Assembly (NCBI GenBank): GCA_902614835.1
Contig: CACMMU010000009.1
Location: 1-40,219, forward strand
Origin: an uncultured Pelagibacteraceae bacterium
GTDB lineage: Bacteria; Pseudomonadota; Alphaproteobacteria; Pelagibacterales; Pelagibacteraceae
Direction: 5' to 3'
Length of the DNA: 40,219 nucleotides
Notes under the pieces: model-generated
What the model was told of the DNA's origin: nothing
The model's database searches: none
The model's input: only the letters and a program-made list of their open reading frames with translations
In this document: positions 1 to 40,219 of the stretch, one piece after another
How positions within the stretch are numbered: the first letter of the stretch is position 1
How the letters are laid out: every line of letters begins with the position of its first letter
Program-made: the position numbers and the translations under genes

Positions 1-976
1 CTGACATTGTATCAAATATTTCATCGCCTTGAGCAAGAAGAATCCAATTTGGTATTTGTAACATAGTTAACCCAATTGTACTTACACCCCAAAAACTAAA
101 AGCCAAAGAGTCTTCTCCTGCCCAGTATTTAGCTACACGTCCTCTTTGTTTTGTTTTCTTTTTTTTCAAAATATTTATTTTAGGTTTTTTTACAGTTAAA
201 GTGTAAAGAAAGAAAGTTCCTAAGGCCAATATAATAACAACCCACCAGTAATCTTTATAATTGATTTTTTTCTTTTTTTTAGGAAGCTTGTCTTTACTTG
301 GTATGTCTGTATTTTTATCAGCAGATGTAACAGTTAAATTAAAAAAACTATCACATTTAAAGCCTCGATTTTGAAGATCATTTACGATATTTCCAGAAGA
401 TATTTCTCTGTTTATAAAATTTGTTAATTCTCTTTCTGCTAAAATTTGACAAAAAGTTCTAGGATTTTTTTTGCTTAAATCTATCATCTGATAGATGCCT
501 TTTATTGGAATATAAGTTCCTGCAAACCACGCAACTTTGGGCTGGTGGGCTGATAGCGAAAATAATTTATTTCTAGATATATATCCTTCAATAGAACTTA
601 TCGATTGGAGAGATGAAAAAGTTACAATTGCATCGTTGCCTCTTAAATTATAAAGAAAATTAAAATCGTCTACTTGATATCTTGGCAGCATCCAGCTTCT
701 CATATCACCACTAATACCTAACCCTGAAGGTTGAATAAATACTTCTTCATTATTTGTTTTTTTTTCAAAAACTTTTTTAAACCACTTGTATCCTCCATAG
801 GATATCATTTTACCATCTACTAAACCGTTAGGATTTCTAATTATGAGCATTGCTCCTTTATAATCTTCTTCGATTAAAAGTGAGTAACTTGAATTCGATT
901 TTGCATTTGATGCTTGTAAAAATACTACAAACAAAAAAGTTAATATTAACTTAAAATTAAATAATTTTTTCTTCAT
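1..976 (-). CDS. Membrane-anchored protein of unknown function, truncated by the window edge
   Basis: An open frame of 325 codons runs without a stop from an ATG at 976 to the left edge, so the C-terminus is missing. Residues 1-25 look like a signal peptide (KKK, then a hydrophobic stretch ending SNA). A mostly polar, probably periplasmic region of about 215 residues follows, with two cysteines (C176, C208) that could form a disulfide. Next come a lysine-rich linker, a clear membrane helix at about 243-262, a basic stretch (about 263-282), and a second hydrophobic segment at about 291-315 following the motif KYWAGEDSLAFSFW. That W-G-E-x-SL-x-x-SFW pattern resembles small proteobacterial membrane proteins, but I do not recognise the family as a whole. 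The start overlaps the end of the upstream prsW-like gene by 20 bases, implying co-transcription and possibly translational coupling. The function is unknown. Confidence 0.75.
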   Translation of the reverse strand, partial: MKKKLFNFKLILTFLFVVFLQASNAKSNSSYSLLIEEDYKGAMLIIRNPNGLVDGKMISYGGYKWFKKVFEKKTNNEEVFIQPSGLGISGDMRSWMLPRYQVDDFNFLYNLRGNDAIVTFSSLQSISSIEGYISRNKLFSLSAHQPKVAWFAGTYIPIKGIYQMIDLSKKNPRTFCQILAERELTNFINREISSGNIVNDLQNRGFKCDSFFNLTVTSADKNTDIPSKDKLPKKKKKINYKDYWWVVIILALGTFFLYTLTVKKPKINILKKKKTKQRGRVAKYWAGEDSLAFSFWGVSTIGLTMLQIPNWILLAQGDEIFDTMS

Positions 977-1640
977 GTTCTCTTTTTTTTAACCTTTGTG
1001 TCTCCTTTACATTATTATGTAATAAATAACTAAATACTAAAAGTATAAAAATTACAAATATGTAATATGGTGGAAATGCACACAAAAAATTATATGTTCC
1101 GTGAAATATATATGGAACAATTAAAGCCAAACTTAGGTTTTTGCCGCCTGATACAAATGCGTACATCCCAAAATAGAAACCCATGATAACTCCACAAAGT
1201 GCATGCAGCGGGACTGCAGTGAATGCTCTGCCAATAGCCATATCTAACGGTGACATTTCATATTCCTCTGCAATCCTAAAAACATAATCATAATTTTCCA
1301 AAGTTGCAAAACCAAGAGATACAACAACACCGTAAACAATTGCGTCCATAGGTTCGTTAAAAGCTTTTTCTTTCAGTACGTAAAAATAAAATACTAAAAA
1401 TTTTAAACTCTCTTCAACTAAACCACCAGCAAAAAATCCTCCGATCAGGGCATTATTAACCCGATTGTTATTTTCAAAAAATTCCATAACATAATGGTTT
1501 AAATATCCAGCTGGTATAGTAATTAAGACTCCTAAAAGAAAAGTTATTATAATAATCTTTCTTGGTTCTTTAAATTTATCCGAGTAAATAAAATAAAATA
1601 ATATTGCAAGAGATGGTAATATGGTAATCAGTAATGTCAT
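957..1640 (-). CDS. prsW: PrsW-like intramembrane metalloprotease
   Basis: A 227-residue integral membrane protein with about six to seven hydrophobic helices. It carries the hallmarks of the PrsW/CPBP-like intramembrane protease group: GGLVEESLKF (paired glutamates, about residue 76), FATLENYDYV, a histidine in PLHALCGVIMGF, and FHGTYNF near the end. These are expected to form a metal site inside the membrane. In Bacillus, PrsW cleaves an anti-sigma factor (RsiW). No anti-sigma factor or ECF sigma gene is nearby here, so the substrate is unknown. It is co-directional with, and overlaps, the membrane-protein gene that follows, which could be a partner. An 8-base direct repeat with a 12-base period lies 14-33 bases upstream of its start. 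The family call is good; the proteolytic role is inferred. Confidence 0.8.
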   Translation of the reverse strand: MTLLITILPSLAILFYFIYSDKFKEPRKIIIITFLLGVLITIPAGYLNHYVMEFFENNNRVNNALIGGFFAGGLVEESLKFLVFYFYVLKEKAFNEPMDAIVYGVVVSLGFATLENYDYVFRIAEEYEMSPLDMAIGRAFTAVPLHALCGVIMGFYFGMYAFVSGGKNLSLALIVPYIFHGTYNFLCAFPPYYIFVIFILLVFSYLLHNNVKETQRLKKREHEEKII

Positions 1641-1653
1641 TGTTTTTATTATT

Positions 1654-1673
1654 TGAGCACAGTAGTGAGCACA
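1654..1673. repeat. Tandem TGAGCACA direct repeat
   Basis: TGAGCACA occurs at 1654-1661 and again at 1666-1673, separated by GTAG, giving a 12-base period. It sits between the prsW-like start (1640) and the 3' end of tRNA-Leu (1742). It could be an operator for prsW, since the two copies lie on nearly the same helical face, or a relic next to a tRNA. It could also be chance. Confidence 0.45.
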
Positions 1674-1741
1674 ATTCCAGCGCAGTGAATCTAAAAAAGA
1701 CGTGTTTTTTTAAAAATTTATTTATGTATTCTCTTAGTTTT

Positions 1742-1825
1742 TGGTGCGGTCGGAGAGACTCGAACTCTCATGGGAATCCCACACGGCCCTCAACCGTGCC
1801 TGTCTACCAATTTCAGCACGACCGC
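1742..1825 (-). tRNA. tRNA-Leu(GAG)
   Basis: Read on the minus strand, a complete 84-nt class II tRNA can be folded. The acceptor stem is GCGGUCG/CGACCGC. The D arm contains AAUUGGUAGAC, and the anticodon stem is CACGG/CCGUG with loop UUGAGGG, giving anticodon GAG (leucine, CUC/CUU). A long variable arm typical of tRNA-Leu follows, then a T arm with GUUCGAGUC. The discriminator A and the CCA end are encoded (1742-1745). The identity follows from both the anticodon and the long variable arm. Confidence 0.95.
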
Positions 1826-1883
1826 TCTAAAGATGCGACAATAAATGAATGACTTTTTATCTGCAAGTTGATAAATTATTTAA

Positions 1884-2873
1884 ATGTCTATGCAAAATTT
1901 AAAAAATAAAGAATTAAATAAAATTTACAGCAAGATATCTTCTGTGGTCCCCGAAGTTGAATGGAAATTTCATGCTCCTTTAATTGAAAAAATTAACAAA
2001 CTAAAAAAAGAAAAAAACGCAGTCATACTCGCGCATAATTATCAAACTCCTGAAATTTATCATGGTATAGCAGATATCTCTGCTGACTCTCTAGCGCTGG
2101 CATTAGAGGCGGCAAAAACTCAAGCCAAAATTATCGTTTTGTGTGGAGTTCATTTCATGGCAGAAACAGCAAAATTAATGAGTCCAGATAAAAAAGTTTT
2201 AATTCCAGATATGCAAGCTGGTTGTTCATTGGCCGAGTCAATAACTGGCTCCGATGTAAGAATGCTTAAAGAAAAATATCCTGGAGTTCCTGTTGTATCT
2301 TATGTGAATACTTCCGCAGATGTAAAAGCAGAGTCTGATGTTTGTTGTACTTCTGCAAATGCTGTAAAGGTTGTAGAGTCTCTTGGTACTGATAAAGTTA
2401 TTTTTCTTCCAGATCATTACTTAGCTAATTATGTTCAAAAAAATACCAAAGTAAAAATTATATCGTGGCAAGGCACTTGCATGGTGCATGAGAAATTTAC
2501 AGGTAAAGAAGTAGAGGATATTAAAAAAGAAAATCCAGATATAAAGGTTATTGCACATCCCGAATGTCCACCTGATGTTATTAGCGCTTCGGATTTTGCA
2601 GGATCAACATCTACCATGGTTGAATACGTAAAAGAAAAACAGCCTAAGAAAGTTTTGCTAGTTACAGAATGTACTATGAGTGACAATGTTCAGGTCGAAA
2701 ATCCAAACGTACAGTTTATTAAACCATGCAATCTTTGTCCTCACATGAAGAAGATTACGTTAAATAAAGTCTATGATTGCCTAAAAAATGAAACCAATGA
2801 GATTAAGATCGGTCATAATATTGCTGAAATGGCAAGAAAATCTGTTTTGAGAATGGCAGAAATTGGTAGATAA
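1884..2873 (+). CDS. nadA: Quinolinate synthase
   Basis: NadA condenses iminoaspartate with dihydroxyacetone phosphate to quinolinate, the precursor of NAD, using a [4Fe-4S] cluster. The 329-residue protein is of normal length. Visible family motifs are ILAHNYQTPEI (about 48-58), VLCGVHFMAETAK (C87), DMQAGCSLAES, SWQGTCMVHE (C199), AHPECPPDV and PCNLCPHMKKITL (C285). C87, C199 and C285 are the expected cluster ligands. A second in-frame ATG lies two codons downstream; either could be used, as no Shine-Dalgarno sequence is evident. It is followed after 6 bases by nadC, forming a two-gene NAD unit. The usual nadB (aspartate oxidase) is not next to it, so the iminoaspartate source must be encoded elsewhere or be a different enzyme. 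Confidence 0.97.
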   Translation: MSMQNLKNKELNKIYSKISSVVPEVEWKFHAPLIEKINKLKKEKNAVILAHNYQTPEIYHGIADISADSLALALEAAKTQAKIIVLCGVHFMAETAKLMSPDKKVLIPDMQAGCSLAESITGSDVRMLKEKYPGVPVVSYVNTSADVKAESDVCCTSANAVKVVESLGTDKVIFLPDHYLANYVQKNTKVKIISWQGTCMVHEKFTGKEVEDIKKENPDIKVIAHPECPPDVISASDFAGSTSTMVEYVKEKQPKKVLLVTECTMSDNVQVENPNVQFIKPCNLCPHMKKITLNKVYDCLKNETNEIKIGHNIAEMARKSVLRMAEIGR

Positions 2874-2879
2874 TTTTGA

Positions 2880-3716
2880 GTGCAAAAAATAAATCATAAA
2901 TACATTAAATTTATTATTCAGCAAGCTTTAAGAGAGGATCTTAGGCCATCTGGAGATATAACAACTAAAAACATAAAAGATAAAAAGGTTACTGCAAAAA
3001 TAATAGCAAATCAGAAATGTGTGGTAGGAGGTTTAAAGTTCGCATCCCAAGCTTTTAAAATTTCAGATAAAAAAATCACTTTTAAGGCAAAAACAAAAGA
3101 TGGAAGAAAAATTAATAAAGGCAAAGTAATCGCTATATTAAAAGGAAAGGCTTCAGGAATACTAAAAAGTGAAAGGGTTGCACTTAATTTCTTAGGATTA
3201 ATTTCAGGTGTAGCAACAACAACAAATAAATTTGTAAATAAAGTAAAAGGTAAATCCTGTAAAATATGTTGTACTAGAAAAACATTGCCAAATTTAAGAT
3301 TAATACAAAAATATGGAATAAAACTTGGAGGAGGTACAAATCATAGATTTAATTTAAGTGATGAAATTCTAATAAAAGATAATCATATAGCTGTTGGTAA
3401 AAATATTTATAATTTAGTTAAAAAAGCTATAAAAAATAAAAAAGGAAAAAAAATAACTGTAGAAGTAGATAACCTAAATCAATTAAAAAAAATTATAGGC
3501 CTAAAATTTAATAGAATATTATTTGATAATATGAGCAATAAAAATCTCAGGAAAGCTGTAAAGATTTCAAAGATATTTTATGAAACTGAAGCTTCGGGTG
3601 GTGTAACCCTTGATAATGTGAGAAAGATTGCCTCAACAGGTGTCAAAAGAATTTCTATAGGTCAAATAACACACAGTTCACCTGCCATTGATTTTAAATT
3701 AGATTTTATCTCCTAA
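2880..3716 (+). CDS. nadC: Nicotinate-nucleotide pyrophosphorylase (quinolinate phosphoribosyltransferase)
   Basis: NadC converts quinolinate and PRPP to nicotinate mononucleotide, the step after NadA. The 278-residue protein shows SGDITTKNI near the N-terminus, the substrate-binding CTRKTLP (132-135 TRKT), GGGTNHRFNLSD with H155-R156, ILIKDNHI (166-169 KDNH), FDNMS, and the C-terminal EASGGVTLDNV and TGVKRISIGQITHS that bind phosphate. Translation starts at a GTG 6 bases after the nadA stop, which places MQKINHKY at the expected N-terminus. The last 11 bases overlap tail-to-tail with ppdK on the other strand, so no terminator separates the two convergent units. Composition is very lysine-rich, as in neighbouring AT-rich genes. 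Confidence 0.96.
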   Translation: MQKINHKYIKFIIQQALREDLRPSGDITTKNIKDKKVTAKIIANQKCVVGGLKFASQAFKISDKKITFKAKTKDGRKINKGKVIAILKGKASGILKSERVALNFLGLISGVATTTNKFVNKVKGKSCKICCTRKTLPNLRLIQKYGIKLGGGTNHRFNLSDEILIKDNHIAVGKNIYNLVKKAIKNKKGKKITVEVDNLNQLKKIIGLKFNRILFDNMSNKNLRKAVKISKIFYETEASGGVTLDNVRKIASTGVKRISIGQITHSSPAIDFKLDFIS

Positions 3717-6366
3717 GTGCAGCTTGTGCTGCTGCTAATCTTGCAATTGGGACTCTGAAAGGTGAGCAGGATACATAATTTAATCCAGCTTTAGAGCAAA
3801 ACTCTATACTTCTTGGGTCTCCGCCATGTTCTCCGCAAATTCCCAGTTTAAGTTTTTTATTCTGTTTTTTTCCTCTTTGTGATGCAATTTTAACCAGCTC
3901 TCCTACGCCATCTCTGTCGATGCTGACAAAAGGATCGCCATCAAAAATCTTATGTTCTAAGTAGTCATTTAAGAACTTTCCTGAGTCGTCACGACTTATA
4001 CCGAATGTTGTTTGTGTTAAATCATTAGTTCCAAAACTAAAAAAATCAGCATATTTAGATATTGGGGCTGCTCTAAGTGCTGCACGAGGTAACTCGATCA
4101 TCGTACCAACAAAATAATTAATTTTTACTTTATGTTCCCTTTGAACCTCTTGGGCAACACGATTAACTAATTTTCTCATTATTCCAAGTTCATCTTCTGT
4201 TGAAACCAAGGGTATCATTATCTCCGGTATGATGGACTGAATCTTTTCTTTTTTACACTCTATAAGTGCAGTAAAAATTGCCCTACATTGCATTTCATAG
4301 ATTTCTGGAAAGGAAATTCCAAGTCTGCACCCTCTGTGTCCTAACATGGGATTTAGTTCATGTAATTCTGCAACTCTATTCTTTATTTCTTTAACTCCTA
4401 AATTTAGTGATCTAGCAACTTCTTCCATGTCTTTATCTGTTTTAGGAAGAAACTCGTGTAATGGCGGATCTAAAAGTCTTACTGTTACAGGCAAACCCTT
4501 CATAATTTTAAAAATTTCTTTAAAATCATTTTTTTGATAAGGGAGCAATTTATCTAATGCAATTTTTCTATCATCCAAATGTCTTGATAAAATCATTTGT
4601 CTTACTGATAAAATTCTCTCGTCATCAAAGAACATGTGTTCAGTTCTACATAAACCTATACCTTCTGCTCCAAAGTTTCTGGCCATTTTTGTGTCTTGTG
4701 GCGTTTCCGCATTTGTTCTTATTTTTAATTTTCTAAATTCATCTGACCATTTCATTATTGTTGAGAAATAGCCTGATATGTCAGGTTTTACAGTTGGAAC
4801 TAAACCCTCCATTACTTTGCCTGATGCGCCATCAATTGTTATAACGTCTCCCTCTCTAATGGTAAGATCTCCTGCTTTAAATTCTTTTGCATCGTAATCT
4901 ATATTTATTTCACCAGATCCAGAAACACAGGGACGACCCATTCCTCTAGCAACCACAGCGGCGTGGCTTGTCATCCCTCCTCTTGAGGTTAAGATACCCT
5001 TGGCGGCATGCATACCATGAATATCCTCAGGTGAAGTTTCAACTCTGACTAATATTGTATCTTCTTTTTGTGTATTCATCCTCTCAGCTTCATCAGCGGT
5101 AAATACTACTTTTCCACTAGCCGCTCCCGGAGAAGCAGGCAAACCTTTAGCAATTACTTTTTTTTCAATTTTTTCATCTAAAGTTGGATGAAGAAGTGTT
5201 TCGAGAGTATTTGGATCTATTCTTAAAATTGCTTCTTTCTTAGAAATTAATTTTTCTTTTACCATATCTACTGCAATTTTAATTGCTGCTTTAGCTGTTC
5301 TTTTCCCATTTCTTGTTTGCAGCATCCATAATTTTTTATTCTCAACTGTAAACTCAATATCTTGCATATCTCTGTAATGCTTTTCTAATTTTACAAATAC
5401 ATTTTTTAATTCGTTAAAAACTTTTGGCATTGTCTCTTCCATGGAAGCTTCTGTTGCGCCAGCATTTTCTTTTGCTTTTTTTGTTATATATCTTGGTGTC
5501 CTGCTCCCTGCTACCACATCTTCACCTTGTGCATTAATTAAATATTCTCCAAAAAATTTATTTTCACCAGTTGAAGGATTTCTTGTAAATGCTACTCCAG
5601 TAGCACAATTGTCTCCCATATTTCCAAAAACCATGGACTGAACGTTTACGGCTGTCCCCCAGTGTCCTGGTATATGATTTAACTTTCTATAAGTTTTTGC
5701 TCTTTTGCTTTCCCATGACAAAAATACTGCCTTGATAGCTCCGAAGAGTTGTTCGTATACATCCTGTGGAAAATTCTTATTTGTTTTATCGCTTATTAAA
5801 TTTTTAAAATTTTTAATTAAACCATCCCAATCCTCAAAACTTAATTCTGTATCTGACAAAACACCTTTTGTTAATTTATAGTTATCAATTAATTCCTCGA
5901 AAAGATGGCTTTCTACACCCATTACAACATTTGCATACATTTGTATAAATCTTCTATAACTATCTTTCGCGAATCTTTTGTTTGATGTTTTTTTAGATAA
6001 AGCATCTACTGTTTTATCATTCAGGCCCAAATTCAGTATAGTATCCATCATTCCAGGCATTGAAACTCTTGAGCCAGACCTTACAGATATCAATAAAGGA
6101 TTTATATTGTCACCAAATTTTTTTTTTGTTTTAGCCTCAATTTTTTTTAATTCTTTTTTTATTTCCATACATGTTTTAGGGGAAAGCTTTTTTTTATTTC
6201 TATAAAATATTTCACACATTTCTGTTGAAATGGTAAATCCTGGTGGAACCGGCAAACCTAGTCTAGCCATTTCCGCGAGGTTTGATCCTTTGCCACCTAA
6301 AATATTTCTGGAATTAGATATCTTCTTATTCTTTTTGTCTCCAAAGCTAAATATAAATTTTGACAT
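3706..6366 (-). CDS. ppdK: Pyruvate, phosphate dikinase
   Basis: PpdK interconverts pyruvate, ATP and phosphate with phosphoenolpyruvate, AMP and pyrophosphate, allowing gluconeogenesis or pyrophosphate-linked glycolysis. The 886 residues match the family length and domain order. The ATP-grasp nucleotide domain begins with GGKGSNLAEMARLGLPVPPG (about 24-43). The phosphohistidine domain has GGMTSHAAVVARGMG with the phosphorylated H468. The C-terminal PEP/pyruvate barrel has GLCRTEHMFF and GICGEHGGDP with the catalytic cysteine. It is the last gene of the S49 peptidase-glyQ-glyS-ppdK operon; its ATG overlaps the glyS stop by one base (TAATG). The glyS-ppdK neighbourhood is familiar in alphaproteobacteria. 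With tkt and pgk elsewhere in the window it supports central carbon metabolism. Confidence 0.98.
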   Translation of the reverse strand: MSKFIFSFGDKKNKKISNSRNILGGKGSNLAEMARLGLPVPPGFTISTEMCEIFYRNKKKLSPKTCMEIKKELKKIEAKTKKKFGDNINPLLISVRSGSRVSMPGMMDTILNLGLNDKTVDALSKKTSNKRFAKDSYRRFIQMYANVVMGVESHLFEELIDNYKLTKGVLSDTELSFEDWDGLIKNFKNLISDKTNKNFPQDVYEQLFGAIKAVFLSWESKRAKTYRKLNHIPGHWGTAVNVQSMVFGNMGDNCATGVAFTRNPSTGENKFFGEYLINAQGEDVVAGSRTPRYITKKAKENAGATEASMEETMPKVFNELKNVFVKLEKHYRDMQDIEFTVENKKLWMLQTRNGKRTAKAAIKIAVDMVKEKLISKKEAILRIDPNTLETLLHPTLDEKIEKKVIAKGLPASPGAASGKVVFTADEAERMNTQKEDTILVRVETSPEDIHGMHAAKGILTSRGGMTSHAAVVARGMGRPCVSGSGEINIDYDAKEFKAGDLTIREGDVITIDGASGKVMEGLVPTVKPDISGYFSTIMKWSDEFRKLKIRTNAETPQDTKMARNFGAEGIGLCRTEHMFFDDERILSVRQMILSRHLDDRKIALDKLLPYQKNDFKEIFKIMKGLPVTVRLLDPPLHEFLPKTDKDMEEVARSLNLGVKEIKNRVAELHELNPMLGHRGCRLGISFPEIYEMQCRAIFTALIECKKEKIQSIIPEIMIPLVSTEDELGIMRKLVNRVAQEVQREHKVKINYFVGTMIELPRAALRAAPISKYADFFSFGTNDLTQTTFGISRDDSGKFLNDYLEHKIFDGDPFVSIDRDGVGELVKIASQRGKKQNKKLKLGICGEHGGDPRSIEFCSKAGLNYVSCSPFRVPIARLAAAQAALRR

Positions 6367-8420
6367 TAAATTCCCTCTAATTTTGAAAAATCTACAAAAC
6401 TATTAAACGTTGAACATAAAATTTGCAATAGTTCTAAACGATTATTTTTTAAATCTTGGTTTTCATCATTTACTTTTACGTTATCGAAAAATTTATCTGT
6501 TGATAATTTGGTCTCGGAAAGAAGTTTTAAGTGATCTTCGTAATTTTTCTTTTCCTGTTTTACTGTAAAGGCTTTCCGGATTGCATTGATTCTTTCAAAA
6601 AGTTCTTTTTCTTCATCATGTTTAAAAAGAACCGCATCAGGACCATTTTTTGAAACAAGCTTTTCTTGATCTAAAATATTTGATGCTCTTTTATACGTTG
6701 AAAGAGCATTTTTTCCTAAGTCTTTTGAAATGAACTTATTCATAATTACTGTTTTTTTATATAGCTCTAAAAAATTATCGCTTAAATGTGAGCTAATTGA
6801 GGCTTCAACAATATCAGTTCTAATTTTTCTATCTTTTAAAATATTTTTCATTCTTTCCCTGAAGAATTTCATTAAATCTTTTGTAACCTCATTGTTTTCC
6901 TGTTTAACGCCTTGATCAAGATAAATCTTGATGGAGTAATCGATTAGATCTCGCAATTTAATCAAAAGATTATTTTCAATTATAGTTCTAAGTAATCCAA
7001 TAGATGCTCTTCTAAGTGCAAAAGGATCCTTCGAACTGGTAGGTTTTTCATTTATCAAATAGAAACCAACCAGGGTATCCAGTTTATCTATAATAGAAAG
7101 AGCGTAACTAATCGGTTTTTTTGGGACTGGGGAAAAGATACCAGATGGAAAATAATGTTCGCTTATTGCTCTAGACACATCTTCCTCAAATCCCTGGCTC
7201 AAAGCAAAATATTTTCCCATAACTCCTTGTAACTCTGGAAACTCTCCAACAAGACCTGAAACAAGATCTGATTTAGATACTGATGCCGCTATTTCTACTT
7301 TCTCTTTATTCAAATTTAGCTGATCGGAAATAAAATAGGCTAACCTTCTCAGTCTTTGGGTCTTTTCATAAATTGAGCCAAGATTTTCATAAAACGTTAC
7401 TTGTTTTAGTTTATTTATCTGTTTTATAAGATTTAAGGATTTGTCCTTTTCCCAAAAAAAACTAGCATCTGAAAGCCTAGCTTCTACAACCCGCTCATTG
7501 CCTAATCTGATAAATTTATTTGTATCTTTTTTATTCGTTACAATAATAAATTCATTAATCATTCGATCTTTTTGATCAATCAGGGTGAAATACTTTTGGT
7601 GAAACTGTAGTGTTGATTTTATTACTTCCTTAGGTAGCTTTAGGTAACTTTTATCAAAATTTGCGATTATAATTCTTGGATTATCAACCAAATTACTAAC
7701 CTCTAAAAGTAAAGATCGATCTATTATTTCTTGACATGATTTATTTTTGCAAATTGATTGTATTTTTTCTAATACAATTTTTTCTCTTTTGTTGTGATCA
7801 ATAATAATGTCATTTGCTTTAAGAAATTTTAAATATTCCTCAAAATCTCTAATTTTTTTATGCTTAATATCAACATCTTGCTCTAAAATAGTAAAGTTTA
7901 CTGTATCTAAATGACCAAATTTAAATTTGAGGTGCATATTATCAAAAATTGCCATAATGGAAATCAAGGGTCTTCCCCAGCTTAAATTATAATCGGACCA
8001 TTTCATCGATTTTTTCCAAGATATTTCATTTAAACATTTTGGAATTATTCGAATTAGCTCATCTTCGGTATTAATTTCCTTGCCTTTGATTTTTGCAAAA
8101 TAGAAAGTTCCTTTATCTAATTTTTTTTCATATAAATCGTTAACACTCATGTTTTTTGATTTTGCAAAGTTTTCAATTATATTTTTAGGAACCCCTAGTT
8201 TTGGTCCCTTTACCTCTGAGGGTAATATTTTAATTTTTTTTGGCAATCCAGATATAAAAACAGTGAGTCTTGTTGGTGTTGAATAAATATAAATATCTTT
8301 GTAGGTTAAATTTACTAATGATAATTCACCAGTAATTAATTTTTCTATTTGATTTCTTGCGCTTATTTGTAAGTTAGGTGGTATCTCTTCACTAAAAAGT
8401 TCAATAAGTAATTCTGACAT
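6366..8420 (-). CDS. glyS: Glycyl-tRNA synthetase beta subunit
   Basis: This is the large subunit of the bacterial alpha2beta2 glycyl-tRNA synthetase, providing tRNA recognition through its HD-like and C-terminal anticodon-binding regions. The 684-residue length is normal. The N-terminus MSELLIELFSEEIPP is diagnostic. Further family motifs are FHQKYFTL, LRRLAYFISDQL, VGEFPELQGVMGKYFA, ALSIIDKLDTLVGFY and KDPFALRRASIGLLR (about 465-479). It abuts glyQ with no intergenic base and overlaps the ppdK start by one base, so stoichiometric translation with glyQ is likely. No editing-domain loss or frameshift is seen. Confidence 0.98.
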   Translation of the reverse strand: MSELLIELFSEEIPPNLQISARNQIEKLITGELSLVNLTYKDIYIYSTPTRLTVFISGLPKKIKILPSEVKGPKLGVPKNIIENFAKSKNMSVNDLYEKKLDKGTFYFAKIKGKEINTEDELIRIIPKCLNEISWKKSMKWSDYNLSWGRPLISIMAIFDNMHLKFKFGHLDTVNFTILEQDVDIKHKKIRDFEEYLKFLKANDIIIDHNKREKIVLEKIQSICKNKSCQEIIDRSLLLEVSNLVDNPRIIIANFDKSYLKLPKEVIKSTLQFHQKYFTLIDQKDRMINEFIIVTNKKDTNKFIRLGNERVVEARLSDASFFWEKDKSLNLIKQINKLKQVTFYENLGSIYEKTQRLRRLAYFISDQLNLNKEKVEIAASVSKSDLVSGLVGEFPELQGVMGKYFALSQGFEEDVSRAISEHYFPSGIFSPVPKKPISYALSIIDKLDTLVGFYLINEKPTSSKDPFALRRASIGLLRTIIENNLLIKLRDLIDYSIKIYLDQGVKQENNEVTKDLMKFFRERMKNILKDRKIRTDIVEASISSHLSDNFLELYKKTVIMNKFISKDLGKNALSTYKRASNILDQEKLVSKNGPDAVLFKHDEEKELFERINAIRKAFTVKQEKKNYEDHLKLLSETKLSTDKFFDNVKVNDENQDLKNNRLELLQILCSTFNSFVDFSKLEGI

Positions 8421-9305
8421 TTAATTTTCTTGATTTTCCAACCATGTAGACCCTGCGCCCTTTGCAAGTTCCCTAATTCTATTTATATAGCCGGTTCTTT
8501 CTGCAACTGATATTACCCCTCTTGAATCTAACAAGTTAAATATATGGCTAGCCTTTAGACACTGATCGTAGGCTGGAAGCGGCAGTTTTTTTTCCAACAA
8601 AGATTTGCTCTCATTTTCTGCAATTTCAAAATTTTTTAATAAAGAATCCGTATTTGCATGATCAAAATTATAAGCTGAAAATTCTTTTTCTGACTCAAGA
8701 AATACATCTCCATATTTTACACCATCACTATTCCAGTCTATATCGAATACACTTTTTTTTCCTTGAACAAACATGCAGATCCTTTCTAAACCATATGTAA
8801 GTTCTACAGATACAGGCTTACAATCTATCCCTGTCATTTTTTGAAAATATGTGAATTGAGTTATTTCCATACCATCGCACCAAACTTCCCACCCTAATCC
8901 TGCGGCGCCCAAAGTAGGACTCTCCCAATCGTCTTCGACAAATCGAATATCATGATCTTTTGACTGAATGCCTATTGCGGCTAAACTTTTAAGATATACT
9001 TGTTTAATATTTTCTGGAGAAGGTTTTATAATAACTTGGTATTGATAATAATGTTGTAAACGATTTGGATTCTTTCCATATCTTCCATCAGTTGGTCTTC
9101 TAGAAGGTTGAACGTATGCAGCCTTCCATGGCTTAGGTCCTAAAGACCTCAGTGTGGTTGCGGGGTGAAAGGTTCCTGCGCCCACTTCAATATCGTAAGG
9201 TTGTAAAATAACACAACCATATTTTCCCCAAAATTTTTGAAGATTAAAGATTAAATCTTGAAAAGTTAATAACGATTTTTTTTTATTTTTTAATTTTGTT
9301 GGCAT
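8421..9305 (-). CDS. glyQ: Glycyl-tRNA synthetase alpha subunit
   Basis: GlyQ is the catalytic subunit that forms glycyl-adenylate and charges tRNA-Gly together with GlyS. The 294 residues include the highly conserved [71 protein letters not shown] and [17 protein letters not shown]. It lies directly between the S49 peptidase gene (next base upstream) and glyS (next base downstream). This places all of them on one message read from the divergent promoter region near 10119-10246. Confidence 0.98.
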
Positions 9306-10118
9306 TTATAAACCAAATTTTTGCCACAGTGCTCTTTCTTCAACAGCTTCGATAATATTATCAATCTGACCATCTAATGATGCGGATAATTTTCTTGCTA
9401 TAAATCCTTTTGGTTTTTCTAGTTTTTTAATCTCGATATTTTCTCCAAATTTTTCTCTTAAAATTTGTTCAGCATTTCCAATACCATCTATTAATCCAAG
9501 TTTTAAAGAAGCTGATCCAGACCAGAACTCCCCTGTAAAAATATTATTTTTTTCAGGTTCTTTTAATTTTGAACCTCTGCTCTTTTTTACAAGATTGATA
9601 AAATCTGAATGTAACTCTAATTGTAATTTTTTTATTCTTTGGATATCTTCATCTTTTTCTTCTTTAAAAGGATCTAGTGTACTTTTGTTCTTGCCTGCAG
9701 TATAAACTCTTCTTTGAATTCCAATTTTTTTAATTGCATCTTGAAAGCCAAAAGATGCCGATATAACACCGATCGAACCAACTATTGAACTTGAATTTGC
9801 ATAAATTTCATCTCCTGCACAAGCAATTAAATAACCGCCAGATGCAGCGACATCCTCGGCAAAAACTATTACTTTTTTTTTATTTTTACTCGCTAACTGC
9901 CTAATATAATCATGTATAAGATGTGATTGAACCGGCGAACCTCCTGGTGAATTTATTGAAATTGCTATGTTCTTTGCTTTCTTGAAAGAGAATGCTTTTT
10001 TTATAATTTCTTGTTGTCCGGAAAAATCTATTCCTTGTCGAAATCTTCCCGCAGAACCAATAACACCCGACAATCTTATGTGAGGAATAATGGTTTTTTT
10101 TTTAAAAAAAGAAAACAT
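9306..10118 (-). CDS. S49 family serine peptidase (SppA/SohB-like), short form
   Basis: The family uses a Ser-Lys dyad to degrade signal-peptide remnants or membrane-protein fragments. In this 270-residue protein the nucleophile is S93 in EDVAASGGYLIACAGD, and the general base is probably K145 in AGKNKSTLDPF; the 52-residue spacing matches the SppA pattern. ISINSPGGSP (about 53-62) and SSIVGSIGVI are also typical. Unlike SohB and the long SppA, it has no obvious N-terminal membrane helix or signal peptide (it starts MFSFFKKKTIIPHIRLSG). It may therefore be cytoplasmic or peripheral. It heads the glyQ-glyS-ppdK operon with no gap to glyQ. The family assignment is firm, but the choice between SppA and SohB is not. 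Confidence 0.9.
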   Translation of the reverse strand: MFSFFKKKTIIPHIRLSGVIGSAGRFRQGIDFSGQQEIIKKAFSFKKAKNIAISINSPGGSPVQSHLIHDYIRQLASKNKKKVIVFAEDVAASGGYLIACAGDEIYANSSSIVGSIGVISASFGFQDAIKKIGIQRRVYTAGKNKSTLDPFKEEKDEDIQRIKKLQLELHSDFINLVKKSRGSKLKEPEKNNIFTGEFWSGSASLKLGLIDGIGNAEQILREKFGENIEIKKLEKPKGFIARKLSASLDGQIDNIIEAVEERALWQKFGL

Positions 10119-10246
10119 ATGATTAATATCAATTCTTATATCAGCACTTATAATTAATTAAATTATAAATTACGCTACTCTAAGTTGAAATTGAAGTGCG
10201 TCACAGATGTATAAAATAATAAATTTTTAAAGTATATAATGAATTT
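10119..10246. promoter_or_regulatory. Divergent promoter region between the S49 peptidase operon and the polyprenyl synthase gene
   Basis: This 128-base AT-rich gap must hold promoters in both directions. On the plus strand a perfect TATAAT (10235-10240) lies exactly 6 bases before the ATG at 10247. Transcription would then begin at or next to the start codon, and no Shine-Dalgarno sequence is visible. No convincing -35 box is seen at the standard spacing. On the minus strand several TATAA-like stretches exist, but none is decisive. Confidence 0.5.
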
Positions 10247-11260
10247 ATGGGATCAGTAATACCGCTTAAAAAATCTGCAAATTCAGCATACTTAGATTTA
10301 AAGAATCTTTTAGACGGAAAACTTGAATCTGTTGAAAAACTTATTGATTTAAAACTTCAAAGCCAGGTCGATTTGATAAAAAAAATGAGCGACTACCATT
10401 TAAATTCTGGTGGAAAAAGAATTAGGGCTTTATTGACTATGGGTGCTGCAAAACTCGGAGGATATTCAGGAGGAAAAAGAGATATAAATTTAGCTGCTTG
10501 CGTAGAGCTTATTCATAGCGCAACACTACTCCATGACGATGTAATAGATGAAAGCAAAGTCAGAAGAGGAAATAAAACTACGAACACCATTTGGGGAAAT
10601 CAGTCTTCAATTTTAGTTGGTGACTATCTCCTGAGCAGATGCTTTGAAATGATGGTAGAAGATGGAAGTTTGGAAATATTAAAACTTTTGTCATCTACTT
10701 CATCTAAAATAGCTCAAGGAGAAGTTATGCAGCTTCAGCATAAGGGTGAGGCGGATCTTTTAGAAGAAAATTATATAAAAATAATAGGATTAAAAACAGC
10801 GGCACTGTTTGCTGCTGCGACGAGGGTGGGTTCATGTATATCTAATTTAGATCAAAAAAAGAAAGATGCATTAGAATCGTACGGCAAGAACTTAGGTTTA
10901 GCATTTCAGATAGCTGACGATGCTTTAGATTATTTTTCAAAAGAAAAAATATTTGGAAAAGAGATAGGAAAAGATTTCTTTGAGGGAAAAGTTACTTTAC
11001 CCATAATCATTGTATTCCAAAAAGCAAACTCTATAGAGAGAACATTTTTAACAAATATCTTTAAAAAAGAAGATAGAAATAAAAATGACTTTGAAGATGC
11101 CTTAAAGCTTATAAAAAAATATAAGGCCCTCGATGCTACTTTTAAAAGAGCTGAATACTTTGTGAGTGTATCTTATGATGCATTAGGAATATTTGAAAAT
11201 TCTATGGAAAAAAGAGTTTTACAAAACCTTACTGGTTTCAGTTTAAATAGATCTTATTAA
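10247..11260 (+). CDS. ispB: All-trans polyprenyl diphosphate synthase (octaprenyl/decaprenyl type)
   Basis: The enzyme extends farnesyl diphosphate with isopentenyl units to make the ubiquinone side chain. The 337-residue length fits long-chain prenyltransferases. The first aspartate-rich motif is LLHDDVIDESKVRRG (D97, D98, D101) and the second is FQIADDALDYF (D224, D225, D228). GGKRIRALL near residue 55 binds substrate. It belongs with the shorter FPP synthase and dxs a few kb away, which together supply and elongate isoprenoids. The ATG was chosen because a TATAAT lies 6 bases upstream; the message may be leaderless. The 3' end overlaps convergent pdxH by 4 bases. Chain length cannot be read from the sequence, so ispB is the ortholog-style name. 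Confidence 0.9.
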   Translation: MGSVIPLKKSANSAYLDLKNLLDGKLESVEKLIDLKLQSQVDLIKKMSDYHLNSGGKRIRALLTMGAAKLGGYSGGKRDINLAACVELIHSATLLHDDVIDESKVRRGNKTTNTIWGNQSSILVGDYLLSRCFEMMVEDGSLEILKLLSSTSSKIAQGEVMQLQHKGEADLLEENYIKIIGLKTAALFAAATRVGSCISNLDQKKKDALESYGKNLGLAFQIADDALDYFSKEKIFGKEIGKDFFEGKVTLPIIIVFQKANSIERTFLTNIFKKEDRNKNDFEDALKLIKKYKALDATFKRAEYFVSVSYDALGIFENSMEKRVLQNLTGFSLNRSY

Positions 11261-11889
11261 GGATAAAGCATTTCTTTAATCCATTTTCCATTTTCTTTTT
11301 TGTAAATTAATCTTTGATGAGATCTGTTATCAAGTTCTAACCAAAATTCAATTTCGTTTGGTAAAACTCTCCAGCCAGACCAGTGAGGAGGTCTTGGAAC
11401 ATCTTTTTCCTTTGGAAATTTTTTTTGATACTCTTTAATTTTATTTAAAAATTCATCTCTATTTTTCATTTGCTTTGATTGGGAAGAAGCCCAAGCAGAT
11501 ATTTTGCTGCCATATTTTCTTGAACTAAAATATTTGTCTGCCTCTTCATTTTCTACGACAGAGACTTTTCCAGTAACTCTTACTTGTCTTCTTAAACTTT
11601 TCCAGTGAAAGCACATTGAGGCGTTAGGGTTACTTTTAAGATCACTTCCCTTTTTGCTATTAAAATTTGTATAAAAAACAAAACCTTTATCACTCAGACC
11701 TTTTAACAAAACCATTCTGACACTTGGAATACCCTCTTTGCTTGAAGTTGCTACTGATAGGGCATTTGGATCGTTGATTTCACTTTTTTCTGCAACAGCA
11801 AACCATTTTTTAAATAAATCAACGGGATTTGCTTCATCTTCAAAACAATTATCCAGTCCTAGCGAATTTTGGCCACTTTTTTGATTCAT
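11257..11889 (-). CDS. pdxH: Pyridoxamine 5'-phosphate oxidase
   Basis: PdxH is an FMN enzyme that oxidises pyridoxine or pyridoxamine phosphate to pyridoxal phosphate. The 210-residue protein shows RMVLLKGLSDKGFVFYTN (FMN binding), KKGSDLKSNPNASMCFHWK, RQVRVTGKV, SSRKYGSKISAWASSQS, PPHWSGWRV and a C-terminal FWLELDNRSHQRLIY followed by W and LYP. In the usual consensus the late motif reads FWQGRxxRLHDR, so this copy diverges there but keeps NRSHQR. It is a monocistronic gene, divergent from aroC with only 34 bases between starts and overlapping ispB by 4 bases at the 3' end. Confidence 0.93.
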   Translation of the reverse strand: MNQKSGQNSLGLDNCFEDEANPVDLFKKWFAVAEKSEINDPNALSVATSSKEGIPSVRMVLLKGLSDKGFVFYTNFNSKKGSDLKSNPNASMCFHWKSLRRQVRVTGKVSVVENEEADKYFSSRKYGSKISAWASSQSKQMKNRDEFLNKIKEYQKKFPKEKDVPRPPHWSGWRVLPNEIEFWLELDNRSHQRLIYKKENGKWIKEMLYP

Positions 11890-11923
11890 AATTTATATAA
11901 AATAATTTATACATTAATTATCG
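11890..11923. promoter_or_regulatory. 34-base divergent pdxH/aroC start region
   Basis: The two start codons are 34 bases apart. On the plus strand TATACA (11908-11913) lies 10 bases before the aroC ATG. On the minus strand TATATAAATT runs almost into the pdxH ATG. Both would leave leaders of only a few bases, and any -35 element would lie inside the opposite gene. Chance matches are common in such AT-rich DNA, so this is only a candidate. Confidence 0.35.
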
Positions 11924-13006
11924 ATGTCTTTTAATACTTTTGGAAAAATATTTAGATTTACCACATGGGGTGAGTCACATGGCCCTGCTATTGGCTGTAT
12001 TGTGGACGGTTGCCCCCCAAATATAGCTTTGTCTGAAAAAGACATACAAAAAGACATGGATCGTAGAAGACCAGGCAATTCTAAATTTGTATCGCAAAGA
12101 AAAGAGTCTGATAAAATAGAAATTTTATCTGGTGTTTTTAATGGAAAAACCACTGGGACTCCAATTGCTATTTTAATTCGCAATGAAGATAAAAGATCTA
12201 GAGACTATGAGTCTATAAAAAATAAGTTTAGACCAGGTCATGCAGATTTTACGTATTTTAAAAAATATGGAATAAGGGATTATAGAGGTGGGGGAAGACA
12301 ATCAGCAAGAGAAACAGCCTCGAGAGTCGCGGCTGGTGGGATTGCTAAAGCAGTTTTAAAAAATTTACTAGGAAAGAAATTTAATATAATAGGTGGGGTT
12401 ACTCAATTGGGCCTAATGTCTTGTGATAGAAATAATTGGGACAATAGAGAAATAAGAAAAAATCCATTTTTCTGCCCAGATAAAAAATCTGTAAAACTTT
12501 GGGAAAAATATCTTACAGCAGTAAGAAAGTCAGGTTCATCCTGTGGAGCAATCATTGAGTTAAGAGCTAATGGTATTCCTGCAGGACTTGGGTCTCCAAT
12601 TTATTCAAAGTTAGACTCTGATATAGCTGGGGGATTAATGAGCATAAATGCGGTTAAAGGTGTAAATATAGGATCTGGCATGAGTTCAGCTTATTTATCC
12701 GGAGAAGAAAATTCAGATGAAATTCGGTCTGGCTCTGGAAAAATAAAATTTAAAAGTAATAATGCTGGAGGTATACTAGGAGGTATTTCTTCAGGGCAAG
12801 AAATTATTGCGTCTTTTGCTGTCAAACCCACTTCTTCTATATTGAATAGTAGAGAAACGATAGACAAGAAGGGTAAAAATACAAAGATCTCAGTCAGAGG
12901 CCGTCACGATCCATGTGTTGGTATAAGGGCAGTTCCCATAGGAGAGGCGATGCTTTCATGTATATTGCTTGATCACTTTCTTATGAACAGAGCACAATGT
13001 GGTTAG
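11924..13006 (+). CDS. aroC: Chorismate synthase
   Basis: AroC catalyses the last shikimate-pathway step, EPSP to chorismate, using reduced FMN. The 360-residue protein has all three family signatures: [20 protein letters not shown] (about 14-33, with H19), the [20 protein letters not shown] stretch, and the C-terminal [19 protein letters not shown] containing the second catalytic histidine. RRPG and RPGHADFTY are also present. It is a single gene flanked by divergent pdxH and convergent dxs, with its last 4 bases overlapping dxs. No other aro gene is in the window. Confidence 0.98.
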
Positions 13007-14919
13007 GAGAGATTTTTATTTTTCGCAATAACAACATTAGAATTTAAAACGTTTTCTACTTTCTGAACAATGCTCTCATAATCTAACCCGGCAGTTTTGT
13101 ACATATTTTCCGGAGAATCTTGATCTAAAAATTTGTCAGGCAAAATCATCGATCTAAATTTTAAACCTTTGTCAAAAAATTCTCGATCCGACAATAATTT
13201 TGTAACATGAGATCCGAATCCTCCTATGGATCCCTCCTCTATTGTTATGACTGCCTCATGATTTGATGCAAGTTCAATTATAAATTTTTCATCTAAAGGC
13301 TTAGCAAATCTTGCATCAAAAATACTAGTTGAGATACCTTTTTTTTTAAGAATTTCAGAAGCTTTTTTGCACTCATTCATTCTTGCACCAAAATTTAAAA
13401 TGGCAACGTGTTTACCAGTTGAAATTAATCTTCCTTTTCCTATCTCAAGAACCTCTCTAATATTCGGCAATTCAATTCCTGTTCCTGTTCCTCTTGGATA
13501 TCTAAATGCTGATGGTTTATCGTTTATTTTCACAGAGGTATTTATCATTCGCACTAATTCTGCTTCGTCACTAGCAGCCATAACTATAAAATTTGGTAAT
13601 GTTGAAAGATAAGTTATATCAAAGGATCCTGCATGAGTAGCTCCATCTGAGCCAACTAATCCAGCTCTATCAATTGCAAATCTAACGGGTAAGGATTGAA
13701 TTGCAACATCATGGACTACTTGATCATATGCTCTTTGTAAGAAAGTGGAATAAATCGCAGCAAATGGTTTAAATCCCTCTGTTGCTAAACCTGCTGCAAA
13801 TGTTACACCGTGCTGCTCTGCAATTCCTACATCGAACATTCTTTCAGGAAATTTTTTTTCAAATAAATCTAAACCAGTACCGGAAGGCATGGCGCCAGTA
13901 ATTGCTACAATTTTTGTATCATTTTCGGCATGTTTTATTAAAGTGTTTGCAAAAACTTTTGTATATGAAGGAGCTTTTGATTGTCCCTTTGACTGAACAC
14001 CTGTTAACACATTAAATTTAGACACTCCATGATATTTATCTCCAGAATCCTCTGCTGGTTTATAACCTTTTCCTTTTTTTGTTACAGCGTGGATTAAAAT
14101 TGGCCCTTCATGTTTAGAGTTTTTTACATTTTCTAAAATAGTGACGAGATTATTAACGTCATGACCATCTATTGGTCCAATATAATAGAATCCAAGTTGA
14201 TTAAAAAGTGTTCCTCCAGTAACAAAACTTCTCAACATATCTTCGGCTTTACCTGCGCTTTTTGAGAATCTTTTTGAAAATGATGATAGAATTAATTTAA
14301 TTGTTTCCCTTAAACTAAAATAAATTTTTCCTGACAAGAGCCTTGCTAAGTACTTGCTCATGGCTCCAACGGGTCTAGCAATTGACATATCATTGTCATT
14401 TAAAATAACAATTAATTTAGATTTCATTGCTCCAGCATTATTCATTGCCTCATAGGCCATACCTGCACTCATAGCTCCATCCCCTATTACAGCTACAACA
14501 TTATTTTTATCATTTGATAATCTTTTGGCTGTTGCCATACCAAGAGTTGAGGAAATTGAAGTTGAGCTGTGAGCTGCTCCAAATGGATCGTACTCGCTTT
14601 CTGCTCTTTTAGTAAAACCTGAAAGACCTCCCCCTTTACGCAAAGTTCTAATCTTGTCTTTTCTTCCAGTTATTATTTTATGAGGGTAACATTGATGACC
14701 AACATCCCAAACCAATTTGTCTTGAGGAGTATTAAAAACGTAATGTAAAGCAACAGTTAATTCCACGACACCAAGACCAGCACCAAGGTGTCCTCCTGTT
14801 TCGGAAACCACATCAATTAATTCAGTTCGCAATTCTTTTGCTACTTGCTCTAACTGGCTTTTTTTAAGTAACCTAAGGTCTGAAGGATAATTAATCTTGT
14901 CTAACAGTTTTTTGCTCAT
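13003..14919 (-). CDS. dxs: 1-deoxy-D-xylulose-5-phosphate synthase
   Basis: Dxs joins pyruvate and glyceraldehyde 3-phosphate in a thiamine-dependent reaction, the first and controlling step of the MEP isoprenoid pathway. The 638-residue protein shows [16 protein letters not shown], the thiamine motif [45 protein letters not shown] with the proton-relay glutamate, and [17 protein letters not shown]. It is the last gene of the canonical proteobacterial order xseB-ispA-dxs. Its ATG overlaps the ispA stop by one base (TAATG), indicating coupled translation, and its 3' end overlaps aroC by 4 bases. Confidence 0.98.
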
Positions 14920-15791
14920 TAATAACTTCTATCTAATATAAAATTTAAAGTCCTTACGAGTTTATTGGACCTGATTCCATATTTTTTTAATTTACCTATT
15001 ATCATTTTTTTTCTCCTCAAAGCAAATTCTAATGTTTTTTTATACCCTAAAAATTTGATAAGTGTTGATTTGCCCTTTTTTTTGTCTTTCTTAACTGGTT
15101 TTCCAACATTTTTTTTGTCACCCTTTATATCCAAAAGATCATCTGCAATTTGAAACAAAAGCCCAAGTTCTTCACCAATTATACTCATTTCTCTAATTGT
15201 TTGTTTTTTTGCACCAGCAATAATTGCGGGAGCCAAGCAACAAAATTGAAATAATTTTCCTGTTTTTTTCTTTTGCATATTCACAACCTTGGAAATTCCT
15301 ACTTTTTTCTTCTCATAATTTAAATCTAGAAATTGTCCTCCTGCAATCCCTGAGTGTCCAGCGCATTCCGCTAATTTTTTTGAAAGGAATATTTTTGTAT
15401 TAGGTTTAATTTTATATTTTGAATCTGTAATAATTTCAAATGCAAGTGTAAGCAGAGAATTACCTGCAAGTATAGCTGTTGATTCTCCAAACTTAATATG
15501 AGTCGCTGCTTTTCCTCTTCTTAGGCTGTCATTGTCCATACAGGGTAAATCGTCATGTATTAAGGAATAGGAATGAATACATTCTACAGCTGCACAAATA
15601 TTAATTACTTTACTTCTTTTTAATTTAAAAATTTTAGCTGCATCTAAAATAATTGTAGATCTAATTTTTTTTCCACCAGTTAAAGTTCCGTATTTCATTG
15701 GCACTAAGAGTCCCGAGTGTTTCTGGTTCCTTAAATATTTTTTTAAAAATATATCAATTGCCCTAGCATTTTTTTTAATATCTTTTGACAT
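14919..15791 (-). CDS. ispA: Short-chain polyprenyl (farnesyl/geranylgeranyl) diphosphate synthase
   Basis: The enzyme condenses isopentenyl and dimethylallyl diphosphates to FPP, feeding the long-chain synthase at 10247. The 290-residue protein has the bacterial-type first aspartate motif with two extra residues, [17 protein letters not shown] (D80, D81, D86), and the second motif [22 protein letters not shown] near residue 39 binds substrate. It lies between xseB (15-base gap) and dxs (1-base overlap) in the classic order. The product length is assumed to be C15 from the ortholog position. Confidence 0.93.
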
Positions 15792-15806
15792 TTCAAGTAT
15801 CTAAAA

Positions 15807-16022
15807 TTACTTCTTCTTTCCTGTAAAGCGGATCTTTTTTATTCTTTCTTTAAAAAGACCATCAACATAGTTATTAAGGTTAAGTAACCTTTGATAGTCA
15901 TTTTTTGAAGCCGATAGGTCTGTATCTTTCTTTTCTAATCTTTCAAGAATATCCAATATTTCTGATTTTGCTTCGTTTATTGATTTACTTTTAATATCAG
16001 GTGGAATATTTTTCGTTTTCAT
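15807..16022 (-). CDS. xseB: Exodeoxyribonuclease VII small subunit, divergent
   Basis: XseB assembles with XseA into a nuclease that degrades single-stranded DNA. This 71-residue protein is helical and charged, with SINEAKSEILDILERLEKKD matching the family's FEEAL-x-ELE-x-I-x-x-LE pattern. The second half is divergent: the usual Y-x-x-G-x-x-L-x-x-C is replaced by YQRLLNLNNYVDGLFKERI. The assignment rests mainly on size, the N-terminal pattern and the conserved xseB-ispA-dxs order. It starts 21 bases from the divergent tsaC gene. XseA is not in the window. Confidence 0.75.
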   Translation of the reverse strand: MKTKNIPPDIKSKSINEAKSEILDILERLEKKDTDLSASKNDYQRLLNLNNYVDGLFKERIKKIRFTGKKK

Positions 16023-16043
16023 AAAAATTATAATAATCGTAAA
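16023..16043 (+). promoter_or_regulatory. Candidate -10 box for the Sua5/TsaC gene
   Basis: TATAAT at 16029-16034 lies 9 bases before the ATG at 16044, inside the 21-base gap to divergent xseB. It would give a leader of only about 3 bases. No Shine-Dalgarno sequence is seen and the -35 position is not convincing. Confidence 0.35.
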
Positions 16044-16988
16044 ATGAAAAATATCTATAAAAATTCACCTAAAAATTTAAATAAAGCCAAAAAACTTTTA
16101 AGAAAAAACAATATAATTGTGGTACCAACAGAGACTGTTTATGGTTTAGCGGGCAATGCCTATTCTAATTCATCAATAAAAAAAATTTATAAACTCAAAA
16201 AAAGACCGAAAATAAACCCTTTAATAATCCATTATAGCAATATCGAGTCATTAAAAAAAGATGCACATATTGATGAAAAATTTATTAAACTTTATAAAAA
16301 ATTTTCCCCTGGCCCATTGACTTATATTTTAAGAAAGAGAAAAAATTCAAAAATTTCACCACTGGCTAATGCTAATTTAAAAACTATTGCCGTTAGATTT
16401 CCAAAGAATAAAATTATTCGAACCTTATTAAAAAAATTAAAATTTCCTTTAGCCATACCAAGTGCAAATATATCTTCTGCTATAAGCCCAGTTAGTTGTA
16501 ATGATGTTTTAGATGAATTTGGTAAAAAAATAAAATTTGTTTTAGATGGAGGCAGTGCTAAAATTGGACTAGAGTCTACAGTAATAAACCTATATGGCAA
16601 AACTCAGATACTTAGACCAGGTTTAATAACTAAAAATCAAATTAGTCAAGTTTTGAATAAGAAAATAAAAATTCAAAAAAAAACTGACAAAATAATATCG
16701 CCAGGCCTACTAAAAAGACATTATTCTCCAGGTATACCAGTTAAACTTAATTGCAAAACAAAGGAAGATAAAGCCGCATTCATAGTCTTTGGAAAAAAGT
16801 ATAAAAACAATAATAAAGATATATTTAATTTAAGTAAAAGTGGAGATTTAGAGGAAGCTGCAAGAAAATTATATAAAACTTTTAGGAAAATTAAGAACTT
16901 AGGTTTCAAGACAATAAATGTAGTTAAAATTCCGAATAAAAAAATTGGAATAGCTATTAATGACAGGTTAAGAAAAGCAGCAAATTAA
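16044..16988 (+). CDS. tsaC: Threonylcarbamoyl-AMP synthase (Sua5-type, long form)
   Basis: The enzyme makes threonylcarbamoyl-AMP from threonine, bicarbonate and ATP for the t6A modification at position 37 of ANN-decoding tRNAs. The YrdC-like domain fills about residues 10-200: VVPTETVYGLAGNA, YKLKKRPKINPLIIH, FSPGPLTYIL, AVRFPKN, LAIPSANISSAISPVS, LDGGSAKIGLESTVI and ILRPGLIT. At 314 residues it is longer than TsaC and carries a C-terminal Sua5 domain after the linker SPGLLKRHYSPGIPV. It is therefore structurally Sua5; tsaC is used as the bacterial symbol. The ABC transporter ATPase gene begins 2 bases after its stop, so the genes may share a message although functionally unrelated. Confidence 0.93.
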   Translation: MKNIYKNSPKNLNKAKKLLRKNNIIVVPTETVYGLAGNAYSNSSIKKIYKLKKRPKINPLIIHYSNIESLKKDAHIDEKFIKLYKKFSPGPLTYILRKRKNSKISPLANANLKTIAVRFPKNKIIRTLLKKLKFPLAIPSANISSAISPVSCNDVLDEFGKKIKFVLDGGSAKIGLESTVINLYGKTQILRPGLITKNQISQVLNKKIKIQKKTDKIISPGLLKRHYSPGIPVKLNCKTKEDKAAFIVFGKKYKNNNKDIFNLSKSGDLEEAARKLYKTFRKIKNLGFKTINVVKIPNKKIGIAINDRLRKAAN

Positions 16989-16990
16989 AA

Positions 16991-17725
16991 ATGTTTATAC
17001 AAATTAAAAATCTTTCAAAAAAATATAAAGATACACTTGCTGTAAATAATATTAATTTTTCTATTGAAAAAAATAAAACTTTGGGACTTCTTGGTCCAAA
17101 TGGTTGTGGCAAAACTACTTCGATAGGAATGATGTTGGGTTTAATAAAACCAACCAGCGGTGAAATACTTATAGATAATAAAAATATCGAAACTTTTAAA
17201 AGGGATGAAATATTAAATCGAATAAATTTTGCCTCTCCATATATTGAATTACCCAAAAAATTAACTGTTAGACAAAATCTCGAAGTATATGGAAGACTTT
17301 ACGGTATAAAAGATTTGAAAAGTAGAATAAATGAAATATCAGAAGATTTAGATATCAAAAGTTTTTTTAATAGAAAAACAGGAGAGCTTTCTTCGGGACA
17401 AAAGAATAGAGTTTCCCTGGCAAAATCATTGATTAATAAACCGGAAATTTTATTTTTAGACGAACCTACTGCTAGTCTAGATCCCGATATTGGTGATTTT
17501 GTTCGAACTTACATCCAAAGATATAGAGCAAAAAATCAAGTTACAGTTCTACTTGCCTCTCACAATATGAGCGAAGTCGAAAGGTTGTGTGACAGTATAA
17601 TAATGATGAAAAATGGAGAAATTATCGACAGAGGTACTTGCGAAGAAATTATTAAAAAACATGGAAGAAATAATCTTGAAGAAACTTTTCTTAAATTAGC
17701 TAGGGGTAAAAATGAATCTAGGTAA
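16991..17725 (+). CDS. ABC transporter ATP-binding protein (ABC-2 exporter type)
   Basis: A 244-residue ATPase that powers the membrane partner encoded next. Walker A is GPNGCGKTT (35-43), the ABC signature is LSSGQKNRVSLAKS (133-146), Walker B is ILFLDEPTASLDP (D157, E158), and the switch histidine is in LASHNMSEVERL. The fold and pairing resemble the NodI/DrrA/CcmA-type export subfamily. The substrate cannot be read from the sequence. The downstream oxygenase and glycosyltransferase make an exported glycan or modified small molecule possible, but this is inference. It starts 2 bases after the Sua5 gene and overlaps the permease by 14 bases. Confidence 0.93.
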   Translation: MFIQIKNLSKKYKDTLAVNNINFSIEKNKTLGLLGPNGCGKTTSIGMMLGLIKPTSGEILIDNKNIETFKRDEILNRINFASPYIELPKKLTVRQNLEVYGRLYGIKDLKSRINEISEDLDIKSFFNRKTGELSSGQKNRVSLAKSLINKPEILFLDEPTASLDPDIGDFVRTYIQRYRAKNQVTVLLASHNMSEVERLCDSIIMMKNGEIIDRGTCEEIIKKHGRNNLEETFLKLARGKNESR

Positions 17726-18503
17726 AATTTATGCTTTAGCATTGAGACATTTATATTTGATTGGTAATTCTCTTCCGAGGATTATAGATTTAATTTATTG
17801 GCCCACTGTTCAAATTTTTCTTTGGGGATTTATTTCTAAATTTTTCACTTTAAATTCTGATTATTATAGTAACACTGTTGGAATTATTTTAACTGCAGCG
17901 ATATTATATGATTTTCTATTTAGAGTTAGCATAAGTTTCAATATGATGTTTTTGGAAGAAATTTGGAGTAGAAATTTTACAAATTTATTTATAGCACCAA
18001 TTAAATTGAATGAAATAATTGCATCTCTTACTTTAACTGCGATATTGAGAGCATTAATTGGTATGGTTCCAGCAGCAATTATAGCAATACCTCTTTTTGG
18101 TGTTTCTGTTTTTGCACTTGGTTTGCCATTATTATTTCTATTATTATCTTTGTATCTTTTTGGAGTCACTTTAGGCCTTTTGGTTACTTCAGGGTTATTA
18201 AGATTTGGTCCATCATTTGAAAACATCGCTTGGGCTAGCTTATTTTTTCTAGCTCCCTTAGGATGTATTTATTATCCATTAGACATATTACCAATATCAC
18301 TTCAATTTGTAGCAAAAGGTCTTCCTCTTGTTCATATATTTGAGGAAATGAGAAATATTCTATTAAATGATGTGGTCAATTATTTCGACATATTTAAAGC
18401 AATATCTATATCTATACTTTATTTTGTTTTAGGTGTTATAGTTTTTTATGTTTCTTTTTTTGGAGCTAAGGTTAGAGGAACATTAATAAATATGGGTGAA
18501 TAA
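17712..18503 (+). CDS. ABC-2 type transporter permease
   Basis: A 263-residue protein with about six membrane helices and no solute-binding partner, as in ABC-2 exporters. Characteristic segments are LIYWPTVQIFLWGFISKF near the N-terminus, the amphipathic FLEEIWSRNFTNLFIAPI (coupling region), and the late LAPLGCIYYPLDILP followed by PLVHIFEEMRNIL typical of NodJ/DrrB-like permeases. The start overlaps the ATPase gene by 14 bases, which supports a single transporter. The oxygenase-like gene follows after 6 bases. The substrate is unknown. Confidence 0.9.
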   Translation: MNLGKIYALALRHLYLIGNSLPRIIDLIYWPTVQIFLWGFISKFFTLNSDYYSNTVGIILTAAILYDFLFRVSISFNMMFLEEIWSRNFTNLFIAPIKLNEIIASLTLTAILRALIGMVPAAIIAIPLFGVSVFALGLPLLFLLLSLYLFGVTLGLLVTSGLLRFGPSFENIAWASLFFLAPLGCIYYPLDILPISLQFVAKGLPLVHIFEEMRNILLNDVVNYFDIFKAISISILYFVLGVIVFYVSFFGAKVRGTLINMGE

Positions 18504-18509
18504 AAGATT

Positions 18510-19217
18510 ATGCGTGAAAAAATTAAAGAAATAAAAAAAACCGAGTCTCCTCCAAAAGTAATTAAGAATTTATATAACAAAGAAGAAATTCAAGATTTTT
18601 TGAAATTATATAAAGATCTTCCTGTTACAACACATAACAAAAAGCAAAATGTTGTTAAGAAAAGGTGGCTACAAGGATATAACGAGAAATTAGAAAAATT
18701 ATTCTTTGAAAGATTAAAAAAAGAAATTGGAGATTTCAAAATGGACAATCTTCAAGACGAAAATGGAAAAGATGTTTATGGTCTTATACAAGAAAGTTAT
18801 TCACCGATTGGATTGCATGTTGATGGGGGTTTTGAATTAAAAAACCAGATATACAAACAAAGTTTAATCCCACTTACTCCTATTGGAAGTACTGTTATCT
18901 TTAAAAATAGATTTTACGAAATGTCAACTAGCTTTACCCAAGATCCAGAGGAACTTAAGAAGAAAAATTTAAGTTATGGTCAAAACAAGAGGTCATCTGA
19001 ACATTTAAAATTATATGGGAATAAACCATTTGATAAAAAAATACATGAGCAATATTTAAAACATGAGAATATAGATAATTTAAAAGGTTTAGAAGTAGAA
19101 TTAATTTATGAGTGGGAAGTTGGATCGATGTTAATTTTCGACAGATCCCATTTACACTGTTCATCCTCTGTTATTGAGGGAAAAAAAATTGGGATAGCAA
19201 CTTTTACGAAGAAATAA
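18510..19217 (+). CDS. Probable 2-oxoglutarate/Fe(II)-dependent oxygenase
   Basis: A 235-residue protein with no signal peptide. The iron-binding facial triad is visible as H103-x-D105 in SPIGLHVDGGFE and a distal histidine in IFDRSHLHCSSSV (H214 or H216). K226 or K227, about ten residues after the distal histidine, could anchor 2-oxoglutarate in place of the commoner arginine. Between them, QSLIPLTPIGSTVIFKN and EVGSMLIFD look like strands of the double-stranded beta helix. Such enzymes hydroxylate sugars, amino acids or small molecules; relatives are common in marine bacteria and their phages. It lies between the ABC-2 permease (6 bases) and the GT17 gene (8 bases), suggesting a joint role in tailoring an exported or surface molecule. 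The fold assignment is fairly firm; the substrate is unknown. Confidence 0.7.
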   Translation: MREKIKEIKKTESPPKVIKNLYNKEEIQDFLKLYKDLPVTTHNKKQNVVKKRWLQGYNEKLEKLFFERLKKEIGDFKMDNLQDENGKDVYGLIQESYSPIGLHVDGGFELKNQIYKQSLIPLTPIGSTVIFKNRFYEMSTSFTQDPEELKKKNLSYGQNKRSSEHLKLYGNKPFDKKIHEQYLKHENIDNLKGLEVELIYEWEVGSMLIFDRSHLHCSSSVIEGKKIGIATFTKK

Positions 19218-19225
19218 ACAATTTT

Positions 19226-20032
19226 ATGGCTATATTTGATTGCTTCCAGTATTTTAATGAAGAACATATTGCTGATTTAAGGTTTAACGTTTTAGATAAA
19301 TTTATTGATAAGTTTGTAATAGTTGAGTCAACAGTCAATCATCAAGGTAAAGATAAAAAATTAAATTTTGATATTAATAAATATAAAAAATTTAAAAATA
19401 AAATAATTTATATTGTTGTAGATGATACCCCGGAAAATATTAAAACTTCGCATGAAGGTGGGGAGTCCTTGGTCGAACAACATCAAAGGAATTCTATATC
19501 GAGGGGTCTTAAAAATGCTAATGATGACGATTTAATAATTCTATCTGATGTTGATGAGATACCGGATTTAAATAAACTTGGTGAATTTGATAAAAATAAC
19601 TATGCAGTATTTTCACAAAAAATGTTTATGTATAAATTAAACCTTCTTAATTTGAAGGAAAATAACTGGCATGGCTCTAAATTATGTTTAAAGAAAAATT
19701 TTAGATCGCCTCAATGGATACGAAATTTAAAATTTAAAAAATATCCTTTTTGGAGAATAGATAAAATTAAAAACTTACAAATAATTGAAAACGGTGGATG
19801 GCATTTTGCATACCTTCAAAGTCCTGAAAATATATCAAAAAAAATAAAATCTTTTGCACATGGAGAATTTAATAAATCGGAAATAACCAACGAAGAAAAT
19901 ATTAAAATTAAGATTGAGAAAGGTGAAGATATTTTTGAAAGAGGTTATCAATTAAAAAAGGTAGAAGTTGACTCAAAATTTCCTAAATATATTTTAGATA
20001 ATAAGGATAAATTTGAAAAATGGATTATTTGA
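19226..20032 (+). CDS. Glycosyltransferase family 17 protein
   Basis: GT17 contains the beta-1,4-mannosyl-glycoprotein N-acetylglucosaminyltransferase family, but bacterial and phage members are uncharacterised. This 268-residue protein fits the compact bacterial form. It starts IFDCFQYFNEEHIADLRFNV, continues with DKFVIVESTVNHQGK (about 28-42), and has the metal/nucleotide-sugar DxD in IILSDVDEIPD (D108, D110). A late WHFAYLQSPENI and KIKSFAHGEF are also characteristic. There is no signal peptide, so it acts in the cytoplasm. It is the last gene of the transporter/oxygenase cassette and stops 4 bases before tRNA-Arg. Acceptor and donor are unknown. Confidence 0.85.
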   Translation: MAIFDCFQYFNEEHIADLRFNVLDKFIDKFVIVESTVNHQGKDKKLNFDINKYKKFKNKIIYIVVDDTPENIKTSHEGGESLVEQHQRNSISRGLKNANDDDLIILSDVDEIPDLNKLGEFDKNNYAVFSQKMFMYKLNLLNLKENNWHGSKLCLKKNFRSPQWIRNLKFKKYPFWRIDKIKNLQIIENGGWHFAYLQSPENISKKIKSFAHGEFNKSEITNEENIKIKIEKGEDIFERGYQLKKVEVDSKFPKYILDNKDKFEKWII

Positions 20033-20036
20033 TTTA

Positions 20037-20113
20037 TGGTGCGCCCGGAAGGAGTTGAACCCTCAACCTTCTGATCCGAAGTCAGACGCTCTATCCAGTT
20101 GAGCTACGAGCGC
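20037..20113 (-). tRNA. tRNA-Arg(UCG)
   Basis: On the minus strand a 77-nt tRNA folds with acceptor GCGCUCG/CGGGCGC (a mismatch or wobble at the inner end), a D arm UAGCUCAACUGGAUAGAGC, anticodon stem UCUGA/UCAGA with loop CUUCGGA (anticodon UCG, arginine CGA/CGG), and a T arm GGUUCAACUC. The CCA end is encoded (20037-20039). It is convergent with the GT17 gene and 27 bases from divergent rluD. Confidence 0.93.
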
Positions 20114-20140
20114 AAATATAAGTATGTTTTAAATTATTAA

Positions 20141-21133
20141 ATGGATAAAACAATAAAAATTTTAGCGGAAGTTTCTGGTAAAAGTTTGAGATTAGACAAG
20201 TTTTTAGCTGAAAAAATAAAAACGCTTACCAGATCTCAAATTAAGAAAATTATAAATTCTAAAGGTGTAAGAGTTAATAAAAAAATTGTTATATCTGCAT
20301 CCGAAAAAGTAAAAGATAGAAGTGAAATTGAAGTCTTAATCGAGACTAAAGGTAATAATGATTATATTGAACCAAAAAAAATTGGTCTTAATATAATTTA
20401 TGATGATAGAGAAATAATAATAGTAGACAAACCTAGTGGCCTTACTGTTCACCCGGGTGCAGGTAATAAAAGTAATACTTTGGTTAATGGTCTTATGCAT
20501 ATTTATAAAAATAGTTTGTCCAATTTAGGTGGATCATTTAGACCGGGAATTGTTCATAGAATTGACAAAGAAACTAGCGGACTGATTGTAATAGCTAGAA
20601 ATAATTTTACACATGCAAAATTATCGGAACAGTTTAGTGATCATACTGTCAAAAGAAAGTATATCGCTTTAGTTTGGGGAGTAATCAGGCCACTTAAAGG
20701 AAAAATATCAACTCTTATTTCAAGAAGTAAAAAAAATAGACAATTAATGTCAGTAAGTAATATCAAAGGTAAAACGGCGATTACTAATTATAAAACTATA
20801 AAAGTTTTCAATGTTAAAAATATTCCAAAAATTAGTTTAATCGAATGCATTTTAGAAACAGGTAGAACACACCAAATTAGAGTGCACCTTTCTTATAAAG
20901 GAAATCCATTATTAGGAGATAAAAAGTATGGCAAAAAAAAATTGAAATTTAGAAAAATAGATAAAAACTTTTTTAAAATTCTTACTAATTTTAACAGGCA
21001 AGCTTTACATGCAAAGACTCTTGGTTTTATTCACCCAAAAACTAAAAAGTTAGTAAATTTTGAGTCAAAAATGCCACAGGATTTTCAAAAAATGCTAAGT
21101 TATCTTAAAAATTTGGCAATTGAAAAATCTTAA
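20141..21133 (+). CDS. rluD: Ribosomal large-subunit pseudouridine synthase (RluD/RluC family)
   Basis: The enzyme isomerises uridines in 23S rRNA. The 330-residue protein has an N-terminal S4 RNA-binding domain (about 17-68: LRLDKFLAEKIKTLTRSQI, GVRVNKKIV) and a catalytic domain with RPGIVHRIDKETSGLIV containing the catalytic D142. KPSGLTVHPGAG and the closing RTHQIRVHLSYKGNPLLGD are family hallmarks. The combination with rpoH immediately downstream is familiar in alphaproteobacteria and favours RluD (helix 69 uridines), but RluC cannot be excluded. The ATG is preceded by an AT-rich stretch without a Shine-Dalgarno sequence. Confidence 0.88.
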   Translation: MDKTIKILAEVSGKSLRLDKFLAEKIKTLTRSQIKKIINSKGVRVNKKIVISASEKVKDRSEIEVLIETKGNNDYIEPKKIGLNIIYDDREIIIVDKPSGLTVHPGAGNKSNTLVNGLMHIYKNSLSNLGGSFRPGIVHRIDKETSGLIVIARNNFTHAKLSEQFSDHTVKRKYIALVWGVIRPLKGKISTLISRSKKNRQLMSVSNIKGKTAITNYKTIKVFNVKNIPKISLIECILETGRTHQIRVHLSYKGNPLLGDKKYGKKKLKFRKIDKNFFKILTNFNRQALHAKTLGFIHPKTKKLVNFESKMPQDFQKMLSYLKNLAIEKS

Positions 21134-21159
21134 TATAGAAATATATATATAATAATAAT
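21120..21159 (+). promoter_or_regulatory. Candidate rpoH promoter adjoining the start codon
   Basis: TTGAAA at 21120-21125 lies 16-22 bases upstream of an alternating TATATATAAT run. TATAAT at 21148-21153 ends exactly 6 bases before the rpoH ATG at 21160. The -35 overlaps the end of rluD. Transcription would start at or next to the ATG, and no Shine-Dalgarno sequence is visible, so a leaderless rpoH message is possible. Confidence 0.45.
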
Positions 21160-22059
21160 ATGAGAACAAAATCTTTAAACCCTAATTTACCATCTCTTGC
21201 TGGAGAGGGAAGCCTGTCACTATACCTTTCTCAGATTAAAAAATTCCCAATTTTAGATGCAGAGGAAGAATATATGTTAGCGAAAAATTGGAAGGATAGA
21301 GGGAACTTAAAGTCAGCACATAAGCTTGTTACTAGTCATCTAAGACTAGTTGCAAAAATTGCAATGGGTTACCGAGGGTATGGTTTACCGATGACAGAAA
21401 TTATATCAGAAGGAAATATTGGATTAATGCAAGCTGTTAAAAAGTTTAATCCAGACAAAGGATTTAGATTAGCTACTTACGCTATGTGGTGGATTAAAGC
21501 CTCTATTCAAGAATATGTTTTAAGATCTTGGAGTTTGGTAAAAATGGGAACAACTGCTGCACAAAAAAAACTATTTTTTAATTTAAAAAAAGTAAAGCAA
21601 CAAATTGCCCCTCGTCAAGAAGGAGATTTAAAAAAAGACCAGGTTGATGCCATATCAGATAAACTTAACGTTAAGCCTGAAGAGGTTATCTCAATGAATA
21701 GAAGAATGATGGCTCAAGAAAAATCACTTAATGATCCTATTAAATCAGACGAAAAGAGTGAGTGGCAAGATTGGATTGTTGATGATAGTTTAGATCAAGA
21801 GCTATTTATTTCGCAAAAGCAAGAATTAGATGAAAAAAAATCTTTGTTACATGAGTCAATTAAAATCTTAGATGATAGAGAAAAAGAAATAATTGAAGAA
21901 CGAAAGCTTTCAGAAAACCCAAAAACTTTAGAGGAGCTTAGTAAGAAATATAAGATTAGCAGAGAAAGAATAAGGCAAATTGAAACAAGAGCATTTGAAA
22001 AACTTCAAAAAGCAATGCTAAATTCTACCAAGTCAAAAAATCTTCTACCAAACAAATAA
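21160..22059 (+). CDS. rpoH: RNA polymerase heat-shock sigma factor (sigma-32)
   Basis: RpoH directs polymerase to chaperone and protease genes. The 299-residue protein shows region 2 (HLRLVAKIAMGYRGYGLPM, LISEGNIGLMQAV-like IISEGNIGLMQAVKKF, RLATYAMWWIKASIQEYVL), the RpoH-specific box QKKLFFNL (135-142), and region 4 with the helix-turn-helix KTLEELSKKYKISRERIRQIE. The RpoH box separates it from RpoD and RpoS. FtsH, which degrades RpoH in other proteobacteria, is encoded at 26567-28462 behind a possible RpoH promoter, so the feedback pair lies within 5 kb. Its stop is 2 bases from the convergent purA stop. Confidence 0.97.
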   Translation: MRTKSLNPNLPSLAGEGSLSLYLSQIKKFPILDAEEEYMLAKNWKDRGNLKSAHKLVTSHLRLVAKIAMGYRGYGLPMTEIISEGNIGLMQAVKKFNPDKGFRLATYAMWWIKASIQEYVLRSWSLVKMGTTAAQKKLFFNLKKVKQQIAPRQEGDLKKDQVDAISDKLNVKPEEVISMNRRMMAQEKSLNDPIKSDEKSEWQDWIVDDSLDQELFISQKQELDEKKSLLHESIKILDDREKEIIEERKLSENPKTLEELSKKYKISRERIRQIETRAFEKLQKAMLNSTKSKNLLPNK

Positions 22060-22061
22060 TT

Positions 22062-24160
<2,099 letters not shown>

Positions 24161-24161
24161 T

Positions 24162-25493
24162 TTATTTTATCGATCTCTTTATTATTTTTATACACCTTAA
24201 AATTAAGTTCTTATCATATGACTCGGCCATAATCCTTATCTTTGGTTCAGTTCCAGATTTTCTAACCAAGATTCTTCCTTTTTGGCCCATAAGTTTATTT
24301 GCTTTTCTGATTGCATTTTTACATTTGGATTTACCAATTATATTTTTATCTTTGACAGATACATTTTCCAAAATTTGTGGCAAAGGTTTAAAAACATTTA
24401 ATAATTGACTGGCCTTTTTGCCTTTTCTTAAGGAGAATAAAACCTCTAATGCAACAAGTAGACCATCTCCTGTCGTTGCAAATTTTCCTAAAATTATATG
24501 ACCAGACTGTTCACCGCCTAGATTGTAATTAAATTTTTTCATTTTTTCCTTAACGTATCTATCTCCTACTTTAGATCTAGAAAATCGTATTTTTTCATTT
24601 TTCAAAAATTTCTCCAATCCATAATTAGACATCAAAGTTCCGATCACTCCACCTTTTAAAATTCTTTTTGATTTCCATCTCCGAGCAAGCATGGCGATTA
24701 TCTGATCACCATCTACGATTTTTCCTTTTTCATCACACATAATTATTCGATCTGCATCTCCATCAAAAGAAATACCAACATTTGCTTTGCATTTTTTAAC
24801 AGCTGCTCTTATTTTAGATGGGTAAGTTGAACCACACTTTTCGTTAATATTTATACCGTTAGGTTTTATCCCCATAGAAACAACTTTTGCACCTAGGTCT
24901 CTAAGTAGTTTCGGTGCTGCCTTGTAGCAAGCACCATTAGCACAATCCAAAACTATTTTTGTACCTCTTAAATGAAAATTCTTTGGAAAATTATTTTTTA
25001 ATATTTTTATATATCTATCATTTCCATCCTCTAATCGTTTAACTCTGCCTAGTAATTTTGGATTTGTAAGTTGCTTTATATTTTTAGCGTCAATTAATTT
25101 TTCAATTTTTTTTTCTATTTTGTCTGATAGCTTCATTCCATCTGGACCAAATAATTTTAGACCGTTGTCGTAATAGGGATTATGTGAAGCTGTAATCATT
25201 ATACCCATATTTGCTCTCATAAATTTTGTCAGCATAGCAAGTCCATTTGTTGGAAGTGGGCCCAAAGTGTAAACATGCATTCCACCAGAAACTAATCCTG
25301 ATACCAATGCAGGTTCTAAAGTATATCCTGACAGTCTTGTGTCTTTAGCTATTATTGCAATTTGTTTAGATTTTTTTTGATTTTTGAAATAAGTACCAGA
25401 GGCCAAGCCAAATTTAAAAAATTTTTCTCCAGTAATATTTCCCTGATTAACGGTTCCCCTAATACCATCTGTGCCAAAATATTTATTCTTCAT
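24162..25493 (-). CDS. glmM: Phosphoglucosamine mutase
   Basis: GlmM converts glucosamine 6-phosphate to glucosamine 1-phosphate for UDP-GlcNAc, feeding peptidoglycan and lipid A. The 443-residue protein begins KYFGTDGIRGTVNQG, has the phosphoserine loop GIMITASHNPYYDNGLK with S103, the metal loop SFDGDADRII, the sugar loop NLGGEQSGH and the phosphate loop VRKSGTEPKIRIM. The ftsH-folP-glmM order is widely conserved in proteobacteria. Its ATG overlaps the folP stop by one base. No glmS or glmU is present in the window. Confidence 0.98.
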   Translation of the reverse strand: MKNKYFGTDGIRGTVNQGNITGEKFFKFGLASGTYFKNQKKSKQIAIIAKDTRLSGYTLEPALVSGLVSGGMHVYTLGPLPTNGLAMLTKFMRANMGIMITASHNPYYDNGLKLFGPDGMKLSDKIEKKIEKLIDAKNIKQLTNPKLLGRVKRLEDGNDRYIKILKNNFPKNFHLRGTKIVLDCANGACYKAAPKLLRDLGAKVVSMGIKPNGININEKCGSTYPSKIRAAVKKCKANVGISFDGDADRIIMCDEKGKIVDGDQIIAMLARRWKSKRILKGGVIGTLMSNYGLEKFLKNEKIRFSRSKVGDRYVKEKMKKFNYNLGGEQSGHIILGKFATTGDGLLVALEVLFSLRKGKKASQLLNVFKPLPQILENVSVKDKNIIGKSKCKNAIRKANKLMGQKGRILVRKSGTEPKIRIMAESYDKNLILRCIKIIKRSIK

Positions 25494-26554
25494 TAATTTA
25501 ATAATATTTTTTTAAAAACCAATATTCCTTGTTTTACCTCATTAACATTGTGTACTCTAAAAATCTGAACACCTTGTGACAACAAATAAAGAACAGATGC
25601 TAACGTTCCACCAGTTCTATCTAAACTATCATACTTACCAGATATTTGATTGATAAACCTCTTTCTTGAGGTTCCAACCAAAATAGGAAAGCCTAGACTA
25701 TGAAACAAAGATATTTTAGAAATTAAAGTCAAATTATGTTTCAAAGTTTTACCAAAACCAATTCCAGGATCTAGAATAATTTTTTTATCTTTTAATTTGT
25801 TTTCAATTTTTCCCTCAAAAAAATCGTAAATATCTAATAAAACATTTCTATATTTGGGATTTTTTTGCATAGTATTTGGTGTTCCTTGCATGTGGTGAAG
25901 AATTTTAGAGATATTATAATTTTTTAATATTATTAATGTATTTGGATCGAACTCGAAACCCGAAACATCATTTATTAAATCTACGCCCCCTTTGATGCCT
26001 TTAATCATTAAATCAGATTTTCTTGTATCAAGAGATAGGCAAGTTTTTTTATATTTTTTTTTAAATTTTGTTAAAACATGTTTAACCCTTTTCCATTCAA
26101 TTTTTGGATCAATCGTTTTAGATCCAGGTCTTGTTGACTCTCCTCCGATATCAATAATATTTGCTCCAGATTGAATCAAACTAGATATACGTTTAAAGGA
26201 TTTATTCTTTGCATTAAATTTGCCTCCATCAGAAAAACTGTCGGGGGTAAGATTTAAAATACCCATAATAGAAGTCTCTGAAAAATTTATGTTATTTAGG
26301 AAATTTTTTCTTTTTGAAATGATTTTCTTTAAATCTTTCTTGATAACCTTTTTAATATTTTTTTTGATATTTTTTATATCTTTAATATGAATAACATTGC
26401 TTGTTATCTTTTTTTTTCCCCTTGTAAAAATTTCAATTTTATCAAAGGCTATATCTTTTTTACCATTCAAAGGAAAAGCTTTGTTTGATTTAATGAGACT
26501 CGTTGCGGCTTTTCCATGATAAAAATTACACGCCCTAGTGTAATACTTTCTCAT
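25493..26554 (-). CDS. folP: Dihydropteroate synthase with N-terminal extension
   Basis: FolP condenses p-aminobenzoate with hydroxymethyl-dihydropterin diphosphate in folate synthesis. The catalytic barrel starts near residue 95 with IMGILNLTPDSFSDGG, followed by ANIIDIGGESTRPGS, NDVSGF, HHMQGTPNTMQ, DPGIGFGKTLKHNL and GTSRKRFI. The first 90 or so residues (KYYTRACNFYHGKAAT, PLNGKKDIAFDKIEIFTRG) form an extension seen in several alphaproteobacterial FolP proteins, explaining the 353-residue length. It lies 12 bases downstream of ftsH and overlaps glmM by one base. Confidence 0.96.
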   Translation of the reverse strand: MRKYYTRACNFYHGKAATSLIKSNKAFPLNGKKDIAFDKIEIFTRGKKKITSNVIHIKDIKNIKKNIKKVIKKDLKKIISKRKNFLNNINFSETSIMGILNLTPDSFSDGGKFNAKNKSFKRISSLIQSGANIIDIGGESTRPGSKTIDPKIEWKRVKHVLTKFKKKYKKTCLSLDTRKSDLMIKGIKGGVDLINDVSGFEFDPNTLIILKNYNISKILHHMQGTPNTMQKNPKYRNVLLDIYDFFEGKIENKLKDKKIILDPGIGFGKTLKHNLTLISKISLFHSLGFPILVGTSRKRFINQISGKYDSLDRTGGTLASVLYLLSQGVQIFRVHNVNEVKQGILVFKKILLN

Positions 26555-26566
26555 GATTTAATTATA

Positions 26567-28462
26567 TTATAATGCTGGTTTTGGTTTTAAACCAATAGAA
26601 TCTATTGCTGAAGAAGCTTTATCTTCAGATTCTTCTTCTTTCTTAGATAGTTTAGCAGGTTGTATGTTTTTCAAAATTAAATCTCTTATTTCATCACCTG
26701 ATAATGTTTCATAAACAAGCAATGCTTTAGCAATTTTATGAAGATCATCAATTTTTTCTGTTAAAACTTTTTTAGCTCTTTCATAACTGGTGTCGATAAT
26801 TTTTTTAACTTCCGCATCTACTTTTTTGGCTGTTTCTTCGGACATATTTTGTTGTCTAGCAATTGATCTACCTAGGAATACTTCCTCCTCGTTTTCGCCA
26901 TATGCTACTGTGCCAAGATCTTTACTCATTCCGTATCTTGTGACCATATTTTTTGCCATTTTTGTTGCCATATCAATATCAGATGATGCGCCTGATGTTA
27001 TTTTTTCATATCCAAATATTAATTCTTCTGCGATCCTACCACCCATAGCTACAGCAATATCTGAGTACATTTTCTCTCTTGTTACAGACAGTTGGTCTCT
27101 TTCTGGAAGTCTCATTACCATCCCTAATGCTCTACCTCTAGGAATGATTGTAGCTTTATGAATTGGATCAGATGCTTTTTCATTAAGAGCAACTATCGCA
27201 TGTCCGCCCTCGTGATAAGCAGTTAGTTTTTTCTCTTCTTCGCTCATCACCATTGATCTTCTTTCAGCGCCCATCATTACTTTATCTTTTGCTTCTTCAA
27301 CATCAGACATTGTAACGACTCTTTTATTTTTTCTAGCTGCTAATAACGCTGACTCGTTAATTAAATTGGCAAGATCAGCACCAGAAAAACCTGGCGTACC
27401 TCTTGCAATAGTTCTTAATTTTACATCTGGTCCAGTATTAATTTTTCTTATATGAACTTTTAAAATAGCTTCTCTTCCAAGAATATCTGGATTAGGAACT
27501 ACTACCTGTCTATCAAATCTTCCCGGACGTAAAAGAGCAGGGTCTAAAACATCTGGTCTATTTGTTGCGGCAATCAGTATGATACCTTCATTAGTATCAA
27601 AACCGTCCATTTCAACTAGAAGCTGGTTAAGTGTTTGCTCTCTTTCATCATTTCCTCCGCCCAGTCCCGCACCTCTGCTTCGACCAACAGCATCAATCTC
27701 ATCAATAAAAATAATACATGGAGCGTGCTTCTTACCTTGTTCAAACATATCCCTCACTCTAGACGCACCTACACCCACGAACATTTCAACAAAATCTGAT
27801 CCTGATATTGTGAAAAAAGGTACATCGGCTTCTCCAGCTATAGCTTTGGCTAAAAGTGTTTTTCCTGTACCTGGTGGACCAATAAGCAAAGCTCCTTTGG
27901 GAATTTTACCACCCAACCTTCTAAACTTTTTTGGATCTTTTAAAAATTCTACAATCTCTTCGACTTCCTCTTTTGCCTCTTCAATTCCTGCTACATCATT
28001 GAAAGTAACTTTGCCTTGAGCTTCGGTTAATAGTTTTGCTTTTGACTTTCCAAACCCCATGGCTCCGCCTCTTCCGCCTTGCATTTGACGCATAAAAAAT
28101 ATCCAAACCCCAATAAGTAATAACATTGGGAACCAAGACAAAAGTACACCTAGTAATGATGGCATTTTATCTTCTACTGGAGAAGCAACAATGCTTACTC
28201 CTTTGTCTGAAAGTTTTCCTACAAGCTCAGGATAATTTGGCGAATAAGTTTTAAATTTAGATCCATCCGATAATACGCCGTTTATATTATTACCTTGTAT
28301 CTCTACTTGCACTACTCTTCCTGAGTCAACTTCCTTAAGAAATTTTGAAAAAGGAATTTGCTCGCTTTGAATTTTTGCTCCTCGTGGCTCCTGGAAAAGA
28401 TTAAATAGTCCAACAGATAAAAGGACTATTAAACCCCACATTATTAAATTTCTAAAGTTCAT
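26567..28462 (-). CDS. ftsH: ATP-dependent membrane zinc protease FtsH
   Basis: FtsH is a hexameric inner-membrane AAA+ protease that removes damaged membrane proteins and regulatory substrates such as RpoH and LpxC. Two membrane helices (about 7-23 and 103-124) flank a periplasmic domain. The AAA module has Walker A GPPGTGKT (195-202), Walker B IIFIDEID (250-257), and the second region of homology from about 298 with [18 protein letters not shown]. The zinc site is HEGGH (417-421). The 631-residue length is typical. The start at 28462 sits directly behind a probable heat-shock promoter; M8 is an alternative start. It follows tilS by 116 bases, a large gap in this block. Confidence 0.98.
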
Positions 28463-28500
28463 ACTATATAAATAGGTATTTTTTTAATTTTAACAAGTAT
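28463..28500 (-). promoter_or_regulatory. Candidate RpoH-type (heat-shock) promoter of ftsH
   Basis: On the minus strand CTTG (plus coordinates 28494-28497) is followed after exactly 17 bases by CCTATTTATA (28467-28476). The published alphaproteobacterial heat-shock consensus is CTTG-N17/18-CYTATNTNNG; only the final G differs. The box ends 4 bases before the ftsH ATG, so the message would have little or no leader. A 12-base palindrome AAACAATTGTTT (28511-28522) lies just upstream of the CTTG. Confidence 0.55.
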
Positions 28501-28578
28501 ATTGAATTAAAAACAATTGTTTAAAATGAGGCAATTTGTACCGCATTTGAACAAGAATTTATGAATTTGGGATATTTT

Positions 28579-29601
28579 TTAAAATTCTCTTGAAACATGA
28601 AGTAAATTTTTTCTCTTTTCAAACATACATCCGCCTAATGTACATTTTTTTAATTTATTATCCTCAAAACGATTAATTAGATTAAGTACCTTTTGTGACC
28701 TGGGAGGATAATAAGTCTTTGCCCTCATTCTGACTACTCTATTAATAATTCTAAATTTTATTTCTTCAGGCTCTTTTTTAAAATCAGATAAATTAAGAAT
28801 TGTCTCTTTTTTTTTAAATTTTACAAATTTTCTCATAGACTTAGAAACGTAGAAATTTATTGCATCTTTTGTTGATGAGATATTCTTGATAGATCGAGCA
28901 ATACTTTTAATATCTAGGCCTTTTTGTTCAAGAATTTTTTTTAAGTCTCTTATTTTTGTTCTTAAAAACTTTTTATTTGAGTTCGTAGGATCTTTAATTG
29001 ACTTGCCAAATATTCTCTTTGCAACATAGGATAGATCCTTCTTATTAATTTCAAGAAATGGCCTGAGCAAAATAATATTATTTTTTATTTTTGTTTTTTC
29101 GCTCATTGAGGATAAGCCCTCTATCCCGCTTCCTCTTGAAAGCCTTATAAAAAAAGTTTCGATCTGATCATCTTGATGATGAGCAGTCACTAGAAATTTT
29201 GATTTATTTTTATTACAAAACTTTGTAAGTAGTTCATATCTAATATCTCTTGCATTTTTTTGAATATTTTTAATTATTTTTTTCTTATTTGTTAGGATTT
29301 TCAGTTTCATATTTTGCTTTTTAAGTAGTTTCTTCACTCCCAATGCTTCTTTGTGTGAATTTTTTCTTATACCGTGATCGACTAATGCAAAATAAATTTT
29401 ATATCTTTTCTCTTCCACTATCATATTTGCAAGACCTGCGAGAGCCATACTATCTGGTCCTCCAGATACTGCTATAATCAAAGATTTGCAGTTTTTATTT
29501 TTTGAAAGATTTTTTTTTAATTTGGAGTATAGATTTGTGACTTTTTTGTCTTCTAAAAGATTTTGTTTAAGTTTTGGAACATTTAAACTTTTTCTTTTCA
29601 T
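28579..29601 (-). CDS. tilS: tRNA(Ile)-lysidine synthase, short form
   Basis: TilS attaches lysine to C34 of tRNA-Ile(CAU) so that it reads AUA, which matters in an AT-rich genome where AUA is frequent. The PP-loop ATPase motif SGGPDS is at 46-51, followed by LVDHGIRKNSHKEA, TAHHQDDQIETFFIRLSRGSGIEGL and RPFLEINKKDL. At 340 residues it lacks most of the C-terminal domain of the E. coli enzyme (432 residues). Its start overlaps the end of cpoB by 35 bases; no better downstream start is evident before the PP-loop. Confidence 0.93.
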   Translation of the reverse strand: MKRKSLNVPKLKQNLLEDKKVTNLYSKLKKNLSKNKNCKSLIIAVSGGPDSMALAGLANMIVEEKRYKIYFALVDHGIRKNSHKEALGVKKLLKKQNMKLKILTNKKKIIKNIQKNARDIRYELLTKFCNKNKSKFLVTAHHQDDQIETFFIRLSRGSGIEGLSSMSEKTKIKNNIILLRPFLEINKKDLSYVAKRIFGKSIKDPTNSNKKFLRTKIRDLKKILEQKGLDIKSIARSIKNISSTKDAINFYVSKSMRKFVKFKKKETILNLSDFKKEPEEIKFRIINRVVRMRAKTYYPPRSQKVLNLINRFEDNKLKKCTLGGCMFEKRKNLLHVSREF

Positions 29602-30532
29602 ACTCGGCTTTTTGTAGCACAGACTGACTAGCTTTTGGATATTCTTTTTTAACTCCCAATATCATTAAGCAACCTTGTTCTTTTTCACCCATTTTTACTA
29701 AAGTGCTTCCAAGTTTAAGTAAATTTATTGGAGCTTTTTTGCTTTTAGGATAATTTTGATAACCATCAAGATATGCTGCGGCAGCATCTTGGTATAATTG
29801 TCTTACTCTAAAAGTTTCTCCATACCAATATTGTGCGCTCCCAGCCAAATCATTATCTTTGTTTTTATCTATAAATTCTCTTAAAGCAAATTCAGCAGTT
29901 TCATAATCTCCAACTTTTATAAAACTTACAGCAAAATCATATTGTTCTTTTGGAGATTTGTTAGGTAATAAATCTTCTCTTTTTTTTCTTTCTGTTACTA
30001 CCAAACCAGCTGTTTCAACTGATTGGGTTTTTTGAACCTCATCAGTAGAATTTAAATCTGTATTTGATATTCTTCCAAGATCTTGTGGAAGATCTGTTCC
30101 TGGCAATCTCTTCTTTTTTGAAACAGATTGTTGGGCGAGTCCTTCTGATTTTGTTCCTTCTAAATCGCTAAATCTCAATTGGTTATCAGATTGAATTTTT
30201 GTAATTCGATTTGACAATCTATCTATTTTAAAATTAATTTCTTCATACTTGTTTGTTAGTTCCTGAAATTGTTCTTCAATTTCATTTAATTTCAACAGAT
30301 GTCTTGTTAGAACATCTTCGTTTAAACTGTTTGGTAAGATCTTAGCGGGTTGCATCTCTGACGTTTTATAAAAAGCTTTCTCCAGTGTTTTAAGGTCAGC
30401 ACTTATCTTTTGAAGCTCACTTTTTACTTCATTTATATTTTCCTCTGAACTTAAGGGACTGTACAGAATAAAGGGCAAAATAAATACAATAAGGATAAAC
30501 CTTGTAGAAAGAAAATTTTTTTTCAGATTCAT
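29567..30532 (-). CDS. cpoB: Cell division coordinator CpoB (YbgF), Tol-Pal associated
   Basis: CpoB is a periplasmic protein that links peptidoglycan synthesis with Tol-Pal constriction. The 321 residues start with a signal peptide (NLKKNFLSTRFILIVF, hydrophobic to about 27). A coiled-coil segment at about 33-115 is rich in heptad leucines and acidic residues, a low-complexity linker follows, and from about 190 come tetratricopeptide-like repeats beginning SPKEQYDFAVSFIKVGDYETA. Order and composition match YbgF. It lies downstream of pal but behind a strong terminator, so it may be expressed at a lower level than pal. It overlaps tilS by 35 bases. Confidence 0.92.
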   Translation of the reverse strand: MNLKKNFLSTRFILIVFILPFILYSPLSSEENINEVKSELQKISADLKTLEKAFYKTSEMQPAKILPNSLNEDVLTRHLLKLNEIEEQFQELTNKYEEINFKIDRLSNRITKIQSDNQLRFSDLEGTKSEGLAQQSVSKKKRLPGTDLPQDLGRISNTDLNSTDEVQKTQSVETAGLVVTERKKREDLLPNKSPKEQYDFAVSFIKVGDYETAEFALREFIDKNKDNDLAGSAQYWYGETFRVRQLYQDAAAAYLDGYQNYPKSKKAPINLLKLGSTLVKMGEKEQGCLMILGVKKEYPKASQSVLQKAEYEKKKFKCSKT

Positions 30533-30561
30533 TTAATACATTTATTTACATAAAAAATGGC

Positions 30562-30602
30562 AAAAAAAAGACCCCGATATTTTAAATAATAACGGGGTCT
30601 TT
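30562..30602 (-). terminator. Rho-independent terminator after pal
   Basis: A perfect 10-base-pair stem AAAGACCCCG (30567-30576) / CGGGGTCTTT (30593-30602) with a 16-base loop is followed, in the minus-strand direction, by a run of T. The GC core is striking in this AT-rich DNA. It lies 23 bases after the pal stop and 30 bases before the cpoB start, so it ends or reduces transcription inside the Tol-Pal cluster. It is the only clear terminator I found. Confidence 0.9.
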
Positions 30603-30624
30603 ATTAATTATATTTTATAATAAT

Positions 30625-31104
30625 TTAATTTGCTTTTACTGTAACTGATCTTCTATTTTGAGACCATGCTAGAGGATTCGATGCTGGATTAACTGGTTTT
30701 TCTTTACCGTAGCTTATTACACTAATCCTTTTTCCAGAAATACCGTAAGTCATCAAATAATCTTTTGCGGCATTCGCTCTTCTTTCACCTAATGCTAAGT
30801 TGTACTCTCTTGTACCTCTTTCATCAGCGTGACCTTCTAGTGTTACTGAAAGATCTTTATTTTTTCTTAACCACGTAGCTTGTTTTCTTAAAGTATCACG
30901 AGCAGCAGTAGTTAAACTTGATTTGTTTGTTGCAAAAAAAACTCTGTCCGGAACTCCACTTGCCAAGTATTCAATAGTTTCCTTTCCGGTATAAACGTCT
31001 CCAGTAAGATCGCCCTTCTTTGTAGTAGAGCAAGCTGAAAGAACGAAAGCACCAAACAAAACTATTAAAAGGTTTCTAAGCGCTGTATTAAATCTCATAT
31101 TCAA
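30625..31104 (-). CDS. pal: Peptidoglycan-associated lipoprotein
   Basis: Pal anchors the outer membrane to peptidoglycan and binds TolB and TolA during constriction. The 159-residue protein has a lipoprotein signal peptide with lipobox LSAC and lipidated C25, followed by an OmpA-like domain. The domain contains RVFFATNKSSLT, VTLEGHADERGTREYNLALGERRANAA (diaminopimelate-binding D and R) and ISYGKEKP. An AGGAG Shine-Dalgarno sequence lies 7 bases before the ATG, one of the strongest in the window. With the 80-base gap to tolB upstream and a terminator downstream, pal looks like an abundant, separately controlled transcript. Confidence 0.97.
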   Translation of the reverse strand: MNMRFNTALRNLLIVLFGAFVLSACSTTKKGDLTGDVYTGKETIEYLASGVPDRVFFATNKSSLTTAARDTLRKQATWLRKNKDLSVTLEGHADERGTREYNLALGERRANAAKDYLMTYGISGKRISVISYGKEKPVNPASNPLAWSQNRRSVTVKAN

Positions 31105-31184
31105 TCTCCTAAATATATTTAAGGTAGCTGTAATATTTCAAATTTATATAGATGTTGCAAGCACAAATTGTACAAATATTTTGC
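31105..31184 (-). promoter_or_regulatory. pal leader: candidate promoter and strong ribosome-binding site
   Basis: Reading the minus strand after the tolB stop, TTGTAC is followed after 17 bases by TCTATA (overlapping TATATA). Further down is AGGAGATTGAAT immediately before the pal ATG. The ribosome-binding site is clear. The promoter is a reasonable but unproven match. Confidence 0.5.
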
Positions 31185-32522
31185 CTATTTTGATAATAAA
31201 GAGGACCAAGATGGGTCCGAAGCATCGGTTTCTGTTTTTACTCTTCTTTCATTGTAACCGGTGATATCTATCGACCAAAGTTTAGCGGAAAAACCCTTTC
31301 CTGTTTTGTCAGACTTAGTTTCTCTGTAAAATATTAAAACTCTTCCATTAGGAGACCATGACGGAGCCTCTTGATAAAAGTTTTCTGTTAGCAACCTTTC
31401 GCCCGTCCCATCAGACCTCATAACACCAATGTAAAATCTTCCTTTTCTAACTTTTGTGAAAGCTATTAAATCTCCCCTCGGTGACCAAACTGGAGTTCCG
31501 TATAATCCTGATCCATGTGTAATTCGTTTTACACCTGATCCGTCACTTCTCATAATATAAATTTGCTGAACTCCACTTCTATCAGAATTAAAAGCAATAT
31601 ATTTTCCATCTGGGGAATAAGATGGTGATGTATCAATTGAGGGATGTTTTGTAATTTGTTCTACAACTCGGGTTTCTAAATCCATAGAATAAATATCTGA
31701 ATTTCCATCTTTAGCAAAACTCATAATAATTTTTTTTCCATCGGGAGAAAATCTAGGTGCAAATGTCATTCCGGGAAAGTTTCCAACTATTTCCTGAATT
31801 CCTGTCTCGATATCTAAAAGATAAACTCTAGGAAGATTTTTAAAATACGACATATATGTTACAAGTTGATTTGCAGGATTAAATCTAGGAGTTAATACCA
31901 GCTCATTTCCTAGAGTTAAATATTTTATATTAAATCCATCTTGATCCATTAGAGCTAATTTTTTTACTCTTTGATCTTTTGGTCCTGTTTCAGAAACATA
32001 TATAATTCTGGTGTCGAAATATCCTCCTTCACCAGTTAATCTTTCATAAACCTTATCGGAAATTATATGTGCTACCCTTCTCCAATTCGCTGGTGTTGTT
32101 GTAAAAGAGAGTGCCAGCATTTCTTTTGCAGCAGTCAAATCCCATAGTCTAAATTCAACTTTCAATTTATTATCTTTAATTAATAGCTTACCAGTTACTA
32201 ATGCTTGTGCTTTGATAAGCCTCCAATCTTCAAATCTTGGTTTTAAATGTGCTATATCAGGTTTCTGAACGAATGCATCCTTGTCTAAAGGGTTAAATAA
32301 TCCAGTAGACTTAATATTTCTTTCAATTATTTTTGAAATATCATTTCCAAGGTTATCTATATTAAATAACGATGATTTCTCCGATGCACTATCTACATAC
32401 AACGGCGATACTGCCATTGGCAGAGGATCCAGATTACCTCTTGTGATATCTACTTTAATTACACTGTTTGCATTTGTAAAAATTAAAACAAAAAAAATTG
32501 AGAAAATTATTATCTTTTTCAT
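31185..32522 (-). CDS. tolB: Tol-Pal system protein TolB
   Basis: TolB is the periplasmic shuttle between Pal and TolA. The 445 residues start with a signal peptide ([20 protein letters not shown]). An N-terminal domain of about 140 residues follows, and then a beta-propeller with repeated blades such as [55 protein letters not shown] and [15 protein letters not shown]. The length matches the family. It follows tolA by 10 bases, while the gap to pal is 80 bases. Confidence 0.98.
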
Positions 32523-32532
32523 AAAATTGTAA

Positions 32533-33339
32533 TCAACCTTTCAACATTTCTGTTGGGTCAAAATTTAATTGTAAATCTTTCCATCTTTCATATCCTGTTG
32601 GTGGTACTTTTAAGGGCTGACATATTCTAACAGCTCTTAACGCACTTTCAGCAAGAATTTTATAAAAACTTTGACCTGGAGTATTCATTCTCGCATGATC
32701 TAATATTTCTGATTTAAGTACGGTACCATCTGGTTTTAGTTTAAGTTTAATTCTTACGAGAAGATTTTTATCATAAGGCAATCCTAATGGTACGCTCCAA
32801 CAACCAAAAATCTGAGCTCTTAAAGCATCTTCCTCCGATAAAGATAGTGCTTGGGCAAAAGAGTTTTTTACAGTGCTTTGGGTTAATTTGTCAGTTTTTT
32901 TTTGTGTTTTTGCCTGTTCTTCCTTCGCTTTATCAATTAGTGCAGCAATTTCATTTGTATCAAATAGCTCTTTTTTTTCAAACTCTGAAGCTTGTCTTAT
33001 CTGAGGCTTTATTTCCTCAGGGTTTTGTTTTTTTTTAACTAATTCTTTTTTTTCTTTTTTTTCTTCAGGTAATGGAATTCTGTCAGGTTTTTCTTTAGCT
33101 TTGGCTGCTGGAGGCGCTTGCTCTGAAACTACTCTTTTTTTCTCTTCTTTTACTTTTTCAATAATTTCTCTGGCTTTCGGCGCATAGGGAATATATGTCT
33201 TATCTTTGATCTCAATAAACTCTACGGAAACTATGGGTGGTAAATCAATCGGTTCTCTTAACATAAATGGCAGTGATAAAGCTGTTAGGTAAATTATTAA
33301 TGTGTGAAATAAAAAAGAGAATAATAGATTTCTGCTCAT
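32533..33339 (-). CDS. tolA: TolA-like energy-coupling protein
   Basis: TolA spans the periplasm and transmits the proton-driven motion of TolQR to Pal/TolB. The 268-residue protein has one N-terminal membrane helix (about 4-26), a proline-, lysine- and glutamate-rich middle (about 50-165, with runs of KEEKKR and [15 protein letters not shown] type) and a C-terminal TonB-like domain beginning near [20 protein letters not shown]. It is shorter than E. coli TolA (421), mainly in the extended middle, as in many alphaproteobacteria. Its identity is secured by position between tolR (6 bases) and tolB. Confidence 0.9.
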
Positions 33340-33345
33340 AAAACA

Positions 33346-33759
33346 TTAATTCTTATAAGGCTCAGAAATTAAGGCCACCTTTGAAAAACCCGCACCAGAT
33401 AATCTTCCCATCACCTCTAAAACTCTCCCATAATTTATGGTTTTGTCTCCCCTCACATAAATTCTGGTGTCAGTTCTATTTTTGGATATAGCTAATATTT
33501 TAGGAACAATAGCTTCGAAACCAACTTTGTGTTCTTGAATAAATATTTCTCCCTTGGAGTTAATACTGACTGTTAAAGGTTCTTGGTCATCAGGCAATGA
33601 ATCAGCTGATGACTCCGGTAAATCAACCTGTACACCAACTGTTAGCAGAGGCGCTGTAACCATGAAGATAATCAAAAGAACCAACATCACATCTACGAAA
33701 GGTGTAACATTAATTTCGCTCATTGGTTCTTTTTTTGAACGATTAATTATAAAAGCCAT
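33346..33759 (-). CDS. tolR: Tol-Pal system protein TolR (ExbD family)
   Basis: TolR forms the proton channel with TolQ. The 137-residue protein has a short cytoplasmic N-terminus, one membrane helix INVTPFVDVMLVLLIIFMVT with the channel aspartate D23, and a periplasmic domain with VDLPES, SINSKGEIFI and IYVRGDKTINYGRVLEVMGRL. D23 corresponds to the essential aspartate of E. coli TolR. It starts 4 bases after tolQ. Confidence 0.96.
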   Translation of the reverse strand: MAFIINRSKKEPMSEINVTPFVDVMLVLLIIFMVTAPLLTVGVQVDLPESSADSLPDDQEPLTVSINSKGEIFIQEHKVGFEAIVPKILAISKNRTDTRIYVRGDKTINYGRVLEVMGRLSGAGFSKVALISEPYKN

Positions 33760-33763
33760 AATT

Positions 33764-34444
33764 TTAAACTATTGATAAAAACCTTTTGCAAAAATTATCT
33801 ACTCTTGAAAAATATCTTTGGCTATCACTATTAAATTTATTATACGCAATTACTGCGGGGATCGCAGCCAGCAAACCAAGAGCAGTAGCAAATAGCGCCT
33901 CTGCTATTCCAGGTGCAACTATTGCTAAACTTGTATTTCTAGAAATAGCGATAGATTGAAATGAATTCATTATTCCCCAAACTGTTCCGAACAAACCTAT
34001 AAATGGTGCTGTAGATCCAACAGTTGCTAGATAAGTAAAATTTTTTTCTATTTCTTTCAGTGCCTTGTCGGTAGAGACTTCTACCACTCTTTCTACTCTT
34101 GCACTTTGGACACTTGAAGATTTAGATCTAGTTTTAATTAGTTCTCCCATTGCTGATTTAAATATATTAGTTAAAGGATCTTCTGTTTTGTTTGGTAGAT
34201 TTTTGTAAAAAGCTTCTGCAGATTTTGATTTCCAGAATTTGTCTTCAAATAATTGGGTGCTTTTATCTATTCTTCTAAAAAGTCTAGCTTTTTCAAAAAT
34301 CAAAGCCCAAGAAAAAATTGAGCTAAAAATAAGAATGATAATAACGCTTTTAACAACAAAGTCTGCTCTTAAAAAAAGTTGCCACAATGAAAAGTCTGTA
34401 GCTCCTCCAAGGCCAACTACTTGTGCTGCAATTTCTTGTTCCAT
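33764..34444 (-). CDS. tolQ: Tol-Pal system protein TolQ (ExbB family)
   Basis: TolQ is the inner-membrane stator of the Tol-Pal motor. The 226-residue protein has three membrane segments (about 27-49, 133-155 and 166-190) and the ExbB signatures TYLATVGSTAPFIGLFGTVWGI and VAPGIAEALFATALGLLAAIPAVIAYN. It heads the tol genes. The usual ybgC thioesterase that precedes tolQ in many proteobacteria is absent; a 63-base AT-rich gap and the RuvC-like gene lie upstream. Confidence 0.97.
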   Translation of the reverse strand: MEQEIAAQVVGLGGATDFSLWQLFLRADFVVKSVIIILIFSSIFSWALIFEKARLFRRIDKSTQLFEDKFWKSKSAEAFYKNLPNKTEDPLTNIFKSAMGELIKTRSKSSSVQSARVERVVEVSTDKALKEIEKNFTYLATVGSTAPFIGLFGTVWGIMNSFQSIAISRNTSLAIVAPGIAEALFATALGLLAAIPAVIAYNKFNSDSQRYFSRVDNFCKRFLSIV

Positions 34445-34507
34445 TAAAGTTAATTACTTGCAGAATGTGTCATCAATTTGGCGTTTTAATTTTATAATAA
34501 TCTATTA

Positions 34508-34996
34508 TTACTCAACAAACTGAGCCTTACATTCCTTAAAATATCTTGCTATAAGAATAGCATCCGCTTTGTTTACGTCCTTTTTTTTTCTTAAACGATC
34601 AGATATAGAAGGATACATCTCGATCGCCTTTGTTCTACTTGCATCTTTAGATGCATTTATCAGATCAAAGTGTTTCTTCCATTTAGCGGGCCTTACATAA
34701 AAAATTGGCAGATTCAATGAAGCGCAGATGCCTTTGATTGCTCCAAAAGTTTGACCAAAATTAAACATGCTTGTTACTCCTTGGCCAGGCATTGCACTTA
34801 CCTGTTCAACAATTACAAAAGTAGAATTTGTGTGAATGTGTCTTTTTATTATATTTACTAGCTGTGCGCTATTTAATTGGTTTTTATTTTTCTTTCCCTC
34901 GGGCATAATTGGCATATCAAACAAGTCAAAGATTTTAAGATCATCTAATACTGCAATAGCTCCGCTTAATCCGGGGTCAATTCCAATTATTCTCAT
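34508..34996 (-). CDS. Phage-type RuvC-like Holliday junction resolvase
   Basis: An RNase H-fold nuclease of 162 residues. Probable catalytic acids are D7 in IIGIDPGLSGAIAVLDD, E64 in FVIVEQVSAMPGQG, and D140 with D145 in KKDVNKADAILIARY. The body (MFNFGQTFGAIKGI, VRPAKWKKHF, SKDASRTKAIEMYP) resembles RuvC-like proteins of phages. It does not match canonical RuvC, whose last motif is DAADALAVA with acids three residues apart; here they are five apart. It nevertheless occupies the usual ruvC place between yebC (1-base overlap, TAATG) and tolQ. No ruvA or ruvB follows. It may resolve recombination junctions, but whether it works with RuvAB is unknown. Confidence 0.8.
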   Translation of the reverse strand: MRIIGIDPGLSGAIAVLDDLKIFDLFDMPIMPEGKKNKNQLNSAQLVNIIKRHIHTNSTFVIVEQVSAMPGQGVTSMFNFGQTFGAIKGICASLNLPIFYVRPAKWKKHFDLINASKDASRTKAIEMYPSISDRLRKKKDVNKADAILIARYFKECKAQFVE

Positions 34997-35724
34997 TAGT
35001 TTAAATTATAACCTTTGCAGTTATGAAAAATATTCTGAACATCATCATTTTCTTCTAAAAGATTAAGCATATTTTTTAGTTTTGATTTTTCATCTGTTTT
35101 TAAGTCAATAAGGTTTTTCGGTCTCCATTCTATTCCAGAATAAATAAATTTTTTGATACTTTTTTCTATTTCACTTTTAACTTTGTAAAAATCCTCTTTG
35201 TTAGTCAGTATCTCGTGAAAATCTTTATAGCTCAAACAATCCTTCGCGCCTACATGAGCTGCAAGATCTAGAGCCTTTTCATCAGATATTAGTTCGTTTG
35301 AAACTTGTATAATTCCGTAATTATCAAAAAAATGTTTTGTTGAACCAGAGCTACCTAAACTGCCACCATATTTCTGTAAAATGGTTCTTATACTTGCGGC
35401 AGTTCTATTTTTATTATCAGTCAGTGTTTCGATTATAATTGCAATATTATTTGGTCCAAAACCCTCATATCTTAAATTTTCAAAATTTTGATTTTTATCC
35501 AAATCAGATTTATTGATTGCTCTATTAATATTATCTTTGGGCATATTAGCATCTTTCGCAGTTTCAATTGCTGCCCTTAATCGATGATTTGAATTTGGAT
35601 CCTTAGATCCAAGTTTTGCTGCAACAGTAATTTCTCTTGAGATTTTAGAGAAAATTTTTGATCTAATTTTATCTTGTCTTCCCTTTTTGTGTTTTATTCC
35701 AGCCCAATGTGAATGGCCAGCCAT
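34996..35724 (-). CDS. yebC: YebC/PmpR family protein
   Basis: YebC-family proteins act as transcription regulators or, in recent work, as translation factors relieving stalls at proline runs. The 242-residue protein begins with MAGHSHWAGIKHKKGRQD (the family writes MAGHSKWANIKHRK) and contains AKDANMPKDNINRAI, YEGFGPNNIAIIIETLTDNKNRT and GGSLGSSGSTKHFF. An AGGAGAG ribosome-binding site lies just before the start inside the end of the upstream phosphoesterase gene. Its stop overlaps the RuvC-like start by one base; yebC-ruvC adjacency is a conserved pairing. Confidence 0.96.
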   Translation of the reverse strand: MAGHSHWAGIKHKKGRQDKIRSKIFSKISREITVAAKLGSKDPNSNHRLRAAIETAKDANMPKDNINRAINKSDLDKNQNFENLRYEGFGPNNIAIIIETLTDNKNRTAASIRTILQKYGGSLGSSGSTKHFFDNYGIIQVSNELISDEKALDLAAHVGAKDCLSYKDFHEILTNKEDFYKVKSEIEKSIKKFIYSGIEWRPKNLIDLKTDEKSKLKNMLNLLEENDDVQNIFHNCKGYNLN

Positions 35725-36534
35725 CTATTTTCTCTCCTGTAAAGATCCGCCTAAAATTATTGGTTGAACTTTTTTGGCTAAACCAGTCGTGTCATCAGCG
35801 ACAACCATTAAACCACAAATTGTTGCATCGCCAAGTGCAGGGAAGTGACGTTTAGCAGAGGGATCTTTAAGAAATTTTTTTAGAGAATTTTCTCTATCCA
35901 TTCCAATAACAGAATTATAATCTCCGCACATTCCAATATCGGTTTGATAGGCAGTGCCCTTTTCCATTACTCTATGATCTGAAGTTGGTACATGTGTATG
36001 AGTTCCAACAACCATTGTAGCCTTTCCATCAAATAAATAGCCTATGGCCATTTTCTCACTAGTAATTTCTCCATGAAAATCCACAACAATAAAATCTACA
36101 TCTTTTTTTAATTTAATTTTTTCAATAAATTTTTTTGCTTCATCAAATGCATCTTCACATTTTTTCATAAATATATTTCCCATTAAATTTATTACAGCAA
36201 TCTTTTTGTTATTTTTAGAAATATATATTTCCGAACCTTTTCCAGGAGATCCTTTTATTAAATTTGCAGGTCTAAGTAACCTGGTATCTTTTGATATAAA
36301 CTCCATAGCTTCTAACTCGTCCCAAACATGGTTACCTGTTGTAACTACATCCACTCCTGCTTTTAAAAATTCATTAAATATTTTTTTTGTTATCCCTACA
36401 CCTTTGTCACCAGCATTTTCACCATTTATAATAACAAAATCTATTTTTTTTTCTAAAATTATCTCTGGTAATTTTTTTTGTATTGCTTTTACGCCTGATG
36501 GGCCGACAACATCTCCAAGAATTAATATATTCAT
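35725..36534 (-). CDS. ymdB: YmdB-like metallophosphoesterase (TIGR00282 type)
   Basis: The Bacillus homologue hydrolyses 2',3'-cyclic nucleotides and affects motility and biofilm formation; the role in alphaproteobacteria is unknown. The 269-residue protein has a calcineurin-like dinuclear metal site: GDVVGPSG (D8), INGENAGDKGVGIT, VVTTGNHVWD, VDFHGEITSEKMA, and VVGTHTHVPTSD near residue 175. TAYQTDIGMCGDYNSVIGM is another family hallmark. It abuts yebC with no gap and follows the cyclo-ligase by 6 bases. No signal peptide is present, so it is cytoplasmic. Confidence 0.9.
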   Translation of the reverse strand: MNILILGDVVGPSGVKAIQKKLPEIILEKKIDFVIINGENAGDKGVGITKKIFNEFLKAGVDVVTTGNHVWDELEAMEFISKDTRLLRPANLIKGSPGKGSEIYISKNNKKIAVINLMGNIFMKKCEDAFDEAKKFIEKIKLKKDVDFIVVDFHGEITSEKMAIGYLFDGKATMVVGTHTHVPTSDHRVMEKGTAYQTDIGMCGDYNSVIGMDRENSLKKFLKDPSAKRHFPALGDATICGLMVVADDTTGLAKKVQPIILGGSLQERK

Positions 36535-36540
36535 TTAAAA

Positions 36541-37086
36541 TTAAAAAATTCCTTTCTCAGTTAAAATATAATCCAATTTAATATCGGACTTTATAGTAGG
36601 TATTTTTTTATATTTTTGAAAAGAAAATGCAAGTCCAATTGTCAAAACTGATTTTTTAGATCGAATTAATCTTGATAGATACCTATCGTAATATCCTTTT
36701 CCATAACCAAGTCTGTTATGATACTTGTCAAAAGCCACTAATGGAACAATTATAATTTCTGGGATAATTCCTTTAGACTTGCTCAAAGGTTCTAAAAAAC
36801 CGTATTTATTTATTTCAAGAGGATCAAGATAATTCCATCGAAGAAATTTCATTCTTCTATTTAAAAAAAGTTTTGGTAGAAAGATGAAAAAGTTTTTGTT
36901 TTGTAATATTTTAAATAAATTTAAAGTATTTACTTCATAATTAGAGGGATAATACAAAGCAATATTTCTTATTTTTTTGTTTATTAATATTTTGATTAAT
37001 GGTTTAAAAAAATCTTTATTTACAGAAAAGTATTTCTTTCTTCTTAAGAAAATAAATTTTTTCCTTAATTTTTCTTTATATCGCAT
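36541..37086 (-). CDS. ygfA: 5-formyltetrahydrofolate cyclo-ligase
   Basis: The enzyme converts 5-formyl-THF to 5,10-methenyl-THF with ATP, returning a storage folate to use. The 181-residue protein starts with a basic region (RYKEKLRKKFIFLRRKKY), followed by IALYYPSNYEVNT, and has the signature IIVPLVAFDKYHNRLGYGKGYYDRYLS near residue 110-135, with the GYGKGYYD substrate loop. It abuts zapA without a gap, the zapA-ygfA pairing seen in many proteobacteria. There is no room for a 6S RNA gene between them. Confidence 0.93.
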   Translation of the reverse strand: MRYKEKLRKKFIFLRRKKYFSVNKDFFKPLIKILINKKIRNIALYYPSNYEVNTLNLFKILQNKNFFIFLPKLFLNRRMKFLRWNYLDPLEINKYGFLEPLSKSKGIIPEIIIVPLVAFDKYHNRLGYGKGYYDRYLSRLIRSKKSVLTIGLAFSFQKYKKIPTIKSDIKLDYILTEKGIF

Positions 37087-37533
37087 CTACTGGACTTTAG
37101 TTCTGCTCTCAGTATTTTTTATTATTTCCTCTATGGACTTAGTGGTTTTATCAAGCATGGACTCGTATAAGCTTTGGCTTTCTTCTACCATTTTTTTGAG
37201 CTTGTCTAGATCGGTGTTTAGTTTTGAAATCTCTGTATCTTTCACTTCTTTATAGTCTATGGCTAAAGATTTCATTTCCTTAAATTTCGATGATAAGTTT
37301 TCAAAATTATTCTTTTGTGACAAAACTCTTTTTTTCAAATCAAAATATTCGTCAATTACTTGGATTGCAGTAATTAATAGAAGCTTGTTTTCACCCAAAT
37401 TTCCTAGTTTTGTTTTTAAATCTGAATATTTCTTATCTAGAAATTTTGTTAGTTTTTTTAAATCCTCTTCTTGCCCATCATCGCAGGATAGCAAATAATC
37501 CTTGTTATTAAATTTTACGTTTACGTTTGCCAT
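37087..37533 (-). CDS. zapA: Cell division protein ZapA
   Basis: ZapA bundles FtsZ filaments at the division ring. The 148-residue protein has the N-terminal ZapA fold (VNVKFNNKDYLLSCDDGQEEDLKKLTKFLD, then LLLITAIQVIDEYFDLKKR) followed by a long coiled coil from about 65 to 148. At 148 residues it is longer than E. coli ZapA (109) because of that tail. A GAGGAGAT ribosome-binding site precedes the ATG within the end of the upstream coiled-coil gene, which it overlaps by 13 bases. Confidence 0.9.
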   Translation of the reverse strand: MANVNVKFNNKDYLLSCDDGQEEDLKKLTKFLDKKYSDLKTKLGNLGENKLLLITAIQVIDEYFDLKKRVLSQKNNFENLSSKFKEMKSLAIDYKEVKDTEISKLNTDLDKLKKMVEESQSLYESMLDKTTKSIEEIIKNTESRTKVQ

Positions 37534-37844
37534 TTGTCTATCTCCTCAACTAACGAATCGGTTTCTTGGCTTAATTCATTTATATCTTGATTAAGTTCAT
37601 CTTGAAGTTTCTTATTTCTTTGAGTCTCTTCCTCCAGAGTTTTTAATTTCTTTTTTAGATTATTATATTCAAGAAGGAGTTGATTATATTTATTTTCTGC
37701 TTCATTTTTTTCTATTTTTAATTGATTTTTTTCTTCATAGAGATCGTTTAGCTCGCCAAGATAACTTGTGGAAGATTTACTCAAATCTTCCAATCTGTTT
37801 AAAACTGTTTCAAGCTTCTTTTCTTTGTTGTATAAACTTTCCAT
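37521..37844 (-). CDS. Small coiled-coil protein upstream of zapA (DUF4164-like)
   Basis: A 107-residue, strongly charged protein predicted to be one continuous coiled coil (about 5-105: heptads of L and I such as LETVLNRLEDLSK, YNQLLLEYNNLKKKLKTLEEE, LNQDINELSQETDSLVEEID). There is no signal or membrane segment. A small coiled-coil gene in front of zapA is common in alphaproteobacteria (DUF4164). The 13-base overlap with zapA suggests the products interact at the division ring, in a role comparable to ZapB, but this is inference. It begins the long minus-strand block and is divergent from tkt. Confidence 0.75.
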   Translation of the reverse strand: MESLYNKEKKLETVLNRLEDLSKSSTSYLGELNDLYEEKNQLKIEKNEAENKYNQLLLEYNNLKKKLKTLEEETQRNKKLQDELNQDINELSQETDSLVEEIDKWQT

Positions 37845-37907
37845 CTTAATTTTATTTATATCATAATATTGATATCATGAATTGAAGTCTATATAGGTAA
37901 TTAATAA
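37845..37907 (+). promoter_or_regulatory. Divergent promoter region before tkt
   Basis: TTGATA (37869-37874) is followed after 17 bases by TATAGG (37892-37897), overlapping TATATA. The -10 ends 10 bases before the tkt GTG at 37908, giving a leader of only a few bases. A promoter for the minus-strand block must also lie here, but I see no distinctive match. Confidence 0.4.
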
Positions 37908-39890
37908 GTGGATCCAAAATTAAAAGATTTATCAAACGCAATAAGATTTCTCTCGATTGATGCTGTGCAAAAAGCAAATTCTGGACATCCTGGTATGCCT
38001 ATGGGCATGGCGGATGTCGCAACAGTCTTGTTTAAATACTACCTACGGTTTAATCCAAAAAATCCAAGCTGGTTAAATAGAGACAGATTTATTTTATCAG
38101 CAGGACATGGATCCATGCTGTTGTACTCACTGCTCTATCTTACTGGTTACAAAAAAATAAAATTAGAAGATATAAAAAATTTTAGACAATTAAACTCAAT
38201 TTGTGCTGGTCACCCAGAGTATGAAAAAGATTCTGGAATAGAGACAACTACTGGACCTTTGGGCCAAGGATTGTCCAATTCAGTCGGTATGGCCATCGGT
38301 CAAGAAATACTTAAAAAAAAATTTGGATCAGATTTAATAAACAATAAAACATATGTTGTGGCAAGCGACGGCGACCTAATGGAAGGTATTAGTCATGAGT
38401 CGATGAGTTTAGCTGGTCATTTAAATTTAAAAAATTTAATAGTTTTTTTTGATAATAATAAGATTTCAATTGATGGGCCAACTTCACTAAGTGTTTCAGA
38501 TAATTATAAAAAAAGATTTGAAAGTTATGGTTGGTCATTTCAGGAAATAAACGGACATAATTTTAAACAAATATTTAATGCGATTAAAAAAGCGAATAAA
38601 TCAAAAAAACCCTCTATAATATCATGTAAAACTATAATTGGTTTTGGCTCTCCAAATAAATCTGGAAAAGCATCTTCGCATGGATCTCCTTTGGGAGATG
38701 ATGAGATAAAATTGGTAAGAAAAAAACTTAAATGGAAACATGATGCCTTTGAAATCCCTGAAAAAATAATAGAATCCTGGAGGGAAATGGGAAGCAAAGG
38801 TGAAAAGCTTGAGGCTGAATGGAACAATATTTTAAGTAAAAAAAATACGAAAATTCAGGAAGAATACGAAAGATTAAAAAAGGGGGAACTGCCTTTGGAA
38901 TTGGATAAAATTATAGGTGACGAAAAATTAAAATTTTTTCAAACGAAACCAAAAATGGCTACTAGACAATGCTCTTCATCTGTGATCAACAGTTTATCAA
39001 GTATATTACCTGAGCTAATTGGTGGATCTGCAGATTTAAGTGGTTCTAACAATACGAAAACTGAAAAATCAAAAGTGATTACAGCTAAAAATTTTGCTGG
39101 AAATTATATTCATTATGGTGTCAGAGAACATGCTATGGCCGGTATAATGAATGGTTTAGCTTTATATGGCTGTTTAATTCCTTTCGGTGGAACTTTTTTG
39201 ATTTTTTCTGATTATCTAAAACCTTCCATGAGATTATCAGCACTAATGAAATTAAGGGTAATTTTTATTTTTTCCCACGACTCAATTGGTTTAGGTGAAG
39301 ACGGGCCAACCCACCAGCCTGTAGAGCAATTAGAACACTTGAGAGCAATACCAAATTTAAATGTATTCAGACCTGCAGATATTAATGAAACTCTTGAGTG
39401 TTGGGAAATTGCTCTTAAAAGTAAAGACAATCCTAGTGCGATAGCATTATCTAGACAAAAACTTCCTTATGTAAGTGAACATAACTCTGGTGAAAGTATG
39501 TGCTCCAAAGGAGCTTATGTTTTAAAAAAAACGTCAGATAATGATAAAATATCATTAATTGCATCTGGATCCGAGGTAGAAATTGCATTGGAGGCACAAA
39601 AAAAACTTGAAAATTTAAACATAAATTCAAAAGTAATTTCAGTGCCTTGTCTAGATATATTTCAAAATCAAACTGATGATTATAAAGATGAAATTCTTGG
39701 CAAAGACAATTTTAAAGTTTCGATAGAAGCAGCAAGTCAATCGGGTTGGAAAAGTATTGTTGGAAAGGATGGCGTTACGTTAGGACTATCTACATTTGGT
39801 AAAAGTGCACCATACAAAGATATCTATAAATTGCTTAATTTAACGAGTGATGAAATAGTAAAAATAGTACAGTCAAAGATTGGAAAATAA
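37908..39890 (+). CDS. tkt: Transketolase
   Basis: Transketolase moves two-carbon units between sugar phosphates in the pentose phosphate pathway, using thiamine diphosphate. The 660-residue protein has IDAVQKANSGHPGMPMGMAD, LSAGHGSMLLYSLLYLTGY, the thiamine motif SDGDLMEGISHESMSLAGHL with NNKISIDG, and SHDSIGLGEDGPTHQPVEQL in the pyrimidine domain. It begins at a GTG, which gives the expected N-terminus DPKLKDLSNAIRFLSIDA; no upstream ATG is in frame. pgk follows after 8 bases. In many alphaproteobacteria gap lies between them; here it does not. Confidence 0.97.
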   Translation: MDPKLKDLSNAIRFLSIDAVQKANSGHPGMPMGMADVATVLFKYYLRFNPKNPSWLNRDRFILSAGHGSMLLYSLLYLTGYKKIKLEDIKNFRQLNSICAGHPEYEKDSGIETTTGPLGQGLSNSVGMAIGQEILKKKFGSDLINNKTYVVASDGDLMEGISHESMSLAGHLNLKNLIVFFDNNKISIDGPTSLSVSDNYKKRFESYGWSFQEINGHNFKQIFNAIKKANKSKKPSIISCKTIIGFGSPNKSGKASSHGSPLGDDEIKLVRKKLKWKHDAFEIPEKIIESWREMGSKGEKLEAEWNNILSKKNTKIQEEYERLKKGELPLELDKIIGDEKLKFFQTKPKMATRQCSSSVINSLSSILPELIGGSADLSGSNNTKTEKSKVITAKNFAGNYIHYGVREHAMAGIMNGLALYGCLIPFGGTFLIFSDYLKPSMRLSALMKLRVIFIFSHDSIGLGEDGPTHQPVEQLEHLRAIPNLNVFRPADINETLECWEIALKSKDNPSAIALSRQKLPYVSEHNSGESMCSKGAYVLKKTSDNDKISLIASGSEVEIALEAQKKLENLNINSKVISVPCLDIFQNQTDDYKDEILGKDNFKVSIEAASQSGWKSIVGKDGVTLGLSTFGKSAPYKDIYKLLNLTSDEIVKIVQSKIGK

Positions 39891-39898
39891 TTAGACAA

Positions 39899-40219
39899 AT
39901 GTCTGATTTAAAAATTTTTCCTAAAAAAATTTCAATCAATGGGAAACGAATTATTGTAAGACTAGATCTTAACGTACCAATAAACAATTTAAAGATTGAT
40001 GACGATACCAGAATTAAAGTTATCGAACCTTTCATAAACAGGTTAATAGAAAATAAAGCTAAGGTGGTTTTGGTAACTCATCTTGGAAGACCAAGAGGAA
40101 AAGTGGTTCCAGATCTTTCACTTGGACCAATATTTAATTATTTGAAAAAAAAACTAAATGGAAAAATTTACTTTTATAAAGACAAGATTGACAATGCTGC
40201 AATACAGGCTTCAAATAAA
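39899..40219 (+). CDS. pgk: Phosphoglycerate kinase, 5' part
   Basis: Pgk interconverts 1,3-bisphosphoglycerate and 3-phosphoglycerate with ADP/ATP. The first 107 codons are present and the gene runs off the right edge. Recognisable motifs are RIIVRLDLNVPINN (about 17-30, substrate-binding D and N), DDDTRIK and VVLVTHLGRPRGKVVPDLSL (about 56-75). The ATG at 39899 is 8 bases after the tkt stop, so both genes are likely on one message. Confidence 0.95.
   Translation, partial: MSDLKIFPKKISINGKRIIVRLDLNVPINNLKIDDDTRIKVIEPFINRLIENKAKVVLVTHLGRPRGKVVPDLSLGPIFNYLKKKLNGKIYFYKDKIDNAAIQASNK

Follow-up and report, generated by a model that had tools for sequence, protein, structure and literature searches.

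The closest described systems are the RpoH promoters of Sinorhizobium meliloti, reported as CTTGAA-N15-16-CCTATAT for RpoH1 and CTTGCC-N15-16-CCTATCT for RpoH2 (PMC4843759). In the same organism, ftsH is given among the genes induced by pH stress, while lon, grpE, and ibpA are described as RpoH1-controlled (PMC2976971). A review centered on Caulobacter states that FtsH acts on sigma-32 and that ftsH is upregulated together with the heat-shock genes (PMC8119881); the control of ftsH by RpoH is in itself already known. Leaderless transcripts have likewise been catalogued within the α-proteobacteria, with 171 transcripts of S. meliloti reported to start at the A of the AUG (PMC3616915) and 88 leaderless transcripts reported in Methylosinus sporium, where they are said to derive mostly from stress regulators and toxin-antitoxin genes (PMC12403871).

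The DNA analyzed here, referred to below as the window, is the whole stretch of 40,219 nucleotides from an uncultured Pelagibacteraceae bacterium, and it is assigned to SAR11, one of the most abundant bacterial groups of the ocean, because its FtsH is 97% identical to that of Pelagibacteraceae bacterium AG-430-I06, the closest named FtsH. The ftsH gene (26567..28462, minus strand) encodes 631 amino acids, scores 880.4 bits against TIGR01241 (cut-off 600), and is preceded by tilS across a gap of 116 bp. Heat-shock promoters of the α-proteobacteria follow the consensus CTTG-N17-CYTATNTNNG, and the first-pass annotation had placed such an element directly before ftsH. The sequence agrees: on the minus strand, the −35 element CTTG (28497-28494) is followed by a 17-nt spacer (28493-28477), the −10 element CCTATTTATA (28476-28467), the bases TAGT, and the ATG beginning at 28462, such that every base of the consensus but the last is matched and the box lies, as annotated, 4 bases from the start codon. 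With its CTTG, its α-type spacing, and a −10 element of the C(C/T)TATNT kind, the box resembles the RpoH promoters of S. meliloti, sharing both their spacing (CTTGTT-N15-CCTATTT) and the CCTATNT −10. Unlike those promoters, it carries TT rather than AA after CTTG, is AT-rich, and stands directly before the ATG.

The bare pattern, taken without its final G, matches only once in the window, at the ftsH box itself, and has 7 matches genome-wide (858 kb), compared with 7 for a reversed control pattern. Pattern enrichment was consequently dropped as an argument, and it is position and conservation that carry the evidence for the box. Conservation was assessed in 118 genomes of the family, among which 97 rows showed a match from FtsH residue 1; 90 upstream regions were used after seven rows were set aside (G055, G039, G022, a second copy in G047, G085, G071, and G065). 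CTTG, exactly 17 nt, and a −10 element of the type (C/A)(T/C)TA(T/C)NT were present in 90/90 of these upstream regions, spanning 12 genera, although the genomes are relatives of one another and such counts do not represent independent events. Scored over seven positions, 48 of the sites matched at all 7, 41 at 6, and 1 at 5. The element is still recognizable in the sister family, in 19/19 readable upstream regions of 20 (that of G120 being too short), where it lies 47-77 nt from the ATG. Outside the order, ftsH loci of the Mesorhizobium type carry CTTG-N18-CYTAT-like sites about 86 nt upstream, in contrast to the SAR11 box. The existence of the box before ftsH is, on these observations, confirmed.

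Assigning the box to a sigma factor requires more than its −35 element. CTTG is also the −35 of SAR11 rRNA promoters (CTTGAT-N17-TATAAG/C; loci L355-L370) and is thus insufficient by itself to indicate RpoH; the geometry CTTG-N19-TAT, likewise common to the rRNA promoters, was discarded as proof of RpoH use. Two sigma-70-family genes were found in the genome, and one report describes SAR11 as possessing only sigma-70 and sigma-32 (PMC13198564). Comparison was extended to other heat-shock genes in 26 genomes picked from the 118, in which groES was found in 23, dnaK and lon above their cut-offs in 25 and 23, respectively, and hslV was read next to hslU in 20. A search for the same pattern before such genes, as suggested in the first-pass annotation, was positive for groES, dnaK, hslV, and lon: a CTTG-type promoter precedes each of them in most genomes examined, in the forms CTTGAAA or CTTGTAG with a −10 of CCCATAT, CCATAT, or CTTATAT. 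The promoters of groES, dnaK, and hslV were read in the window's own genome, while lon, whose copy there is cut at the contig end, was read in relatives only. For clpB, also suggested, the outcome was divided, as the gene is missing at the family cut-off from 25/26 genomes, yet the same kind of site precedes the clpB of the remaining one, G005.

Of the 81 distinct sites before groES, dnaK, lon, and hslV, 44 were used to build a heat-shock PWM (model R2), with no ftsH site included. Under this model the ftsH box of the window ranks 1 of 80374 window positions, compared with 1307 of 80374 under a matrix built from no more than 14 of the 16 orthologous rRNA promoters examined (those of G005 and G003 were left out), a small basis that weakens the test. 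Across the family, 87/90 ftsH sites score higher under the heat-shock PWM than under the rRNA PWM, only 65/90 do so when the −10 part is considered alone, and the box is the top heat-shock-PWM site within the 250-nt upstream region in 81/90. Additionally, every one of the 90 ftsH sites and all 44 of the other heat-shock promoters carry a T seven bases into the −10 element, where rRNA promoters mostly have A. A scan of 25 whole genomes with R2 also recovered gene kinds on which the model had not been trained, namely the small heat-shock protein gene (seven genomes) and clpB (the sole genome possessing it), which supports the model. Counting against the likeness, no ftsH site appears among the matches listed from that scan (E to about 0.17), suggesting that the ftsH box, with TT after its CTTG, belongs to a divergent subclass. 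The same TT type of box stands before lon in G007, G009, and G040, representing three genera, where other genomes have the CTTGAAA/CCATAT version, and this links the subclass to the heat-shock set. A further model, R1, was built from 40 of the 79 distinct ftsH sites; it places ftsH first in 22/24 genomes (with lon first in G040 and a coding match first in G008), a result that follows by construction and was given no weight.

Taken together, conservation and likeness to other heat-shock promoters support an RpoH-type promoter before ftsH, and use of the box by RpoH is, judged from these comparisons, quite likely. Were the box instead a housekeeping promoter served by RpoD, with RpoH not involved, the CTTG and TAT register common to the rRNA promoters and the missing ftsH among the R2 matches listed would find a ready explanation, but the contrast between the two ranks, the preference of nearly all ftsH sites for the heat-shock PWM, and the invariant last T argue against it; the box does not resemble the rRNA promoters (CTTGAT-N17-TATAA), and we consider this reading quite improbable. 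Somewhat less so, though still doubtful, is a dual promoter in which RpoD would act from TTTACA or TTTAAA-N18-TATACT lying over the CTTG and RpoH would start transcription 35 nt further on. The window does contain TTTAAA-N18-TATACT (28496..28525, minus strand; 9/12 matches), a weak sigma-70-like site whose −10 overlaps the CTTG, and in the genus g4 the case is stronger, TTTACA occurring 18 nt before the −10 in 16/19 genomes and an exact TATACT over the CTTG in 14/19. Within the window's genus, by comparison, TATACT is found in only 3/15 genomes, sites at this score number 3 in the window against 2.1 in shuffled sequence, and the upstream regions of the other genera, as read, lack this element. 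The overlapping site thus appears convincing in g4 and not in the window's genus. A conserved block, TTTTGTCTTATTTACAAC (TTGT-N7-ACAA), was also noticed about 50-75 nt before the ATG in g4 ftsH upstream regions (e.g., L025-L039), with a looser form in the window's genus; part of it may be a sigma-70 −35 element. The 12-base palindrome AAACAATTGTTT (28511..28522), proposed earlier as a possible regulator site, is indeed present, but an operator role was rejected given that it occurs in 1/90 ftsH upstream regions, that of the window's own genome, and that the window contains 16 perfect 12-bp palindromes; it is judged a product of chance.

If RpoH serves the box, the distance from the C of CTTG to the A of the ATG becomes informative, as a CTTG located 35 nt from the transcription start is normal for sigma-32 promoters. 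In the window this distance is exactly 35 nt. It is also 35 in 44/90 ftsH genes, at most 42 in 83/90, and never below 35, the box lying 43-77 nt from the ATG in the other 7/90 and the sister family taken together. Equivalent patterns were seen for lon (35 in 11/20, at most 42 in 19/20) and hslV (35 in 7/20, at most 42 in 20/20), again never below 35, such that 35 is both the floor and the commonest value for all three genes. The distances before groES are 51-63 in the 17 of 22 upstream regions that were accepted, five falling under the score cut, and those before dnaK are 38 in 6/25, all six in the window's genus, and 46-71 in the rest. At distance 35, the base preceding the ATG is a pyrimidine in 43/44 ftsH genes. 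Combined with the spacing of sigma-32 promoters, the 35-nt floor leads to the expectation that ftsH, lon, and hslV transcripts begin no more than about 5 nt from the ATG. A study of S. meliloti looked for promoters whose ends lie 5-12 nt ahead of the start (PMC3616915).

These data suggest that the mRNAs of ftsH, lon, and hslV are probably leaderless; for ftsH itself, where the predicted transcription start coincides with the start codon (28460..28462, minus strand), we hold leaderlessness to be reasonably probable on the strength of the 35-nt floor. The first-pass annotation had considered translation from either the 5' end or M8. The latter can be rejected, since Asn2 and Asn5 are kept in 90/90 FtsH sequences while their codons vary between AAT and AAC, indicating that the first codons are translated and that the start is codon 1; the start is ATG in 90/90. 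With a cruder site finder than that used for the distances, which left the groES of G005 without a site, and with the groES of G011 (wrong start) and the lon of G008 (cut contig) omitted, Shine-Dalgarno (SD)-like motifs were counted in 21/21 long-leader groES, in 17/19 long-leader dnaK, and in 2/126 short upstream regions of ftsH, dnaK, lon, and hslV together. Because only 5/34 window genes have an SD-like motif, the missing SD is weak support for leaderless mRNA, and it was dropped as a strong argument. That same scarcity, along with the frequency of distances of 36-40, would suit a reading in which genome compaction brings the short distance about as a side effect and transcripts carry a leader of a few bases. 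The 116-bp gap between tilS and ftsH, however, offers ample space, and that three unrelated genes should share a sharp floor and mode at 35 accords with selection on an exact start, so that we regard a short leader as rather unlikely and favor leaderless transcripts. A leaderlessness of this kind would differ from the sets of S. meliloti and Methylosinus in being linked to a single sigma factor and to protease genes, and in being predicted from geometry alone. Within the literature searched, which lay mostly outside subscription journals, we found no description of SAR11 RpoH promoters, transcription starts, or leaderless heat-shock mRNAs, and a fixed, putatively leaderless geometry over ftsH, lon, and hslV in the Pelagibacteraceae appears undescribed there.

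The gene encoding the presumptive user of the promoter lies close by. As annotated, rpoH, encoding the heat-shock sigma factor (21160..22059, plus strand; TIGR02392, 357.9 bits, cut-off 323.1), is present, although the distance of about 5 kb given for it was loose, the separation being 6.4 kb measured to the box and 4.5 kb measured to the end of ftsH. Downstream of ftsH, folP, glmM, thiD, and purA (22062..26554, minus strand) are closely packed and probably form an operon with it, and purA converges on rpoH with 2 bp between the stop codons (22059-22062). A search around the purA-rpoH junction of the window detected no terminator-like site. The order ftsH-folP-glmM-thiD-purA meeting rpoH is the same in 8/8 other family genomes examined and in one sister-family genome, except that thiD was not found in the latter. 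In these nine other genomes (L403-L411) the interval between the purA and rpoH stop codons runs from −11 (overlapping) to +15 bp, such that in all 10 genomes the two convergent units, the ftsH operon and rpoH, end in stop codons that abut or overlap. Among 30 purA loci, comprising the window and 29 drawn from the class, rpoH lies within 1.5 kb in 9 and is always convergent, which indicates that the purA-rpoH convergence predates SAR11. Outside SAR11, ftsH and rpoH are not known to adjoin, and the tail-to-tail meeting of the ftsH operon with rpoH would set SAR11 apart from the sigma-32/FtsH loop of E. coli and Caulobacter. Neither this meeting of the ftsH operon with rpoH nor the putatively leaderless geometry shared with lon and hslV had been remarked upon in the first-pass annotation.

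By analogy with those organisms, a feedback between RpoH and FtsH may be proposed. RpoH-bearing RNA polymerase would initiate at the A of the ftsH ATG or no more than a few bases away, and the ribosome would begin the leaderless mRNA at codon 1; lon and hslVU, and dnaK in the window's genus, would use the same geometry, while the groES leader, which includes a ribosome-binding site, is retained. The FtsH so made would degrade RpoH, closing a loop of the kind described in E. coli and Caulobacter. What the sequences themselves display is conservation, likeness to heat-shock promoters, the fixed distance to the start codon, the presence of rpoH, and gene order; that RpoH uses the box, that the transcript starts where predicted, and that it is translated without a leader are inferences, and turnover of RpoH by FtsH is presumed from E. 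coli and Caulobacter. The account as a whole, joining an RpoH promoter of the ftsH operon, a leaderless ftsH mRNA, and the loop, is in our judgment likely.

A sequence definition of SAR11 RpoH promoters would make the heat response readable from any SAR11 genome, and should the protease mRNAs prove leaderless, SAR11 would constitute a natural test case for the use of leaderless translation under proteotoxic stress. A wider conjecture, which we consider unlikely as a whole, is that the heat-shock response of the Pelagibacteraceae divides at the ribosome, with leaderless RpoH-dependent mRNAs for the proteases FtsH, Lon, and HslUV, an SD-led GroES, and an RNA-thermometer-led small heat-shock protein, and that RpoH-driven read-through from ftsH to purA continues into rpoH, whose 3' end overlaps, and helps to shut that gene off by antisense or collision. 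The antisense shut-off of rpoH is offered purely as an idea.

The small heat-shock protein gene was itself examined at seven loci (L327, L335, L336, L339, L346, L352, and L354, at about positions 1500-1600 on the matched strand). An Rfam search of the Hsp20 leader, with E values allowed up to 5, turned up no match to ROSE. The gene has an RpoH-type promoter and a leader of 50-60 nt containing a conserved hairpin in which 4/9 pairs are changed on both sides, and a TTGCT following the hairpin is predicted to pair with the SD in 6/7 single folds, an arrangement resembling a ROSE RNA thermometer.
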